From positions 1 to 64,000 of the forward strand of contig JABWBH010000002.1 in assembly GCA_013360585.1 (NCBI GenBank): 64,000 nt of DNA, written 5' to 3'. Each line of letters opens with the position of its first letter. Position 1 is the first letter of the stretch. The translations under genes and the position numbers were made by a program. This stretch comes from Phycisphaerae bacterium (GTDB lineage Bacteria > Planctomycetota > Phycisphaerae > UBA1845). The notes beneath the pieces are model-generated. The model ran no database searches. It was not told the DNA's origin and was given only the letters and a program-made list of their open reading frames with translations. Of this stretch, positions 1 to 64,000 are shown piece after piece.

Positions 1-237
1 CGGCCGACGCCGCGCGGGTGTTCTTACCCTGCAAAATACGGCATTTCGAGTGTTTTATTGCAAAAATGGCCTTGATTTCACGCTTGATCAGGGCCTAGTC
101 CAGGAACATCAATGAGGTCTTTTCTGACGGAGGGTCGTTCGTTTGCTGCTACGTCCAATATTGGCATCGGTTGAGGCTGAAGAAAGCAAAAAAACTCGAC
201 AGTAAAATTTAGCGTTGCTTCAACGATCTGCGTGGGA
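1..237. other. Gene-free left edge
   Basis: No credible gene, RNA or strong hairpin was seen. The DNA is more AT-rich than the genes next to it, and it lies downstream of aroDE, which runs on the minus strand and stops at 238. Confidence 0.5.
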
Positions 238-1800
238 TTAACGTAAGAGGCTTGATGTTTCAGAGAACCAGGCGTACTGCGCCTCCGCCTGGCGTTTGAA
301 CATGTCCAGCCCGCCCAAGGTTGGGGCGCCGGCGGCGGCGGCTTCGCGGATCAGGCGGGTTTCCGGCGGCGTGTACACGAGGTCGAAGACCAGGGTTCGT
401 CGGGACAACGCGTCGGGAGGCATCGGCGTGTCCTGCTCGTTGGGCGTCATGCCGACGCGCGTGGTGTTGATCAGCAGGAGGCCGTCGCCGCGAAGGCGCT
501 GCTCCCAGTCGAACGCCTCGCCGCCGAAGTCGCCCGCCAGCGCCGCCGCCCGGCGCCCGTCCCGCGCGTAGATCCGCACGCGGCATCCGTGGTCCGCCAA
601 CGCCGCGACCACCGCCCGTGCCGCCCCGCCGCACCCGAGCACGTCCGCGCTGATGCCGCGAAAGTCGTCCGGCGACCAGTTCAGTCGCGCTGCGATGGAG
701 TTCAGCGCTGCCGCCGCGTCGGTGTTGTAAGCGACGACGCGGCCGTTGCGCCAGACCAGCGTGTTCGCCGCGCCGATCCGCCGGGTCAATGCGTCACCGG
801 CTTCATCCGCCAGCGCCAGCGCCGCCTCCTTGTGCGGAATCGTGACGCTGAACCCGCCTACGTCCAGCCACGGTCGCCGCCGCAGACCCTCGATGAATCT
901 GCGGAGCGCGTCCCCGCCGCGCACGCGCAGCGGCAGGTAGACCGCGTTGACACCGTCCGCCTCAAATCGCGCGTTGAAGAACGCCGGGCTTTGCGAATGC
1001 GCCACGGGATCGCCGATAACGCCGAAAAGGCGGGTGTTCGCGTCGATCCGCCTCCAGCGGTACAAGCCGCACAGTTCCGCAACGCTCACCTGTCCCGGCG
1101 CGGTGGCGCTTCCGGCGTCGAGCGCCGCGTACGTCGCAAACGCGCCGAGCTTCTTCGCCAGCACGCGCGAGAGGACGCCTTCCTCGCCCATGCAGATCGC
1201 CGTCACGCGCAAGCCGCCGAATGCGCCCGCCGCCGCCTCCCGCAGCAGATCGAACGCCGCGAAGTTGTCGCCGATGTCCGACGGCGTCCACGCGACCTTC
1301 GCTACCGCGGCATGTCCGCCGGCCGCGATCCGCTCGATGCGCGATCGCGCATCCGTCATCGGACGCTGAACCTCGTGAGCCGACAGGATCAGCCGGTCCC
1401 TCGGCGCCTCCGGCGTCTTTCCGTCCGCACCGGAATGTCCGTCCTGTCCTGCGACGCCTCCCGCCGCCAGCCGCACTTTCTGCCGGATGTTCGCCGAGCG
1501 CTCCCAGTCCGCCAGCTCGAAATCGACCCACGCCCCCGTGCCCCGCGCCGTCTCAATGAGCCTCGACACGCGCTGCATCGTGTCGCCCGTGAACTGTCCC
1601 CCCTCGTCGGCGCTGCGGCACGTGACGATCCACGTCAGCCCGGGATGCTGCGCCATCAGGCGGCGAAGACCGTCGATTTCGCCCTCGTATCCATCGATCC
1701 GAAGCTCGACGCCGTCCGCTCCGTCTTGCACGGCGTGACGCACCGCCTCCGCCGTCGTTTCGACGCTCTGCACGGGGATGGATGCGATAAGGCAGGTCAT
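238..1800 (-). CDS. aroDE: Bifunctional 3-dehydroquinate dehydratase / shikimate dehydrogenase
   Basis: This 520-residue protein carries steps three and four of the shikimate pathway in one chain. Residues 1 to about 235 are a type I dehydroquinase. The Schiff-base lysine is K168 (in VAKVAW) and the catalytic histidine is H142 (in SAHEVQRP). Residues from about 255 to the end are a shikimate dehydrogenase: the substrate loop GVIGDPVAHSQSP, VTIPHK with its catalytic lysine, the NTDA segment, and a Rossmann GCGGAAR loop. The start is ATG at 1800. Such fusions are known from plants, chlamydiae and some planctomycetes. It is the last of five same-strand genes (ATPase, TOPRIM-like, CocE, PaaK-like, aroDE), and 41 nt separate it from the gene before. 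Nothing indicates dedicated regulation. Confidence 0.95.
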   Translation of the reverse strand: MTCLIASIPVQSVETTAEAVRHAVQDGADGVELRIDGYEGEIDGLRRLMAQHPGLTWIVTCRSADEGGQFTGDTMQRVSRLIETARGTGAWVDFELADWERSANIRQKVRLAAGGVAGQDGHSGADGKTPEAPRDRLILSAHEVQRPMTDARSRIERIAAGGHAAVAKVAWTPSDIGDNFAAFDLLREAAAGAFGGLRVTAICMGEEGVLSRVLAKKLGAFATYAALDAGSATAPGQVSVAELCGLYRWRRIDANTRLFGVIGDPVAHSQSPAFFNARFEADGVNAVYLPLRVRGGDALRRFIEGLRRRPWLDVGGFSVTIPHKEAALALADEAGDALTRRIGAANTLVWRNGRVVAYNTDAAAALNSIAARLNWSPDDFRGISADVLGCGGAARAVVAALADHGCRVRIYARDGRRAAALAGDFGGEAFDWEQRLRGDGLLLINTTRVGMTPNEQDTPMPPDALSRRTLVFDLVYTPPETRLIREAAAAGAPTLGGLDMFKRQAEAQYAWFSETSSLLR

Positions 1801-1841
1801 GTCACGATTCCGTTTTCGCTCGTAAGCGCGGTCGTCCGGCG

Positions 1842-3239
1842 TTAAGGGTTCGGCGTCGCCCCGACCCGGTTGATTACCGCGCGGAACTTCCCCGCCCGGG
1901 TGCGTTCGATCCGGTCCACCGATATGACGTCGATCCGCGCGTCGCCCACGCGGTCGGCCAGATTCCGCCGGATCGTCTCCGCGGTCGCCGCGTCATACCC
2001 CGGCGCCGGCACGACGCGGACGACGAAGCGGTCATCCTCCTCCTGAATGATCTGCGCTTCCCGCACATGCTCGACGCTCTTGAACACCGGGTCCAGCCGT
2101 CCGATCACCCGGCCGTCGCGCGTCCGCAGCACTTCGTCCACCCGCCCTTCCAGGCGCGACAGGACGGGCAGCGCGCTTCCGCAGACGCACCGGTTTTCGT
2201 CGATCGCCCCGCGGTCGCCGAGGCGATACCGGAGGAACACCTGTCCGAAGTTGATCAGGCTGGTGCAGACCAGTTCGCCCGTCTGTCCCGCCGGGCACGG
2301 GCGGCCGTCGTCGCCGAGGACTTCGACCAGTCCGTAATCGGGGCTGAGGTGCATCGACCCCTGCTCGCACTGCGCGGCGAAGACGCAAAGCTCGCCCGCG
2401 CCGTACTGGTCGAACACCTTGCAGCCGAAGGCCCGCTCGATCGCCTCGCGCTGATGCTCGAAGAGCGTCTCGGAGCTGGTGATCGTGCAGCGCATCGGGA
2501 TCGGCGGTTCGCCGCGCTCCAGCAGATGCCGCGCGACGGTGTACACGCTGGAAGGGTATCCGAGGATCGCGTGATACGGGCGGCGGCGCATCTGGTCCAG
2601 ATAATGCGGGAGAAACCGCTCCGACAGGTGGTAGCTGGAAAGGTAAAGCTGCTTCCACGCGTAGTTGTAAACCCAGAACGGCGGGCGCTCCCGCGTGACC
2701 GGCGCGACGAGTTGTCCGCCGATCATGACGTAGGGGAGGCGTCCGAACTGCATTCCCGCCGGCCGCCGGCAGCGCGCCTCAAAAAAGGCGTAAGATGTCG
2801 CCTCGGCCTCGGGCGTGCGGAACAGCGTCAGCGGCGAGCCTGTGCTGCCGCTGGTGGACAGGCGGATCAACGCCGACGGCGGAAGACGTTCGTCGAGAAG
2901 CCGCTGCGGCGCCGCTCGCACCTCCTCGCGGGAAAGGATCGGCAGGCGCGCGAGGTCGTCGATCGAGCGGACGTCCTGCGGACTCAGCCCCGCCCGCCGC
3001 CACGCTTCCCGGTAATGCGGCACATGCGCGTACGCATGACTCACCAGCGCCGCAAGCCGCTCGTCGCAGTGCGCCCGCATCTCGTCGCGGCTCATCCGCG
3101 ACCGGCGCTCGATCTCGGGCACGAGCGCCTCATACACGCGCCCGTAGCGACGGCGCGACACGCGCCACGCCTGCACGGTCGCAGCCACGCTGCCGAGGCC
3201 CGGCGCCGTCGTCAGCTTTTGCAGCCAGCTTCCCGGCAT
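1842..3239 (-). CDS. PaaK/CapK-like adenylate-forming enzyme
   Basis: A 465-residue member of the phenylacetate-CoA ligase / coenzyme F390 synthetase (CapK) branch of the ANL superfamily. Near residue 130 is the phosphate loop STSGSTGSP. Further on are SSETLFEHQ, a DQYGAGE motif typical of these adenylases, a C-V-C-G pair of cysteines, and LEGRVDEVL. The family activates a carboxylic acid as acyl-AMP and usually passes it to CoA. The substrate cannot be told from the sequence, and relatives are often found in polysaccharide or surface-lipid loci. The ATG is only 6 nt after the stop of the hydrolase gene upstream, so the two are probably co-transcribed. Length is normal for the family. Confidence 0.8.
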   Translation of the reverse strand: MPGSWLQKLTTAPGLGSVAATVQAWRVSRRRYGRVYEALVPEIERRSRMSRDEMRAHCDERLAALVSHAYAHVPHYREAWRRAGLSPQDVRSIDDLARLPILSREEVRAAPQRLLDERLPPSALIRLSTSGSTGSPLTLFRTPEAEATSYAFFEARCRRPAGMQFGRLPYVMIGGQLVAPVTRERPPFWVYNYAWKQLYLSSYHLSERFLPHYLDQMRRRPYHAILGYPSSVYTVARHLLERGEPPIPMRCTITSSETLFEHQREAIERAFGCKVFDQYGAGELCVFAAQCEQGSMHLSPDYGLVEVLGDDGRPCPAGQTGELVCTSLINFGQVFLRYRLGDRGAIDENRCVCGSALPVLSRLEGRVDEVLRTRDGRVIGRLDPVFKSVEHVREAQIIQEEDDRFVVRVVPAPGYDAATAETIRRNLADRVGDARIDVISVDRIERTRAGKFRAVINRVGATPNP

Positions 3240-3245
3240 GTCGCA

Positions 3246-5195
3246 TCAGTCCGCCGGCGGCGAGCCGGTTGCGGGTGCGGGCGCAGCGGCGGGCGTCGGC
3301 TCAGCCGGCAGCACGCCGACCTCGAAGTGCGTCGCGAACCGCGGCGACCGGTACACCCGGTGCGTCGCCTTCACGAAATCCTCCGCGACGGCCTTGTAGA
3401 TGTTCGGCACATATTTCTGCGGGTTGCGGTCCACCAGCGGGAACCACGTACTTTGCACCTGGATCATCAGGCGGTGCCCCGGTTTGAACGTGTGCAGGAC
3501 GTCCTGAAGCTTGAGGCGGACGCGCGTCGGCTCCCCCGGGCGGAAGGGCGCGGGCTTCTCATAACTGTCGCGGTAGCGCCCGCGGATCACCTCGCTGCGC
3601 ACCATCATCTGATACCCGCCCCAGGGGCGGCTCGGCGAGAATCCCTCGGGCGTCTTCGCGTCCGGCGGAAACACGTCGATCACCTTGATGATCCAGTCCG
3701 CGTCGGTCTGCGTCGTCGAAACCCACAACTCCGCGGTGATCGGACCCGCCAGCGTCAGCGGTTCGGTGAGCACGGAGGTCTGATACGTCAGCACGTCCGG
3801 CCGCCGCGCCGCGAAGCGCTGATCGTCCGTCATGTGCTCCCGCGTCATGTGAACCGTGATCTCCTCCGTGTAAGGCACGGGTTTCGCCGGATCGCTGACG
3901 AATTCGTCGAACCCCTCGACCGCAGGAGCGTCGAACGTCAAGGCGCCGCCCGCCGCAAGGTACACGCGCTGCATCCGTGTCTCCTTCGGAGGCCACTGCG
4001 GGAACGTCCGCCAGCGGTTCTCTCCGGTCTCGAAGATGTGCGCCTCCGACAACGTCAACGTCCCCTCGTCCTTCAAAAAGTGATTGAAAAACACACGCTC
4101 GATCTGCTCCTGATAATGCACCGACGTCTTCTCGCCGAAGTGCATGTTGCCGAGACGGTCGCCGTCGCGCCGCGCCCAGCCGCCGTGGTCCCAGGGCCCC
4201 GCGACGAGGATGTTGAACACGCCCGGATTCTGCCGCTCGATCGCGTCATACGTCTCGAAGGTGCCGTAAAGATCCTCCGCGTCGTACCAGCCGCCGACCG
4301 TCATCACCGCCGGCGCGACGTTCTTCAGATGCGGGAGGATGTTCCGTTTCCGCCAGTACTCGTCGTAATCCGGGTGCTCGACGATCTCGTCCCACATCGG
4401 GTTTTCGCTCTGAAAATGCTTCGTCGGCACGTCGCACAGCGGTCCTAAGTTCAGGTAAAAGTCATATCCGTCCGGCGTGCCGTGCGAGAAGCCCCACGGC
4501 CGATGCTGCACGGGCAGCGGGCGAGGCTTCCCGAAGCCCACGATGAAATTGAACGCATGAGCCAGGTAGAAAGCCCCGTGATGATGAAAATCATCGAAGA
4601 ACCAGTCCGCGATCGGCGCCTGCGGCGACACCGCTTTCAGCGCCGGGTGCGCGTCGATCATGCTCGCGGAGGAGTAAAACCCGGGATACGAGATGCCCCA
4701 CATCCCCGCCCGCCCGTTGTGGTTCGGCACGTGCTCCAGCAGCCACGCGATCGTGTCATGCGCGTCGCTGCTCTCGTCCACATCCGACGGGCTTTTCTTG
4801 ACGGGCGCATGCGGCGTCATGTTCAGAAACGTCCCCTCGGACATGTGCGTGCCGCGCACGTCCTGGAGCACGAAAATGTATCCGTCCGCCTCCAGCAGGT
4901 CGCTGGGACCGATGTTGTGTGCGAACTGCCCCTCCCCGTAAGGCCCGACCCCGTAAGGCGTGCGCCGGATCAGAAACGGATACGTCTTCGACGCATCCTT
5001 CGGCGCGTACACCACCGTGAAGAGCTTCGCCCCGTCGCGCATCGGAATCTGATGCTCGGACTTGCTGTAACGCTCCTGCAACGGCGATTGCGCCGCGGAT
5101 TGCGAGAGGACAGCCAGCGGGAGCAACGCCGCCGTCAGCCTCGCATAAAACCTTCGCGCCAGCCTTGAGGTGTGATGAATCGTGGATTGCTTCAA
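3246..5195 (-). CDS. Secreted CocE/NonD-family alpha/beta hydrolase
   Basis: An exported hydrolase of about 649 residues related to cocaine esterase, glutaryl-7-ACA acylase and X-Pro dipeptidyl peptidase. An N-terminal signal (LTAALLPLAVLSQSAAQ) precedes the catalytic domain, where the nucleophile serine lies in GISYPG. AGPWDHGGW and the C-terminal jelly-roll domain typical of the family follow. I place the start at a TTG (5195) because GGAGGG lies 5 nt before it; an upstream in-frame TTG at 5216 has no ribosome site. The substrate, an ester or an acyl amide, is unknown. It sits 17 nt after the TOPRIM-like gene and 6 nt before the PaaK-like gene. Confidence 0.85.
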   Translation of the reverse strand: MKQSTIHHTSRLARRFYARLTAALLPLAVLSQSAAQSPLQERYSKSEHQIPMRDGAKLFTVVYAPKDASKTYPFLIRRTPYGVGPYGEGQFAHNIGPSDLLEADGYIFVLQDVRGTHMSEGTFLNMTPHAPVKKSPSDVDESSDAHDTIAWLLEHVPNHNGRAGMWGISYPGFYSSASMIDAHPALKAVSPQAPIADWFFDDFHHHGAFYLAHAFNFIVGFGKPRPLPVQHRPWGFSHGTPDGYDFYLNLGPLCDVPTKHFQSENPMWDEIVEHPDYDEYWRKRNILPHLKNVAPAVMTVGGWYDAEDLYGTFETYDAIERQNPGVFNILVAGPWDHGGWARRDGDRLGNMHFGEKTSVHYQEQIERVFFNHFLKDEGTLTLSEAHIFETGENRWRTFPQWPPKETRMQRVYLAAGGALTFDAPAVEGFDEFVSDPAKPVPYTEEITVHMTREHMTDDQRFAARRPDVLTYQTSVLTEPLTLAGPITAELWVSTTQTDADWIIKVIDVFPPDAKTPEGFSPSRPWGGYQMMVRSEVIRGRYRDSYEKPAPFRPGEPTRVRLKLQDVLHTFKPGHRLMIQVQSTWFPLVDRNPQKYVPNIYKAVAEDFVKATHRVYRSPRFATHFEVGVLPAEPTPAAAPAPATGSPPAD

Positions 5196-5212
5196 GGGTT
5201 CCCTCCGTTTTG

Positions 5213-5854
5213 TCAACGTTTCGCCTCGGCGCCGGGTTCACATCCGAACCATGTTTGCAGCAGCCGGCGCATTTTCAAGAAGGCTCGATCGGCGCATCTC
5301 CGGAAGCTCACCCGGTTTGCAAGTTCCTCGAATATCGCCGCGGAACGGCGCTTGCGCGTTCGTTGCAATGTGTGGATCATCGCCAATTTGGGATCAACGG
5401 GCTTCGCAGCGTTTGCGGGCCAGACCCCCAGTGAACGCAACCAGGAAGCCAGTTCATCCGCGGGACCGTCCCATCCCAGGATCCGCGTCACTTCTGGCGA
5501 GTCGCTCCAGACCCAGGCTTCGAGTTCCGGTTCAAGCACGACCACGCCGGCGCGATCGAACCAGACCGGCGCCAGCGCCCGTTCACCCGCCCTCTCCAGA
5601 TCCTCCGCCGTCGTATCAGGCGATGCGCAGCCATCGTGGTCAAACAGAACCAATGCATGAGCGTAACGATCAGCCATCGGACGCAGGAACTCGGCGGCCC
5701 GCGTCCGGCAGCCGGAGTCACGATACGGATGCGGGAACACGTCGAACGTCACTGGGCGGATGCCCAGCGCCGGCGTGCGGGACAGCAAACCCGTGACCGT
5801 CGCCTCGATGTCCCGGTCCGCCACGAGAAACACCATGTCTTTATCAAAGGCCAC
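5213..5854 (-). CDS. TOPRIM/DUF4276-like partner of the AAA ATPase
   Basis: About 213 residues from a GTG at 5854, 5 nt after the ATPase stop; an ATG at 5836 is the alternative start. The protein opens with a strand and acidic pair, FLVADRD (D13, D15). It then has LVLFDHDG, a DxD motif at D72/D74, and an acidic ELEAW segment (E108, E110, E112). That pattern of acidic residues on strand ends resembles TOPRIM-type nucleases and the DUF4276 family found beside AAA ATPases. It has no signal peptide or membrane segment. Tight coupling to the upstream ATPase suggests one functional module. I infer a nuclease-like effector; the family assignment comes from motifs only. Confidence 0.6.
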   Translation of the reverse strand: MAFDKDMVFLVADRDIEATVTGLLSRTPALGIRPVTFDVFPHPYRDSGCRTRAAEFLRPMADRYAHALVLFDHDGCASPDTTAEDLERAGERALAPVWFDRAGVVVLEPELEAWVWSDSPEVTRILGWDGPADELASWLRSLGVWPANAAKPVDPKLAMIHTLQRTRKRRSAAIFEELANRVSFRRCADRAFLKMRRLLQTWFGCEPGAEAKR

Positions 5855-5859
5855 GCCGG

Positions 5860-7122
5860 CTATCCTAGAACCCCGCCCGCAAAGAGGACGCCGAGATTCT
5901 CCTCGCCGCGCCACGTCCGCAGGTTGGGATGCTGGTCTCCGCGCACGATGTCCGTGGCGCCGTCCGATCCCTTGGCGAAGCACAACACATTGGATGCCTC
6001 GACGCTGCTGAGAATGATGGGCGAGTGCGTGGCGACCAGCACTTGAGAATCGTAGACGCAGGAAAGCGACTGTAGCAGCGTCTCCACGGCGCGAGGGTGA
6101 ATGCCGTTCTCGGGTTCCTCAATCAGATAAGCGCTTGCCGGCGCGGACAGATACGCAATCAACGTCAGTGCAAGCAGTCGCAACGTTCCGTCGGAAACGA
6201 CCCAGGAAGGGACTGTGATTCCGCCTTGGTAGGTGACGGTCAGGTAACGATGGCGATCATCCGCACGCTCCTGCGTGTCGATCGATTCAATCTCCGGGAG
6301 GGCGGTGCGAACGTGTTCGAGCCAGTCTCGGGCACGATTCGGGTGATGCTGTTTCAAATCGTGAACGACCCACGGGAGGTTTGAACCGTCCGGTTTGAAC
6401 CCGCGAACCTGACCCGGCGGGCTGGCCCTGCGGATGAGCAGGCTGTTGAGGGTCAGGCGCTGGATGCCCGTCCCCAGAAACTCCTTGAACCAGGTTGCTA
6501 CGGGGAACTTTCGTTCATCATCCGGCAGGCTCGCCAGCGCCGATCGCTGTGGACCCAGCTTGAACGGAGTCACCCACCCTTTGCCGCTTTCTCCGTAGGT
6601 CTCAGAGGAGTAGTTGACGTTCTTTCCGGGTTTCTTGCTCAACACGACCCGCTTCCCGGTCGCCTTGTCCGGGGTCAACAAGGTGTCTGGTTCTTTTGCA
6701 GCATGGGGAAAAAGCGAGCGGGGGGTGGCGGGCTCAGGACGCGGCGCCTTCTTCAGCAGCCCACGCTCGGCCACGACGCAATTCTCTTTCGTCTCGGGAT
6801 CGATCCCCACGACAAGCTCATAACGGATCAGGCTGAAATCCGGGTCCGGAAGCCGATCCCGCCGAGCTTCCGGGAAACGCACTTCAACGGCCAGCTCGAA
6901 CGAGTCCCCCCCACGCTTCCAGAACAGATCCTGCAAGTTCTGAGTCCGCTCCTGAATCGCCGCGTCAAGACCCTCGCGCACGAAATCGCTCATGAATCCG
7001 ACGACGTCCAGAAACGTCGTCTTGCCGCTCGCGTTGGGGCCGACCAGGACGTGGAACGGTGCGAGGGAGCGATGCACGTAACGCAGGCTTCTGAACCTCA
7101 AGGCTTCGATCAACGTGAACAT
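5860..7122 (-). CDS. SMC/OLD-like AAA family ATPase
   Basis: A 420-residue ABC-type ATPase with head domains only. Walker A is GPNASGKTT (28-36). The ABC signature region is SDGTLRLLALTL, Walker B is YLIEEPENGIHP (glutamates 335-336), and the switch histidine is in VATHSP (H366). This matches the AAA_15/AAA_21 (COG4637-like) proteins that occur alone or with TOPRIM nucleases, as in OLD, Gabija and PARIS-like defence systems. A short insertion (residues about 60-230) replaces the long coiled coil of true SMC proteins. The small acidic-motif partner follows at once, which argues for a two-gene toxin or defence unit. An exact named system cannot be assigned from sequence reading. Confidence 0.85.
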   Translation of the reverse strand: MFTLIEALRFRSLRYVHRSLAPFHVLVGPNASGKTTFLDVVGFMSDFVREGLDAAIQERTQNLQDLFWKRGGDSFELAVEVRFPEARRDRLPDPDFSLIRYELVVGIDPETKENCVVAERGLLKKAPRPEPATPRSLFPHAAKEPDTLLTPDKATGKRVVLSKKPGKNVNYSSETYGESGKGWVTPFKLGPQRSALASLPDDERKFPVATWFKEFLGTGIQRLTLNSLLIRRASPPGQVRGFKPDGSNLPWVVHDLKQHHPNRARDWLEHVRTALPEIESIDTQERADDRHRYLTVTYQGGITVPSWVVSDGTLRLLALTLIAYLSAPASAYLIEEPENGIHPRAVETLLQSLSCVYDSQVLVATHSPIILSSVEASNVLCFAKGSDGATDIVRGDQHPNLRTWRGEENLGVLFAGGVLG

Positions 7123-7156
7123 GCGACAGTTTCCACCCGAACCGATCGACTCCGGA

Positions 7157-8068
7157 CTAAGCGACTCCCTCTCCCCCCGTGCTCTTCAAAAACCCCACGC
7201 TCGACTGAAACATCCGCTCCACGTCCGCCGCCGGGCGGTTCGGATCTTCCTCCGCCTGAAGATCCTGAAGGTTGGCCACGCACAGCGGACACCCCGCCAC
7301 GTCGAGATGAAACTCCGTAAAACTCCGCCACGGCTCTTCCAGCACGCCTAATGCATACGCCCCCAGCGTACTGCGCTTCAGGCACGTCAGGCGATGCGAA
7401 CGCCACACCGACGACACCGCCACGTCGCCCAGCTCGCCCTCCGCGCACGCCGCCGCCTTCGGATCCGCCTCCTCAAGATAGCGCTGAAGCTTCTGAATCG
7501 CCCGGAACTTGATTCCCGCCACCGCCTTCTGATCGAGGTCCAGCAGCTCCGCCACGTCCAGGTTCCGACGACCCACGAAAAACAGCAGCTCGATCACCTG
7601 AAGATCGTCAAACGCCTGCCGGTCGCGCAGCTCGTAGATCAGCCGCCGCAGCATGTCCGCCAGAAGACGCTGCTGGCGCGCCTCCTCCTCCACCGCGACC
7701 GCGGCGCCGCTGGGCGACTCCCCCGAGGCCGGCGAGACGCGCTCCAGCCAGTCCTCTCCCTCGCCGGTGGGCTGCTGCGTCGGCAGGCGCTTCTGCCGCA
7801 GCAGGTCGAAGAGCTTGTACCGGGCGATCGTGAAAAGATAGGTTTCCAGCGACCGCGACGCATCGAAATTCGCCAGCGACGTGGCGAATCCGACAAAGGT
7901 GTCCTGCACGATGTCTTCCGCGTCCGCAAAAGACGGGGCGCGGGAACGCGCAAACGCCAGCAGACGCCCCTGATACCGCTCGATGAGCTGACGCCACGCG
8001 CGCTGGTCCCCCGCGCGTATGCCCTCGACCAGGAAAGCGTCTCCCTTCTCGGCGTCCATCAGCGCCAT
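7157..8068 (-). CDS. ECF-type RNA polymerase sigma factor with C-terminal Cys/His tail
   Basis: A 303-residue sigma-70 family protein. Region 2 lies at about residues 15-95, with DAEDIVQDTFVGF and LFTIARYKLFDLLR. Region 4 lies at about 130-200, with LDVAELLDLDQKAVAGIKFRAIQKL as the promoter-reading helix pair. Past residue 205 it has an extra 100 residues that ordinary ECF factors lack. This tail has C229 and an H254-x5-C260-x2-C263 pattern, reminiscent of the zinc-binding ZAS domain of anti-sigma factors. No separate anti-sigma gene is adjacent, so the tail may act as a built-in regulator. Related tailed sigma factors occur in planctomycetes. The start is ATG 8068. Confidence 0.85.
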   Translation of the reverse strand: MALMDAEKGDAFLVEGIRAGDQRAWRQLIERYQGRLLAFARSRAPSFADAEDIVQDTFVGFATSLANFDASRSLETYLFTIARYKLFDLLRQKRLPTQQPTGEGEDWLERVSPASGESPSGAAVAVEEEARQQRLLADMLRRLIYELRDRQAFDDLQVIELLFFVGRRNLDVAELLDLDQKAVAGIKFRAIQKLQRYLEEADPKAAACAEGELGDVAVSSVWRSHRLTCLKRSTLGAYALGVLEEPWRSFTEFHLDVAGCPLCVANLQDLQAEEDPNRPAADVERMFQSSVGFLKSTGGEGVA

Positions 8069-8242
8069 GATACGCGCGCCGCCGACCCCGTGCGAACCCC
8101 GCGAAACCGCCCCGCCTTACCAAGCTGCGCCCGTCAGGCAACGTACCAGGAACGGCGACAGGCAACAGGCATAAAGGCAACGTGTGACAGGCATCTAAAT
8201 CGTCATTCTCGGTTCCGCGGCGCGCTGCGAAACGAGCGTTCG

Positions 8243-8260
8243 CGCGGGCTGAAGCCCGCG
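8243..8260. repeat. Hairpin repeat, GCGGGCT-GA-AGCCCGC type
   Basis: A perfect 8-bp stem (CGCGGGCT / AGCCCGCG) with a GA loop, followed by GGCTCGG. A near copy with one mismatch lies at 21278-21295 in another intergenic region. This is probably one member of a dispersed palindromic family. Confidence 0.6.
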
Positions 8261-8320
8261 GCTCGGAGGGCGCTCCACATTCGTGAATCTTGCAACGGGC
8301 ACAGAAGCACAGAGGTTGCG

Positions 8321-8335
8321 GGGCGGACTCCGCCC
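8321..8335. repeat. Hairpin repeat, GGGCGG-ACT-CCGCCC type
   Basis: A 6-bp GC stem with a 3-nt loop inside GCGGGGCGGACT. The same 12-base string occurs at about 19931 (followed by unrelated sequence) and at about 56724, where a hairpin is again formed. All three are intergenic. Confidence 0.5.
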
Positions 8336-8828
8336 GCCGCGGATGCTCAGGCAGGGGTCAGGGCCGACACAGGGGGATCGTAGGCTTACGCGGCGCCCCG
8401 TGAGAGGATGCCGCCCGGTCGCCTGCCGGGCCGCGACCGCCTGCTTTCCGCGTTGCGCAGCGAAGTGGAGGGTGAGGAAGTCTTCTTCTTCCGCCTCGCT
8501 CCGCAGTTGATGAGGCTGCGTGTTCAGCGCCGCTCCTTGAGGATCTGAACGACGAAAGTCGGCACGAACCTGGCGCACCTGCACGTCGAGAGTGAGTCGC
8601 CCCTCGAGGGCGCCGCTGTTCAAAACCGATATCGCCGGCGGACCTGCCTCGGACGCTGGTCCCTTGCAAGGGCATCGCCAGCGCCGTAGCGTTTCCGAGA
8701 GGGTGAGTTGGTGCGGCGTGGATGAGAAACGATTCGCCGCGCTGCGGCTGGACCTGCTATCCCGGCGTCGAGCGTCTGCGGGAGCGAAGCAAGCCCCTAA
8801 GACCGGCAGCCTTTCCCGCGCGACCGCC

Positions 8829-8909
8829 GATTTGCGGGGCGGGGACGCTGATCTGCGGCGTGATGACGCTGATTTGCGGGGCGCGGGTGCGGGTTTGCGG
8901 GGCATCGGC
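8829..8909 (+). repeat. Imperfect tandem repeat around GATTTGCGGGGC
   Basis: Four imperfect copies of a short unit centred on GATTTGCGGGGC or GATCTGCGGCGT, spaced by about 20-24 nt, end some 25 nt before the start of the next gene. Role unknown. The repeats may have arisen by slippage. Confidence 0.45.
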
Positions 8910-8935
8910 GGAGGACCGTCACGGAGGGCACCTCG

Positions 8936-9682
8936 ATGATCTACGCGGCGATGACGTTCTGGATGCTGCTGGTGGTGCTGATGGCGTGGGGGGTGCATCG
9001 GCTTTGGGCGGGCATGATCAAGCCCAAGGTGTTCAACACGCTCCTGCTTCCGGGGACGCTGGCGGCGCAGACGGGACATGTGCTGGGACTGCTGGTCACC
9101 GGGGCGACGATCCGCAACACGACGTTGATCAAGGATGACGAATCCGGCGAGCCTGAGACGACGCCCGATCCCGAGCCGCGCATTCCGGTCATCGGCCCGG
9201 TGATCATCGCGATGCTTCCGCTGCTGGCGTGCGCGGCGGGGGTCTTCCTGGTCACGAAGTTCGTGGCGAATCCGTTTTCGCCGAGCCTTCAATCCGCCGC
9301 GGACGCGACGTTTCCGATGTCGCTCGCGGACGTCTGGGAGCTGCTGCGGAAGCTGATTACGCTGGCGGAGTCGGCGGTCGCGTCGTTGCGGGGCGGGGAT
9401 TTCTCCGGCTGGCGGTACTGGGTTTCCGTGTATCTGATGATCTGCCTGACGATCCGGATGGCGCCGTTTCCCGGTTATCTTCGCGGGTCGCTGGGGGCGA
9501 TCGTCGTGCTGGGCGTGGGGGCGGCGCTGATCACGTCGCTGCTCGACGTGGCCGACCCACGCGTCGTGCAGGGCTGGGCTTTGCTCAACGCCGTCGTGGC
9601 GACGTTGCTGCTGTTGTTGCTGGCGAGCCTGCTGGTGCGGGGGACGGTGGGGTTGGTCCGGGTGCTGCGGTCAGGGGAATGA
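8936..9682 (+). CDS. Polytopic membrane protein of unknown function
   Basis: A 248-residue integral membrane protein with about five or six hydrophobic helices. There is one at the N-terminus (MTFWMLLVVLMAWGVH), one at about residues 80-100 (VIIAMLPLLACAAGVFLV), and three or more in the C-terminal half, including VVATLLLLLLASLLV. A charged, Pro/Glu-rich loop (about residues 63-77) separates the first two. SD GGAGGG lies 7 nt before the ATG. I do not recognise the family; QTGHVLGLLVTGA near residue 45 is the most distinctive stretch. It stands alone on this strand, between accA and the sigma factor. Confidence 0.75.
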   Translation: MIYAAMTFWMLLVVLMAWGVHRLWAGMIKPKVFNTLLLPGTLAAQTGHVLGLLVTGATIRNTTLIKDDESGEPETTPDPEPRIPVIGPVIIAMLPLLACAAGVFLVTKFVANPFSPSLQSAADATFPMSLADVWELLRKLITLAESAVASLRGGDFSGWRYWVSVYLMICLTIRMAPFPGYLRGSLGAIVVLGVGAALITSLLDVADPRVVQGWALLNAVVATLLLLLLASLLVRGTVGLVRVLRSGE

Positions 9683-9751
9683 TCGGATCCGCCCCGCGCG
9701 GAAAAAGGCGAGCCTGATCCTCGTCGTCGCTTAACCGTTGAAAACGGGGTG

Positions 9752-9770
9752 CGCCTCCCTCCGGGAGGCG
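9752..9770 (+). terminator. Possible terminator hairpin after the 8936 gene
   Basis: A perfect 8-bp stem, CGCCTCCC / GGGAGGCG, with loop TCC, followed by AATTTC. The T-tract is weak, so intrinsic termination is only possible. It lies 70 nt after the stop codon of the membrane protein gene. Confidence 0.35.
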
Positions 9771-9812
9771 AATTTCATCTGGAAAAACCGGCATCATCAA
9801 AACCGATCCCGG

Positions 9813-9836
9813 GTTCTTCAACAGGCTGTTAAGAAC
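9813..9836. repeat. Inverted repeat GTTCTT..AACAG/CTGTT..AAGAAC
   Basis: A 24-nt inverted repeat with one unpaired base, between two convergent genes. It could serve as a bidirectional stop signal, although no T-run follows on either strand. Confidence 0.4.
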
Positions 9837-9977
9837 GTCAAGGCGGGGAAACGCTTCTCCCGAATCTCCGCTCGAACCGCGGTCCGTAAGGAAGGTCGTG
9901 GTTCGAGCGGAGACTCAGGAGTCGTTTTTTGCAGCCTCTTCGTTCACCCGCTTCGGATGGATTGTGGCGCCAGGCGA

Positions 9978-11111
9978 TTAACCGGCATGCGCCGCGGCCG
10001 GCAGGCTCGTAGCCCGGCGCGACGCCAGCCGACCCGTCAAACGCGGCGCGGCTGCCCGCCGCACCGTCCTGACCGCCTGAGACGCCGCGATCCTGACCTC
10101 CTCCTGCGCCGAACTGAAGAAGCCGCCGATGTGGCGAAGCCGGTCATACCGGCGCTTGAGGATCGTCTCGATCTTGAGCCGCTTCAGATCCCGAAGCGCG
10201 TCGCACAGACAAGCTTCAAGATTCGCCGCGGCCTGGTCCGGGAAGCGGTGCGCCCCTCCGGCCGGTTCGGGGATGATGTGGTCGATCAGGTTCAGCGCCT
10301 TCAGCGACTTCGAGGTGAGGTTCAGCGCTTCGGCTGCCTGCTTCGCTTTCTCGCCCGTTTTCCAGAGGATCGCCGCGCAGCCTTCCGGCGAGATGACGGA
10401 GTAGAACGAATGCTGGAACATCGCCACGCGGTCACCGACGCCGATGCCCAGCGCTCCGCCGCTTCCACCCTCGCCGATGACCGCGCAGACGATCGGTGTC
10501 CGCAAGCGCGACATCTCAAAAAGGTTGACCGCGATGGCGCTGGCGATCCCGCGCTCCTCCGCCCCGACCCCGGGGTACGCCCCCTGCGTGTCGATCAGAC
10601 ATACGACCGGCAATCCGAACTTCTCCGCCAGCTTCATCTTCGCCAGCGCCTTGCGGTAACCTTCCGGGTGGGCGCAGCCGAAGTTGCACTTAATGCGCTC
10701 TTTGAGGTCGCGCCCCTTGTTGTGCCCGACGAGCATGACCTTGTGACCGCCGAGGCGGGCGAACCCGGTGATGATCGCGTGATCGTCTCCGTGCAGGCGG
10801 TCGCCGTGCAGCTCGCAGAAGTCGCGGAAGATGCGCTGGATGTAATCCGGAACCAGCGGGCGCTTCGGGTGGCGCGCCACCTGCACCGTCTCCCACGGCG
10901 ACAGCGAGGCATACAGCTTGCGGATCGTCTGCCCGAAGCGCTTCGCCTGCCGCGCGACATCCGCCGTCAGATCCCGCCCGGATTCCCGGGCTTCCCGGCG
11001 CATCTGCTCGATGTCGTTGTGAATACGGGCGAGAGGGGCTTCGAACTCAAGAAACCCGACGTTCGCCGCCAGAAGATCCGGCGACTCCGTGTCGATCGTG
11101 GTTGAACTCAT
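9978..11111 (-). CDS. accA: Acetyl-CoA carboxylase carboxyltransferase subunit alpha
   Basis: About 377 residues. With AccD it transfers the carboxyl group from biotin to acetyl-CoA to make malonyl-CoA, the first step of fatty acid synthesis. Diagnostic segments are WETVQVARHPKRP, DYI..IF.DFCELHGDR, GHNKGRD, CAHPEGYRKALAKM, PVVCLIDTQGAYPG, and VIGEGGSGGALGIGVGDRV. The start is ATG 11111, with GAGGAG 12 nt upstream; an earlier in-frame start at 11165 would add 18 residues of intergenic sequence. The C-terminus runs about 45 residues past the usual end, with an Arg/Ala-rich tail of unknown role. No accD is present in the window. Confidence 0.95.
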   Translation of the reverse strand: MSSTTIDTESPDLLAANVGFLEFEAPLARIHNDIEQMRREARESGRDLTADVARQAKRFGQTIRKLYASLSPWETVQVARHPKRPLVPDYIQRIFRDFCELHGDRLHGDDHAIITGFARLGGHKVMLVGHNKGRDLKERIKCNFGCAHPEGYRKALAKMKLAEKFGLPVVCLIDTQGAYPGVGAEERGIASAIAVNLFEMSRLRTPIVCAVIGEGGSGGALGIGVGDRVAMFQHSFYSVISPEGCAAILWKTGEKAKQAAEALNLTSKSLKALNLIDHIIPEPAGGAHRFPDQAAANLEACLCDALRDLKRLKIETILKRRYDRLRHIGGFFSSAQEEVRIAASQAVRTVRRAAAPRLTGRLASRRATSLPAAAHAG

Positions 11112-11442
11112 ATGATAAAGGACTCCTCGTTTCCGAGGTGGGTTGGTGCTGTCGAGAAACATCAAACGTCGCGGACGGTCGGAAACCCGGGCCGCGCCGA
11201 CCCGCCCCCGCCGTCCCGGACTAGCACATACCGCCGGTCACGGTGACACTTCAGCGTACCCTCGTTTGATTCGTTTTCAACCGGTTAAGGTTGCAGCGTG
11301 ACGGACCTGACAATTCATGACGTTGGTAAACGCTATATTTTGTGCCGAGAGAAGTTAAGTGCCACAACTGGGTGGGTGGTCCCAGATCGCCTCGGGTTTC
11401 TTACCCCTGCCGGGAAGTTCGACGCGCGCCCTCGGTCCCTGA
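11112..11442. other. 331-nt intergenic region upstream of accA
   Basis: No gene seen. It must contain the accA promoter on the minus strand, but I find no convincing -35/-10 pair. It is somewhat AT-rich between 11260 and 11360. Confidence 0.4.
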
Positions 11443-12795
11443 CTACGGCGAACCCTCAAGGAGATCCAGCAACGTCGCCGCCCGTTGATGACACCTGTTC
11501 GACTCCGCCCCCCTCGAACGCGCGTCCCGGACCGCGTCGGACAAAGCGGTGATCGCCCGTCCCAGGGCGTCATCGGCCTCGATCAGGCGAACCTGCGACC
11601 GGGTGTCCAGTTCGTCCAGCTTCGGCAGATCCAGCCGGATGCGTGACGCCTGCTGCCGAAGCGCCTTGACCAGCCGGGCGAAATCCCGGCTGGCGCCCGT
11701 GTCCGACTCGGACAGCGCCTTCCCCGCCCGCTCGAGGGCATCGATCGCCCGCGCCACGTCGATCCGTCGGGCTTTTCCGTAGCGCCCCGATGCCGGCAGG
11801 AGACGCTCCGCGGATGCCTTGAAATCCCCCTCGAGGAACACCCGCCCCGCCGTGCTCCCCGCCTCTTCCTTGTTGCCGCGCTCCGTCGAATTCCCCGTCG
11901 AGTCCTCCCGAAAAAGCCACGGCGCCTCGTCAACGCCGGTTGTGCCCTTGCCCACGCCGTCCAGAAAACCCAGCACGTTGTCGCGCAACTCCCGCGCCTC
12001 ATTCGAAACCGGATCAGGAGATGCCGGTTCCGCCCGCGACGGTGCGGGATCAGCAGGTTTTTGCGCGGAAGGGTCGGGGGTTGCGGACTTCGGAGCTCGG
12101 CCGGTCAGCGCAGCGGTCCGAGCGCCGCCTGATTGCTGCGCCGCTGGGGCTGAGTTTGTCAGAGGGGGGGCTTGCGGCCGCAAAGCCGCCTCCAGCGTCA
12201 CCGAGGTTTCATCCGTACCCCCGGGACTCGCTTCGGAAGCCAGCTCGATCACTGTGCCCACCGGCTCATGCCCGGCGGCTTTGATCCTGCGGAGGAACTC
12301 CTGAATGCGGGCCCGAGTCCGCCACGCCGGTCCGCCGACGGTCCAGCGTGCCAGCGATCCGTCCTCCCAGTGCTCCACCCGGCAGGGCGGCTCAACCGCG
12401 ATCGGGCGTTCGACGAAGAAACCGACCTGAAGAACCCCGGTGGCAGGGCGACGATCCTCGCCGCCGGAATCCGCTTCATGCCCTGGCTGGTCGTCCGCCT
12501 CCGCTGGATGCATGATGAACACCGGACCTGCGCCCGGAACCGTCGCACGATATCGAGCGAACTCGGTAAGCGTCCGCCCGAGCGTCCACGGCGGACCGTC
12601 ATGCTCACGCAGGACGACCACGCAGGCGGGACGGTGAAGAAACTCGATCGCCGTCGCGGGAGAGGGCGACGGAGCGGAAGCGTCCTGCTCTACGCCGAGC
12701 GCCGCGAGACCGGAAAGAGGCGCCGTCGGCCCCGCCACGATCGAAACCAGCGAGAGCAACACCCAACATGGGATAACCCGGACGCGGCGTGCCAC
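11443..12795 (-). CDS. Exported protein of unknown function
   Basis: About 450 residues if translation starts at the GTG at 12795. That start puts a signal peptide (WVLLSLVSIVAGPTAP) at the N-terminus; the frame is open further upstream but runs into the neighbouring gene. After the signal there is a globular domain to about residue 200, containing FLHRPACVVVLREHDGPPWTL and VEHWEDGSLARWTVGG. A Pro/Ala/Ser-rich linker (about 215-270) and a helical C-terminal domain follow. I recognise no family. It lies 107 nt downstream of the EEP-fold gene on the same strand, so the pair may be co-transcribed. Confidence 0.6.
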   Translation of the reverse strand: MARRVRVIPCWVLLSLVSIVAGPTAPLSGLAALGVEQDASAPSPSPATAIEFLHRPACVVVLREHDGPPWTLGRTLTEFARYRATVPGAGPVFIMHPAEADDQPGHEADSGGEDRRPATGVLQVGFFVERPIAVEPPCRVEHWEDGSLARWTVGGPAWRTRARIQEFLRRIKAAGHEPVGTVIELASEASPGGTDETSVTLEAALRPQAPPLTNSAPAAQQSGGARTAALTGRAPKSATPDPSAQKPADPAPSRAEPASPDPVSNEARELRDNVLGFLDGVGKGTTGVDEAPWLFREDSTGNSTERGNKEEAGSTAGRVFLEGDFKASAERLLPASGRYGKARRIDVARAIDALERAGKALSESDTGASRDFARLVKALRQQASRIRLDLPKLDELDTRSQVRLIEADDALGRAITALSDAVRDARSRGAESNRCHQRAATLLDLLEGSP

Positions 12796-12902
12796 CGGGC
12801 GCGCACCGGCGCGTTCGCTCGACCCCGCGACATGACCTGCTCCGCAGCCCACCGGACTCTCCGAAGGGACACCGGATATCCTCGCGGCGCGTCGGGCGGC
12901 GG

Positions 12903-14189
12903 TCAATCCGGCGGCGGCAACGCCATCCCGGTCGTGAACCGGGCGCTGACCGGGCAGTGATCCGAACCGATCGTCGCCTCCGTGCCCGCGAGGATCCGGT
13001 ACGACCCCTTTATATACCGCTCGCCCATCGCCGGGGTGCAGAGGATGAAGTCGATCATGCTCCGGTACGGCTCCTTGTTGTACGTCACTTTCGCGTCCGT
13101 CGGCAGTTCGTCCGCGAAACAACGCAACGCCGTCGGACCTTCGCCCACGATGGCCTTCAGCGCGTCACTGTCCCCCGTGTCGTTGAAATCCCCGACGATG
13201 AGGATGCGCGCCGCCGCGTCCGCGGTCAGCCGCTGGTCCAGCAGGCTGCGCACCTTCCGGGCCTCGCCGAGGCGCACCGGTCCGGCGTACTCCCGCCCCT
13301 CGAAATTGCTTTGCAGGTGGACGACCCAGACCTCGAAGGGGTCGCCTCCGGACGGCTCGATGCGGACGCTCAGAAGATCCCGCTTGAAGCGCATCGGCTT
13401 TCCGTCCGATCCCGGAAACGTCACGTGACGGTGGGAGGTCACCTGTCCGACCGGCAGGCGCGACAGCACCGCCACATCGATCCCGCGCGGATCGTTGCCC
13501 TCATTGAGAACGACCTGATAACCGAGATCGACGAGGTAGGCGTCGACGAAGCGCTGGAGGTATTCGCGCGTCTCGACCTCCTGCAGCGCGATCACGTCCG
13601 CGTCCAGCTCGCGGATCGCCTTCGCCGCACGCTCCATCTGGTCCTTCGGTTTCGGTTTCGTGCCCTCGTCCGCACGGTAAGGGTCGTCGAAGTCGTCAAA
13701 CAGATTCAGGATGTTGAACGTGGCGACGGTGACGGCGAACTTCGGCTCGGTGCGGATCGCGCCGGGCACGCGGAACTCCGGCAGCTTTTCGAGGACTTCG
13801 ATCTGCGAGGGGTCGGTCGCCTCGATCTCCGGCCGGCCCCGGTAGGTCTTCACGATGCCGCGCACGCGCACCAGCTTGTCCTGGTACAGCGTCCCCAGGT
13901 CGGGCTTGAACTTTTCCGCCTGCGCCGCGGGAATGACGACGACGAATCCGCCGCGATCTTTCTGAAAGTTGAGGAAGCGCAGCGTCTGCGACTGCCCCAC
14001 CTCGACCACCTTTCCGCAGACGTCCGCCGTCCGTCCGACCACCTTTCCCGCATCTTCCCACGACACGACGGGCAGTCCCTCGTTCGGTCCGAGCTGCCCC
14101 CGGGCGACCGCCGCGATCAGCGTCCCCAGAACAACGCTCGTAATCCGCGAAAACACTTTCCTGTCGTCGCGCGCCTTACCGTCGGTCAT
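12903..14189 (-). CDS. Exported endonuclease/exonuclease/phosphatase-family protein with OB-like N-domain
   Basis: About 428 residues from ATG 14189, where GGAGAG lies 8 nt upstream; the longer open frame is not needed. A signal peptide (SVVLGTLIAAVARG) is followed by an OB-fold-like domain (about 50-140: GKVVGRTADVCGKVVEVG, VRVRGIVKTYRGRPEIEA), as in nucleic-acid-binding secreted nucleases. The C-terminal EEP domain has VATFNILNL, IALQEVE (metal-binding Glu), VVHLQSN, ILIVGDFND and the GSDHCP terminus with its Asp-His pair. All catalytic motifs are present, so it is probably an active exported nuclease or phosphodiesterase. The substrate is unknown. Confidence 0.85.
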   Translation of the reverse strand: MTDGKARDDRKVFSRITSVVLGTLIAAVARGQLGPNEGLPVVSWEDAGKVVGRTADVCGKVVEVGQSQTLRFLNFQKDRGGFVVVIPAAQAEKFKPDLGTLYQDKLVRVRGIVKTYRGRPEIEATDPSQIEVLEKLPEFRVPGAIRTEPKFAVTVATFNILNLFDDFDDPYRADEGTKPKPKDQMERAAKAIRELDADVIALQEVETREYLQRFVDAYLVDLGYQVVLNEGNDPRGIDVAVLSRLPVGQVTSHRHVTFPGSDGKPMRFKRDLLSVRIEPSGGDPFEVWVVHLQSNFEGREYAGPVRLGEARKVRSLLDQRLTADAAARILIVGDFNDTGDSDALKAIVGEGPTALRCFADELPTDAKVTYNKEPYRSMIDFILCTPAMGERYIKGSYRILAGTEATIGSDHCPVSARFTTGMALPPPD

Positions 14190-14681
14190 GTGACATCTCT
14201 CCTTCAAGTTCACGCGACGCAAACGCCTGTCCGCACCGCAGGCGCGCACCGTATGTCTGCGATCGCAAGACGACAAGAGTTTCGTACACGGATCGGTTGG
14301 CCCGATAACAATCCTCCGTTTGGCGAGAAGCGAGTACACACCACCCCATCGTCTTGTGAAATGCGCGACGAACTCTCAATAACCCCTTGATTTTCAACAT
14401 ATTGCATTGAGCTCGCTTTCCACGTGGCGGCGCAATGAGCCACGTCCCGCGCTGACGATCTGCATACCGCCCTCTTTCGGGAGCGAGCCGGTCTTAGCGC
14501 AAAGTTCGCGCTTCTATCGGGGCGCGCTCATGCAACGGCGCGTCGACTCTGGTAACATCCGCGTCGATCGCTGAGCGCGGTCACACGGCGTGCGCGGGTC
14601 GCGGAGAGGCGCCGACCGCCAGTCCTGCAAGGTCACGTCGGTCACAAGGACGCAGGAGTCGGATTTTTCAGGAGGTGGAAC

Positions 14682-16217
14682 ATGCTTCGGAAGGGTTTCT
14701 CAATTCTGGCGGGGGTCGCCCTGGCGGCGCCGCTTTTCGGCGCGGAGGTCGCGCGGGTGGTCAAAACCTATGAAACGGGCACGATCCGCCCGGTGGGGCC
14801 GAACACGGCCTGCTCCGGCGATCAGTTCGTCAACGTCGAGGGCGTCAATAACGGCGACTTCGCGTCGTACGCGGTGATTCGCTTCGACGCCAACGACGTC
14901 CGCGCCGAGTTCGACGCGACGTTCGGCGTCGGAGACTGGTCGGTCAGCGGCGTCGAGCTGCGCCTGGTGCAGACCGGCGCGTCCTTCGCCCTCGACGGGT
15001 TTCTCGATCTCTTTTACAGCACGGACGACCTCACCGACTGCAAGACCAGCAGCAGCCCCCTGAAGCACCCCTTCACCGACGGCGGCGTGGATGATCTCCC
15101 GGTCGAGTTCGTCACCCAGCAGTTCTTCGCGATCGGCGCGGCCGGCGACGTGGATGCGTATGACCTGTCGGGCAGCGCCAGCCTGCTCGCCGACTTGAGC
15201 CCGGGCGGCGACGGCGTCGCCACCATCGTCATCGTCGAGGGCGACCCGGACGTGGCCACCTCGCATCGCGGCCAGAACCCCTTCAACGACCGCACCAACG
15301 GCATCAACTACCTTGCGGCGCAGATCATCGTCACCGCCACGGGCAACGTGGACGCTGCGACGACGATCGCCGTCGAGGCCTCCGCCGATGAGACGGGCAC
15401 GATCCAGGACGCCGGTCCGCGCGGTCCGTGCAACGGCGACCGCTTCTTCAACGTCGAGGGCGCCAACAACGGGACGTTCGCCTCTTACGGCGTGCTCCGC
15501 TTCAACACGGCCGACCTGCGCAACGCGCTGGACTCCGCCTACGGCGCGGGGCAGTGGAGCGTCACGAACGTGTCGCTCGAGCTGGTGCAGGAAGTCGCCG
15601 CGTTCAGCCTCGACGGGTTCGTCGATTACTACTACAGCCCGGACGACGCCGTCGACTGCAAGACCACCAACGGCGGTCTGACCTACCCGTTGTTTGAGAA
15701 CAACATCCCGGACCTGACGGTCGAATTCATCACCCAGCAGTTCTGGGCCGTCGGCGCGACCGGCGACGTGGACACGATCGACCTGTCGGGCAGCGCGTCG
15801 CTGGCGTCGGACCTCGAGAGTGACTCGGCCGTGACGCTGGTGATCAACGAGGGCGACCCGGACGTGGCGGCGACGTGGCGCGGTCAGGCGCCGTTCGGTC
15901 TGGTCCGCCGTGCTCCGCGCCTCGTCGTCACCGCGCAGGGCGGCGGCGGCGGCGGCGGCGATTGCGAAAGCGACGCCTGCAACGGCAACGAGCGCCTCAA
16001 GACCAAGACCAAGGCCCGCGGCTGCGGCTGCCAGGCGAAGATCACCGTCCTCGACGCGACGCCCGGCGCCGTCTACGGCGTGGTCACGCCGAACGGCGAC
16101 TGCGTCCGCAAGGCCGCCAACAGCCGCGGCAAAGTCGTGGTCAAGGAATGCCCGAGCCAGGACGGCACGGCCGAGGTGCCGAGCTGCGGGCTGAGCAAGA
16201 ACGTGGACTGCCTGTAA
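14682..16217 (+). CDS. Secreted two-repeat protein with Cys-rich tail
   Basis: A 511-residue exported protein. The signal peptide ends near GVALAAPLFGA. Two homologous modules of about 190 residues follow, starting at about residues 30 and 230. Each begins with ETGTI, then CSGDQF or CNGDRF, N-V-E-G-x-N-N-G, LDGF.D..YS.DD..DCKT and DLSGSASL. A Gly run (seven glycines) leads to a C-terminal domain with a Lys-rich stretch and five or six cysteines, and a Lys-rich C-terminal domain of similar size closes the 24875 protein. SD AGGAGGT is 6 nt before the ATG. Function unknown; it is probably an envelope or extracellular protein. The first and second modules share enough to indicate internal duplication. 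Confidence 0.75.
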   Translation: MLRKGFSILAGVALAAPLFGAEVARVVKTYETGTIRPVGPNTACSGDQFVNVEGVNNGDFASYAVIRFDANDVRAEFDATFGVGDWSVSGVELRLVQTGASFALDGFLDLFYSTDDLTDCKTSSSPLKHPFTDGGVDDLPVEFVTQQFFAIGAAGDVDAYDLSGSASLLADLSPGGDGVATIVIVEGDPDVATSHRGQNPFNDRTNGINYLAAQIIVTATGNVDAATTIAVEASADETGTIQDAGPRGPCNGDRFFNVEGANNGTFASYGVLRFNTADLRNALDSAYGAGQWSVTNVSLELVQEVAAFSLDGFVDYYYSPDDAVDCKTTNGGLTYPLFENNIPDLTVEFITQQFWAVGATGDVDTIDLSGSASLASDLESDSAVTLVINEGDPDVAATWRGQAPFGLVRRAPRLVVTAQGGGGGGGDCESDACNGNERLKTKTKARGCGCQAKITVLDATPGAVYGVVTPNGDCVRKAANSRGKVVVKECPSQDGTAEVPSCGLSKNVDCL

Positions 16218-16218
16218 G

Positions 16219-16285
16219 ACGCTGTTGCAAAACCGAGCCGCGCCCGTGAGGAAGCGGGCCGTTCATACGGGTTTTGAAACCGCGT
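16219..16285 (+). repeat. 67-nt inverted-repeat element directly after a stop codon
   Basis: The ends, ACGCTGTTGCAAAACC and GGTTTTGAAACCGCGT, are complementary at 14 of 16 positions. The core is GAGCCGCGCCCGTGAGGAAGCGGG. The element starts 1 nt after the TAA of the preceding gene. Related copies follow the genes ending at 24622, 50536 and 62186, and cores repeat at 32900-33040. Confidence 0.6.
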
Positions 16286-16374
16286 GTAAGGCGTATGTTT
16301 TAATAAAGGACGCGTCAAGGGCGTCGGCGATCGCCGTGACGAAGTAACGGCAGCCGGCACTTCAATGCTGAATC

Positions 16375-16733
16375 CGACAGGCGACGCACAGCCCGGCGCG
16401 GCGGCCTTGGATTCGGTGGGCTGAGGATTTACGGCGGCATGAGCGACCCCGGATCGTCTGGTCCGGGGTCGTTCTCCGCCGCGCGGCGGCGCCTCCAGTG
16501 CAGGGGAGAGCGTCGGCGGAACAGCCGGGAAAAATGTCAGAGGCAGGGGAGAGGGGCAGCGCCTTCGGCGCCTGAAAAAAGCTGGCGGATCGGCGAATCC
16601 GTGGTAGGATGGCGCCCGCAAGGCGTCGAGCGGATCGAACCCCGGTCGCGAAGCGGATCGCCGAAGTTGTAAGTTGTATTGGCTGGTTTCGAGAGGGCGG
16701 GACTCTGGAAAAACCGACGGTCAAGCAATCGGT
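16375..16733 (+). repeat. Copy A of a duplicated intergenic module
   Basis: Homologous to 18079-18485. Shared blocks, in order, are: GACAGGCGACGCACA at the left end, a stretch with GATTCGGTG and GGCATGAGCGAC, GGATGGCG followed by CCGCAAG, and a 41-nt block (16693-16733) identical to 18445-18485. Between blocks the two copies have drifted. The module lies between the gene ending at 16217 and the gene at 16821. Confidence 0.7.
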
Positions 16734-16797
16734 TGTGGTGAGTGGAATGACTCTTGCGGGCGGTAGCCCAAGGCGCACGAGTCATGCATGGTTTTGA
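16693..16797 (+). pseudogene. Truncated relative of the 18406 membrane-protein gene
   Basis: This frame reads EGGTLEKPTVKQSV, identical in this stretch to the protein encoded at 18406-18816. It then diverges and stops after 21 further codons, without the membrane helix that follows in the intact copy. It looks like the decayed 5' end of a duplicated gene. It is also possible that the shared stretch is conserved as RNA or regulatory DNA rather than as protein. Confidence 0.4.
16747..16785 (+). promoter_or_regulatory. Structured leader upstream of the 16821 gene
   Basis: An outer stem ATGACTC / GAGTCAT (16747-16753 with 16779-16785) encloses an inner stem GGGC / GCCC (16758-16761 with 16766-16769). 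It ends 21 nt before the SD AAAGGAGG. No known riboswitch consensus was recognised. Confidence 0.35.
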
Positions 16798-16820
16798 GCA
16801 AATCAAAGGAGGTTAAGGAT

Positions 16821-17984
16821 ATGCTTTCTATTGTATTGCGAAAGACAATCCGAAAATCAAACATTCTGGCGGTAGTGTTTGTTTTGGGACTGACGTATAC
16901 AGTAACCGCCCGTGCCGACATCTGTTCGCATGATTACGAAACCAACTGTTTAGACTATCAATGTGGTTTTCCTCCTCCACATGTATGTCTGAATATCGAC
17001 GCCGGTGGACTGGATATAGAACTGACTAGCTCTTGCTCCGTAGTCTACGCCGTCGCTCTCAGTTGGTGTATTAGCAGTGGAAACTGTGATGGTGGTACCG
17101 ATGACTCGGATTCCGAAGCATCTTGCTATGCTGGTCCAACCTCAGCTTACGCATCGGCGCAGGCAGGCTGTCCCAAATGCTGCGAATCCAGCGGAGCGGC
17201 GGCGGAAGCATACGCGGAAGTCGCAAACGACTCCGGTATTACTGTATACCAAGAAACCTGCGCATGCATTGATCCCGATGGGCATTACTGCACATCCACT
17301 GGGGTAGTTGTCTCGGTTGCAAAGACGAAACTCAACTTCTCGGCATCGACGCCAAAGCCCACGCCGCTAGGGATGGAATGGTGCGCGGAATTGGCGATAG
17401 AAGAGTCGGCCCCCGGGACGGATGCTCCGATTATTCAATGGCGAGGTGCACTCGCTTTCAACACGCAAGCGAGCGGGTCGGCTGTCTTGGGCATCGTGTA
17501 CAGCGATCTCGGACTCGCGAGCATTGGTCTTACCGAAGATGAGGGAGTGTGGTCGGGTACGGACAGTTTCCCGGGCGGCACCGGGAATCACGAGATCATT
17601 ACTCTTAAGTTCCTCTACGACAATGATCATATGGATGTGGACGGAAGCGGCCGGTTCAACGGGGACGACGTGGATGAACTCGAGTCGTATCTTGAATCGA
17701 CCGACCCGGAGCTTCTCGAACGTTTCGACTTCAACTCCAGCGGCGACATCGATCAGGAGGACGTGGACGTCCTGGCGGCGCTGGTGGACGCCGGGCTGCA
17801 TGCCGGGGTTTTCGGGGACGCTCTTGGAAACAACGGGACGGTGGACTGCCCGTCGCCCATGTGGGCGGGGCCAACCTTCGGGTACACCCTGGGGCAGGCC
17901 GGGTACAAGATCACGCTCGATTTCGACCTCGATGGCGATACGGACTCGGTAGACGAGGCGGCGTACGAGGCGTTGTGCGATTGA
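16821..17984 (+). CDS. Secreted Cys-rich protein with dockerin-like EF-hand repeats
   Basis: A 387-residue exported protein. A strong SD (AAAGGAGG) precedes ATG 16821. The signal peptide (ILAVVFVLGLTYTVTARA) leads to a Cys-rich domain of about 130 residues with paired cysteines such as GCPKCC and CACIDPDGHYC. The middle part is cohesin-like, with GMEWCAELAIEESAPGTDAPIIQW and LGIVYSDLGLAS. The C-terminal third has calcium-loop motifs, DVDGSGRFNGDDVDEL, DFNSSGDIDQEDVDVL and DFDLDGDTDSVDEAA, in the manner of planctomycete dockerin type I proteins. The first 500 nt use more AT-rich codons than the neighbours. It is flanked by the two copies of the duplicated module. Confidence 0.75.
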   Translation: MLSIVLRKTIRKSNILAVVFVLGLTYTVTARADICSHDYETNCLDYQCGFPPPHVCLNIDAGGLDIELTSSCSVVYAVALSWCISSGNCDGGTDDSDSEASCYAGPTSAYASAQAGCPKCCESSGAAAEAYAEVANDSGITVYQETCACIDPDGHYCTSTGVVVSVAKTKLNFSASTPKPTPLGMEWCAELAIEESAPGTDAPIIQWRGALAFNTQASGSAVLGIVYSDLGLASIGLTEDEGVWSGTDSFPGGTGNHEIITLKFLYDNDHMDVDGSGRFNGDDVDELESYLESTDPELLERFDFNSSGDIDQEDVDVLAALVDAGLHAGVFGDALGNNGTVDCPSPMWAGPTFGYTLGQAGYKITLDFDLDGDTDSVDEAAYEALCD

Positions 17985-18078
17985 CGCGGATATCTCTTGG
18001 AGGGTGGGAACCCTTCCGGTTCGTCTCGATCGGCAAGAAAAGGAACGGCCGCAGTGCCCCCCGCGGCTCCGCGGCCGA

Positions 18079-18485
18079 ATCTGACAGGCGACGCACAACC
18101 CGGCGCGGCAGCCTTAGATTCGGTGTGCGGCAGGTTTACGACGGCATGAGCGACACAGGATCGTCCGGTACCGGGGCGCTCTTCGTCGCGCGACTGCGCC
18201 GCGACGCAGGTGACTCTTGGCGGGAAAGCGAAAACCGTGTAGTCGAGGGGGGGCAAGACGGTGCTTTCGGTGTCCAGGGAAGAACTGGCGGATCGGGGAA
18301 CCCTGTGGCAGGATGGCGGCCGCAAGACATTGGGTGGTCCGAAACCCGGACGTGAAGCATGTGCAGGGTGGAGGCCGTTGAAGAAGTGCCGGGCGGCTCG
18401 GGTAGATGAAGGTAAGGCATCTTTGTAGCAGTGGTTGGTTTTGGGAGGGCGGGACTCTGGAAAAACCGACGGTCAAGCAATCGGT
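18079..18485 (+). repeat. Copy B of the duplicated intergenic module
   Basis: The partner of 16375-16733. It begins with GACAGGCGACGCACA 95 nt after the stop at 17984 and ends in the 41-nt identical block (18445-18485), which here lies inside the 5' end of the 18406 gene. Confidence 0.7.
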
Positions 18486-18816
18486 GCTGCTCGGCTTGGG
18501 CCTCGTCGCCCTGATGGTAAGCGGTTATTTGGTCTTTCGGTCCGATCCATCGCAGCCGCGCCTGCCCGGTGAGGTGGATTTTGTCTGTGTCAAATCCGGC
18601 GAGCGATTTGTCTTGGACCGCAAAGCGCCGGAGTGCAAGGTCATCCCGGCAAGGAATCCTAAGACGAGCGAGCGAACCCTGATTCCCTGTTCACTCAAGG
18701 ATGGCAAATGGATCGTGATTGATCATTATCGATCAGCCGTGACGAATCTAGCAGGAGAGAACCGGTATGTTGACCCCGAAACACTCGAAATACGAAATGT
18801 GCCGTCCGATCAATAA
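18406..18816 (+). CDS. Small single-helix membrane or exported protein
   Basis: Up to 136 residues from ATG 18406. No clear ribosome site exists, and an in-frame CTG at 18457, just before EKPTVKQSV, would give a shorter form that keeps all recognisable features. A membrane helix (VLLGLGLVALMVSGYLVF) is followed by about 85 soluble residues with FVCVKSGERFVLDRK and RTLIPCSLKDGKWIV. The gene overlaps the pseudopilin gene by 50 nt, so the two are translated from one mRNA and the protein may belong to the same pilus or secretion apparatus. The family is not recognised. Confidence 0.65.
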   Translation: MKVRHLCSSGWFWEGGTLEKPTVKQSVLLGLGLVALMVSGYLVFRSDPSQPRLPGEVDFVCVKSGERFVLDRKAPECKVIPARNPKTSERTLIPCSLKDGKWIVIDHYRSAVTNLAGENRYVDPETLEIRNVPSDQ

Positions 18817-19894
18817 CATCAGGCTCGGGCCTGTCCGCGGCTCGCATTTGCGCGCGTTTACGTTGATCGAGCTTCTTGTTGTGATCGCAATCATTGCCCT
18901 TTTGATTTCAATTCTGTTGCCCAGCCTTCAGGCGGCGCGCGGACAGGCGAAGAAGGTCAAGTGTGGAGCGTTGATGCGCGATCAAGGATCCGGTCTTCAG
19001 ATGTATTTTTCGGAAGGCAACGGATGGATTCCGGGCATGAACACGACCGGCGTCCGGACGGTTGAACAGCGATATGACATGGATTATCATCATTCGGACA
19101 TTCCTGTTCATCGTTGGGACTGGCTGACTCCGTTGGCCGATTACATGACGAAACTTCCCGAGCGCCGGGCAAGGCGATTTCATTTTCTTTTCGAGTACTG
19201 GAAGTGTCCGTCGGTTCCCGAAGAATCGACGACGCTTTTCTACGAATCCGCCCCGCCGGATCTCCAGGAATTTGAGGATGAAACAGCGCCGTTGCTTCCG
19301 GTGAGCTATCTTATGCCCGCCTATTTCCAAGCCTGGGGGCAACGGAGTTCCGGAACGGTCATCGGATATTACAGGCGCAATGGATCCCCCGACCAGAACG
19401 CAAGGATTACGGCTTATGTTTTTCCGAGCAATTATGAGGTGGTGGTTGAAGACTATCTTTCAATCGTTGACCGCGTAGGGACGCCGGCTGAGAAAATCGC
19501 GGTGAGCGATGGCACGCGCTATCTTCCTGAGAATAACATCTTAGACGTGGACATCCACCCGTGGGAGGGTCGATGGGGCGGCTTCGCCGATCAAGGAGGC
19601 TGGTGGCAGGGAGGCACGGCGCTAGGCGTGGGCCGAAACGATCGTACCGTCGATGGTCGCCCTATCGTGTGGCCTAGTCCAAGCGACGGTGAGAATCAGA
19701 AGTGGTCCTATCGTCACGGAGGCGCCCGGGATGTTCGTGAAAAGTCGATCAATTCGCTATTCTTCGACAATCACGTAGAAAGTCTGACGAACCGCGAATC
19801 GCGCGAGATTCGGTACTGGTATCCCAAGGGGGCGGTTGTGAAGAAGCCGAACGAGGGGATGACGCTGGTGCCGATGGATTATGTGGTTCCTTGA
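18767..19894 (+). CDS. Type II/IV pseudopilin-like protein (prepilin N-terminal methylation motif)
   Basis: 375 residues. The class III signal ends at about residue 30, and the mature N-terminus is FTLIELLVVIAIIALLIS, the prepilin peptidase and methylation motif with Glu at +5. The helix is followed by ILLPSLQAARGQAKKVKC, typical of the large planctomycete pseudopilin families. The C-terminus carries SLFFDNHVESL, which corresponds to their terminal H-x-DG-like region. SD AGGAG lies 9 nt before ATG 18767, within the preceding gene. It is probably processed and assembled into a pseudopilus or a surface-located minor pilin. Confidence 0.85.
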   Translation: MLTPKHSKYEMCRPINNIRLGPVRGSHLRAFTLIELLVVIAIIALLISILLPSLQAARGQAKKVKCGALMRDQGSGLQMYFSEGNGWIPGMNTTGVRTVEQRYDMDYHHSDIPVHRWDWLTPLADYMTKLPERRARRFHFLFEYWKCPSVPEESTTLFYESAPPDLQEFEDETAPLLPVSYLMPAYFQAWGQRSSGTVIGYYRRNGSPDQNARITAYVFPSNYEVVVEDYLSIVDRVGTPAEKIAVSDGTRYLPENNILDVDIHPWEGRWGGFADQGGWWQGGTALGVGRNDRTVDGRPIVWPSPSDGENQKWSYRHGGARDVREKSINSLFFDNHVESLTNRESREIRYWYPKGAVVKKPNEGMTLVPMDYVVP

Positions 19895-19943
19895 GGGGAG
19901 GGGAACAGGCAATAGGAGCGGCGGGGAGCCGCGGGGCGGACTT

Positions 19944-19975
19944 TTTCGGCGTTTCGGCGTTTCGGCGTTTCGGCG
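19944..19975 (+). repeat. 8-nt tandem repeat, TTTCGGCG x4
   Basis: Four perfect head-to-tail copies of TTTCGGCG, followed by degenerate GCGTTTTGA-like units to about 20020. The tract lies between the pseudopilin gene and the kinase-like gene. Confidence 0.7.
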
Positions 19976-20039
19976 ATCCAGTGTTCCTGCGTTTTGATGT
20001 TTTAGCGTTTTGACGTTTTCCAGGTCGGGTTTGAGCCGC

Positions 20040-20045
20040 TACACT
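20040..20045 (+). promoter_or_regulatory. Possible -10 box for a leaderless transcript
   Basis: TACACT ends 8 nt before the ATG of the 20054 gene, and no Shine-Dalgarno sequence is present. A -35 (TTTCCA, 17 nt upstream) is weak. If it is a real promoter, the mRNA would begin at or next to the start codon. Confidence 0.3.
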
Positions 20046-20053
20046 TTTCGATC

Positions 20054-21196
20054 ATGTTATTTCCAGAACGCAAGCGCAAGGGCGTCCGCGTCGTGGTCAC
20101 CGGGCAGGTGGGCGTGGACAAGAAGCCGTTCCTGGAGCGCGTGGCGGAGATCGCCCGTGAGCGCGGCAAGGAGGTCACGCTCTTCCACGTCGGCGACCGG
20201 ATGTACGCGGAGGCGCCGGACGTCCGCCCCGGGCGGATTCTCGATCTGCCGAAGAAGCGCCTCGACGGGCTGCGGCGCAGCGTCTTCAAGGACTGCATGG
20301 CGCTGGCGGGGCGCGTCGAGAACCTGATCGTCAACACGCACGCGACGTTCCGCTGGCGGCACGGCTTGTTCCACGCCTACGACCACGACCAGATGGTCGA
20401 GCTGGACGCGGACCTTTACGTCACGCTGGTGGACAACGCCGACGCGGTGCATGAGCGTCTGCTGCGGCAGCACGACATCCCGCACACGCTGAAGGACATC
20501 CTCGTGTGGCGCGAGGAGGAGATCGTCGTCACGGCGACGATCGCGGAGGCGACGCGCGGCTACGGGTCGCACTACATCATCTCCCGCGGCGAGACCGAGG
20601 AGATGGCGGCGCTGATGCTGTACCGCCTGATGTTCGAGCCGAAGCGGAAGCGCGTCTACCCGTCGTTCCCGATGACGCACGTGCTGGACATGCCCGCGAC
20701 GCTGGCGCAGATCAACGCCTTCCGGGCGGCGCTGGCCGAGCATTTCATCACCTTCGATCCCGGCGACCTGGACGAGAAGCGCCTGCTGTTCGACGCCGGC
20801 GCGGCGATCCAGCGCGGCGAGGAGTGGTTCACGATCCGCGTCAACGGGCGGGATCTGCGCCTGCGGGCGCACGACGTCACCACCGTGGCTGCGGACATCG
20901 ACGGGCAGATCTACGCCCGCGACTTCAAGCTCATCGACCAGTCGGACATGATCGTCAGCTTCATCCCCGAGATGCCGGGCGGAAAGCCGGCGCTGTCCAG
21001 CGGCGTGGAGCGAGAGCTTCAGCACGCCTTCGAGGGGACGAAGGAGGTGTACGTGGTCTGGGAGCCCAAGGCCGAGCCGTCGCCGTTCATCACGCAGACG
21101 GCGTCGCGGGTGTTCGCGGGCGTGGACGACGTGCTGAAGTTCTTCCACCAGAAGGGCTACATCCAGCAGTACGCGCCGATGCTGCTGAAGACGTGA
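20054..21196 (+). CDS. P-loop nucleotide-kinase-like protein with C-terminal deoxyribosyltransferase-like region
   Basis: 380 residues, cytosolic. Residues about 10-200 look like an adenylate-kinase-type P-loop fold: RVVVTGQVGVDKKPF at the nucleotide loop, FHVGDRMY, LDLPKKRLDGLRR and VENLIVNTHATFRW (the Walker B side). The Walker A loop is degenerate, since the expected GK[ST] is replaced by DKKP. Residues about 270-350 (AADIDGQIYARDFKLIDQSDMIVSFIPE, ELQHAFEGTKEVYVVW) resemble nucleoside 2-deoxyribosyltransferase-like folds. I infer a nucleotide-binding protein whose kinase activity is doubtful. No operon partner is clear; the next gene follows after 141 nt. Confidence 0.6.
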   Translation: MLFPERKRKGVRVVVTGQVGVDKKPFLERVAEIARERGKEVTLFHVGDRMYAEAPDVRPGRILDLPKKRLDGLRRSVFKDCMALAGRVENLIVNTHATFRWRHGLFHAYDHDQMVELDADLYVTLVDNADAVHERLLRQHDIPHTLKDILVWREEEIVVTATIAEATRGYGSHYIISRGETEEMAALMLYRLMFEPKRKRVYPSFPMTHVLDMPATLAQINAFRAALAEHFITFDPGDLDEKRLLFDAGAAIQRGEEWFTIRVNGRDLRLRAHDVTTVAADIDGQIYARDFKLIDQSDMIVSFIPEMPGGKPALSSGVERELQHAFEGTKEVYVVWEPKAEPSPFITQTASRVFAGVDDVLKFFHQKGYIQQYAPMLLKT

Positions 21197-21277
21197 CGCG
21201 GGAGAACGCGCCGAACCGGATAGGCCGCACGACGCGGTGAACTCCCGGTTTGCGGCGCTGTGCGGGGTCCGAGTTCG

Positions 21278-21295
21278 CGCGGGCTGAAGTCCGCG
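21278..21295. repeat. Hairpin repeat, second copy of the GCGGGCT-GA-AGCCCGC type
   Basis: CGCGGGCT-GA-AGTCCGCG, with one G-T mismatch compared with the perfect copy at 8243-8260. The flanks (TTCG left, GTTCG right) also match. Confidence 0.5.
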
Positions 21296-21337
21296 GTTCG
21301 ATCACCAAGCTTCGTTCGCTTCATCAGGAGTTTCGTC

Positions 21338-21916
21338 ATGACCTTTCTGGCTGAGTTGTGGCTGCCCATCCTGGTGTCTGCGGTGCTGGTGTTCATCGCC
21401 AGCGCGGTGATTCACATGATGCTGCCGATCCACAAAGGCGACTGCGGAAAGCTGCCGAACGAGGACGCCGTGCTGGAGGCGATGCGCGGCGCGGGTGTCC
21501 GGCCGGGGGCGTACATGTTCCCCTGCGCCGAGAACATGAAGGACATGGGCTCGCCGGACATGCTGGAGAAGATCCAGCGCGGACCGGTCGGGTGGATGAC
21601 CGTCACGGGACCGGACGGTTTCAACATGAACCGCAGCCTGGGACAGTGGTTCGCGTTCTGCCTGCTCGTCGGGGCGCTGACGGCGTACGTCGGGTGGACG
21701 GCGCTGGGAGCGGGGGCGGCGTCGGGGCGGGTGTTCCGCGTGACGCTTGTGGCGGCGGTGCTCGGGCACGCGATCGGACACTTTCACGACTCGATCTGGA
21801 AGGGCTCGCGCTGGGGCATCACCTTCAAGTTCATCTTCGACGGCGTCGTCTACGGCCTGATCACCGCCGGCACGTTCGCCTGGTTGTGGCCGGACGCGGC
21901 GCAAGGCGCTGCCTGA
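21338..21916 (+). CDS. Membrane protein of unknown function
   Basis: 192 residues from ATG 21338, which has AGGAG 7 nt upstream; the frame is open further upstream without a ribosome site. An N-terminal helix (LWLPILVSAVLVFIASAVIHMML) is followed by about 80 residues outside the membrane (LPNEDAVLEAMRGAGVRPGAYMFPC, GPVGWMTV). Three C-terminal helices follow, with LGHAIGHFHDSIWKG between the last two. The His-rich turn could bind metal, but that is a guess. No family was recognised. Confidence 0.75.
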   Translation: MTFLAELWLPILVSAVLVFIASAVIHMMLPIHKGDCGKLPNEDAVLEAMRGAGVRPGAYMFPCAENMKDMGSPDMLEKIQRGPVGWMTVTGPDGFNMNRSLGQWFAFCLLVGALTAYVGWTALGAGAASGRVFRVTLVAAVLGHAIGHFHDSIWKGSRWGITFKFIFDGVVYGLITAGTFAWLWPDAAQGAA

Positions 21917-21966
21917 ACCGCCCCTTGGCTTCGGTCGCCGGGAGCTGAAATCACCTGAACGGACGA

Positions 21967-22020
21967 TTCTGCGCGATCCTGCGTTTCTGCGCGATCCTGC
22001 GTTTCTGCGAAATCCCGCGT
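21967..22020 (+). repeat. 18-nt tandem repeat, three copies
   Basis: The unit TTCTGCGCGATCCTGCGT occurs twice perfectly, then once with a few changes (TTCTGCGAAATCCCGCGT). Confidence 0.75.
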
Positions 22021-22410
22021 TCCGTGTCCGCTTGACGAACTGCATCTTTCATCGGTGACTGGGCCGGCGGATGATGGCGCGCGTTCCAGCGTTCCTGGGT
22101 GCTCCTGCGTTCTTGTGTGATTCCGCGGCGATATCGGCAAGCGATATTCTGCCCCGGTAGGGGCGCCAGACAACAGCCCAGCCCGCCAGGGCTGGGACGC
22201 CGCCGCCGATGATCCGGGAGTCCCGGAGGGACGACAGAGTTCAGGAGGAAGAAAACGCCCTCCCCCCCGATCGGCCGTCCCGCTCAGGCCCCAGCGCCCG
22301 TCGCGTCACAACGACAGAACATCCAGAACCCCAAGTCCCGGAGTCAGACGGGGACTTAGGGGAACGCTTTCTCTGCTCATGATTCGCAGCTGCCCGGCGC
22401 TTCCAACCCC

Positions 22411-22490
22411 TTGCCCTTCGGCGCCAAACACCTTTTGCCCTTCAGCACCCGACCCCCTGTCTTACAGCCCCCAACTCGTTGCCCTTCAGC
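22411..22490 (+). repeat. TTGCCCTTCRGC direct repeat, three spaced copies
   Basis: Copies lie at 22411-22422, 22435-22446 and 22479-22490, separated by C-rich sequence. Function unknown. Confidence 0.55.
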
Positions 22491-22628
22491 ATTTTAGACG
22501 AATCCATGTAAAGCCCGTTGAAAAAACCGGGCCCGCCGCATCGGACGCATGATCCTCGTGTCGGCGCCCGCATTTCGCCTCCGCGTGGGGGACGGGCTCG
22601 GGCGCCTGGCTCCGAAGGGAGGTCCGTC

Positions 22629-23333
22629 ATGCGTTATCGGATGGAATGGACCACGTCCGGCGGATTTTTCTTTTTCGCGCGTAAGATCGCGCCGCAGCCG
22701 GGGACAATCCCGGTGGAACGACTGAGCAAGGAGAGGCCGCTCTGCAAAGTGGGGGCGCTCTCCGGGCGGTCTGAGGCGAGCAAGGCGGGTCCGCTCTGTC
22801 AGGTGGGTCCGGGAGGTTCGCTTTCTGAGCGGTCCGGGTCCGGCAGGTCTGCGACCGGCCGAGGAAAGCGCGGCGCCGACTCGCGCCGCGGGCTGCGTCA
22901 TCGGTGGACGAGCGTTGCGTTGGGCGTCGTGCTGTTTTGCACGGCGGTCCGTGCGACGGATTACACGTGGACGGGGTCCACGGCCGGGGTGGATGATTTG
23001 TGGAACGACGAGGACCACTGGACGCCGGACCCGGGGTTTCCGGATTGCTGCAACGACGAGGCGATCGTCGGCGACGTGCGCGACGACGGCGAGTACACGG
23101 AGATTCACCTGGTGGCGGGACTGGCGGCCAAGGCCGTGCAGCAGATCACGATCACCAGCATGGTGGACGAGAGCGGGCAGCAGGCGCGCTTCCTCGACGG
23201 CGACGACTCGAACCCCGGGGTCAAGTGCGAAGTGCTGGTCGTGGACGCGACGAACCTGGATTACGACTTCGAAGTGAAGATCTCCGGCGGAGCGAAGATC
23301 GAGACGATGGAGAACTGCATCTGTACGCCGTGA
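22629..23333 (+). CDS. Probable exported protein of unknown function
   Basis: 234 residues from ATG 22629, which has GGGAGG 5 nt upstream. A hydrophobic, signal-like helix (WTSVALGVVLFCTAVRA) starts only at about residue 92. Either the true start lies further in, or the protein has a long Arg/Gly-rich leader encoded by repeat-like DNA. The mature part (about 125 residues) has YTWTGSTAGVDDLWNDEDHW, PGFPDCCNDEAIVGDV and a C-terminal ENCICTP. The W-N-D...W start resembles autotransporter-like or sheath-type secreted proteins. The neighbouring 23573 gene encodes another secreted Cys-containing protein, so the two may act together. Confidence 0.55.
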   Translation: MRYRMEWTTSGGFFFFARKIAPQPGTIPVERLSKERPLCKVGALSGRSEASKAGPLCQVGPGGSLSERSGSGRSATGRGKRGADSRRGLRHRWTSVALGVVLFCTAVRATDYTWTGSTAGVDDLWNDEDHWTPDPGFPDCCNDEAIVGDVRDDGEYTEIHLVAGLAAKAVQQITITSMVDESGQQARFLDGDDSNPGVKCEVLVVDATNLDYDFEVKISGGAKIETMENCICTP

Positions 23334-23572
23334 GCGGGGGGAACGTGGGATGGGGGAGGTCGGAGGCCGGAGGTAATTCCCAGAAATTCAATCCGAAACG
23401 TCACATCCGACATCAACCACCCGCAATCCAACAGGCCGCGCCGCGCTTCCTGACGGGCGAGGCTCGGTAAGACGACAGACGGTCACACTGAAGAAAAGAA
23501 GGAACGACGAAACGAATGGAGCATATGGCCCGTCCCCGAATCCGGGACGGTTTGCACGAGGAGATGCGGAAC

Positions 23573-24622
23573 ATGAAACGGATCGATCGGTCGATGCAGG
23601 CCCTGGTGGGGCCGATGGCGCTGATGGGAATCGCGGCGGCGGTGGCGCTCTCCGCCTCGGCGGACGAGTACCGGCTGAAGCAGGACAATTGCAATGACAA
23701 CTCGGTACCCAGGAGATGGGGAGATGCCGGGTCTTGGGAAGTCAAGGATGAATTCGGAGTTTGGGGGCCGGCCTCATCGAAACCCAATTCCGACGACCTG
23801 GTCTGGATTCAGAACGACAAGTGCGTGTACATCATCGGCGGGGACGCCTCGGCCGCACACGAGGAGGCGGGCGAAATCTACGTCTGCAAGTCGGGCGAGA
23901 CCACCGGCGAGTGCAACGGGGCGAGCGGCGCGGGGGTCATCAACATCGTGGACGGCAGTTCGCTGACGCTCTACGAAGACTCGGTGGTCAACGGCGAGAT
24001 CGTCTTCTACTCGACCACGGTGTCGCCCTGCCAGACCACCGGCGAACTGCGCATCCGCAAGAGCGACGACCTCGAGATCGACGGCAACGGCGGGAAGATC
24101 CGTACCGGCGGCGCGAACGGCCGGATCAAGGCGCACAGCAGCATCTGCGAGGACGAGGCGACCTGCGACACGCGGCTCATCATCGACGGCGCGACGCCGG
24201 GCAATGACAACACGTCGATGACCGTGCGCACGGACGGCGGCTGCGACATCGAGATCTCGGTCAAGCTCGGCAACCAGGGCGACGTCCACGCCAACTATGG
24301 GGACATCCGCCTGACCACGTCGCGCAAGAACGGCAACCCCGGTTTCTACCGCGCGTCCGGCGGCAAGATCGAGGTGGACCACGAGGTCCGCGGCGGCGCG
24401 ACGTGGCGACTGGAGGGCACGGGCGGGGAGATCCAGTTCGATGTGGAGTGCGTGAACCTCTCCGGACCGTTCTACATCCCGATGGGCGTGCTGCGGGTCA
24501 ACCAGCTCGTCTGCACCACGGGGCACGGCTATTACGGTGGCCAGATTGGGGAGAACCCGCAGGACGCCTTCATCCGGGCGGCGGCGGGGAAGAAGATCAC
24601 CTTCCACGGAGACTGCGACTGA
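23573..24622 (+). CDS. Exported repetitive beta-rich protein, Cys-containing
   Basis: 349 residues from ATG 23573; GAGGAG lies exactly 9 nt upstream, which decides between several in-frame ATGs. The signal peptide runs to ALSASA. The mature protein starts with DEYRLKQDNCND and RRWGDAGSWEV. It continues with short repeating beta-strand units (GVINIVDGSSLTLYEDSVVNGEIVF, ELRIRKSDDLEIDGNGGKI) that suggest a beta-helix. Cysteines occur throughout in even spacing. It probably acts on or outside the cell surface. No catalytic motif was seen. Confidence 0.7.
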   Translation: MKRIDRSMQALVGPMALMGIAAAVALSASADEYRLKQDNCNDNSVPRRWGDAGSWEVKDEFGVWGPASSKPNSDDLVWIQNDKCVYIIGGDASAAHEEAGEIYVCKSGETTGECNGASGAGVINIVDGSSLTLYEDSVVNGEIVFYSTTVSPCQTTGELRIRKSDDLEIDGNGGKIRTGGANGRIKAHSSICEDEATCDTRLIIDGATPGNDNTSMTVRTDGGCDIEISVKLGNQGDVHANYGDIRLTTSRKNGNPGFYRASGGKIEVDHEVRGGATWRLEGTGGEIQFDVECVNLSGPFYIPMGVLRVNQLVCTTGHGYYGGQIGENPQDAFIRAAAGKKITFHGDCD

Positions 24623-24677
24623 CGGATAGCGGCGGCCGCGCGTCCGGGCGCGAAAGCGCCCCGGACGCGCCACGCCG

Positions 24678-24743
24678 AACCGAGCCGCGACCGTAAGGGA
24701 GCGTACCTTTCGGGCCTTTCACGCGGGTTTTGAAACAGCGTGT
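24678..24743 (+). repeat. Copy of the stop-codon-proximal repeat element
   Basis: AACCGAGCCGCGACCGTAAGGGAGCG and, 19 nt later, GCGGGTTTTGAAACAGCGTG, related to 16219-16285. The left terminal repeat is poorly kept here. It lies 55 nt after the stop at 24622, in the same orientation as that gene. Confidence 0.5.
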
Positions 24744-24866
24744 GAATCGCCGTCAATCCTTGCGGGGCAAGGTGCAAAGAGGAGCCGTAGGGCGGGCTAT
24801 GCCCGCCGCAACCGGGATTGGACTGGAATCGCCGTCAAACCTTGCGGGACAAGGTGCAAGGGGGAG
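24744..24866 (+). repeat. Duplicated 41-nt leader flanking a palindromic hairpin
   Basis: Copies at 24744-24784 and 24826-24866 agree at 37 of 41 positions. Each has a small stem (CCTTG..CAAGG) and a purine SD-like end. Between them is the palindrome GGCGGGC-TAT-GCCCGCC (24791-24807). Only the second copy is placed to serve the gene at 24875. Confidence 0.65.
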
Positions 24867-24874
24867 AGAACATC

Positions 24875-26695
24875 ATGCGGACCCAAACCACAAAATCCGG
24901 CATTCCCATGCCGACGACCTTCGCACTGCTCGCCGCGCTGACGCTGTCGGCACCGCCGCTGACGCCGCCCGCCGCGGCCCAATGCCCGGGCCTGTTCCGA
25001 CTGGACTGGGTGGGAACCAACGGCGTGCCGGGAGGCGAAGCATTGGACGAGCCGACGCGCTTCGACATTGCGCTGAACGCTTCCGGTGAACTCGGCATGG
25101 CGAGCTGGCTGCACGTCCCCTCGGACATTGATCCGACCGACGCCGTCGTCACCGTGGGTCCGTTCGGCGAAGGCGACGGACTGGTCAACATCGTCGATCC
25201 GCGCGGCATCGGCGCGATGAACGGACGCATGGGCGGCGTGTATGAAGAGGCGTGCCTGTCCATTGATGCCACGGCGACCGGCGGCTGGGTCTATTGCGGC
25301 CGCTTCAGCTTCGACGTTTCGGGCGAGTACTGCGCCAACTTCGATCCGTTCGGAGGCGAACACAACCGGTGCGTCTACGGACCGAGAGACAATTACGGCT
25401 CATGGGTCACGGTGCTTGACCATCGCGGGCGCCACCAATACACGAAGCTGTTCGCGGGCGATGGAGACCTGTTTGCGCGGGCCGCCGCACGAGTACCGGA
25501 CGGATATGTATTCTCAGGGTTCATAGATGGGACCGTGGATCTGGACCCTGGTCCCGGCGAGGCCTGGTTCACATCCATCGATGAGAGCCGGGATGCATTC
25601 CTGCTGAGGCTTGATGCTCAAGCCAACTATGAGTGGGCCGTCGCCATCGGCAACTGGCGGCAGGACGAAGGCGAGCAGTTGGCCGTGGATTTCGACGGCA
25701 ACCTCTATTGGCTGGGCCGATTCTCCCAGACCGTGGACTTCGACCCCGGTCCGGGCGTGGACGAGCACACCTCCATCTCCGGATCGGACATGTTCATCAG
25801 CAAGTACACGTCGGATGGTGCATACCAGTGGACGCGGACGGTGAACACCAATCAGACCCACTCGGGGACAACATTGGATTTCTACGACAACAAGGTGCTG
25901 GTGGCCGGAGGGTTCTCCGACCGGGTGGACTTCGATCCCACGGCGGGTGTGGATGAGCGCCGTTCCGCCGGCGAGGGCGACGCCTACCTTTCCATGTGGA
26001 CCTCGGGCGGCGACTACCTCTGGACAAGGACATGGGGTGGAGCCGATGGATTTGATGCCGCGAAAGCGGTGTTCAACCCGGCGGGAGACATTATTGTTTC
26101 AGGAGGTTTCACCGGAAACGTCGATTTTGATCCCGGGGCGGGGATGGACGTGCGGTCGTCAAGTGTGGGCCTGAATGCCTTTATCACCAAGTACAGCAAT
26201 GCCGGCGAATATCAGTGGACTCAGACATTCGGTCCGCCGGACAGTGCATGGGTTTACCGCATGGCTTACCATAAACCGACCGATGAATTGTGGCTGGACG
26301 GCCTGTTCATGGGCACGGTGGACTTCGATCCTGGTCCGGGCGAGGCGATGCGCACGTCGGTCGGCGAGCGCGACCTCTTCCTGATGAAGATGCGCTGCGC
26401 CGGCGGCGGGTGCGCGGAGCTGACCGGGCACAGCGCCACGGGCCGCAGCAGCAAGGCCAGTGCGACCGTGACGACCACGCTCCCCAGCGGCAAAGCCGCC
26501 GTCCGCCTTTGCGACGACGCGGGCAACACGATCGCCACGAAGAAGAAGACCATCACCGCGGACGGCTCGGCCTCGGTCACCTTCAAACGCCTCCGCCGCG
26601 GGATGTACTGGCTGACGGTCACCCAACTGAAGGACGCCGACGGTCGCAAAGTCTGCCGCGGCGAATTCCTCGAACGCCGCGTGGAGGTGCGGTGA
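24875..26695 (+). CDS. Secreted beta-propeller (SBBP-like) protein
   Basis: 606 residues from ATG 24875 after GGGGGAGAG. A signal peptide (LLAALTLSAPPLTPPAAA) is followed by an N-terminal domain (about 30-170) and at least six repeats of some 55 residues. Each repeat has the core VDFDPGPGVDEHTS..G..D.F..K, then Y-x-W-x-R-T; this is the SBBP (seven-bladed beta-propeller) family signature. The last 90 residues form a prealbumin-like domain (KAAVRLCDDAGNTIATKKKTITADG). It is probably cell-surface or extracellular. The repeated DPGPG loops are a hallmark of related Bacteroidota and planctomycete proteins. Confidence 0.8.
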   Translation: MRTQTTKSGIPMPTTFALLAALTLSAPPLTPPAAAQCPGLFRLDWVGTNGVPGGEALDEPTRFDIALNASGELGMASWLHVPSDIDPTDAVVTVGPFGEGDGLVNIVDPRGIGAMNGRMGGVYEEACLSIDATATGGWVYCGRFSFDVSGEYCANFDPFGGEHNRCVYGPRDNYGSWVTVLDHRGRHQYTKLFAGDGDLFARAAARVPDGYVFSGFIDGTVDLDPGPGEAWFTSIDESRDAFLLRLDAQANYEWAVAIGNWRQDEGEQLAVDFDGNLYWLGRFSQTVDFDPGPGVDEHTSISGSDMFISKYTSDGAYQWTRTVNTNQTHSGTTLDFYDNKVLVAGGFSDRVDFDPTAGVDERRSAGEGDAYLSMWTSGGDYLWTRTWGGADGFDAAKAVFNPAGDIIVSGGFTGNVDFDPGAGMDVRSSSVGLNAFITKYSNAGEYQWTQTFGPPDSAWVYRMAYHKPTDELWLDGLFMGTVDFDPGPGEAMRTSVGERDLFLMKMRCAGGGCAELTGHSATGRSSKASATVTTTLPSGKAAVRLCDDAGNTIATKKKTITADGSASVTFKRLRRGMYWLTVTQLKDADGRKVCRGEFLERRVEVR

Positions 26696-26707
26696 TGGGG
26701 ATCGGGC

Positions 26708-26724
26708 GGCGGGCGTAGCCCGCC
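26708..26724. repeat. Palindrome GGCGGGC-GTA-GCCCGCC
   Basis: A perfect 7-bp stem followed by CTACGG. It shares sequence with the hairpin at 24791 and the one at 56777, and with 26766-26782 (GGCGGGC-ATA-GCCCACC, one mismatch). Confidence 0.6.
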
Positions 26725-26765
26725 CTACGGGGTGGGGATCGGGGGTCGGGCAGCGGACGGCGAGA

Positions 26766-26782
26766 GGCGGGCATAGCCCACC
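26766..26782. repeat. Palindrome GGCGGGC-ATA-GCCCACC
   Basis: A second copy of the same hairpin family, 58 nt from the first, followed by CTACGGG. Confidence 0.55.
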
Positions 26783-27007
26783 CTACGGGTCGGGGGTTGG
26801 GGTCGGGAATCGCCAATCGGGACTCGGGGATCGGGAGTCGGGGAGTGTACATCGTTCAGCGTTCGTTGAGGATGGTGCGGCGAGGGCTGCCGAGGCGGCC
26901 TCATTCGGACGCCGGGGATGAGCGCTCGCGAGCCGCCCTCCGCAGCCGCCTTCGGCGTTGCCGACGCGGCTGCTCAGTCGCCCGTGTGCGGACGGTGCGA
27001 ACCGGGA

Positions 27008-27748
27008 TCACGGTGATTGATCGTGCGAAGCGTCGTCCGGTTTGGCGCCGGGTTTGGTCTTGGCGGCGTCTTCCGGGTCGGGGGTCGGGTTCAGATGGAG
27101 TTCGACCTGCCGCGCGATGATCGTGTCGCGGTCGCGGGAGTTTTCGGCGACGCGCTGCTTCAGGACGGCGAGGCGCTCCTCGAGTCGGCGGATGTCGAGG
27201 ATGCGGCGTTCCTCGACGGCGTCGAAGAGCTTTCCGACGAGGTCGATCAGGAGGGCGCGGGATTTGACGCGGGCGGATTCGTCCTTCGCCAGCATGAATT
27301 CGGCGACGACTTCCTGAATGCGCATCTCGAGATGTTTCTCGCGGATGAGGATCGCCGCGCGGTCGGCGTTCTCGGCCTGCTCCTCGAAGATGGGCATCAA
27401 TTCGACGGCGAGGCGCTCCATCCGCTTGTTGTAGGCGCGGGCGTCGCGCTCTCGCTGGGGTTGAAGCTCGTTCCAGACTTCGGGGAAGCTGCGCTCGACG
27501 AAAAGCTCGAAGCGGCGGCGCTCCTGCGCGGACATGTGCCGCCAGTCGCGCACGGTCAGGACTTCTGCGGTGGCGCCGACCTCCGTGAAGGCGGCGGGGT
27601 CTGCGGGCTTCGCTGATTCGCCCGCCGACTTCTCCCGCTTCGGGGGGGATTCCTGGGCTCGGACCGCGCGCGGAGCGGCGGTCGCGGGTCCGGAGATGAA
27701 GCCTGCGGCGAACATTGTGATCCACAACAAGGCGCCAAGTCTGCTCAT
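27008..27748 (-). CDS. Exported helical protein of unknown function
   Basis: 246 residues from ATG 27748, preceded by GGGAGA; the longer frame begins with a TTG that has no ribosome site. After the signal peptide (GALLWITMFAAGFISGPATA) the protein is rich in Glu, Arg and Ala and almost entirely helical. It probably forms a coiled coil between residues 85 and 230 (FELFVERSFPEVWNEL, ILDIRRLEERLAVLKQRV). It is the third gene of the sigma, membrane-protein, exported-protein operon. Partner unknown. Confidence 0.7.
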   Translation of the reverse strand: MSRLGALLWITMFAAGFISGPATAAPRAVRAQESPPKREKSAGESAKPADPAAFTEVGATAEVLTVRDWRHMSAQERRRFELFVERSFPEVWNELQPQRERDARAYNKRMERLAVELMPIFEEQAENADRAAILIREKHLEMRIQEVVAEFMLAKDESARVKSRALLIDLVGKLFDAVEERRILDIRRLEERLAVLKQRVAENSRDRDTIIARQVELHLNPTPDPEDAAKTKPGAKPDDASHDQSP

Positions 27749-27779
27749 ACGTCGTGTTCTCCCGCCGGGCGTCGCCGGG

Positions 27780-28358
27780 TCAGGTGTCAAAATCCGCCTC
27801 CAGGTCGTGCATCAATTCGTCCAGATCCTCATCCACCGAGCGGATCAAGGCGTCGTCAGCGTCGCGCGGCGGCAGCGCGTACACGCGGTCCTCGAGGGCT
27901 TCAAGCTCCCGCTCGACGTCGTGAAGCGCGCGATCCTGATCGTCCAGCGGCAGGCTGAAGGACGCCATCAGGGCGTCGAACGCACCGAACGTCGCCGGGC
28001 GATTCTCCGTGCGGGCGATCATTCGCCCCAGCGGTGCGGTCATCAGCAGCACGAACCCGGCCGCCGCGGCGATCGCCCCCGCGCGCCGCAGAAGGAGCCG
28101 CCGCGGGCGGGCTTTCGCGGGCGCGGCAACCGGTTGGCGCGTTTCAATCAACGCCGCGCGAACCCGACGTTTGACCCGCGCGGACAAGCCCGGCGGTGCG
28201 ACCACGTCCGCCACCGCCTCCGCGAACCAACGTTCAAGCTCGCCCACGCGAACCGCGCGACGCACCGCCTCCCCATCCGGTCCCGGCGGATCGACCCACA
28301 CATGCCGAAGCTCACGCTCCGCACGTTCGATTTCGAAGATGTCGTCGTCGTAGCTCAT
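27780..28358 (-). CDS. Membrane protein, probable anti-sigma partner
   Basis: 192 residues. An N-terminal soluble part (about 100 residues, with LERWFAEAVADVVAPPGLSARVKRRV) comes before one membrane helix (AGAIAAAAGFVLLMTAPLG). A short acidic C-terminal domain follows (DRVYALPPRDADDALI, DEDLDELMHDLEADFD). Its ATG overlaps the TGA of the sigma-factor gene (ATGA, 28355-28358), so translation is coupled. Gene order and topology match an ECF sigma / anti-sigma pair, but no ZAS zinc motif is seen, so the role is inferred from position. Confidence 0.65.
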   Translation of the reverse strand: MSYDDDIFEIERAERELRHVWVDPPGPDGEAVRRAVRVGELERWFAEAVADVVAPPGLSARVKRRVRAALIETRQPVAAPAKARPRRLLLRRAGAIAAAAGFVLLMTAPLGRMIARTENRPATFGAFDALMASFSLPLDDQDRALHDVERELEALEDRVYALPPRDADDALIRSVDEDLDELMHDLEADFDT

Positions 28359-28966
28359 GCGTCGTCTTTCATCATCTCCCGCAGTTTCTGCAACCCGCGG
28401 TGCGACCTCGCCAGCGCCGTCCCCAGCGGCGTGCCCATCATGTCCGCGATCTGGGCGAAACTCAGGTCCGTGTAATGCCGCAGGAGGATGACCTCCCGCT
28501 CCGCCTCGGGCAGGCGCGTCATCGCCTTCTGAAGGCGGTCCACCTGCTCGGCGCGGTCCAGATTCCGCTCAGCCGCTGCGGGTTCGTCGTCCGCCTCGGA
28601 CTCAAACGCCGCGCCTTCCGCGCCGCCCTCCCCCGCCGAACGCCCCCCGCCGGACATCGGGATCACCACCGCCCGGCGCACGCGCCGAATCCGGTCGCGG
28701 GCCAGATTCGTCGCAATGCGAAAGAGCCACGCCTCGAACTTTCCGTCGTCCACGTAGCTGTCGATCGTCCTTACGACGCGGACAAAAACTTCCTGAACCA
28801 GATCCTCGGCATCCTCGCGGTGTCCCGTCAGTCGGTACAGAAATCCGTAAAGCCTCGCCGAATACAGATCGACAAGCTCATCGAACGCGCCGGCGTCCCC
28901 GGCCTGCGCGCGTACAATCGGCGAGGTCTGCGTCGGCGTCACGGGCATCCGAGGGTTAAACGTCAT
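28355..28966 (-). CDS. ECF-type RNA polymerase sigma factor
   Basis: 203 residues. Region 2 has HREDAEDLVQEVFVRVVRTI and WLFRIATNLARDRIRRVRR; region 4 has RLPEAEREVILLRHYTDLSFAQIADMMGTPLGTALARSHRGLQKLR. A linker of about 50 residues, rich in Gly, Glu and Ala, separates them. The start is unclear. ATG 28966 overlaps the ATG of the divergent DUF309 gene, and ATG 28948 further in also fits. The membrane protein next to it is the likely regulator. Unlike the 7157 sigma factor, this one has no C-terminal tail. Confidence 0.9.
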   Translation of the reverse strand: MTFNPRMPVTPTQTSPIVRAQAGDAGAFDELVDLYSARLYGFLYRLTGHREDAEDLVQEVFVRVVRTIDSYVDDGKFEAWLFRIATNLARDRIRRVRRAVVIPMSGGGRSAGEGGAEGAAFESEADDEPAAAERNLDRAEQVDRLQKAMTRLPEAEREVILLRHYTDLSFAQIADMMGTPLGTALARSHRGLQKLREMMKDDA

Positions 28967-29567
28967 GCGAGCGCATTCATTGCCGACTGATCCGCCGATC
29001 ACCGAGCCTTGTCCGCCGGCGCCGAAACCGGTGTTCCCGCGGTACTGCGGGCGGTCCTTCCCGCGTTATCGGTTCATTCCGGGCGTGCATCCGCACCCGA
29101 CCGCCAGCCCGCTGGGGCACAGCTATCATCCTCGAGGATCGCCGGTACCGGAAGTCGCGCCGTGCAGCCCGGACGGGTGGAAGGGATGCGAGGATTACTT
29201 GTACGGCGCGGACCTTTATAACCACGGATACTGGTGGGAGGCGCATGAGGCGTGGGAGGGGCTCTGGCAGGTCAGCGACAAAGCCGATGTGCTCGGGCGG
29301 TTTCTTCAGGGTTTGATTCAGACGGCCGCCTGTCACCTGAAGATTCTCAAGGCGCACCGTCGCGGGTTCGAGCAGTTGCGGGCGACGAGCGTCAGTCATC
29401 TGGAGTTTGTGCTCGGTCGCGTCGCGGATGCCGCCTATCTGGGCGTGCCGCTCGCCGCGTTCCTTGCGGAGGTGCGATCGTATTTCGCGCTATGCCAGCG
29501 CGTCGCCAACGCCGATCCGGCACACAGCTACGAGCATTATCCCTTTCTGCGCCTTGACTCAGCGTAA
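28965..29567 (+). CDS. DUF309 family protein
   Basis: 200 residues. The C-terminal 130 residues carry the DUF309 hallmarks: a G-A-D-L-Y-N-x-G-Y-W-W-E-A-H-E-A-W-E-G-L-W helix with conserved His/Glu/Trp, and RFLQGLIQTAACHLKI. The N-terminal 65 residues are Pro/Arg-rich and presumably disordered. The family's biochemical role is not established. GAGGG lies 10 nt upstream of ATG 28965. The start codon overlaps that of the divergent sigma factor. At the other end the gene overlaps the glycosyltransferase stop by 9 nt (convergent). Confidence 0.8.
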   Translation: MRAHSLPTDPPITEPCPPAPKPVFPRYCGRSFPRYRFIPGVHPHPTASPLGHSYHPRGSPVPEVAPCSPDGWKGCEDYLYGADLYNHGYWWEAHEAWEGLWQVSDKADVLGRFLQGLIQTAACHLKILKAHRRGFEQLRATSVSHLEFVLGRVADAAYLGVPLAAFLAEVRSYFALCQRVANADPAHSYEHYPFLRLDSA

Positions 29568-31379
29568 TACCGCGGCGCGGGCCGGCGTCGGGATCGAAGG
29601 CGCGGAGCCCGGGGAGGCACCTTCGTAGACGGCCCAGCCCTCACCGGAAGGCGCATCCTCCGCGGGCCTCAACCGGAACTTACGGATGACCTCCGCGAGG
29701 TTCGGCAGGTAGTGATCGCGCCAGGCGTTGTCGCGGGCGAGCGCGAAGACGGCCCGGGTCTTCTCGACGCCGCGCATCCGGGCTGCATGATCGAGCCAGT
29801 TCGACAGCGTGTTCTCATCCGGAGGGATCGGCAGGGCGGGGGCGCCGAGTTCCCAGCCCAGGTAGTCATGAAAATTGCTGAAGACGACGATGTCCGGAGC
29901 GGTATTGCGGGCGAGCCACGCATAAAGACCGGGGGCGTCCGGCGCAAACGCCTGCGCCCAGGCGCCCGAAGGCGCGCGATCCTGACGGGTGTGGCGCCAT
30001 CGTTCAAAGGGCCTTGCCCACGCGTGGAAGACGTTCCAGTGCAGGACGCCGAGCGTCACGAGGAAAACCGCCGCCTGCCCGAACTTGCAGAAGACGCCGA
30101 CGGGACGCATGAGGATTCCGTGGAGGTCCGGACGGCTGACCAGCTTCGCGGCGGCGGCGACGCAGAGGACCGCGAGAATCGGCCGGACCGGTTCGTAATA
30201 TCGACTCAGACCGACGTAGTCGTACTTCGCCCCGAAAAGCGCCGTCGTCAGCACCAGTTCGGCCAGCAGTGCCGCCACGACGGCAAGCCCGATCATCACA
30301 GGGGGATGTCGCAGCGCCTGTCCGGCGCCGGCGAGCCTGAACCGCAGGAGCATCGCTGCGACCAGCGCCGGCGGCATCGCGGCGCACAGCACCGCAACTT
30401 CCGGTCGATGCGGGTAAAGCCCGAAATCGGTCAACCCCGACCACGCCCGCGCGAGGAGGGCCCACGAGAACCGCGCTTCGATGCCGCCGCCGAGATTGAG
30501 TTGCGTCACCGTCGCGTCGTCCGGACCGAAGACACGGTTCAGCGCCAGCAGCGCCAGGATCGGCGTCGCACACCCTCCGACGTACGCAAGTCCGCAGCGG
30601 AACGCCGCGCGACGGCTTTGACACAACACAAGAGCCGCCGCCCCGACGCCGATCGGCACAAAGATCGCCGCGTAGCGGATCCAGAATAACGCGCCGCAGA
30701 CGACGCCGAGAAGCGCCAGACCCGCGACACCCCGCTTCCCGGTTGCTCCGGCGAGGCGATCCTGCGCAAAACACAGGATCCACGGCAGCGCGGCGACGAT
30801 CAGGGTGTCCGTCCTCGGGTTGACGAGGGCAGCGACGCTGACCGAAACTGATGCGGCGATGCATCCCGCCGCGATCGACATCCAACGTCCGCTCACGACG
30901 CGCCGCGCCCAGGTGAACCAACCAACCAGTGCGACGGCACAGGACGCCAGGGCGATCCCGCAGGCGGCGCTCAAGGGCGTGACGCCGCTCACCACGCGCA
31001 CGACCGCGACCAGCAGCGGGTATCCGGCGGGCCACTTCGTCAGGAAGACGAAATCCGCGCGGTATTCCCACGGTTGAAACGGGGCGACGGGATCAAGGCT
31101 CGTCAGCCCGTGTCCGGTCGCAAGGCGCTCCGCGGCAAGCAGCGTGTAACAATAATCAGACTCGACCAGCGGCGCGATCGAAGTTCGCCCCGGAAGCGCC
31201 GCCAGCACGAGGGTTGCGACAACGACCGCCGCCGCCTGCGCCGCGGCAGGTCGAATCTGCGCACCGTGTCCGATCTCGCGCCGCGCCGACGACCCCGGTG
31301 CGGGCATCGACCGGGAGGAAAGCCCTCCTGACGTCGGAGGCGCTGTTTCGCCAACGTACCTGAGTTCCGCGGTGTTCAT
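29559..31379 (-). CDS. Polytopic membrane glycosyltransferase (GT39/ArnT-like, GT-C fold)
   Basis: 606 residues with about ten to twelve membrane helices. The first loop after helix 1 has VESDYCYTLLAAERLATGHGL and LTKWPAGYPLLVA, the conserved acidic and lumenal motif of the GT-C (PMT/ArnT) superfamily, which uses a polyprenyl-phosphate sugar donor. The C-terminal 150 residues are soluble (FSNFHDYLGWELGAPALPIP). The donor-making gene is plausibly the GT2 enzyme opposite (31530). The frame is open far upstream in other genes' sequence, but ATG 31379 is the sensible start. Specificity unknown. Confidence 0.75.
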   Translation of the reverse strand: MNTAELRYVGETAPPTSGGLSSRSMPAPGSSARREIGHGAQIRPAAAQAAAVVVATLVLAALPGRTSIAPLVESDYCYTLLAAERLATGHGLTSLDPVAPFQPWEYRADFVFLTKWPAGYPLLVAVVRVVSGVTPLSAACGIALASCAVALVGWFTWARRVVSGRWMSIAAGCIAASVSVSVAALVNPRTDTLIVAALPWILCFAQDRLAGATGKRGVAGLALLGVVCGALFWIRYAAIFVPIGVGAAALVLCQSRRAAFRCGLAYVGGCATPILALLALNRVFGPDDATVTQLNLGGGIEARFSWALLARAWSGLTDFGLYPHRPEVAVLCAAMPPALVAAMLLRFRLAGAGQALRHPPVMIGLAVVAALLAELVLTTALFGAKYDYVGLSRYYEPVRPILAVLCVAAAAKLVSRPDLHGILMRPVGVFCKFGQAAVFLVTLGVLHWNVFHAWARPFERWRHTRQDRAPSGAWAQAFAPDAPGLYAWLARNTAPDIVVFSNFHDYLGWELGAPALPIPPDENTLSNWLDHAARMRGVEKTRAVFALARDNAWRDHYLPNLAEVIRKFRLRPAEDAPSGEGWAVYEGASPGSAPSIPTPARAAVLR

Positions 31380-31529
31380 GTCATCCGGCACTTTGCCGAG
31401 GTCGGTGTCCGACGAGCGCGTCGACTTCCGCCGGTCGCCCCACGACGTCGCCTGACGTTTATCGGCCCTCAGCGAGACGAGTTTCACGGACTCAACCTGA
31501 GGCAGGCTCAGGTCGATGATTATTGGAAC

Positions 31530-32954
31530 ATGCAATTGACGATCGTCATCCCGGCGCTGAATGAAGAAGGCGCGATCGAGTCGATCATCCGCCGGACGCT
31601 CGACGCCCGCTCGCACATCATTGACCGGTCGCCGGTGACCGCCGTCGAAATCGTCGTGGTCAGCGACGGATCGACGGATCGCACGGCTGAGATCGCCGGG
31701 CGCTACGCGGCGGAAGGACTCATCCACCTTATTATATTCGATCACAACCGCGGGTACGGCGCGGCGATCAAGGCCGGGTTCGAGCGCGGACACGGGCAGC
31801 TCGTCGGATTCCTCGACGCGGACGGGACGTGCGACCCGCGGTTCTTCGCGGACCTGTGTCGGGCGATGTTCGAGGCGGATGCACACGTCGCGATCGGATC
31901 CCGTCTGCACGGGGACAGCCGGATGCCGCGTGTGCGACGGATCGGCAACCGGATCTACGCGATGATCCTCGGCCTGCTGTCCAACCGGTTCGTGACGGAC
32001 ACGGCAAGCGGCATGAGAGTGATCCGGCGGGACGTTCTGGCGCATTTGTATCCGCTGCCCGACGGTCTGAACTTCACGCCGGCGATGAGCGCCCGGGTTC
32101 TGATGGACGGCGCGCTGCGGATCGCGGAGCGCCGGATGCCTTATCACGAGCGCGTCGGGCGCTCGAAGCTGTCGGTGCTGCGGGACGGCGTTCGCTTTCT
32201 TCAGACGATCGGCCAGATGGCGCTGGCGTGGAACCCCGGTCGCGTCTTCGGCGCCGGTGCGGCGGCGTGCCTGCTGTTGATGACGTTGCTGGCGCTGCAT
32301 CCGCTCGAGCAGTGGTTCCGCGTCGGCGCGTTCGAGGAAGGCGCAATTTACCGACTGCTGTTCTGTGCTTGGCTGGGGTGCGTCGGGGGCGTGCTTCTGT
32401 CGTCCAAGGTGATCGTCCGCCAGATCGCCGAGTTGTCCGCCGTCGCCGGTGAGCGGGACCTGCGTGGCGCGGGCGCGGGGGCGGATCCGGGAGAGTCGGT
32501 CCTGAGGTCAGGCGCGGCTGCGTCGATGCCGGGAGCATCCGGCAGCTACGTCGGACACCTCCTCGATCGCGTGTACACGCTCCCGGTGGTGTCGATCATC
32601 GCGGCGATCGCGCTGGTTCCGCTGACGGTGCTGATCGGACCGGGGCTGTGGACGCGCCTGACGGACGGGCGGATGACGGTTCACTGGTCGCGCGTCGTTC
32701 TGGCCGGTCTGATCGCGTTCAACCTGGCGCAGATGCTCGCCACGACGCTCATCACGAACGCCCTGCGTTTTCACGCCGAGCGCCGACGCCGGGCGAACGA
32801 CGCTCCTGCCACCCCGATCGGCGCTCCCTCGATTGAGATGCTCGCGGAATCCTGCACCCTTCGCCGTGACATCGCCTACCTCGACTCCGGCGAACGACCG
32901 AACCGCGCCCGAGGGGAAGCGGACCGCGCCGTCGTAGCCGAACCGCACCCGTGA
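31530..32954 (+). CDS. Family 2 glycosyltransferase, dolichyl-phosphate-mannose/GT2-like, membrane
   Basis: 474 residues. Residues 1-240 are a GT2 domain: IVIPALNEEGAI, VVSDGSTDRT, FDHNRGYGAAIKAGFERG, GFLDADGTCDPRF (DxD-like), GSRLHGDSRMP. Four C-terminal membrane helices follow, at about 240-260, 285-300, 355-375 and 395-415. Such enzymes load sugars onto polyprenyl phosphate for GT-C enzymes, and one lies divergently next door. No SD is evident before ATG 31530. The last ~20 residues are encoded by the dispersed repeat at 32900-33040 (GERPNRARGEADRAVVAEPHP), so the tail is probably accidental. Confidence 0.8.
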   Translation: MQLTIVIPALNEEGAIESIIRRTLDARSHIIDRSPVTAVEIVVVSDGSTDRTAEIAGRYAAEGLIHLIIFDHNRGYGAAIKAGFERGHGQLVGFLDADGTCDPRFFADLCRAMFEADAHVAIGSRLHGDSRMPRVRRIGNRIYAMILGLLSNRFVTDTASGMRVIRRDVLAHLYPLPDGLNFTPAMSARVLMDGALRIAERRMPYHERVGRSKLSVLRDGVRFLQTIGQMALAWNPGRVFGAGAAACLLLMTLLALHPLEQWFRVGAFEEGAIYRLLFCAWLGCVGGVLLSSKVIVRQIAELSAVAGERDLRGAGAGADPGESVLRSGAAASMPGASGSYVGHLLDRVYTLPVVSIIAAIALVPLTVLIGPGLWTRLTDGRMTVHWSRVVLAGLIAFNLAQMLATTLITNALRFHAERRRRANDAPATPIGAPSIEMLAESCTLRRDIAYLDSGERPNRARGEADRAVVAEPHP

Positions 32955-33040
32955 GGAAGCGGGTTCCACCGCCCGAATCCGAACCGCGCGAGGAAGCGGG
33001 TTCCGCCGCCCGAATCCGAACCGCGCCCGTGAGAACGCAG
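32900..33040 (+). repeat. Array of four ~40-nt repeat cores
   Basis: The cores GAACCGCGCCCGTGAGGAAGCGGG (or close variants) begin at 32900, 32940, 32981 and 33018. Copies two and three share the tail TTCC(A/G)CCGCCCGAATCC. The array begins inside the 3' end of the GT2 gene and runs past its stop. Spacers are too short and too similar for CRISPR. Confidence 0.65.
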
Positions 33041-33218
33041 CTCGCCGGTACTCGGACGCCTTCGTCAAAGCCAGTCACGGACCCGACTCTAAGACGTCTG
33101 GGTCATCGGTCATCGCCGCCGATCCCGCACTCCTGGAGCGGCGCCGCCTTCAGCGCTATCATGCGCCGCACGCCGGTCGCGCGGGCGGACTTGCGCGGGG
33201 GCTGAGGCGGAGTTCGCA

Positions 33219-34487
33219 ATGCGCAGGCTGGGCATCTGGTTGATCGGCGCCGGCGGTTACGTCGGAAGCGTGACGGCGCTCGGACTGTCCGCGATGCGCC
33301 GGGGGTTGGTCCCGTCCGTCGCCTTGGTTTCCGATCACGAGGCGTTCCGCCGTGCCGGATTGACTGCGTTCGACGAGATCGTCTTCGGCGGACACGAGGT
33401 CCGGCGGGACGGCGTAGGTCTCGTTGAGAACTGCACTGGGTTTTCCGCAATCGTCAGCCCGGACCTGCTGCGCCAATGCCGCGCGGACCTTCAGCGCTGG
33501 CAGCGGAACATCCGGCGCGGAACCTTGCAGGGTGATGGGTTCCGACCCGCCGCCGGGCGATCGAACGCGCGATCAGCCGAGCGACGGAACCCCGATGCGT
33601 CCGGTGCGGCCGCGGTCGAGCGCCTGACGGCCGATCTTCTGGCGTTCCGGTCAGCGCACAAGCTCTCGAACGTCGTCGTGATCAACGTCGCCCGCACCGA
33701 GCCTGTCCGGCGAAGCGTCACGAGGTTGTCATCGTGGGACCGTCTTCAGAAGCGCCTCGCCCGGCGCGGTCCGTCGCCGCTTCCGGCGAGCAGTCTTTAT
33801 GCGCTCGCAGCGATCGAGTCCGGCTGCGCCTACGTCAACTTTACGCCGTCCGTCGGGATTGATCTCCCCGTGCTGCGCCGTCGGGCGGATGAGCGGGGCC
33901 TGCCTTACATGGGGCGCGACGGCAAGACGGGGGAGACGCTGGTCAAGTCCGTGCTCGCGCCGCTGTTCATGATGCGCCGGCTGAACGTCCTGTCCTGGCT
34001 GGGGTACAACCTGCTGGGCAACCCGGACGGGCAGGCGCTGGCTGACCCTCAGGTGCGACGGGCGAAGCAGCAGACGAAGGATCAGACGCTCCGGCGCCTG
34101 CTGGGCGGCGCCGGCCGGGCTTCCGGCGACCTGACGACGCGCGTCGGGATCGACTACGTTCCCTCGCTGGGCGACCGGAAGCTGGCGTGGAACTACATCC
34201 ACTTCGAAGGCTTCCTCGGCGCGAGGATGTCGCTGGAGTTCCGCTGGCACGGGGTGGACTCGCTGCTCGCCGCGCCGCTGGTGCTGGACCTTGCCCGCTT
34301 CACCGAACTGGAGCTGCGCCGCAGCGCCGCCGGTGCGATGCCCCACCTCGCCTTCTTCTTCAAGGCTCCGATGCAGACCCGCGAGTTCGCCCTGCACCGA
34401 CAGTGGGACGCACTGGTCAGCCACGTCAATACCGGCTGCCCCGCCCCTGACGCTGAAGGCGATGATCCGGCGTTCGTGCGGGGGTGA
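33219..34487 (+). CDS. Inositol-3-phosphate synthase (myo-inositol-1-phosphate synthase)
   Basis: A 422-residue, NAD-dependent enzyme that turns glucose 6-phosphate into inositol 3-phosphate. The Rossmann loop is IWLIGAGGYVGS. The central region has ESGCAYVNFTPSVG and the strongly conserved MGRDGKTGETLVKSVLAPLFMMRRL, then SWLGYNLLGNPDG, with the active-site lysines. GGAG lies 9 nt before ATG 33219. It is shorter than the eukaryotic enzyme (about 530) but matches the bacterial type. With the two glycosyltransferases next to it, it may feed inositol lipids or an inositol-containing glycan. Confidence 0.9.
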   Translation: MRRLGIWLIGAGGYVGSVTALGLSAMRRGLVPSVALVSDHEAFRRAGLTAFDEIVFGGHEVRRDGVGLVENCTGFSAIVSPDLLRQCRADLQRWQRNIRRGTLQGDGFRPAAGRSNARSAERRNPDASGAAAVERLTADLLAFRSAHKLSNVVVINVARTEPVRRSVTRLSSWDRLQKRLARRGPSPLPASSLYALAAIESGCAYVNFTPSVGIDLPVLRRRADERGLPYMGRDGKTGETLVKSVLAPLFMMRRLNVLSWLGYNLLGNPDGQALADPQVRRAKQQTKDQTLRRLLGGAGRASGDLTTRVGIDYVPSLGDRKLAWNYIHFEGFLGARMSLEFRWHGVDSLLAAPLVLDLARFTELELRRSAAGAMPHLAFFFKAPMQTREFALHRQWDALVSHVNTGCPAPDAEGDDPAFVRG

Positions 34488-34659
34488 ATTCGGGGCCTCC
34501 GCCGAACCTTGGCCCCGTCAGCGGCGTACCCTACAATGCCCGGCCCGACGGACGGACCTCGGTCAGGGGCGCCGTCGGGGAAGGTCGGGCAGGGCGGAAC
34601 CTCGTCGCACACGGGGCGGCGGTGGCGGTAAAGTCAATCAGCAAGGAATGCAGCGGAAC

Positions 34660-36672
34660 ATGCCGCACGATCATTTCAAGTCGGTCAAGGCTGAGACGCA
34701 CAAGGCCAGGACGTTGCTGGTCGGGACGTTGATGGGCGGAATGCTGGTCATCAGCTCGTTCATCGTGGAGTTCGACTTTGTCGCGGAGATCCTGTTTCAG
34801 GGCGGAGGCATCCGCGACGGCGCGGGCGTGCTGCAGAACCCCTACTCGGACCTGATCGCGCTGATCGGCGCGGTGCTCCTCGGCGCGCCGCTGGTCTGGC
34901 ACGCAATCAAGCACCTGCTCGAGGGGCAGTTTCACATGGACGAGCTGGTCGCTCTGGCGATCGGGGCGGCGGTCGCGCTCGGGCATTATCAGGAGGCGGG
35001 CGTCATCGCCTTCTTCATGATCATCTCGAACCTGATCGAGACGCGGACGGCGCTGGGGGCGCGGGCGGCGATCGAGTCGCTCCTGCGGATCACGCCGCAG
35101 ACCGCCCACCGCGTGCGCCCGGACGGTGGGGAGGAAGTCGTCAGCGCCGCGGATCTGCGTCCGGACGACGTCGTTCGCGTCCGTCCCGGCGACAACATCC
35201 CCGCCGACGGACGGATTCTCTCCGGCGAGTCCACCGTCAACCAGGCCAACATCACCGGCGAGTCGCTGCCGGTGGACAAGGCGGCGGGCGACGAGGTTTT
35301 CAGCGGAACGTCCAACCTCACGGGCGCGATGGACATCCGCGTCACCAAGGCCGGCAAGGACACCACCCTCGGGCGCGTGCAGAAGCTCATCCTCGAGGCC
35401 GAGCGGAGCCGCAGCCCGCTGATCCGTCTGATCGACCGCTACGCCGGCTGGTATACGCCGACGATCTGCATGTTGGCGGCGATTGTCGTGTATTTTTCGG
35501 ATGACTGGACGGTAGGAGTCGAGAAGGCGATCGGGATGTTGATCGTCGCGTGTCCCTGCGCCCTGGTGCTGGCGACGCCGACGGCGATGGTGGCGGCGCT
35601 GTCCTGCGCGGCGCGCCTCGGCGTGCTGATCAAGAACGTGGTTCACCTGGAGTACGCGCGGTCGATCTCCGCCGTCATCCTCGACAAGACGGGCACGCTG
35701 ACCACCGGAAAGCTCTTTGTGACGCAGATGCGCCCCGCGCCGGGCGTGGACGGCGCCGACCTGCTTAAGGCTGCGGCCTCCGCCGAGCAGCTTTCGAAGC
35801 ACCCGGTGGCGCAGGCGGTCGTCGAGATCGCGCGGCAGGCGCGGATTGCTTTGTCCAGCCCGGCGGCCGGTTCGTTCGCGGAGGTCGCGGGTCGCGGCGT
35901 GAAGGCGAAGGTGGACGGTGCGGACGTACTCGTCGGGCGCAGCACGTGGCTCGCGCAGCAGGGCGTGGACATGTCCCTGCTCTCGGATCCTCAGTATCAG
36001 GAAGTCGAGGGACTGAGCCTGCTGTATGTGGCGCGCGGCGCGAAGCTGCTGGGCTGGCTCGCGTTGGAGGATAAGACGCGCCCCGAGGCCCGCGAGGCGA
36101 TCGACCAGATGCGGGCGCTGGGCGTGCGCAACCTCAGCATGGTCACCGGCGACAAAAAGTCGGTCGCGGTGCGCGTTGCGGCTGAGATGGGCTGCACCGA
36201 GACGCACGCCGAAGTGCTCCCCGCGGACAAGCTGCACCTTGTCGAGGACTTGAAGAAGCGCGGTCATCGCGTGCTGGTCGTCGGCGACGGCGTGAATGAC
36301 GCCCCGGCGCTGGCGGCGGGAGACCTCTCCGTGGCGATGGGCGCTGCGGGCAGCGACGTGGCGATCGAATCCGCGTCGATCGCCCTGATGAACAATGACC
36401 TGTCGCGTCTGCCGTTCCTGATTCGTCTGTCCCGGCAGACGACGCGCGTCGTCTGGCAGAACCTCATCTTCGGCATCGTCTTCATCATCATCGGTCAGGG
36501 GCTGGTCGTCGGCAACATCGTCTCCCCGATCGCCGCGGCGGTGCTGCACATGCTGGCCACCGCCGTGGTCATCTTCAACAGCGCCCGCCTCGTCCGCTTC
36601 GGCGAAGGCCAGCTCCGCGTCGACCCGGGCATCCCGACCACCGAAGCGGCGCGGCGCTTTGCGACGGCGTAA
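34660..36672 (+). CDS. P1B-type heavy-metal-transporting ATPase
   Basis: About 670 residues from ATG 34660 (34648 is another in-frame ATG). All the P-type core motifs are present: actuator TGESLPVDK, the metal-site C-P-C (residues 298-300), the phosphorylated Asp in DKTGTLT (D342), HP in SKHPVAQ, and GDGVNDAPAL. There is no N-terminal HMA or His-rich metal-binding domain. The last membrane helices (IAAAVLHMLATAVVIFNSARL) lack the Asp of Zn/Cd pumps and the Met/Ser pair of classic Cu pumps. The transported metal therefore cannot be assigned; export of a soft metal is likely. Confidence 0.9.
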   Translation: MPHDHFKSVKAETHKARTLLVGTLMGGMLVISSFIVEFDFVAEILFQGGGIRDGAGVLQNPYSDLIALIGAVLLGAPLVWHAIKHLLEGQFHMDELVALAIGAAVALGHYQEAGVIAFFMIISNLIETRTALGARAAIESLLRITPQTAHRVRPDGGEEVVSAADLRPDDVVRVRPGDNIPADGRILSGESTVNQANITGESLPVDKAAGDEVFSGTSNLTGAMDIRVTKAGKDTTLGRVQKLILEAERSRSPLIRLIDRYAGWYTPTICMLAAIVVYFSDDWTVGVEKAIGMLIVACPCALVLATPTAMVAALSCAARLGVLIKNVVHLEYARSISAVILDKTGTLTTGKLFVTQMRPAPGVDGADLLKAAASAEQLSKHPVAQAVVEIARQARIALSSPAAGSFAEVAGRGVKAKVDGADVLVGRSTWLAQQGVDMSLLSDPQYQEVEGLSLLYVARGAKLLGWLALEDKTRPEAREAIDQMRALGVRNLSMVTGDKKSVAVRVAAEMGCTETHAEVLPADKLHLVEDLKKRGHRVLVVGDGVNDAPALAAGDLSVAMGAAGSDVAIESASIALMNNDLSRLPFLIRLSRQTTRVVWQNLIFGIVFIIIGQGLVVGNIVSPIAAAVLHMLATAVVIFNSARLVRFGEGQLRVDPGIPTTEAARRFATA

Positions 36673-37099
36673 GGATCGACGAAGTCACGGAGCTTGGCGC
36701 AGGTGAACGCATGACGCCCCCGGCAGCACGAGAAGCCGGCGGTGAAACGAAACGATGAGCGCAGGCGAGTCGCGGCCGGGACGATCGGGTGACATTGAAG
36801 TCTCGGCAAGACGAGCCCCAACCGCGCCGTATGAACGACTGTCGCGCCGTGTCTCCTGACGGGCACGCCTGGCGTCGATGAGACCGTCCGCCCCGGCATC
36901 CTCGGCCGCGGGCTTTCCGCTTTCGCACTCGAGAAAGCCGTCTTCCAAGTCGGACGGCGCGGGGATTCCGGGAGGGCGGTGCGCGAGGAGTCCGTGTGCG
37001 GGGCGAGAACGCAGGGCGGGTTTTGCGCGCGGGCGTATGCGGGCCGGACACTCGGGAGGGTTTCGACAGGCGCTGCGGCGGCGGGGATGATGCGGGTTT
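36673..37099. other. 427-nt intergenic region
   Basis: No gene or clear hairpin was seen. The promoter for truA and the GT4 gene should be at its right end. Confidence 0.45.
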
Positions 37100-37957
37100 A
37101 TGCCGACGTACCTGATGCGGATTGCGTTTGACGGGACGGATTTCCACGGTTTTCAGCCTCAGCCGGGCGTGCGGACGGTGCAGGAAGTTCTTCAGGGTCA
37201 TCTGCAGCGCGTGCTGCGGCATCCGGTGGAGCTGGTGGGGAGCGGTCGGACGGACGCGGGGGTTCACGCGGCGGCGATGGGGACAAGCTTCACGACGGAC
37301 TGCCCGATCCCGCCACCGCGGCTGGTCCACGCGATCGGGTCGCGCCTTCCGGAAGACATCGGCGTGCTGGGGCTTCAGGAGGTGGCGGCGGATTTTCATG
37401 CCCGGCGCGACGCGGTGTGCAAGTTGTACGAGTACCGGATTTACAACCACCCGACGCGGCCGGTGGCGCAGTTCGCCCAGCGTTACGCGTTTCACTGCTG
37501 GAGACCGCTGGATGTGGCGCGGATGAACGCGGCGGCGGCGCTTTTCATCGGATCGCACGATTTCTCGGCGTTCGCGGGAGCGGGCTGTGTGCGGGAGAGC
37601 ATGACGCGGACGATCCTGCACTGCGGCGTCGAACGCTTGTTCAACGAGGTTCGTATTCAGGTGGTGGGCGACGGGTTTTTGTATCAGCAAGTGCGGATCA
37701 TGACCGGGACGTTGATCCAGATCGGTCTGGGGCGGTGGGCGCCGGAGGACGTTCCGCGCATTCTCGCCACGCGGGACCGGCGGAACGCGGGTCCGACGGC
37801 GCAGCCTCACGGATTGTGCCTGCGCTGGGTGCGATATCCGCCGGAGCGGCTGGTTCCGCCGTCGGGGGCGGCGGCGAGTTTCGCGGAGCCGCCGTGGCCG
37901 GAAGGCTCGGGTTCGATGGGGATGGGACTGCGCGCTGGCGCGGAGGACAAGGCGTGA
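37100..37957 (+). CDS. truA: tRNA pseudouridine(38-40) synthase TruA
   Basis: 285 residues. It isomerises uridines 38-40 in the anticodon stem-loop. The nucleophile is D52 in GSGRTDAGVHA. Other TruA segments are IAFDGTDFHGFQPQ, TVQEVLQGHLQRVL, FHARRDAVCKLYEYRI, FIGSHDFSAFAG, and FLYQQVRIMTGTLIQIG. The C-terminal ~30 residues (Pro/Gly-rich) extend beyond the usual end. The stop overlaps the GTG of the next gene (GTGA). A single copy on the plus strand, with no ribosome site of note. Confidence 0.95.
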   Translation: MPTYLMRIAFDGTDFHGFQPQPGVRTVQEVLQGHLQRVLRHPVELVGSGRTDAGVHAAAMGTSFTTDCPIPPPRLVHAIGSRLPEDIGVLGLQEVAADFHARRDAVCKLYEYRIYNHPTRPVAQFAQRYAFHCWRPLDVARMNAAAALFIGSHDFSAFAGAGCVRESMTRTILHCGVERLFNEVRIQVVGDGFLYQQVRIMTGTLIQIGLGRWAPEDVPRILATRDRRNAGPTAQPHGLCLRWVRYPPERLVPPSGAAASFAEPPWPEGSGSMGMGLRAGAEDKA

Positions 37958-39120
37958 GAGTCTGTCACGTCATCACGCGCCTGATCATCGGCGGCGCGCA
38001 GGAGAACACGGTGCTGACGTGCCGGGGACTGGTCGAGCGCGGGCATGAGGTTCTGCTGGCGGCCGGGCGGGAGACGGGCCCGGAAGGTTCGCTGTGGCCG
38101 CAGGCGGAGCGATCCGGCGCGGACCTCGTGCGGCTCGAACACATGCGCCGCGCGGTGAACCCGCTGCATGACCTGCGGGCGTTGAGGGAGCTGGTCTCGC
38201 TCTTCCGCCGGACGAAGCCGGACATCGTACACACGCACAGCAGCAAGGCCGGGATCCTCGGGCGCGCGGCGGCGGCGCGGGCGGGCGTGCCGATGATCGT
38301 ACACACGATCCACGGAATGAGCTTCAACCGGACGCAGGGGGCGGCGTCGCGGGCGACATACCGGTTTCTTGAGCGGCGGGCAGGGCGGCATACGCACGCT
38401 TTTATCAGCGTGGCGGACGCGATGACGGATCAGGCGGTCGCGGCGGGGATCGCCCCGCGGGCGCGGTTCACGACGATCCGGTCGGGGATGGAGACGGACC
38501 GGTTTCGGCCGGATGCGGCGGCGCGCGCGGCGGCGCGGGCGGCGTGGGGCGCGGGGGACGACGACGTGGTGATCGGGACGATCGCGCGGTTGTTCGACAA
38601 CAAGGGATATGAGGAGATTCTTGCGGCGATGCCGGCGATGGTGCGCGGCGCGCCGGAGGCGCGGTTCGTCTGGGTCGGGGACGGTGCGCGGCGCGAGGCG
38701 TACCGGGAGCGGCTTGCGCGGATCGGGCTTGAGGGGCGGGTGACGTTTGCGGGGCTTATGCCGCCGGAGGAGGTCGCGCGGTTGCTGAGCGGGTTCGATA
38801 TTCTGGTTCATGCGTCGCGGTGGGAGGGGTTGCCGCGAGCGGTGGTGCAGGCGCTGTTGTGCGAAGTGCCGGCGGTGAGCTTTGACAATGACGGGGCGGC
38901 GGAAGTCGTGCTCGACGGCGTGACGGGCCGGCTGGTGCGGTACGGCGAGGTGGAAGGGTTGGCGCGGGCGGTGATTGAACTGGCGAAGGATGCGGGGATG
39001 CGGGCGCGGCTGGGGGCAGAGGGGCGGCGGCGTGTCGTGCAGGACTTCGACTGGCGCACGATGGTGGAGCGGATCGAGCGTGTGTACGCGGCGTTGCGCG
39101 AGGCGCGAGGGGGTTGCTGA
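37954..39120 (+). CDS. Family 4 glycosyltransferase
   Basis: 388 residues from the GTG at 37954, which overlaps the truA stop (GTGA) and so is probably translation-coupled. The GT-B fold is visible. The N-terminal domain has VCHVITRLIIGGAQENTV, DIVHTHSSKAGILGRAA and VHTIHG. The C-terminal domain has GTIARLFDNKGYEEILAA, FVWVGDGARR, VTFAGLMPPEEVARLL, and ILVHASRWEGLPRAVVQALL, the E-x7-E nucleotide-sugar site. It resembles capsule or LPS-type transferases. Sugar and acceptor are unknown. Confidence 0.85.
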   Translation: MRVCHVITRLIIGGAQENTVLTCRGLVERGHEVLLAAGRETGPEGSLWPQAERSGADLVRLEHMRRAVNPLHDLRALRELVSLFRRTKPDIVHTHSSKAGILGRAAAARAGVPMIVHTIHGMSFNRTQGAASRATYRFLERRAGRHTHAFISVADAMTDQAVAAGIAPRARFTTIRSGMETDRFRPDAAARAAARAAWGAGDDDVVIGTIARLFDNKGYEEILAAMPAMVRGAPEARFVWVGDGARREAYRERLARIGLEGRVTFAGLMPPEEVARLLSGFDILVHASRWEGLPRAVVQALLCEVPAVSFDNDGAAEVVLDGVTGRLVRYGEVEGLARAVIELAKDAGMRARLGAEGRRRVVQDFDWRTMVERIERVYAALREARGGC

Positions 39121-39184
39121 GGCGCGGGTTCGAGATCGAGAGTTCGGGAGAAAGGAGCGCTTCCTGACGAGCGCGGCTCCGTCC

Positions 39185-39895
39185 TCAGCGGCGTTCCGGC
39201 GCGGCGGGGAGCGGCGCGCTTCGGCGCCAACGGCTCATCTCGGCGATGATGCGCGGTCGGGCGAACCAGATGAGGAGCGCGACGGGCGGTCCGGCATAAA
39301 GAATCAGGTTGAAGCACGAGCCGAGATACGTCGTGAACTCGAACCACCCGCCGGAGAACGCGGGCATGCCCGGAGTCGTGGGGATGTCGCTTAGCATCTG
39401 CACGTTTGCGCGCTGAAGGTAAACGCCGAGCACGGTCTCCACGAGGGCGAGCACGATCTTGCCCCACGCCCAGATGATTCCGACGGTGCGAGCGCGGGGG
39501 TTGCGGTTCAGCAGCCTCATGCCGAACACCAGCAGCAGGACGGCAAGCCCCAACCCGACGACATAGGTGGGCCAGAGAAGATAATACGAAGCGTCGATCA
39601 ACTGGGTGGATTCCTCGATGCCGGGGAACCCCGCAAAGAGGTCCATCAGGCTCTCGATCAATCGCTTTGAAACCAGGGCGAAGGCGTGAAGCAGGATGCC
39701 GAGGACGCCCAGACCGACCGCAACACCTCCGATGACGGCGGGCCAGGCCGACGGGACGGGCGGCGGCGCGACGGGAACGGGGGATACCGGCGGCGCCGAG
39801 ACGGGCGCGGACTGGGAGCCTTCGGCGCTGACCGGTGCGGGTTGCTGTGACTCGTGTGACGTTGTTGCCGTCGGGTTGGATTGAGATTGCGTCAT
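39185..39895 (-). CDS. Four-helix membrane protein of unknown function
   Basis: 236 residues from ATG 39895. The N-terminal 50 residues are a disordered stretch rich in Pro, Ser and Val. At least four membrane helices follow: PAVIGGVAVGLGVLGILLHAF, LWPTYVVGLGLAVLLLVFGM, VGIIWAWGKIVLALVETVLGV, and CFNLILYAGPPVALLIWF. The family is not recognised. It is convergent with the GT4 gene and divergent from the Rieske gene. Confidence 0.7.
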   Translation of the reverse strand: MTQSQSNPTATTSHESQQPAPVSAEGSQSAPVSAPPVSPVPVAPPPVPSAWPAVIGGVAVGLGVLGILLHAFALVSKRLIESLMDLFAGFPGIEESTQLIDASYYLLWPTYVVGLGLAVLLLVFGMRLLNRNPRARTVGIIWAWGKIVLALVETVLGVYLQRANVQMLSDIPTTPGMPAFSGGWFEFTTYLGSCFNLILYAGPPVALLIWFARPRIIAEMSRWRRSAPLPAAPERR

Positions 39896-40352
39896 CATCC
39901 GGACTGCGCGAATTGGCGCGATCAGCGGGCGGGATTCCGCGCCGCTGCGCCGCGGAGAGCCTACCTCAGGCTGCAACGCCGGGGAAGCGGCGCTCAGCAT
40001 CGAACCGCGTTGACGCAGTACGCGGATCCGGCGGCGGCTGGGAGGGAAATCTCTGGAGCGTTCGAGACGGCATCACCGAAAGAAATACAAAAAGGTGGAA
40101 CGCCGCTTGCCCCGGAAGGCCGGTGCGCGGGAGGGTCGGGGGGAAAGTCTTCCCGCGGAAGAAGCACTCACGAGGGTGGGTTGTCGGGCAAACCCCCACG
40201 GTGGATCGCGCGGGCAAGTCCCTGCCGGATGCGGCAGGGGTATTTCTCATTTCAGGGGTGGACAGTCGGCGGACCCGACGGATAACATGCGGCGGTCGAT
40301 CGACGCCAGCGCGCGCGGCACGGATGGGAAAAGCGGTTGGAGGAGACGACTC
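39896..40352. other. 457-nt divergent intergenic region before bc complex 1
   Basis: No gene seen. It should carry the promoter of the Rieske operon; a TATTTC near 40241 is the best -10-like string, without a good -35. Confidence 0.4.
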
Positions 40353-40856
40353 ATGCATGAATGTCCCATCGAGAACGGACCGCGGCGTCGCGGCGTTCTC
40401 GCCACGGTGCTGATGATCGGCGGGCTTGTCGCCGGTTACGGCACGGGGTTGTGGAATTTTCTTCAGTACCTCGTCCCGCTGCGTCGTCAGCCGCGGACGG
40501 ATCTTTTCGTCGGCACCCTGGCGGAACTGCCGGTCGGAAGCAGCCGGACCGTCGTCGATCCGCAAGGCCAGAAGATCGCGGTGACGCGGACGGCGGGCGC
40601 GGCGGGCGATCCCGCGTCCGGGTTCAAGGCCCTCTCCAGCATCTGCCCGCACCTGGGGTGCAACGTTCACTGGGATGGAGGGCGCTCGCAGTTCATCTGC
40701 CCCTGTCACAACGGCGTGTTCGACGCCAACGGCACGGCGATCTCCGGACCTCCGGCAGCGGAAGGCAAGAACCTGAAAGAATTTCCGGTGAAAGTGGATG
40801 CGCGGAACGGTTGGGTGTTCGTCGAGGTCACTGTGAGGGGCCGATATGGCGTCTGA
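40353..40856 (+). CDS. Rieske iron-sulfur protein of bc complex 1
   Basis: 167 residues. One N-terminal membrane anchor (LATVLMIGGLVAGYGTGLWNFL) is followed by the Rieske domain. The 2Fe-2S ligands are C98 and H100 in CPHLGC and C116 and H119 in CPCHNG, with C103 and C118 as the disulfide pair. The second motif is CPCHNG where CPCHGS is usual. It would pass electrons from quinol at the Qo site of the adjacent cytochrome b. SD GGAGGAGA comes just before ATG 40353. Its stop overlaps the cytochrome b start (40846-40856), so the two are translated together. Confidence 0.95.
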   Translation: MHECPIENGPRRRGVLATVLMIGGLVAGYGTGLWNFLQYLVPLRRQPRTDLFVGTLAELPVGSSRTVVDPQGQKIAVTRTAGAAGDPASGFKALSSICPHLGCNVHWDGGRSQFICPCHNGVFDANGTAISGPPAAEGKNLKEFPVKVDARNGWVFVEVTVRGRYGV

Positions 40857-42309
40857 ACCTGCGGGACATGCGGCGGGCGCGGGTCGCGGCGGGCGTTTGT
40901 GGCAGATGCTTCCGCTGGACTGGGGCAAGGTCCAGGAGGTCACGAATGAGCCGGTTCCGGGACACATCAAGCGCTGGTGGTTCGCGCTGGGGGGGACGCC
41001 GGCGTACCTGTTCCTGATCCAGTTGACGACGGGGATTCTGCTGTCGTTCTACTACGTTCCGTCGCCGGAGCACGCCTGGGAGAGCGTGCGGGCGATCACG
41101 GAGGCGATCCCCTACGGCTGGTTCCTGCGCGGGATTCACAAGTGGGCGGCGAACCTGATGATCATCACGGTGCTGCTGCACATGTGCCGGGTGTATTTCT
41201 CCTGCGCGTTCCGTCATCCGCGGCAGTTGAACTGGGTGATTGGGTGCGGGCTGCTGATGTGTACGCTGACGCTGGGGTTCACCGGGTACTCGCTGGTGTA
41301 CGAGCAGCTTTCGTACTGGGGCATCACGGTGGCGACGGAGCTGACGGCGGTGATTCCGGTGGTCGGACCTCTGGCGGCGAACTTCATGCGCGGCGGCGAA
41401 GCGGTGACGCCGAACACGCTGACGCGCATGTTCAACCTTCACGTGGGGATTCTTCCGGTGACGGTCGTGCTGCTGATCGGGCTGCACGTGACGATGATCC
41501 GTCTGCACGGCGTGTCGGAGCTTTCGTTCGCGGTTGCGGCGAAGCCGAAGGACGCGCGGCCGGCGGACCGGCTCTTCGGGGTGAAGCTGGTGGCGCTGGC
41601 GGCGGCGCTGGCGGGCGTGGGCGCGCTGGGGATGGCGGTGCGGGCGCCGGCGCCGCTGAACGTCATCGCGCATGAGCTGACGCCGGAGGGAAGCCGGATC
41701 GTCTGGGTGATGGTCGGCGTGGTGTGCGCGACGGCGGCGGTGCTGCTGCATCGCGGACATCTTTACGGGCTGATGATCTGGCTGGTGGTGGCGCTCTTGG
41801 CGCTGGGGAAGCTGGTGTTCGACCTGGTGAACGACGAGGCGGCGCATCAGGCGGGCTGGCTGGCGGCGTCCGTCGTGCTCGCCCTGACCGTCGTATACGG
41901 CGTCGCGCGTCACGGAAGGTTCAACGAAGGCAAGGGCGAGGACAAGCCCTTCAATTTCTTTCCGGATCATATTCTGACCGAGATTCTCATCGGAACGTTG
42001 TTGTTGTTTCTGCTGGCGCTGCTGACGCTGGTGTTCCCTCCTCACATGGGCGAGAAGGCGAATCCGCTTCAGACGCCGGATCACATCAAGCCGGAGTGGT
42101 ATTTCTTCTTCCAGTTCCGGCTTCTGAAGCTGATGGGTTTGAACACCGCGGTGCTGCTGACGGGCGTGATGTTCGGACTGCTGGTGTTGTGGCCTTGGGT
42201 GGACTCGGTGCTGGAGAAGCTGGCGCCGAAGAAGGATGTGGGCGTTTATGTGGGGATCGCGGCGTTCACCTGCTTCCTGGTGCTGACGGTGTGGGAGGCG
42301 ATGGTCTGA
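40846..42309 (+). CDS. Cytochrome b, one-piece (b6 plus subunit IV) type
   Basis: 487 residues. Two heme-ligating helices carry H-x13-H (GIHKWAANLMIITVLLHM) and H-x14-H (LHVGILPVTVVLLIGLH), the second spacing being that of b6-type proteins. P-E-W-Y is present at residues 416-419 (DHIKPEWYFFF). The N-terminal four-helix b6 part is joined to a subunit-IV part by an extra helical segment (residues about 250-360) with four or more hydrophobic helices. No Cys lies at the b6 Cys35 position, so heme c_n is not expected. Its function is quinol oxidation, coupled through the Rieske protein to an octaheme cytochrome. Confidence 0.95.
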   Translation: MASEPAGHAAGAGRGGRLWQMLPLDWGKVQEVTNEPVPGHIKRWWFALGGTPAYLFLIQLTTGILLSFYYVPSPEHAWESVRAITEAIPYGWFLRGIHKWAANLMIITVLLHMCRVYFSCAFRHPRQLNWVIGCGLLMCTLTLGFTGYSLVYEQLSYWGITVATELTAVIPVVGPLAANFMRGGEAVTPNTLTRMFNLHVGILPVTVVLLIGLHVTMIRLHGVSELSFAVAAKPKDARPADRLFGVKLVALAAALAGVGALGMAVRAPAPLNVIAHELTPEGSRIVWVMVGVVCATAAVLLHRGHLYGLMIWLVVALLALGKLVFDLVNDEAAHQAGWLAASVVLALTVVYGVARHGRFNEGKGEDKPFNFFPDHILTEILIGTLLLFLLALLTLVFPPHMGEKANPLQTPDHIKPEWYFFFQFRLLKLMGLNTAVLLTGVMFGLLVLWPWVDSVLEKLAPKKDVGVYVGIAAFTCFLVLTVWEAMV

Positions 42310-42365
42310 TCGAGGAACCGGGCCTGCGCGGCGCGCGGGCGGAGACCGAGTGAAGGAGACGGACG

Positions 42366-43967
42366 GTGTCGCTGAATACGAAGAAGATCATCGTGTTTGT
42401 GCTGGGGATCGGGTTGTGCATCGCGCTCATCATGGTGGCGGAGATGGAGTCGCGCAAGCACCTGGCGCGGACGGAGATGCCGCTGGCGACGTTATTGTCG
42501 ATGACGCCGGAGACGAGCCGCGAATGCGTCGAGTGTCATGAGCAGCAGACGCCGGGCCTGGTGTCGCACTGGAAGGGCAGCACGCACGCGGAGAAAGGCG
42601 TGGCGTGCGTCGAGTGCCACGTGGCCGAGAAGGGCGACGTGGACGGGTTCGACCACTACGGTCAGCACATCGCCACGGTGGTGACGCCGCGGGACTGCGC
42701 GCGCTGCCACCCGAAGGAGGCGGACGAATTCCAGCACAGTCATCACGCGAAAGGCGGCAACATTCTGGCGTCGCTGGACAATTTCCTGGCCGAGACCGTC
42801 GAGGGGCATCGCGGGTTCTTCAACCCGCACTCGCCCACGCCGGGGCGTCCGGAGATCGCCGACGTCAACGGGTTCGCCAGCGCGTTTCTCGGCTGTCATC
42901 AATGCCACGGCAGCAAGGTCGGGTTCCTGACGGCGGACGGCGGAAAGGTCACGGTGGACGACCTCAAGCCCGGTCCGGACGGTCGACCGACAAACCTCGC
43001 GGCGATGGCCAACGTCGTGCGCGATCAGGAGGGCAAGCCGAAGTACCACCCGGGGACGTGGCCGAACACGGGGATCGGACGCATCAACCTCGACGGATCG
43101 CTGGGATCGTGCTCGGCGTGCCACAGCCGGCACGACTTCTCACCGCGGCGCGCGCGGCAGCCGGAGAACTGCGGCAAGTGTCATCTCGGTCCGGACCACC
43201 CGCAGAAGGAGATTTATGAGGAATCGAAGCACGGCGTGGCGTACCGCGACCTGCGCGACCAGATGAACCTCGATGCAAAAACGTGGGTGCTCGGCAAAGA
43301 TTACTCCGCGGCTCCGACCTGCGCGACCTGTCATATGTCCGCGCACAGCAAGGGCGCGCCGGTGACGCACAATCCCGGTCAGCGCATCTCGTGGACGAAC
43401 CGCCCGCCGATCAGCCTGGCGATGGACACCGACGCCAACAACTCGGTGGTGAAGGAGACCGACCCCGAGAAGCGGGCGGCGCTGGTCGTGGACACGGCGA
43501 TGGACAAGCGCAACCGGATGAAGGAGGTCTGCCACCACTGTCACACGCCCGACTATGTCAACGGGTTTTACAAACAATACGACGACCTCGTCGTGCTCTT
43601 CAATGAGAAATTCGCCAAGCCGGGGACGAAGATCATCCAGGCGCTGCGCGATCAGGGTCTGATCACGAAGATCGAGTTCGATGAGGAGATCGAGTGGTCG
43701 TGGTACTACCTCTGGCATCATGAGGGGCGCCGGGCGCGGCACGGCGCGTCGATGATGGCGCCGGATTACACGCACTGGCACGGCATGTATGAGGTGGCGG
43801 AGCGCTTCTACATGGAGGTCATTCCTCAGGCGAAGGAGATCGCCGAGCACGCGATCACCGAAGGCAAGGAGGCCGAGGGACGGGCGGTGTTGGCGGTCAT
43901 CGACGAAATCCTCGCCCGCCCGGAGCATCAGTGGCAGGCGTCGACGAAGAACGAGCTGAAAAAGTAG
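42366..43967 (+). CDS. Octaheme cytochrome c of the hydroxylamine oxidoreductase family
   Basis: 533 residues with eight CxxCH sites, at residues 54, 81, 111, 177, 249, 269, 319 and 389. A GTG start at 42366 has AAGGAG 7 nt upstream. An N-terminal helix (IIVFVLGIGLCIALIMV) anchors it on the outer face. HAO-family marks are CHQCH, CSACHSRHDFS, CGKCHLGPDHPQ (the D-H pair 277-278 next to the active heme) and PDYTHWHGMYEV at 467-478, the C-terminal region that holds the crosslinking Tyr in true HAO. Operon position after Rieske and cytochrome b suggests it takes electrons from, or gives them to, the bc module. The substrate (hydroxylamine, nitrite, hydrazine, or only electron transfer) is unproven. 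Confidence 0.9.
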   Translation: MSLNTKKIIVFVLGIGLCIALIMVAEMESRKHLARTEMPLATLLSMTPETSRECVECHEQQTPGLVSHWKGSTHAEKGVACVECHVAEKGDVDGFDHYGQHIATVVTPRDCARCHPKEADEFQHSHHAKGGNILASLDNFLAETVEGHRGFFNPHSPTPGRPEIADVNGFASAFLGCHQCHGSKVGFLTADGGKVTVDDLKPGPDGRPTNLAAMANVVRDQEGKPKYHPGTWPNTGIGRINLDGSLGSCSACHSRHDFSPRRARQPENCGKCHLGPDHPQKEIYEESKHGVAYRDLRDQMNLDAKTWVLGKDYSAAPTCATCHMSAHSKGAPVTHNPGQRISWTNRPPISLAMDTDANNSVVKETDPEKRAALVVDTAMDKRNRMKEVCHHCHTPDYVNGFYKQYDDLVVLFNEKFAKPGTKIIQALRDQGLITKIEFDEEIEWSWYYLWHHEGRRARHGASMMAPDYTHWHGMYEVAERFYMEVIPQAKEIAEHAITEGKEAEGRAVLAVIDEILARPEHQWQASTKNELKK

Positions 43968-44217
43968 ACGGGCCCGTTCTCAGCCGTGTCACGACGGAGG
44001 CGGAAGACGAACACGGGTACGTTCCGGTTTCGCGCGATCTTGATGAAGTCCGGCATCCGGTTCCGCAACAGCAGACAGGGCGCGTTCTGGCTCGCACCCC
44101 TCCGCAGCACGGATCTTCGGTCCCCAACGTGCATGTGAGTGCCGAGTTCAGGGTTACCCCTTGCGAAGCCGAGTGTTGCGTTCTAACGCGGACGCAACGA
44201 AGGGCCGGCGCGTCAAG

Positions 44218-45891
44218 CTAGCGCGATGATGGTGTCACCGTCGTGGCGTGGGGGTGGAACAGCCGGTACGTCTGGTAGCCCCCGCCGATGTTCGACGCGG
44301 GGAACCCGTGTTGCCGGAGCATCCGTGTCGCCACGTACCCGCGCTGGCCCACCTGGCAGTAGGCGGCGATGTCGCGCCCGCGCGGAAGCTCCCCAAGGCG
44401 CTCCCGCAACTCCTCCACGGGGATGTTGACGGCACCGGGGATGCACCCCGCCGCGAACTCCTGCGCGGTCCGCACATCCAGCAGGTAAGGTCGGTCCGGT
44501 TCCGCGGTCGCCAATACGGTTTCGACGTCCAGCTGCGGGTGATCCCCGCGCAGCAATCCGGCCGCGACGAAGCCCGCCATGTTCACCGGATCCTTGGCCG
44601 ATCCGAACTGCGGTGCGTACGCCAGCTCCATCTCCTCGAGGTCGAACACGGTCATGCCCGCCTGGATCGCCACGGCCAGGACGTCGATCCGTTTGTCCAC
44701 GCCCGCGCCGCCGACGGCCTGCGCTCCCAGCAGCTTTCCCGACACCGGGTCGAACACGATTTTCAGCGTCATCGGTTCGGCGCCGGGGTAATATCCGGCG
44801 TGATGCGCGGGATGAACGTAGACCTTGCGGTACGGGCGGTTTCCGCGGCGCAAGGACTTCTCGCTCGCGCCCGTCATCGCCGCGGTGAGATTAAACACGC
44901 CGACGATCGCCGTGCCCTGCGTTCCGCGATATCGAACGTCGCGACCGAAGACGTTGTCCGCGGCGATGCGGCCTTGACGGTTCGCGGGACCGGCGAGCGG
45001 AATCTGCGCCGGATCACCCGTGACCGCGTCCTTGATCTCCACCGCGTCGCCCACGGCGTAGATGTCGGGGTCGCTCGTCCGCATGCGGTCGTTAACGCGA
45101 ATCCCGCCGCGCGGACCGATCTCCAGCCCCGCGTCGGCGGCGAGCCTGCTCTCCGGGCGCACGCCGACGCCGAGGATCACCAGTTGTGCCGTCAGTCGCC
45201 CGCTGGATTTCAGCTTCACCGTCACGCCTTCGGGGGAGTCCTCGAACGCCTCCGCCGACTCGCCCAGCAGGACGCGCACTCCCCGCCGATGAAGCGCTTC
45301 GACGATCGGCGTCGTCATCTCCGCATCGAAGGGGGGTAAGACCTGGTTTTGAAGCTCGACGACCGTCGTCTCGATCCCGCGCTTGACGAAGTTCTCGACC
45401 AGTTCGAGTCCGATGAACCCCGCGCCGACCACGACGGCCTGCCGGACGCCCTGATCGACGCGCGCCTTGATCCGATCCACGTCCGCCAGGTTGCGCAACG
45501 TGAACACGTTCGGAAGGTCGACGCCGGGGATCGGCGGGCGCAGCGGCGCCGCGCCCGGCGCGAGAATCAGCCGGTCGTACGCTTCCTCGTACTCGCGCCC
45601 GGACGTCACTTCGCGGACGCGAACCCGCCGCGCCGCGCGGTCGATGCTCTCGACGGACGTATTGACGCGCACGTCCAGCCGGAACCGCGCCCGCAGCCTC
45701 TGCGGCGTGGTGACCAGCAGTTTACTGCGTTCGGCGATTTCGCCGCCGACGTAATACGGGAGCCCGCAGTTGGCGAACGACACGTCCGGACCTCGTTCGA
45801 AGACAATGATTTCGGCGTCTTCGGACAACCGCCGCGCCCGCGTCGCCGCCGAGGCGCCCCCCGCCACGCCGCCCACGATGATCAGTTTCAT
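44218..45891 (-). CDS. CoA-disulfide reductase with C-terminal rhodanese domain
   Basis: 557 residues. The FAD domain starts with IIVGGVAGGASAATRARRL. The single catalytic cysteine is C42 in FANCGLPYY, as in CoADR. NAD(P)H binds at VVVGAGFIGLE. Residues 460-557 are a rhodanese domain with YLLDVRTAQEF and the catalytic loop CQVGQRG. Fusions of this type (CoADR-RHD, NPSR) reduce persulfides or CoA-persulfide. The ATG is at 45891 and overlaps the stop of the membrane rhodanese gene upstream (ATGA). The operon is controlled by the adjacent ArsR protein through an operator at 46524. Confidence 0.9.
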   Translation of the reverse strand: MKLIIVGGVAGGASAATRARRLSEDAEIIVFERGPDVSFANCGLPYYVGGEIAERSKLLVTTPQRLRARFRLDVRVNTSVESIDRAARRVRVREVTSGREYEEAYDRLILAPGAAPLRPPIPGVDLPNVFTLRNLADVDRIKARVDQGVRQAVVVGAGFIGLELVENFVKRGIETTVVELQNQVLPPFDAEMTTPIVEALHRRGVRVLLGESAEAFEDSPEGVTVKLKSSGRLTAQLVILGVGVRPESRLAADAGLEIGPRGGIRVNDRMRTSDPDIYAVGDAVEIKDAVTGDPAQIPLAGPANRQGRIAADNVFGRDVRYRGTQGTAIVGVFNLTAAMTGASEKSLRRGNRPYRKVYVHPAHHAGYYPGAEPMTLKIVFDPVSGKLLGAQAVGGAGVDKRIDVLAVAIQAGMTVFDLEEMELAYAPQFGSAKDPVNMAGFVAAGLLRGDHPQLDVETVLATAEPDRPYLLDVRTAQEFAAGCIPGAVNIPVEELRERLGELPRGRDIAAYCQVGQRGYVATRMLRQHGFPASNIGGGYQTYRLFHPHATTVTPSSR

Positions 45892-46484
45892 GTCCGCGCC
45901 TCCGCCGGATTCTGCAAGCCGCCGGGCTGGGCGGCGCAACAGGAAGATTCCGAATTGCGACACTGATTCCAGGGCATACGCGCCAACACCAGCGCCATGC
46001 CGCACGTATCCGTCACGCCCGCGAATATCAGCCCGGCGCCGACCAGCGCCGAAAGCCCGAAAAAGATAGGATGCAGAAAGGTTCCCAGCGCCGCTCCCAG
46101 CAGGACGAGCGATCCCGCCGCGATGCGCACCTGACGCTCCAGCGAAATCGTCTTGCGCCCGCGGACCACCGGCAGTCCCGCCGCCTCCCAGGCCGTCGTT
46201 CCCCCCTCAACGTTGATGACGCGGCTCACACCGGCCTGCATCAGCCGCTCGCATGCCTGCCGACCGCGGCTTCCCGAGCGGCAAATGACATACAACGGTC
46301 CGTCCGGCTCCGGGCGGTTGCGGATTCCGTCCGCCGTGTCCAGCCGATCCAGCGGGACATTGCGCGCGAAGGCGACATGCACCTCGCGGAACTCGGTCGG
46401 CGTCCGGACATCGATCAAATCGACGTGCCGTCCCTCCCGCACGGCACGGTGCAACGCTTCAGGTGAAATCGTCGTGACGTTCAT
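45888..46484 (-). CDS. Membrane-anchored rhodanese with DUF2892 region
   Basis: 198 residues from ATG 46484, with GAGGAG 6 nt upstream. A rhodanese domain (1-105) has its catalytic C68 in CRSGSRG and the DVRTP motif near residue 27. Two hydrophobic helices follow (IAAGSLVLLGAALGTFL, FGLSALVGAGLIFAGV), forming a DUF2892/YgaP-like region. The C-terminus has several Cys (TDTCGMAL, QCRNSESSCC). It probably moves sulfane sulfur at the inner membrane and works with the CoADR-rhodanese encoded after it. Confidence 0.85.
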   Translation of the reverse strand: MNVTTISPEALHRAVREGRHVDLIDVRTPTEFREVHVAFARNVPLDRLDTADGIRNRPEPDGPLYVICRSGSRGRQACERLMQAGVSRVINVEGGTTAWEAAGLPVVRGRKTISLERQVRIAAGSLVLLGAALGTFLHPIFFGLSALVGAGLIFAGVTDTCGMALVLARMPWNQCRNSESSCCAAQPGGLQNPAEART

Positions 46485-46522
46485 TCTCGTCTCCTCGGGC
46501 GTCGCCCGGTGATTAACATCCT

Positions 46523-46553
46523 TATATATCGTGATATTCCGATATATTAACAA
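46523..46553 (-). promoter_or_regulatory. Promoter with ArsR operator for the rhodanese/CoADR operon
   Basis: On the minus strand a -35 TTGTTA (46548-46553) is followed by a -10-like A/T run (GATATA to TATATA, 46523-46530). A perfect 8-8-8 inverted repeat fills the gap and overlaps the -10: ATATATCG (46524-46531), 8 nt, CGATATAT (46540-46547). It resembles the second operator at 46911. Confidence 0.7.
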
Positions 46554-46566
46554 AAAAACCTTCCGC

Positions 46567-46887
46567 CTACCGCGCGGCGGTCGGGGCGCCGAAACGATCC
46601 TCCACGCATCGGAGGATCCTTCTGAGGTGAGGCTCGATCACCCGGTAGTACACGTTCCGCCCGTCTCTGCGACCGGCGAGAAATCCGCACCGCTGCATCA
46701 GCCTCAAGTGCTCCGACGCCATGGCGCTGGGCAAACCGCATGCCTCCGCGAGTTCGCCCACCGTGTGATCTTCCTGAAGCAGCATCTGCACGATCCGCAG
46801 ACGGTGCGGGTGCGCCAGGACGCGCAGACACTCCGCAGCCTCCGTCAGCGCCTCCATCGTCGTCAACCGCAGCATCGATCGCCCCAT
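46567..46887 (-). CDS. ArsR-family transcriptional repressor
   Basis: 106 residues, winged helix. Residues about 20-35 have LRVLAHPHRLRIVQML, and the recognition helix is GLPSAMASEHLRLMQRCG, followed by the wing GRRDGRNVYYRV. Cysteines are C20, C50, C67 and C94. No classical C-x-C metal motif is present, and a cysteine in the last helix (C94) fits the thiol or persulfide sensors of the BigR/SqrR type better than a metal sensor. GGGAGG precedes ATG 46887. The operators around its own promoter and the rhodanese promoter suggest autoregulation and control of the operon. Confidence 0.85.
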   Translation of the reverse strand: MGRSMLRLTTMEALTEAAECLRVLAHPHRLRIVQMLLQEDHTVGELAEACGLPSAMASEHLRLMQRCGFLAGRRDGRNVYYRVIEPHLRRILRCVEDRFGAPTAAR

Positions 46888-46909
46888 CCCGCGCCTCCCT
46901 TTAATTGCT

Positions 46910-46937
46910 AATATATCGAGATATTACGATATGTCAA
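46910..46937 (-). promoter_or_regulatory. arsR promoter with operator
   Basis: On the minus strand a perfect -35, TTGACA (46932-46937), a 16-nt spacer and a -10, TATATT (46910-46915). The spacer holds the operator: ATATATCG (46911-46918), 8 nt, CGATATGT (46927-46934), one mismatch from the palindrome at 46524. The predicted start site is about 16 nt before the ATG. Confidence 0.75.
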
Positions 46938-47194
46938 TCTTGTCGGGCATCTTCCCGATTCTCAGGGGGTTGCGTTCCGGAGGGAGGAGGGGGACGGTTT
47001 CGCAGGTGCGCTGAGGAAGCGCCTTTCAGACTCGCGCCCCGGCGCGCCCCAGACCGGAGTCCGACCGCCGGACGCCAGCGCGCCGGGCGACCGGCCGAGC
47101 CGACCGGAACGGCCGTATCCGGCGGGGGGGGATTGAGTATCCTCGAGAACCTTCGTTCCGGGGGTGAAGCGAGGTCCGACCGGTCGGTGATCCG
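46938..47194. other. Intergenic DNA beyond the arsR promoter
   Basis: No gene seen. It lies upstream of the arsR promoter and downstream of the 47195 gene on the same strand. Confidence 0.4.
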
Positions 47195-47731
47195 CTACGG
47201 CCTCGCCTTCGGCGCCAGGTGCTTGTCGCGCATGACGGCCTTGACCAGCGCGGCGATCTGCCCGCAGAGGAACTCGCGCAAGACGTCCGGGGTGACGGCG
47301 CGCAGGCGCAGCATCGAACCGCTGCGGACCTCGCCCGGGCTGTTCCCGCGGCTCCAGATCTCCTGAAACGCGATGACGTCACGAGCCAACATGCCCTTGA
47401 GGATCAGTCTCTGCCCCTCGAACTCGAGTTCGAAGCTGAGTTCCCGGCCGCCGGACAGCAACGTGGACGTGTTCCACCGGACGTCGATGCCGCGGTCGCA
47501 ATACTTCTCGGCGGTCTCCTCGAGGACGGGAGTCAACTCCGCCGGGAAGCGAGAGCGGAACTGCGCTGCGGGGTCTGATGCACTTCGAGCCGCGCCCGCC
47601 TGGGTGGCGTGGCGCTCGTGCTCACGCAGCAGGGCGTCAAGCTGGTTGACCGTTGATCCGTCCTTGTTCGCGGGGGCGGTCGCCTGCGGCGCGCCCGAGG
47701 GCGCGGCGTTGTTGGGCGTTGTGCTGGTCAT
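47195..47731 (-). CDS. Cytosolic protein of unknown function
   Basis: 178 residues from ATG 47731, with AAAGGACGGG upstream. The N-terminal 55 residues are a disordered Ala/Pro/Thr tract. The C-terminal 110 residues alternate strands and helices (FPAELTPVLEETAEKYCDRGIDVRW, ELSFELEFEGQRLILKGML). The protein ends with MRDKHLAPKARP. No family was recognised. It shares a divergent regulatory region with the cDPGS-like gene. Confidence 0.6.
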   Translation of the reverse strand: MTSTTPNNAAPSGAPQATAPANKDGSTVNQLDALLREHERHATQAGAARSASDPAAQFRSRFPAELTPVLEETAEKYCDRGIDVRWNTSTLLSGGRELSFELEFEGQRLILKGMLARDVIAFQEIWSRGNSPGEVRSGSMLRLRAVTPDVLREFLCGQIAALVKAVMRDKHLAPKARP

Positions 47732-47851
47732 GATCCCGTCCTTTTGCAGATTCCTCCTGTCGCCCCGCGCCGTGATGTCGGGCGGGCATGTTTTCTCAGG
47801 CGGGCCGAACCGAAGCCCGTCCCTAGTCATTCCTTACATTCCCGCCGGTTA

Positions 47852-47888
47852 AAACACGCTTTCGCTGCGTGTTTTCGGACATGTCCGG
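47852..47888. promoter_or_regulatory. Two adjacent palindromes in a divergent intergenic region
   Basis: AAAACACGC / GCGTGTTTT, a 9-bp stem with a 7-nt loop (47852-47876), lies directly next to the perfect 12-bp palindrome CGGACATGTCCG (47877-47888). The A-stem-T structure could end transcription in either direction, or the second palindrome could be an operator. Confidence 0.45.
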
Positions 47889-48142
47889 CGGTTACCCGAC
47901 CGTCTCTCGTGGAAGCTGGGGGAAGCGCGGGAAAGGGGACGGACGCACGCTGGTCGAATCGCGCAGGAATCGCGGGCGTTCAGGATCGCAAGCGGAAACG
48001 ACGAGGCGGACGCCCCGGGCGTGGAACGCCGTTTGCTCCTGAATCTCCCGTGATCGGCGGTCACGCAGTCGTCTGCACGACCGGTCGGGCGGGTCGGGCC
48101 GCTCAGGCTCACGCCACGCGGCCTGAAGCAGGAGCGCGGAAC

Positions 48143-49516
48143 ATGTCGACCCAGGAACGACGGATTCTGATCCTCGGCGCAGCCGGACGGGATTTTCACG
48201 ACTTCAACGTGTACTGGAAGCAACGGAAGGATTGCCGCGTCGTGGCGTTCACCGCGGCGCAGATCCCCAACATCGCCGGGCGCCTGTACCCGGCGGAACT
48301 GGCGGGCGGGCGTTATCCCGGCGGCATCCCCATCCTGCCTGAAGAAGACCTCGAAGCGATCATCCGGCGTGAGCAGGTGGACGAGGCCGCGCTGGCGTAT
48401 TCGGATCTCAGCCACGAAGACGTGATGCACAAAGCCGCGCGGGTCAACGCGGCGGGCGCGGATTTCGTCATGCTCGGATGGCGCAGGACGATGCTGCGCT
48501 CGCGCAAGCCCGTCATTGCGGTCTGCGCGGTTCGCACCGGTTGCGGCAAGAGTCAGACGACACGGCGCATCGCCGGATACCTGCGCGAGGCGGGGCGGCG
48601 CGTCGCCGTGGTGCGGCATCCGATGCCTTACGGCGATCTGGCGCGACAAGTCTGTCAGCGCTTCGCCGAACCGGCGGACCTGGACCGGCATGACTGCACG
48701 ATCGAGGAGCGCGAGGAATACGAACCGCACCTGCGCGCCGGAAACATCGTCTTTGCGGGCGTCGACTACGAGCGCATCCTCCGCGCCGCCGAGGAGGAGG
48801 CCGACGTCATTCTCTGGGACGGCGGGAACAACGATATTTCATTTTTCCGCGCGGACCTTTATCTCACCGTGGCGGACCCGCTCCGCGCCGGGCACGAGCT
48901 TCGCTACTACCCCGGCGAGATCAACGCCCGCCTCGCGGACCTGGTCATCATCAACAAGGTGGACAGCGCCGCGCCCGAGGCTGTCGCGGCGGTGCGCGCG
49001 GACGTCCTCCGCGTGAATCCCCGCGCACGGGTGATCGAGGCGGAGTCGCCGGTCGTCGTGGAGGATCCGGAGGCGGTGCGAGGACGGGACGTGCTGGCGG
49101 TGGAGGACGGTCCGACGGTGACGCACGGCGGGATGACGTTCGGCGCGGCGCTGGTGGCGGCGCGGCGGTTCGGGGCGCGTCGAACGGTGGATCCGCGTCC
49201 GCATGCCGTCGGCTCGATCCGCGAGACCTTTGAGCGCTATCCGCATCTGACGGATGTCCTCCCTGCGATGGGATACGGCGATCTCCAGGTGCGTGAGCTG
49301 GAGGCGACGATCAACGCCACGCCGTGCGACGCGGTGCTGGTCGGCACGCCGATCGACCTGCGGCGCATCCTGCGGCTCAACAAGCCGACCGTCCGCGTCC
49401 GCTACGAACTCGCCGAACGTGAACCGGCGGTCCTGCGGGAGGCCGTCCTTCACGCAGCCCCGGAACCCCCCTCCGTGCCGAAGAGCCGCGAACGCGCGGT
49501 CGCCGCCGCCCGGTGA
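48143..49516 (+). CDS. Cyclic 2,3-diphosphoglycerate synthetase-like NTPase
   Basis: 457 residues from ATG 48143, with AGGAG 9 nt upstream. It resembles archaeal cDPGS and its bacterial homologs. The N-terminal domain has ILILGAAGRDFHDFNVYW and YPAELAGGRYPGGIPI. The central P-loop has AVRTGCGKSQTTR, and then there are HPMPYGDLARQVCQRF and ILWDGGNNDISFF. DLVIINKVDSA follows in the manner of G proteins. The archaeal enzyme makes an osmolyte or phosphagen; bacterial members are mostly uncharacterised, so I do not assign the reaction. Confidence 0.75.
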   Translation: MSTQERRILILGAAGRDFHDFNVYWKQRKDCRVVAFTAAQIPNIAGRLYPAELAGGRYPGGIPILPEEDLEAIIRREQVDEAALAYSDLSHEDVMHKAARVNAAGADFVMLGWRRTMLRSRKPVIAVCAVRTGCGKSQTTRRIAGYLREAGRRVAVVRHPMPYGDLARQVCQRFAEPADLDRHDCTIEEREEYEPHLRAGNIVFAGVDYERILRAAEEEADVILWDGGNNDISFFRADLYLTVADPLRAGHELRYYPGEINARLADLVIINKVDSAAPEAVAAVRADVLRVNPRARVIEAESPVVVEDPEAVRGRDVLAVEDGPTVTHGGMTFGAALVAARRFGARRTVDPRPHAVGSIRETFERYPHLTDVLPAMGYGDLQVRELEATINATPCDAVLVGTPIDLRRILRLNKPTVRVRYELAEREPAVLREAVLHAAPEPPSVPKSRERAVAAAR

Positions 49517-49552
49517 CCCGGGAGGCGTGACAATCGCGGCGGATTCCCGAGA

Positions 49553-50536
49553 ATGTCCGGCGACGCCCACGCGCCGGCAATGATCACGACCGTCGAGTGG
49601 GTCGGCCTTCGTGCGTCGGCCGGCGTCCGGCACGCGATCGGCGAAGGAAACCGTCTGCGGGTGAGGGGGAGTCCAGCTTTGTCCGGCCGGTCGGGGGAAG
49701 ACGTTTCAACGCGCGTGCCGCCGCAGGTCATTCGTCTGCGCCGCTTCGACGAACCCCACCCGGACGACACGGACACGCCCGAGGCGCGGCATCTGCGGAC
49801 GGTTCTCTCCGGTTTCAAGCGGCGGGATCTTGCGGTGTCGGCGAAGCAGATGCGGAACATGCTGGCGGCGCTGGCGGCCGGCGCCGGGGGCGACCTGCCT
49901 GGCGCCCGCGTGATCCTGCTGGGACATTTCGACGTGCCGCAGGTGGGAGAGAAGTACTTCGAGCCTGAGGTGATTCCGGCGACGCGCCTGCTGGGGCGAC
50001 GGTTGTATGCCGTGCCGGTCTTCGGGGCGATCGTATTGTTGATGCTGCTTCAGTGCTCACGGGTGATTCCCGTGATTCTGCCGATGAGGAGCTTCGGCGG
50101 ATTCGCGTACCTTCTGATGATGGGCGGGGCGGTGACGGCGGCGTGGATGTGGCGGGGGATGATCCGCCCGACATATCTGCGCGTCTCGCCGGGGTTGATC
50201 GAGTTCCTTTCCTACCGCTGGTTCTGGCGCGATCGGGCGGAGGTCCGCTCGTATCCGCTGACCCCGGGGACGAACGTCGTCGTCATGCATCCGCCGACGT
50301 TCACCTGGTCGACGCGCTGGAGCACGCCGCGCCCCGATCGCCGTGAAGTGCACGAGGATAAGATGCGCGAGAAGCACCCGAATGCGCTGGTCGTGTTCTT
50401 CGAGCGCAACGGGCGCGAAGAGCGCCTCGACGTCACCCTGATCTTTCAAGCCGAAACGTTTCGAGACCTTCTCTGGTCCGCGCTCCTGTCCACCGCCCCG
50501 ATCCGCACGCCGTCACAGGACGATCTGGTGGGGTAA
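49553..50536 (+). CDS. Membrane protein of unknown function
   Basis: 327 residues at most; ATG 49553 has no clear ribosome site, and ATG 49580 (MITTVEW) is the next candidate. Two hydrophobic helices near the centre (RLYAVPVFGAIVLLMLLQCSRVI, FGGFAYLLMMGGAVTAAWMW) separate a soluble N-domain from a C-domain. The C-domain has a PH-like strand pattern (VSPGLIEFLSYRWFWRDRAEVRSYPL, ALVVFFERNGREERLDVTL). It sits 36 nt after the cDPGS-like gene. Confidence 0.65.
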   Translation: MSGDAHAPAMITTVEWVGLRASAGVRHAIGEGNRLRVRGSPALSGRSGEDVSTRVPPQVIRLRRFDEPHPDDTDTPEARHLRTVLSGFKRRDLAVSAKQMRNMLAALAAGAGGDLPGARVILLGHFDVPQVGEKYFEPEVIPATRLLGRRLYAVPVFGAIVLLMLLQCSRVIPVILPMRSFGGFAYLLMMGGAVTAAWMWRGMIRPTYLRVSPGLIEFLSYRWFWRDRAEVRSYPLTPGTNVVVMHPPTFTWSTRWSTPRPDRREVHEDKMREKHPNALVVFFERNGREERLDVTLIFQAETFRDLLWSALLSTAPIRTPSQDDLVG

Positions 50537-50540
50537 GACG

Positions 50541-50655
50541 ACGATGTTGCGTCAATATCGAGCCGCGCCCGCCTGCATTTTGCGTCGCGCAGCGAGGTCA
50601 GGGGGTGAGGAAGCGTTCTTATCTCGCCCCGGCTCCGAAACTCTTGAAACAGCGT
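50541..50655 (+). repeat. Copy of the inverted-repeat element with an internal insertion
   Basis: It begins 4 nt after the stop at 50536. TCGAGCCGCGCCCG (ending at 50571) and TGAGGAAGCG (50606-50615) are separated by about 34 nt that are absent from the other copies. The right end is TTGAAACAGCGT. Confidence 0.5.
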
Positions 50656-50776
50656 CCAAGGAAAAGCCCGTCGCCCTGCGGCGGGATCGAAGACCGGCGC
50701 GGCGCCTGTCCCTCGCCGCGGGGCGGGCGTAGGATGTCGGCGGGGGGACGGGTGTGAATCTCAGGGTCAGGCCGGG

Positions 50777-51127
50777 ATGGACGATCAGAATACGACGGTG
50801 ACACAGCTTAAGGATCTCGTCGCGGCGTTCGTCGCCGAGCGGGACTGGCGGCAGTTTCATGATCCGAAGAACCTCGCCGCGTCAATCCTGATCGAAGCGG
50901 CCGAATTGATGGAGCACTTTCAGTGGCTCCGTTCCGACCAGCTTGACGCGGTGCGGAAGGATCCCGGGAAGGTGTCCGAAGTGCGCGAGGAAGTCGCCGA
51001 CGTCCTGGCGTTTCTGCTTTCTTTCGCCAACGTGATGGACATCGACCTGGCGTCCGCGCTTTCCGACAAGATGCGGAAGAACGCCCTCAAGTACCCGGCC
51101 GACACCTTCCGCGGACGCTTCCGGTAG
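50777..51127 (+). CDS. MazG-like nucleotide pyrophosphohydrolase (dCTPase type)
   Basis: 116 residues. The all-alpha NTP-PPase fold has EAAELMEHFQW (E-x2-E) and EEVADVLAFLLSF (E-x2-D), which bind the metals. It also has QLKDLVAAFVAERDWRQFHDPKNLA, and closes with LKYPADTFRGRF. This size and order match the small MazG/RS21-C6 (dCTPase, DCTPP1) type, which cleaves non-standard dNTPs. A soluble, probably house-cleaning enzyme. The neighbouring genes do not suggest a pathway. Confidence 0.85.
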   Translation: MDDQNTTVTQLKDLVAAFVAERDWRQFHDPKNLAASILIEAAELMEHFQWLRSDQLDAVRKDPGKVSEVREEVADVLAFLLSFANVMDIDLASALSDKMRKNALKYPADTFRGRFR

Positions 51128-51233
51128 ACGTCACAGACCGCGCCGCGGCGGACGCCGGTGCGCCGCCGGACGGCCCGGGTCGGGGCCGGCGAACGTCGTT
51201 CAGGCGACGGGCCGCGGCATCGAGAAAGACGCT

Positions 51234-51314
51234 TCAGTACCCGAAGGGGATCAGGAACAGAAAAAGAACCAGCAGCAGCGCCAGACCGATCGAGTTGAAA
51301 TCGGACGTCGGCAT
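51234..51314 (-). CDS. 26-residue single-helix membrane peptide, bc complex 2
   Basis: A short reading frame that starts at ATG 51314 and ends at TGA 51234. It begins MPTSDFNSIG, and the rest is almost all hydrophobic, LALLLVLFLFLIPFGY, one membrane helix. GGAG lies 11 nt before the ATG. It is the first open frame after the octaheme cytochrome gene (73 nt later), on the same strand. Small helical subunits are common in bc and oxidase complexes (PetN/PetG, CcoQ). That it is translated is a prediction. Confidence 0.55.
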   Translation of the reverse strand: MPTSDFNSIGLALLLVLFLFLIPFGY

Positions 51315-51386
51315 CTTCTTGAGTCTCCAGTTTCTGATTACACGGGCATTCTGGCGCGCCGCCGTCGTCGTCGAACAACGCACGCC

Positions 51387-54300
51387 TCATTCGTCCTCGA
51401 TGAACTCCTCGACCGGTTCATCCTCCTCGATGAACTCCCCGCCTTCGCCCGACGGCGCCGCGGCGACGTTCGGGTCGATCGCCGTGTGATTGCGCAGGCC
51501 CGCGGCGTAAAGGTAATCCAGCAGGAGTGCGATCTGCTCTTCGGCGGTACGGCCGAACTTCGCCTCCAGCTCCTCGCGGTTCTCGAAGTTGGCGAAGGCG
51601 CTCTGCATGTTCGGCCAAAGCTGCGGCATCTTCGTGCCCGGCTGAATGACTGCCGGCGCCTTCACCCACGCGCGGACCCAGTCCTGCTGGAGTCGGCGGA
51701 ACGTGAGGTTGAGGTTCGGCGCAGACGGGTTCGGGTTCGCTCCCGGCACGGTGGAGTCGCCGAGCACGTGGCACTTGAGACACCCCAGCGTCAGGAGCAT
51801 CTCCTCGCCCTTCTGGAAGCGATCCGGCGCCACCTGCGTCGGCGGAACATCGGCGAAGGGATACCGCGCATTGTACAGGTCGCGCAGCAGGGACGTCTCC
51901 GTGTGCACCTTGTGATAGTTCGCCGCCAGCTCCTCCGGCGAGTTCTCGTCGCGGTCAAGCTGGAACGGCATCATCAGGCGGTTCGCCACGGCGTAACGCC
52001 CCAGGAAACCGGTGGGCTTGGCGAGGTGATCCTGCGCGAACCAGTCCGCCCCCGCTTGCGCCGCCGCGTCCCCGTTGGTGGCGCCTTCGGCCTTTTTCGC
52101 TTCCTCCGCGATGTAGCCGTCCACCAGGCGCAGACGCTGATTGAGCTGGCGCGCCTCCTCGTTCCCCAGGCCTGAGAAGTGCTCGACGATCGCCCGGGAA
52201 TCATCCCCGGTGATGTGAAAGCTCGGCATCCGCACCGTCAGCCACGGACGCAGCATCTCGACGTTGTTGAGGAACGCGAACAACCACGCCGGCTGCGTCT
52301 TCGCCCCCTGACCCCGCAGCGCCGGCGGCGCGTTCACCTCGTCGAAGCGCTCGCGCCCGCCCTCCTTCACCCGGAAGTACTGCTGCACGACGGGGAAGTT
52401 GTCCTCGATCTGGTGACAGCCGACGCAGTTGAACCGGCGCGTCAGGTCGCGTCCCTCGCCGATCCGGTCTCGCGGATCATTCTCGTAATTGACCACCAGC
52501 GACGACGACACGCGCGGCGACGTCCGCCCCATCAGATAGGTCACCAGCGCCTCCGCCTCATCCTCGGTGAAGAAGAAGTTGGGCATCTTCAGCTTGTCGA
52601 GCGGCTTCTTCTCCTTGAGACGGTCCCACATCCGCGGGTTGAGCATCTTGTGATACGCGAACGCCGCGTGATCGTGCGTCACGTCCTGCGGCGGGTTGAC
52701 GCCGTGATGCAACTCGACGAGGTCCGGACGATGCGGCGGGTAAATGTGCTCAAAAAGCTCATGATTCTCCTCGCGGTGCTGGATGTCATGCCCCGCGTGT
52801 CCGAAGAAGGCGAAGTCGAGCTGCGTGATCGGCTTTTGCGCCCAGACCGTCAGCTCCGTTCCGGGACGCACGGCGTTCTCGAATCCGGGGATCAGGTGGC
52901 AGGCGTAGCAGCCGTAATGCGAGATCGCCTTGTTGCCCACGTAGAGCAGGCGCTTCTCGGCGAGGCTCATCTTCGCCGTCTTGCTCTTGAACCCTTCCGC
53001 CGACGGGGAATTCGCGACGAAGTCCTCGATCATCTTCGTCAACTCGCCGTCCTTGTCCTCCATCACCGCCCGCGATCGCGCCGCCGACCGCTGCGCCGAC
53101 AGCAGGTCGAACATCAGCCGGTCCACCTCCGCGTCCCGCTTCGCGTCATCCGGGAACCGCTCCTTGCCGAACGCGTCCTTGTTCGCGTCCAGCTTCAGGC
53201 CCGCCAGGTACGTCGCCACGTCCAGCGCCTCCTGCTCCGTCAGGCGCAGGCTCGGCATCCGCGTGTCCGAGTGATACCCCGAAGGGTTCCGCAGCCACGC
53301 GTACATCCACTCCACCGTCGTCTTGCTCCCCATCGCGGAAAGCTCGGGCGCGACGCGGGTGAACACCGGCGCGTTGTACGACTTGCGCGGGTCGAACCGC
53401 ACCGACTCGGGATCGAAGAGCGCCTCGGTGTCCCCGGGGAAGCGGTCCATCGCGTAGCGCACGCGCTCGACGTAGTTCATCGCGTCGAAGTTCGCCTTCG
53501 CCTGCTCGGGCGTCTCGCCCTTCTCGCGGCGGTCGCGGACGATCCATGCCTCGCCGAATTCGGAGAGGTTTCCGTGGCACGCCAGACACCCGACCGAGGT
53601 GAAGAGCTTGCGCCCGGATTCGGCGTCGCCCGTCAGACCCTCCGGAGGTCTTTCCGCGCCCTCCCACGGTTGGGACGCGGTGTAAAGATAATGCGTGATC
53701 GCCTGCACCTCCGTCTGCGTGCGGAGCACCGGGTCCGGATCCCAGTCGCTTTCGCTGCCCGGTCCGTTGTTCTCCTGCATGAAGAAATGCGGCATCCACG
53801 TCGAGGGGCGGAACGCTCGCGGATCCCAGATCCACTGCGTCGTGAACTCGGGGTCGAGCTTGCTCTCGATGTGCGCCAGGCTCGGGCCCACGCGCGGCGA
53901 GTCCTCCAGACCTTTCACGGAGTGACAATTGATGCACCCGACGCGCGTGAACAGATCGTACCCCTTGCGGATCTTCTCGCCCTGCGGCTCGCCGTTGAAG
54001 GCGGGGATCGAGCTGGGCTGCTGGTGGCACTTCATGCACGACCCCTCGGTGTAGCGGGTCGGGAGCATGTGCCGGTCCCAGTAGTGGTTGATCAGCTCAA
54101 ACGTCGCCGTCGGCACCCCCGTCACGTTGACGTAGTACTTCTCCTTCCACTCCTCCTGCTGCTTGTGTCCGGTCGGTCGGTGCGCGGCGAGGATGAACGT
54201 CGTCTCCTGCGGGTTGCCCTCGTGACAGACCGTGCAGCCCATCGTTTTCATCGGGTGCGGGGAGTCGATCTGCACAAAGAGATCCAGGTTCGGGTGGGCG

Positions 54301-55385
54301 AGGATCGCCCGGCTCAACTCGACGGCGTTCTTGTCCTCCTCCTTCAAATACTGGTTGATCGTCCCCAGCAGGGCGTCGAAATACGTGCGCTGCTGGGCGT
54401 CGGTCAACCGGTCCCAGTGCTTCATCACGTCGCCGGGTTCGACCTTCGGCGCGTCCTCGCCCGGAAGCTCCGGCGGCGCGGGCATCGGCAGCGCGGGTCT
54501 GCCGAGCTTCGCCCGTTGCTCGTTGATCGAAGGGATGCCCTTCTCGAACCTCGCCGCCAGCGATTCCATCGTGAAGTCGCGGTTGTCGATCGCGATGTGG
54601 CACGTTACGCACCGGTCCGTCGTGTAACTCTGAAGATAGTTGAGTTCCTGGCGCACGTCCGGCAGGACGAGTTGCTTGATCTCGTGGCGCCCCGGCGTGT
54701 TCTTCGGCGCGGCGAAGTCGAACATCGGCGCGTTGAAAAGCGTGCGGCGCAGCTTTCCACCGTACTGCTCCGCCTTCGCCTCGGCCTCCGCCGCCTGGCG
54801 CACCAGCGCGTCGTACGCCTTCTGCGCCTCGACCTCGGGCGCCCGCAGCGCCTTGATCCGCCGGGTGAGGTCCGCCATCGCGTCCTCCTGCTCCTGCTTG
54901 GTCTTTCCGAACGTCGCGATCAGCTCGCGCTCGTGCTCCTTGCGGTGAAGCAGTTCGAGCGTGTGCGGGTCGTCCGGACCGTGCAGGGCGAGCGCGTGCT
55001 CGTACGCCTGAAGCGTCACGTCATGAACGTTGGCGACGGGACCGTATTGAAGCTTCGTCAGCGCGTACTTCGCCTTCAGCGTCTCGAGTTCCTCCGTCAT
55101 GCGGTCGATATCGGCCTGCGACGCGCGGACCTGCTCGCGGGCGGATTCCAGGCGGGCCTGAGCCTCGCGCAGCTTCGCCTGCTCCGACTCGCGCTGCGTG
55201 TAAAGGTAATCCAGATGCGCCAGCACGCCCTGCACGGTCATGTAGTCGTTCTGAAACCCGCGCCACTGCAGGTCGTAGTCGATCACCGCGAACCACAGAA
55301 TCGACGCCAGCAGCAGCCCCGAGCTGACCGCGAAGAGGACGTTCAGGCGGTCCATCGACCGCATCGTTTTTTCTGAAACCGGCAT
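51387..55385 (-). CDS. Giant membrane-anchored octaheme cytochrome c with coiled coil
   Basis: 1332 residues from ATG 55385 (GAGG upstream). The N-terminus is a membrane helix (RLNVLFAVSSGLLLASILWF), followed by a coiled coil at about residues 55-205. Eight CxxCH heme sites start at 259, 384, 450, 484, 600, 826, 987 and 1202. They are spaced unusually, with several cytochrome-c-like domains (KLFTSVGCLACH, GEEMLLTLGCLKCH) separated by long stretches. MP-x-W/L motifs supply distal Met ligands (TWMPHF, MPNFFF, MPSFH). The C-terminus is acidic. Following the cytochrome b subunits, it probably takes electrons from the Rieske domain. Confidence 0.9.
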   Translation of the reverse strand: MPVSEKTMRSMDRLNVLFAVSSGLLLASILWFAVIDYDLQWRGFQNDYMTVQGVLAHLDYLYTQRESEQAKLREAQARLESAREQVRASQADIDRMTEELETLKAKYALTKLQYGPVANVHDVTLQAYEHALALHGPDDPHTLELLHRKEHERELIATFGKTKQEQEDAMADLTRRIKALRAPEVEAQKAYDALVRQAAEAEAKAEQYGGKLRRTLFNAPMFDFAAPKNTPGRHEIKQLVLPDVRQELNYLQSYTTDRCVTCHIAIDNRDFTMESLAARFEKGIPSINEQRAKLGRPALPMPAPPELPGEDAPKVEPGDVMKHWDRLTDAQQRTYFDALLGTINQYLKEEDKNAVELSRAILAHPNLDLFVQIDSPHPMKTMGCTVCHEGNPQETTFILAAHRPTGHKQQEEWKEKYYVNVTGVPTATFELINHYWDRHMLPTRYTEGSCMKCHQQPSSIPAFNGEPQGEKIRKGYDLFTRVGCINCHSVKGLEDSPRVGPSLAHIESKLDPEFTTQWIWDPRAFRPSTWMPHFFMQENNGPGSESDWDPDPVLRTQTEVQAITHYLYTASQPWEGAERPPEGLTGDAESGRKLFTSVGCLACHGNLSEFGEAWIVRDRREKGETPEQAKANFDAMNYVERVRYAMDRFPGDTEALFDPESVRFDPRKSYNAPVFTRVAPELSAMGSKTTVEWMYAWLRNPSGYHSDTRMPSLRLTEQEALDVATYLAGLKLDANKDAFGKERFPDDAKRDAEVDRLMFDLLSAQRSAARSRAVMEDKDGELTKMIEDFVANSPSAEGFKSKTAKMSLAEKRLLYVGNKAISHYGCYACHLIPGFENAVRPGTELTVWAQKPITQLDFAFFGHAGHDIQHREENHELFEHIYPPHRPDLVELHHGVNPPQDVTHDHAAFAYHKMLNPRMWDRLKEKKPLDKLKMPNFFFTEDEAEALVTYLMGRTSPRVSSSLVVNYENDPRDRIGEGRDLTRRFNCVGCHQIEDNFPVVQQYFRVKEGGRERFDEVNAPPALRGQGAKTQPAWLFAFLNNVEMLRPWLTVRMPSFHITGDDSRAIVEHFSGLGNEEARQLNQRLRLVDGYIAEEAKKAEGATNGDAAAQAGADWFAQDHLAKPTGFLGRYAVANRLMMPFQLDRDENSPEELAANYHKVHTETSLLRDLYNARYPFADVPPTQVAPDRFQKGEEMLLTLGCLKCHVLGDSTVPGANPNPSAPNLNLTFRRLQQDWVRAWVKAPAVIQPGTKMPQLWPNMQSAFANFENREELEAKFGRTAEEQIALLLDYLYAAGLRNHTAIDPNVAAAPSGEGGEFIEEDEPVEEFIEDE

Positions 55386-55486
55386 GTGCGCCTCTATCTG
55401 CTCCGCGACCGCGACGGCGAGAGCTTTCACGCCCGAGCCGCTCCCCCGCCCCGCGATCGCCCGCCGCCTCACTGGCGGCGCGACCT

Positions 55487-56590
55487 CTAGATGTTGAAGA
55501 AAAACTCCGTGATCGCCACGAAGTACTGAAGGTTGATCGTCCACCGGAATGCCATCTTCAGCGGAACCAGGAACATCCACAGCAGCAACTGCACCGCGAT
55601 GACGTAACGGATGAACCCGATCTGACGGTAGATCTTCCGCATCACCGTCCACGCCAGCAGGAACGGAAGACCCGTGAACCAGAACCCGATGAACGCCAGA
55701 CCCGGCGCCTCGCGCACCAGCCAGTGCCCCGGCAGCCCCCGCCCCAGCGCCTTGATCCAGAAAATATCCCGGAACTGAATGTTCAGCAGCGCCGCCAGCT
55801 TGTGCGCATCCCAGAACTCATACGGACCGAAGAAGATCCAGTTCGGACCCCGAAGGAACGTCCCGAAGACGATCAGCACCACCCACAGCACGACCCACCC
55901 GAACATGTACGTCGTGATGACGAACCACCGCTCCTTGAACGTGTAATACCCGTTTCCGCGCGGGTTCTTGTCGATGTAAGGCAGCGCCACCAGCCCCAGA
56001 ATAATCAGCCCCGGCAGCAGCACCCCCGCGATCCACGGGTCGAAGTAGACCAGCAGCTCCTGCAACCCGAGGAAATACCACGGCGCCTTCGCCGGGTTCG
56101 GTGCCACCGACGGATCCGCCGGTTGCTCCAGCGGCGCACGAAGGTAGATCGCCCAGACGATCAGAAACGCCGTGCAGAGAATCAGCGCGATGAACTCCGT
56201 GTACACCAGGTCCGGCCAGACCAGCACCTTGTCGTCCGCCCCGGCCTCCAGCAGCGGTTCGCCTTTCTCCAGCCGCTCATCGTTGATCGCCGCCTGACGG
56301 AACGCCAGCCAGGTGAAGAACCCGACCAGCAGCATCATGATCGAGATGGGGACGTTGTCCGGTTTCGCGATGATGAGGAAAAAGTTCGGATCGAGGGCGC
56401 TGAGGGCGTAGAAGAGCACCGCCCCTCCGCCGAAGATCGCCGCCACGACCGGCTTCGTCCAGAACCGATACCCGATCAGAAACACCCCCAGCGCCACGCA
56501 ACTGAGTACGAAAAACGGCGCCGGCTCGCAGATCACGTTGATCGCGTGCTTGATCCGATCAATTCCTGATTCAGCTAGCAGGTAATCCAT
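55487..56590 (-). CDS. Cytochrome b subunit-IV-like protein of bc complex 2
   Basis: 367 residues, at least eight hydrophobic helices. Residues about 120-220 match the subunit IV/C-terminal half of cytochrome b: DLVYTEFIALILCTAFLIVWAIYL, then NPAKAPWYFLGLQELLVYFDPW. The Qo motif is A169-P-W-Y, where most enzymes have P-E-W-Y. Residues 1-105 add two or three helices before this, and the C-terminus adds others (LPFLLAWTVMRK). APWY is known from other menaquinol-type complexes. The ATG is 56590. It is followed by the octaheme cytochrome gene. Confidence 0.85.
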   Translation of the reverse strand: MDYLLAESGIDRIKHAINVICEPAPFFVLSCVALGVFLIGYRFWTKPVVAAIFGGGAVLFYALSALDPNFFLIIAKPDNVPISIMMLLVGFFTWLAFRQAAINDERLEKGEPLLEAGADDKVLVWPDLVYTEFIALILCTAFLIVWAIYLRAPLEQPADPSVAPNPAKAPWYFLGLQELLVYFDPWIAGVLLPGLIILGLVALPYIDKNPRGNGYYTFKERWFVITTYMFGWVVLWVVLIVFGTFLRGPNWIFFGPYEFWDAHKLAALLNIQFRDIFWIKALGRGLPGHWLVREAPGLAFIGFWFTGLPFLLAWTVMRKIYRQIGFIRYVIAVQLLLWMFLVPLKMAFRWTINLQYFVAITEFFFNI

Positions 56591-56676
56591 CACGTCGCGT
56601 CTCGGTTGCTACAGGTTTCGGGTACTCGAATGCTCGAGGTTTCAGATTCTGCGGCCTGGGTATCTCAACGTTTCAA

Positions 56677-56711
56677 CTTTCAACTTTCCACTTTCCACTT
56701 TCCACTTTCGA
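56677..56711. repeat. Heptanucleotide tandem repeat, CTTTCCA-type, five units
   Basis: CTTTCAA, CTTTCCA x3 and CTTTCGA in a row, in the gap between the cytochrome b and subunit-IV genes of complex 2 (minus strand). The gap also holds two hairpins. Confidence 0.7.
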
Positions 56712-56725
56712 CGCGTCGAGCCGCG

Positions 56726-56740
56726 GGGCGGACTTCGCCC
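56726..56740. repeat. Hairpin GGGCG-GACTT-CGCCC
   Basis: A member of the GCGGGGCGGACT family seen at 8321 and 19931, preceded here by GAGCCGC. Confidence 0.45.
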
Positions 56741-56776
56741 GCCGCCGCCACCCCCCGCACGGTTCGATCGACCCCG

Positions 56777-56793
56777 GACGGGCAAAGCCCGCC
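56777..56793. repeat. Hairpin GACGGGC-AAA-GCCCGCC
   Basis: The same stem as 24791 and 26708, with one mismatch, followed by CTACG. It sits inside the complex 2 operon. Confidence 0.55.
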
Positions 56794-56842
56794 CTACGTC
56801 CGCCGTCTACTGCCTCTTGCCGCTTGCCTCTCCCTCATCCCG

Positions 56843-57613
56843 TCACAACGGCCCGCTGATCCCGCCGTCTTTCCGGATGCGCCAGAAATGCACCGCGATC
56901 AGCACCGTCACCACCACCGGAATGAACACGCAATGCAGCACGTAAAACCGCAGCAGCGCGTTGGGCCCGACGAACGTCCCCGCCAGCAACTGAAACCGCG
57001 CGTCCGACCCCGCATGAATCAGCGGCACCCCGTCGATCACCAGGAACGACGCCCCCGGACCTTCATGCCCCGCCAGCGGCGTCGCCCGCGCCATGTTCGA
57101 CCCCACCGTGATCGCCCACATCGCCAACTGGTCCCACGGCAGCAGATACCCCGTGAACGACAGCAGCATCGTCAGCACCAGCAGAATCACCCCCACCGTC
57201 CAGTTGAACTCCCGCGGCGGCTTGTAACTGCCCGTCAGGAACACGCGCAGCATGTGCAGCCAGATCGCGATGATCATCGCGTGCGCCGCCCACCGGTGAA
57301 TCTCGCGCAGCAAGCCCATCGACACCACGCCGGACCGCATCGCCTGAATGTCGTTGTACGCGTACTCCACCACCGGGCGGTAGTAGAACATCAGCAGCAC
57401 GCCCGTGACGATCTCAACCAGAAACAGGAAAAACGTCAGCCCCCCCATGCACCACGTGAATGACAGGCGGATACCGCTCTTGCGCACCGCCACCGGGTGC
57501 AGGTGAAGGAACACGTTCGACAGAACCGCCATCGCCCGCGTCCGACGGTCGCGCGGAATCCCGTGACGGAAAATGCTGTTCCAGACCTGCCCTTCACGTA
57601 TCCACTTGATCAT
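56843..57613 (-). CDS. Cytochrome b6-like subunit of bc complex 2
   Basis: 256 residues, four helices. Heme ligands are H-x13-H (EIHRWAAHAMIIAIWLHM) and H-x14-H (LHCVFIPVVVTVLIAVH). A cysteine, C55 in FTWCMGGLTF, sits where cytochrome b6 has Cys35, the covalent ligand of heme c_n; FYYRPVVEYAY is also b6-like. The protein would carry hemes b_L and b_H and possibly a third, c-type heme on the inner side. The ATG is 57613. It is encoded between the Fd-Rieske and subunit-IV genes, so the complex is of the split b6f type. Confidence 0.9.
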   Translation of the reverse strand: MIKWIREGQVWNSIFRHGIPRDRRTRAMAVLSNVFLHLHPVAVRKSGIRLSFTWCMGGLTFFLFLVEIVTGVLLMFYYRPVVEYAYNDIQAMRSGVVSMGLLREIHRWAAHAMIIAIWLHMLRVFLTGSYKPPREFNWTVGVILLVLTMLLSFTGYLLPWDQLAMWAITVGSNMARATPLAGHEGPGASFLVIDGVPLIHAGSDARFQLLAGTFVGPNALLRFYVLHCVFIPVVVTVLIAVHFWRIRKDGGISGPL

Positions 57614-57720
57614 CACGTCGCCCTTGTGCCGCGCTTCTCATCTCTCCGGCGGGTGGAGCCCGCTCAACGTTCTTCTCGCCCGTCGCCGGCGGCTTATTGT
57701 GTACTGCCTGTCGCCTTTCC

Positions 57721-58821
57721 CTACACCGCCAGGTGGCTCTCCGGCATCTCCCACTGCCCCAGCTCATGCTGGAACTTCTTGCTCTTGTCCACCACCACGA
57801 TGCCGTCCTCCACCGTCACGCGGAAGCGCTCCAGCGGACGCGGCGTCGGGCCCTGGAAGTTAATCCCCGTGAAGTAATACCCGCTGCCGTGGCACGGGCA
57901 CAGAAACTTGCGGTCGTTCGGCAGCCAGTTCGGAATGCATCCCAAGTGCGTGCAGATGATGTTCAACGCCGCGATCCGGTCCTCCTCGCGGATCATCCAG
58001 ATGCCCTTCGGCTTGTAATCCTCGTTCACCTCGCCGGGTTTCATCTCGAGAAACTGCGACAGCGGGCCGACGCGGACACGCGGGTCCGGTTCTTCCAGCG
58101 CCCGCGGCATCGAGAAGCTCAATCCCGCCGGACCGATCACGATGCCCGTCGCCGCCGCAAACGCCGCCCACCCCCCGACCATCGCCACCGTTCCGAACGT
58201 AATCGCCTCGCGCCGCGTCGGATCTTTCTTCGTCTTCTGCGCCGCCAGCAGGGTCTTGGCGAAACGGGCGTCCGGGGGAAGGTTGTCCGGATCGGTCCGC
58301 AGCGGATCGGCGCTGATGACCCCGCCGCGGGCCTTCGAGATGCCCGCCTGCCCCCCACGCGCCGTCGCCGCCCGCAGCAGCGCCTGCACATTCGGATCGC
58401 CGATGTCCGCCGGAGCGACCGGAGCATGAGAGCGCGCCGCCGACGCTTCCGCCGCAACCGCCGCTGCCGCGGGTTTCGCAGCGGGTGCCGCCTTCGGCGC
58501 CGCCGGTTCCGTCGAGACGCTTGCCCCGGCTCCCGCAGCCGCCGGAGCGCTCTCCCCCTCACCGAAAATCTTCGCCGCGTCCTCGTCGCTGACCTCGACC
58601 GCCGCCGTCTCGTACTTGATGACGTCGACCGGACATTCCTGCGCCGCCTCGATGATCGTCTTCGTCAGCGGCTTCGTGAACGCCGCCGCCAGCGCCGCCG
58701 GGCGGATGATGCACGTGTCGTCCGTGACCTCGAAAACCTCGGGGCACGTATTCTCGCACGCATCGCAGACTATGCACCCGGGGTCGATCCAGACTTTCGT
58801 CACCAGCTCTTTCGTTGGCAC
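57721..58821 (-). CDS. Ferredoxin-Rieske fusion protein
   Basis: 366 residues from a GTG (58821) with GGAAGG just upstream. Residues 1-75 are a ferredoxin domain: C16, C19, C22 in CIVCDAC and C63 in ECP bind a [4Fe-4S] cluster, and C26 is extra, as in Desulfovibrio gigas ferredoxin. Residues about 88-140 are an Ala/Pro-rich linker. A membrane helix lies at about 207-230 (TVAMVGGWAAFAAATGIVIG), followed by a Rieske domain with C290-T-H292-L-G-C295 and C308-P-C310-H311. The ferredoxin end is cytosolic if the Rieske domain is outside. The fusion may link the quinol site to a cytosolic low-potential donor. Confidence 0.9.
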   Translation of the reverse strand: MPTKELVTKVWIDPGCIVCDACENTCPEVFEVTDDTCIIRPAALAAAFTKPLTKTIIEAAQECPVDVIKYETAAVEVSDEDAAKIFGEGESAPAAAGAGASVSTEPAAPKAAPAAKPAAAAVAAEASAARSHAPVAPADIGDPNVQALLRAATARGGQAGISKARGGVISADPLRTDPDNLPPDARFAKTLLAAQKTKKDPTRREAITFGTVAMVGGWAAFAAATGIVIGPAGLSFSMPRALEEPDPRVRVGPLSQFLEMKPGEVNEDYKPKGIWMIREEDRIAALNIICTHLGCIPNWLPNDRKFLCPCHGSGYYFTGINFQGPTPRPLERFRVTVEDGIVVVDKSKKFQHELGQWEMPESHLAV

Positions 58822-58855
58822 GTCGCACCTTCCGTTTCATGACGGGGCGGCGATT

Positions 58856-58883
58856 AATATATCCGCCTCCACCCCTTCGCCAA
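58856..58883 (-). promoter_or_regulatory. Predicted internal promoter before the Fd-Rieske gene
   Basis: Minus strand: -35 TTGGCG (58878-58883), a 16-nt spacer, -10 TATATT (58856-58861). The start site would be about 27 nt before the GTG. This A/T-rich gap stands out in a GC-rich region. Confidence 0.5.
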
Positions 58884-58901
58884 CCCGCCTCGACCCCGCC
58901 C

Positions 58902-60068
58902 TCACCCGCCGCTGCCGGCCGGACCTGTCCGTTCCGCCCCGCCCCGCCCCGCCAGCGCTTTCCGCACGCGGTCGCGCACCTGCAACGAAACGTCTCCTTC
59001 CAACTCCGCGATCATTGTCCAGACCGTCTCATCCTCCAGGTGCGCCGCCGCCTCGATCGACGCACACAAGGTCATCTCGATCCGAGGCTGCGACATCGCC
59101 AAAGCCGCCGGCGCCCCGCCCCCTCCCTCGGTCCGGACATGCGCACGCTCCTCCCAGTATTTCCGGTCCAGCATGTCCTTCAGCACCGGAACGGCGCCGT
59201 CGTCCCCCAGCCGCGCCAACGTCAGCGCCGCGTTCCAACGCAGCTCCCGGTCCTCCTCCGCGGCGTCGCAGATCTCCTTCAACCGCCGCCGCACGGACGC
59301 ATCCGCCGGGTCCGCCAGGAAAGACAGCACATACGCCGCCACCGTCCGCACCGTCGCGTTCTCATCCTCCAGCGCCGCCGCAACGTCCTTCGCCGTCTCC
59401 CGCGCTCCTTCCGTCCGATGCGCCGCGCCGAGACACTTCAGCGCCTCCCGACGAGTCTGCCACTGCGCCGCGCCAAGACAGCGCACCAGCGGGGCGATCG
59501 ACCCCGGACGCCCTGTGTGCGACAGCGCCGACATGAAAAAATGCAGCGGCTGAAGGTGATCGTCCGGCAGAGGCTCCGTCGCCTTCAGATCGCGATCCAC
59601 CAACCGGCCAAGCCGATCCACCACCGCGTCCAGGTCCGCCGCCGACATCGGGCTTTGACCCTGCTGCAGCCGGGCCGCCAGCTCCTTCGCCGCCTGCCAG
59701 ATCTCCTTGTCCTGCGGCATCATCGCCAGATCGAAAACCTTCCCGACCGGCTCGCGCTCCATCACCCCCAGCAGCTCCCCCACGCTGCGATCCTGCTCCG
59801 TCGTGATCGACCCGAATAACAGCACGACCAGCACCGCGCTGCCGATAATCATCACCACGATCAGCAGCGGAACGCCGAACAAACGCGCCAGAAGAGACAG
59901 ATTCATCGGCGGAGGGTTCTCAGAATCCGGCGATGTCGTCGCCGCGGAGTCATCCTCGCGCTGAGGGCGCGGCAACTTGGCCGGCGCACTTGACCCCTCG
60001 GAGCCTGCGGGTGCGAGTGATTCCCCATGTGTGACGGACGCGACAGAGTTGTCTTTTCCCAGGCTCAT
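58902..60068 (-). CDS. HEAT-repeat membrane protein
   Basis: 388 residues. The first ~50 residues are Ser/Glu/Pro-rich. A membrane helix (LLARLFGVPLLIVVMIIGSAVLVVLLFG) follows, then about 290 soluble residues made of HEAT-like helical pairs (SIAPLVRCLGAAQWQTRREALKCLGAA, RTVAAYVLSFLADPADASVRRRLKEIC, LRWNAALTLARLGDDGAVPVLKDML). It lies just before the Fd-Rieske gene (80 nt) on the same strand, so it probably belongs to the complex 2 operon as a scaffold or assembly factor. No catalytic motif. Confidence 0.75.
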   Translation of the reverse strand: MSLGKDNSVASVTHGESLAPAGSEGSSAPAKLPRPQREDDSAATTSPDSENPPPMNLSLLARLFGVPLLIVVMIIGSAVLVVLLFGSITTEQDRSVGELLGVMEREPVGKVFDLAMMPQDKEIWQAAKELAARLQQGQSPMSAADLDAVVDRLGRLVDRDLKATEPLPDDHLQPLHFFMSALSHTGRPGSIAPLVRCLGAAQWQTRREALKCLGAAHRTEGARETAKDVAAALEDENATVRTVAAYVLSFLADPADASVRRRLKEICDAAEEDRELRWNAALTLARLGDDGAVPVLKDMLDRKYWEERAHVRTEGGGGAPAALAMSQPRIEMTLCASIEAAAHLEDETVWTMIAELEGDVSLQVRDRVRKALAGRGGAERTGPAGSGG

Positions 60069-60657
60069 TCAGTTCCGCCGCTTCGTCGGATGCGACCCCC
60101 TCCTCCACCTTCGATCTGCACAGACGCCGCTGCCCTGCGCAGGATGAACGAGCGCATTCGCCAGACTGCTTTCGAGCAACACCCGGCCCGTGGGGGTTGC
60201 CGACGGGCTCAAGGCTTTGTGATTTTTTTCACAAAGTCTGCGCCCGGCATTCTACACCCTCGCGCTCCGAGTGCAACGGGCCAAGGAGTCCGGTTCTGCG
60301 AGGTGGGACTCGTAGCTTCCCCGGGGCATAACGATGGAACGCAACGCCCCTCCGTGTGCGATCGCCGGACTTCAGTCCGCGCCGATCCTGAAGCGCGCCA
60401 GAGCCGGTCTCCTCTGTGACGTTGCTCCGGTCAACGTTGTTTGTAACGGAGCCTCCCGGTCGCACCACCGATGTAAGGACATGCGGCACGGGGACGACGA
60501 GTTACTGAACCGATGCGCGGGGACGGGGCATGACGTGTATTGCCCCCCACATTCTACGCAACCCATCCTCACACCGCTCGGCGTCGTCACCTGCGTTGTA
60601 CTGCCAAAATGCGGCTTAGGCAGGGAACTGAGACACTCCCGACGCGCCGTCACGGAA
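60069..60657. other. Divergent intergenic region before the complex 2 operon
   Basis: About 590 nt without a gene. It holds the CRP/FNR-type site at 60215 and the promoter of the 60693 gene. The open frames are GC shadows. Confidence 0.5.
60215..60236. promoter_or_regulatory. CRP/FNR-type palindromic operator
   Basis: CTTTGTGA-TTTTTT-TCACAAAG, a perfect 8-bp inverted repeat with TGTGA-N6-TCACA, the half sites of CRP-family proteins. It is about 150 nt upstream of ATG 60068 and 460 nt from the gene at 60693. Confidence 0.65.
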
Positions 60658-60686
60658 TTGACGGAGTCCGCAGGCGTCAGTATAAG
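60658..60686 (+). promoter_or_regulatory. Strong sigma-70 promoter, likely leaderless
   Basis: TTGACG (60658-60663), a 17-nt spacer, TATAAG (60681-60686). The expected start site, 6-7 nt on, falls on the ATG at 60693, and no Shine-Dalgarno is present. Confidence 0.6.
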
Positions 60687-60692
60687 ACCCGA

Positions 60693-61340
60693 ATGCGGGT
60701 GACGCTCTTCGTCACGGGGGTGTTCTTGTTGGCGGTGACCGGCGCCTGTCAGCGGCCCGTCGCCGACGCCGGGGCGGCCCGGACCACCGTTGGGGTGGAG
60801 TCGCCTGAATCCTACGACGCGCTCTGGTCGTCATTGCGTGAGGCGCTGCGCGACGAGGGCTTCCGGCTCGCGGTGGTGGACCGGTTCAACGGGCGCGTGA
60901 CGACGGAACCGGTGGTGTCGCAGCATTTCTTCGAGTTCTGGCGGCGCGACGTGGCGACGTCGGAGGACTGGTGGCAGGCGACGCTCAATCCGATCCGGCG
61001 GCGTGTCGAGGTGCTCCTGCCGCCGCCCCCCGACGGCACGCACGAAACCGAACTTCAGGTGACCGTGCATAAGGAGCGGTTGTCCTCGCCCGAGCGGCAG
61101 TTCAACGAAAGCGGGGCGTTCTTTCAGTTCTTCGGATATGCGCTACCGCCCGTCGCCGGGGGAGGGGAGCTGAAGCCGGAAACGGATCGCTGGATTCCGA
61201 TCGGCGAGGACGCGACGATGGCGCAGGTCTACCTCGCCGCGATTCTCAGGCGCGCCGCGGCAACGCCCGCGCCGCCCGCGGTGATGGCGGATCCGTCGAC
61301 GGATGGGGAACCAGCGGAACCTGCTGAGACCGGTCCGTGA
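60693..61340 (+). CDS. Probable lipoprotein of unknown function
   Basis: 215 residues from ATG 60693. The N-terminus has an export signal (VTLFVTGVFLLAVTGAC) with a cysteine at residue 19 that could be lipidated, although the lipobox (T-G-A-C) is weak. The mature part has FRLAVVDRFNGRVTTEPV, FFEFWRRDVATSEDWWQATLNPIRRRVEVLL and a Pro/Ala/Glu-rich tail. It resembles small periplasmic proteins of planctomycetes, but I do not know the family. The promoter suggests a leaderless message. Confidence 0.65.
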   Translation: MRVTLFVTGVFLLAVTGACQRPVADAGAARTTVGVESPESYDALWSSLREALRDEGFRLAVVDRFNGRVTTEPVVSQHFFEFWRRDVATSEDWWQATLNPIRRRVEVLLPPPPDGTHETELQVTVHKERLSSPERQFNESGAFFQFFGYALPPVAGGGELKPETDRWIPIGEDATMAQVYLAAILRRAAATPAPPAVMADPSTDGEPAEPAETGP

Positions 61341-61454
61341 GGGCGCGACGGGACCGTTCCCTCAGCCCCGTCCGAGGCGCGCAACGGTCGAACCGCGACG
61401 GGCGGTGGAACCGCGTTCACAAAGTGATCGAGGCGACATACAAGGCGAGCGAAC

Positions 61455-62186
61455 ATGAATGACAAACTGAGGAACCTGACGTGTGAGGCGGTGGGAACGT
61501 TTCTGCTGACCTTCATCGGCGCGGGTGCGATCCTGACGACGACATGGACGAAGGGCGATCCGGGGCTGGTCGGCATCGCGTTCGCCCACGGCATCGCCCT
61601 GGCGATCGCCGTGTCCGCGGCGATGAATCTCAGCGGCGGCCACATCAACCCCGCCGTCACCGTCAGCATGCTCGCCACCGGACGCATCAAGGCCGGCGAC
61701 GCCGTCGCGTACATCATTGCGCAATGCGGCGGCGCGACCATCGCGGGAGTGTTGCTCAACGTGATCTTCAAGGGCGTGGGAGCGTCGGGCGCCGGAGTGC
61801 TCGGGGCGGACGCCATCACCGCATGCCAGCTCGGGACACCCAACTTCGGCGCCGCCGTTCCCACCGGCATCGCCGTGCTGCTGGAGATCCTGATGACGTT
61901 CGTCCTTGTGTACACCGTCTTCGGTACCGCGGTGGACGGGCGGTCGCCGCGGATCGCCGGGTTCGGTATCGGGCTTTCGGTCGCCATCTGCATCCTGCTC
62001 GGCGGTCCGATCACGGGCGGGGCGATGAATCCCGCGCGGACGATCGGCACGCTGATCGGCGGAGGTTCCGCCACGTCGCATCTCTGGTCGCAGCACTGGG
62101 TGTACTGGGTCGGTCCGATCGCCGGAGGACTGCTCGCCGCGTTCCTTTATGACGGGTTGGTTCGGCCGAAGGCGAACAAGGGCTGA
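61455..62186 (+). CDS. Aquaporin / glycerol facilitator family channel
   Basis: 243 residues, six helices and two half-helices. The two NPA motifs are SGGHINPAVT and GGAMNPART, which form the pore. Further marks are an N-terminal CEAVGTFLLTFIGAGAI and TPNFGAAVPTGIAVLLEILMTFVLVYTVFGTAVD. The second NPA is followed by the pore arginine, and the residue set looks more like a water channel (AqpZ) than GlpF, but the selectivity is not certain. An SD (AAGGCGAG) precedes the ATG. Confidence 0.9.
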   Translation: MNDKLRNLTCEAVGTFLLTFIGAGAILTTTWTKGDPGLVGIAFAHGIALAIAVSAAMNLSGGHINPAVTVSMLATGRIKAGDAVAYIIAQCGGATIAGVLLNVIFKGVGASGAGVLGADAITACQLGTPNFGAAVPTGIAVLLEILMTFVLVYTVFGTAVDGRSPRIAGFGIGLSVAICILLGGPITGGAMNPARTIGTLIGGGSATSHLWSQHWVYWVGPIAGGLLAAFLYDGLVRPKANKG

Positions 62187-62210
62187 CGCAGGTCCGCCGG
62201 ATACCCGAAG

Positions 62211-62250
62211 TCGCTGCTGCACCGTCGAGCCGCACCCGAGCAGAAGCGGG
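62211..62250 (+). repeat. Partial copy of the stop-proximal repeat element
   Basis: TCGCTGCTGCACCGTCGAGCCGCACCCGAGCAGAAGCGGGC, matching the left half of 16219-16285. It is 24 nt after the stop of the aquaporin gene, in the same orientation. The right half is absent or decayed. Confidence 0.4.
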
Positions 62251-62535
62251 CGCTTCGCGCCGTCCGTGCGGATCCTGCAACATCGGGGAAGATGGCGTTA
62301 TCACACGTCGCTGCGGAGCGCCGTCTTGAACGCGGGCAGCGTGCTCGGCGCGCCCTCCTTGATCCGCCGCGGGCGGTAGTGGCGCCGGCGCGGCTGCCCC
62401 TCCGTCACGCAGGTCGAGCGTCCGGCATCCAAGAGGGTGGACGGCGCGAAACACCGCGTCGGGCGGGGCTTTCGCCCGGTTGACGTTGATTACCGGGCTT
62501 CCTAGACTCGAAACGACGACAACAAAGCCGCAACG
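62251..62535. other. Intergenic DNA before trxA
   Basis: No gene recognised. The trxA promoter must lie toward the right end, in the less GC-rich stretch 62480-62530. Confidence 0.4.
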
Positions 62536-62559
62536 GCGGGCATGAAGGCCCGCAAGGAG
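62536..62559 (+). promoter_or_regulatory. Hairpin directly before the trxA ribosome site
   Basis: GCGGGC (62536-62541), a 6-nt loop, GCCCGC (62548-62553), then SD AAGGAG (62554-62559) 7 nt before the ATG. It could modulate translation, or be a trapped member of the GCGGGC/GCCCGC hairpin family. Confidence 0.4.
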
Positions 62560-62566
62560 TGAAACG

Positions 62567-62899
62567 ATGTCGGGCGCGAACACGCTGGAGTTCAACGAGG
62601 GGAATTTCGAGAAGGAGGTTCTTCAGGCGAAAACCCCAGTCCTGGTGGATTTCTGGGCGGAGTGGTGCATGCCCTGCCGGGCATTGACGCCGATCATTGA
62701 CGAATTGGCCGCGCAGTACGCAGGCAAGGTCAAGGTCGGCAAGCTCAACATCGACCAGAGCGCCAACCTCTCCGCGAAATACAACGTCAGCAGCATCCCG
62801 ACGGTGATGATCTTCAATAAGGGCGAAGTCGCACAGAAATTCATCGGTCTGCGCGGCAAAGGCGACTACGAAAGCGCCCTGAACGGCCTCGGCGCGTAA
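62567..62899 (+). CDS. trxA: Thioredoxin
   Basis: 110 residues, standard length. The active site is WAEWCMPCRALTP, W-C-M-P-C in place of the classic W-C-G-P-C. The cis-proline loop is VSSIPTVMIF, followed by GEVAQKFIGLRGKGDYESAL. It is a cytosolic dithiol reductant. The SD AAGGAG is ideal. Changing Gly to Met in the CxxC loop should shift the redox potential, but disulfide reductase activity is expected. Confidence 0.95.
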   Translation: MSGANTLEFNEGNFEKEVLQAKTPVLVDFWAEWCMPCRALTPIIDELAAQYAGKVKVGKLNIDQSANLSAKYNVSSIPTVMIFNKGEVAQKFIGLRGKGDYESALNGLGA

Positions 62900-62965
62900 A
62901 ACGGCGGCCGATCGCGCATCCGGGCGGCGCGTCAGCGGACGGCGCAGCGAAGGGTCGCCCGTCCG

Positions 62966-63745
62966 TTACGGTTTTCCGCCGGAGGAGTCATCGCCGGCGG
63001 CGGGTTCCTCTCCGCTGCCCGCGTCGCCGCCTTCGTGATCACCGCTGCGCCCCCCGAAATCCCGAAGGTTCAGGTCCGCGATGGTGACGTCGTTCAGCGA
63101 GAGCATGTCGGGAAAGTTCGCCGGGTTCATGTAAAGATCCGTACTGACGATGAACGCGCCGTTGGTGAACTTTGCGTTGAGGTTCATCGGAATGATGACC
63201 TCTTGCGCTCCCGCGGGCGGTGTGCTTGCTCCAGGTTGAAGCCCTTCCAGGTTCGCCTCAATCAGTCGGCCGGTCTTCTCTTGCACCGCCTTCGCCCACG
63301 CCCGGAATTCGTCGCTCGAAACGTTGGACTTCAGATCCGCACTGGCCCACTTCTCGTAGAACGCCGTCGCGTTCTCATCGAGTTGGTCGCTCGACACGTC
63401 AAAAATCTTCGCCGCCTGGATCGGCATGCCCATCATGCCTTCGAACATGCGGTAGTACACGTAGCCCAGAAACCCTTCCCCCGCGCCCGTCAGAAGGCTG
63501 ATCGGGATCGCAAGGATCGCCAGCACCCGCCCCTTGGCGCGACCCCCCGAGGTGTTCGCGATGCCGATGAACCCGCAGATGAGGGCGACGATGACATTGA
63601 CCACCGGGCAGCAGACCAGAAACGAAGAAATGAAAGCGGTGATCGCAGCACCGCTCCAAGGTCGCTCCGGCTGGACGCCGTAGAAGGGCGGCGGTTGAAA
63701 CGTGGGCATGCCCGGACCCGGCGCGGGCGGCTGCATCTGCGTCAT
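62966..63745 (-). CDS. DUF4190-like membrane protein
   Basis: 259 residues from ATG 63745, preceded by AGGGAGAA. The N-terminus has a Pro-rich tract (PPAPGPGMPTFQPPPFYG), then two helices (AAITAFISSFLVCCPVVNVIVALICGFIGIANTS, GRVLAILAIPISLLTGAGEGFLGYVYY), the DUF4190 pattern. The C-terminal 150 residues are soluble, with no known motif (FYEKWASADLKSNVSSDEFRAW, TIADLNLRDFGG). It lies downstream of and convergent with trxA. Confidence 0.7.
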   Translation of the reverse strand: MTQMQPPAPGPGMPTFQPPPFYGVQPERPWSGAAITAFISSFLVCCPVVNVIVALICGFIGIANTSGGRAKGRVLAILAIPISLLTGAGEGFLGYVYYRMFEGMMGMPIQAAKIFDVSSDQLDENATAFYEKWASADLKSNVSSDEFRAWAKAVQEKTGRLIEANLEGLQPGASTPPAGAQEVIIPMNLNAKFTNGAFIVSTDLYMNPANFPDMLSLNDVTIADLNLRDFGGRSGDHEGGDAGSGEEPAAGDDSSGGKP

Positions 63746-64000
63746 GTCGAGGTTCTCCCTGAAACTGTCTTGAGCCTTCAAACCGGAATTCGGGAGGAAG
63801 TGTCGCAGATTTCCGGCGCGGGGCCAAGGGCGTCAGGCGGGGGATTCTGGTGCGCGGTGTTCCACCCGTCGGGCGGGTTCCGCGTGTTCGAAGCCCTCCT
63901 GCGGTTTACCACCCGACCGGGGACAAAGGTTCGCAGGCGTTCCGGAAACCGCGCGGGCCGGGACGCCGGATCCCCACATCCGGACGCCCCGACCCCGCGT
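63746..64000. other. Gene-free right edge
   Basis: About 255 nt upstream of the DUF4190-like gene. No gene seen; its promoter should lie here. Confidence 0.4.

Follow-up and report, generated by a model that had tools for sequence, protein, structure and literature searches.

How low-potential cytosolic electrons get into or out of b6-type complexes at the negative face of the membrane is an open question, both in photosynthesis, where it concerns ferredoxin-dependent cyclic flow, and in anammox, where it concerns the formation of NAD(P)H. The question is raised again by a gene of a Phycisphaerae bacterium located in the 64,000-nucleotide stretch of DNA analyzed here (positions 1 to 64,000 of contig JABWBH010000002.1, hereafter the window). 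In the initial annotation, its product was read as one chain with a ferredoxin and a Rieske domain, the former inside the cell if the latter faces outward. We asked whether this gene is real, how its product is placed in the membrane, and which electron transfer it may serve.

The ferredoxin–Rieske fusion gene and its product

The gene and the parts of its product are as follows (basis of assignment in brackets):
57721..58821, minus strand: ferredoxin–Rieske fusion protein, 366 aa, GTG start (Pfam, alignment)
58594..58821, minus strand: ferredoxin domain, residues 1-76, Fer4_13 (Pfam, alignment, AlphaFold2, Foldseek, phmmer)
58216..58593, minus strand: cytosolic linker, residues 77-202 (alignment, AlphaFold2)
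58108..58215, minus strand: twin-arginine motif R203-R204 and single transmembrane helix, residues 203-238 (alignment, AlphaFold2, hydrophobicity)
57724..58107, minus strand: Rieske domain, residues 239-366 (Pfam, alignment, PDB comparison)

One open frame with a length of 371 codons (57724-58836, minus strand) encoded both domains without an internal stop, and the GTG start (58821) was preceded by GGAAGG at 58828-58833. Judged against the curated cut-offs (gathering scores), both Pfam matches were above threshold: Fer4_13 at residues 12-69 with 29.6 bits (cut-off 24.5) and Rieske at residues 268-333 with 29.2 bits (cut-off 20.3). The earliest in-frame ATG past the fusion start was residue 214, inside the transmembrane helix; thus, the Rieske part as a separate product would require a GTG or TTG start. 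Separate internal translation of this part was rejected, as there is no methionine from the start to the transmembrane helix. The fusion, counted as both domains in one frame, was found in 44 of the 114 genomes searched in the order, one of uncultured planctomycetes, with protein identities reaching down to 48%, which excludes an assembly or sequencing error. Joining of two genes by misassembly, frameshift, or a wrong start has a negligible probability: nothing was found in its favor, whereas 44 genomes of many genera showed the same architecture, 30 orthologues were aligned, independent named assemblies shared it at 92% and 77% identity, and the gene has its own ribosome-binding site and a stop-free frame. 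Thus, 57721-58821 is one real gene with both domains, as the initial annotation had it, and a start-codon or sequencing error splitting the domains was checked and ruled out.

Cysteines C16, C19, C22, and C63, previously named as [4Fe-4S] ligands, proved to be exactly placed and invariant in the 30 aligned orthologues; the additional motif cysteine C26 was not conserved across them. Together with the CxxCxxC motif, the remote CP, the score above the gathering value, and the matching fold, the invariant ligands assign the domain to Fer4_13. Modelled alone by AlphaFold2, it reached a pLDDT of 92.7. The top Foldseek matches were bacterial and archaeal ferredoxins, those of Thermotoga, Pyrococcus, and Desulfovibrio, with E about 0.006 and TM(target) 0.76-0.80, the E-values being modest and the fold small. 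A phmmer comparison of the domain with 1rof/1vjw gave E 1.8e-4. By its sequence and predicted fold, the fused domain is a genuine, strongly conserved single-[4Fe-4S] ferredoxin. It has the CxxCxxC...CP ligand pattern and the fold in common with the Fer4_13 ferredoxins of Thermotoga maritima and Pyrococcus furiosus and FdII of Desulfovibrio gigas; however, these are soluble proteins of about 60 residues, whereas the fused domain is part of a membrane subunit. Unlike them, it has an extra cysteine, Cys37 (window 58711-58713), which is invariant in the 30 orthologues and has no evident role.

A complete Rieske domain after the membrane helix, also part of the earlier reading, was borne out by the Pfam match and by both cluster motifs, CTHLGC (290-295) and CPCHGSG (308-314), invariant in the 30 orthologues; the CxHxGC and CxCHGS patterns correspond to C290-C295 and C308-S313. 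The closest solved relatives were Kuenenia Kustd1480 (9rk3) and Kuste4569, and the comparison with 9rk3 gave E 5.8e-32 and 44% identity in the structural alignment. The Rieske sequences of the Kuenenia genome in our set (G147) matched chains of 9rk3 and 9rk4.

The linker comprised 126 residues in the window protein and 106-132 in the 30 orthologues. It had been described as a low-complexity stretch of about 130 residues, which holds for residues about 91-138 (Ala/Pro-rich and disordered, AlphaFold2 pLDDT under 50) but not for the remainder, where helices were predicted at 143-154 and 183-197 and residues 142-157 are conserved. The first of these helices, DPxxxALLxAAxxRGG (residues 142-157, window 58351-58398), was nearly invariant in the 30 orthologues, the surrounding stretch having a mean pairwise identity of 64%; its role is not evident. 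A profile search with this helix gave no match above shuffled sequences outside the fused clade, and the sole match above them was a contig-cut member of that clade. Homology of the helix to the KSTADILAAARAQ repeats of other planctomycete Rieske proteins was rejected by the same search. Mean pairwise identity was 71% for the ferredoxin domain, 70% for the Rieske domain, and 31% for the disordered linker.

Only one hydrophobic segment was found in the fusion protein, at about residues 206-238, directly after R203-R204. Both arginines were invariant in the 30 orthologues and positive charge was in excess ahead of the helix, so that the protein has the single anchor with a Tat-type motif known from Rieske subunits. 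Since the single helix is preceded by the invariant twin arginine and positive charges, an N-in/C-out topology is predicted, with the ferredoxin domain very likely cytosolic and the Rieske domain outside. The examination of residues 200-235 for a Tat signal and topology thus agrees with the suggestion that the two clusters lie on opposite faces of the membrane. The AlphaFold2 model of the whole fusion protein (pTM 0.39) was of a single chain only and is uninformative on docking.

The operon and the distribution of the fusion

The conserved operon order was HEAT-repeat protein, ferredoxin–Rieske fusion, b6-type cytochrome b, extended subunit IV (SUIV), and octaheme cytochrome c. The genes other than the fusion are the following:
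58902..60068, minus strand: HEAT-repeat protein with hydrophobic segment, conserved directly upstream of the fusion
56843..57616, minus strand: b6-type cytochrome b, 257 aa (Pfam, PDB alignment to cytochrome b6)
55487..56593, minus strand: subunit IV-like protein, 368 aa (Pfam, alignment)
51387..55652, minus strand: octaheme c-type cytochrome with 8 CxxCH and an N-terminal hydrophobic segment, exact start uncertain

Both in the window and in orthologues, the fusion gene is directly upstream of those for b6 and SUIV, confirming the proposed link to a cytochrome b complex. The fusion protein is the Rieske subunit of a Rieske/cytochrome b complex of b6 type that includes an octaheme cytochrome c and probably oxidizes menaquinol; futalosine menaquinone genes were present in the genome. 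The same gene arrangement without the ferredoxin was found across the phylum.

The complex has the split into separate b6 and SUIV genes (Pfam) and the heme-cN cysteine in common with b6f. In contrast to b6f, which has cytochrome f and a PEWY motif, no cytochrome f was found, an octaheme cytochrome c occupying that place in the operon, and the quinol-site motif of subunit IV was APWY, as in every sequence of the clade where the motif was found.

The heme-cN cysteine of the window b6 (FTWCMGG) aligned with the b6 Cys35 position in PDB alignments, and a Glu of SUIV (LVYTEF) was at the heme-cN ligand position. The HLHP histidine and the RIRKDGG arginine were at the positions of an extra heme proposed for Kuenenia; in the Kuenenia models, Glu ligates heme cN, and His and Arg belong to the proposed extra heme at the dimer interface (PMC12954380). 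The cysteine was found in 66 of 70 relatives (Gly in L068, L069, L082, and L084) and in 32 of the 34 ferredoxin-associated complexes. A comparison of 49 SUIV sequences showed the Glu without exception, and neither the HLHP His nor the RIRK Arg was missing from any of the 70 b6 sequences, Kuenenia included. These residues were also conserved in most planctomycete complexes with neither a ferredoxin nor an NAD(P) module around the operon. Being common to ferredoxin-free complexes, they do not alone call for a ferredoxin; such conservation would permit electron exchange with it without proving such exchange.

Two of the sequences with Gly (L082 from G229 and L084 from G234, both of family f5) have a WGMGW motif and probably lack heme cN. 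Since one belongs to a compact fusion (G229) and the other to a complex with a separate ferredoxin (G234), heme cN is not obligatory for the ferredoxin partnership, and an obligatory route through it was rejected. The other two (L068 and L069, from G007 and G010 of f1) represent a divergent ferredoxin-free complex, the cytochrome b of which groups with anammox complexes.

The 44 fusions were distributed, by a count from the match table, among families f1 (26), f8 (15), and f2, f4, and f5 (one each). Named relatives with the fusion were Phycisphaerae/Planctomycetota metagenome assemblies; the scan of named genomes used strict peptide patterns and gave three loci. In 149 genomes from the whole phylum, no fusion was present among the matches listed, which comprised the Rieske part or a free ferredoxin only. 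The fusion is of neither local spread nor recent origin.

In the sister family f5, the ferredoxin was encoded in other ways. In three genomes (G049, G052, and G232), the Rieske protein was unfused, and the gene immediately downstream of SUIV encoded a free Fer4_13 ferredoxin; a fourth (G234), likewise with an unfused Rieske protein, had the free Fer4_13 ferredoxin about 360 bases after a b6–SUIV fusion. The compact fusion of G229, a 269-codon frame, had only about 25 residues between the ferredoxin and the twin arginine. All 34 ferredoxin-associated complexes formed one group in the cytochrome b tree (94/89). In the ferredoxin tree, weakly resolved owing to few columns and long branches, the separate operon ferredoxins were placed on another branch than the fused ones and may have been recruited independently; this leaves replacement of the gene or two separate origins of the partnership. 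In this lineage, ferredoxin and complex go together in fused and unfused form, and the f5 operons encoding ferredoxin separately or in a compact fusion support a role of ferredoxin in the complex. Thus, a single conserved complex of the planctomycetes goes with interchangeable modules on its negative side: none, an NAD(P) oxidoreductase, or a separate or fused ferredoxin.

Two tandem single-cluster ferredoxin genes were encoded in a further genome (G058, L066:6613-7338), with no Rieske or cytochrome b gene found in 14 kb around them; among free ferredoxins, the first of the two is one of the closest to the fused domain.

Possible electron routes on the negative side

For the Kuenenia complexes Kustd1480-1485 and Kuste4569-4574, bifurcated electrons were proposed to be pushed out to NAD(P)+, and the models place an FeS/FAD NAD(P) oxidoreductase with [4Fe-4S] clusters on the negative side, near enough to cN for electron tunnelling (PMC12954380). 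Its gene is located between b6 and SUIV in the Kuenenia operon. The initial annotation regarded the fusion as a new way of tying complex turnover to the cytosol; as a principle, however, this coupling has already been published as a proposal for the same class of complex (PMC12954380). What seems new is the covalent ferredoxin–Rieske chain, no description of which was found in the literature searched, the coverage being incomplete.

The window complex and Kuenenia Kustd1480-1485 share a b6 with the heme-cN Cys, the cN-ligand Glu, the HLHP His, and the RIRK Arg, as well as a SUIV-like subunit, a multiheme (hexa- or octaheme) cytochrome c, and a cytosolic FeS module. The latter, however, differs: in Kuenenia, an NAD(P) oxidoreductase that holds FAD and several FeS clusters forms a subunit of its own, and the Rieske protein bears no ferredoxin, whereas the window encodes a ferredoxin with one cluster as part of the Rieske chain itself. 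The possibility that the operon also encodes a cytosolic NAD(P) oxidoreductase was rejected, no homologue being found in 19 kb around it in eight genomes with the fusion. In the own genome, the best match to this protein was on another contig and fused to a domain of the POR family (2-oxoacid:ferredoxin oxidoreductases). A frame of 852 codons (L090, contig C5 of G000, about 60662-62488) combined a POR gamma domain with a GltD-like NAD(P) oxidoreductase and carried 4Fe-4S motifs.

We tentatively prefer to regard the fusion protein as part of a ferredoxin-linked enzyme, a single polypeptide with redox centers on both membrane faces, in which the tethered ferredoxin would exchange electrons with the negative-side hemes; the complex would then act as a dedicated ferredoxin:menaquinone reductase or, in a bolder reading, as a quinol-bifurcating ferredoxin reductase. 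The folded Rieske domain would be exported by the Tat system with the ferredoxin staying in the cytosol, and the linker of about 125 residues would tether the latter near bN, cN, and possibly the extra dimer-interface heme. A plausible route would link ferredoxin with the hemes on the negative side of cytochrome b, and exchange between the Rieske and ferredoxin clusters would not be needed. The ferredoxin could thereby serve as a built-in carrier between soluble cytosolic partners and cytochrome b, and the complex probably possesses in it a built-in plug for electron swaps with ferredoxin-based metabolism. That electrons pass between the ferredoxin domain and cytochrome b we place close to an even chance, on the lower side: the ferredoxin is as conserved as the Rieske domain with all ligands invariant; against this, the linker is long enough for it to act away from the complex. 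With a covalent tether fixing the ferredoxin partner, a single purified enzyme would be enough to measure the transfer.

Should such exchange take place, inward flow is the more likely direction, as it would be thermodynamically downhill and need no further subunit. Reduced ferredoxin, e.g., from 2-oxoacid:ferredoxin oxidoreductases (three POR-family genes were found in the genome), would pass electrons to the negative-side hemes and on to menaquinone at QN. This scheme resembles the proposal for ferredoxin-dependent cyclic flow in b6f, where heme cN was suggested to channel ferredoxin electrons to plastoquinone (PMC9342900). The route from ferredoxin over heme cN to quinone would be common to both; however, in b6f, a soluble, unfused ferredoxin/FNR docks transiently, whereas in the window complex the ferredoxin is covalently fused.

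Outward flow appears unlikely. It would start from bifurcation at QP, the low-potential electron passing over bP and bN (and perhaps the extra heme) to ferredoxin and further to acceptors such as NAD(P)+, while the high-potential electron, leaving via Rieske and the octaheme cytochrome, pays for it as in the Kuenenia proposal. Consistent with this, the homologous Kuenenia complex has the same b6, SUIV, and octaheme subunits, the putative His and Arg ligands of the extra heme are conserved, and heme cN is dispensable in two members, which fits a route by-passing QN. In the Rieske site of the window protein, CPCHGSGYY, both the Ser and the Tyr that the Kuenenia study associated with a high potential (PMC12954380) are present. 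However, Phe replaces the Tyr in many orthologues, and in the eight genomes mentioned above, neither the operon nor the 19 kb examined around it encode an NAD(P) oxidoreductase. Moreover, the potential of a typical [4Fe-4S] ferredoxin is lower than that of NAD(P), which would make the uphill step harder.

We also consider it improbable, to a similar degree, that the ferredoxin domain stands outside the electron path and acts in redox sensing, assembly, or docking, as one of several unrelated cytosolic N-terminal additions to planctomycete Rieske proteins. The other cytosolic N-terminal repeats of Rieske proteins from four loci (L039, L037, L054, and L081) argue for it, and a partner might bind to the conserved helix at 142-157 of the linker; however, neither the strict conservation of the four cluster ligands and the whole domain nor the presence of a ferredoxin gene of its own in the sister family's version of this operon is readily explained in this way.

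Still less credible is that the tether merely keeps a ferredoxin of general use close to the membrane, where it would serve other membrane enzymes and pass no electrons to cytochrome b. The long flexible linker (106-132 residues) would allow it, and a search of the own genome for Fer4_13 returned the fused domain as the only match, but the ferredoxin is repeatedly associated with the same cytochrome b operon, and the compact fusion of G229 leaves a tether of only about 25 residues.

Other Rieske proteins of the genome and the phylum

Four Rieske domains in total were encoded in the genome to which the window belongs. A second Rieske/cytochrome b operon was found in the window itself (40095-43964, plus strand), comprising a Rieske protein of 253 aa, a long cytochrome b of 487 aa, and a multihaem cytochrome c of 533 aa with Multi-haem_cyto and Cytochrome_C554 matches.

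In other planctomycetes with the same octaheme complex, the Rieske proteins had other repeats at the cytosolic N-terminus: two zinc-ribbon-like CxxC...CxxC units in L039:841-1959, pairs of FPxQV...SGQKMSW in L037:871-1959, and KSTADILAAARAQ repeats in L054:1147-2328 and L081:5165-6781. From these sequences, the N-terminus of Rieske proteins seems to serve generally as a site for modules.
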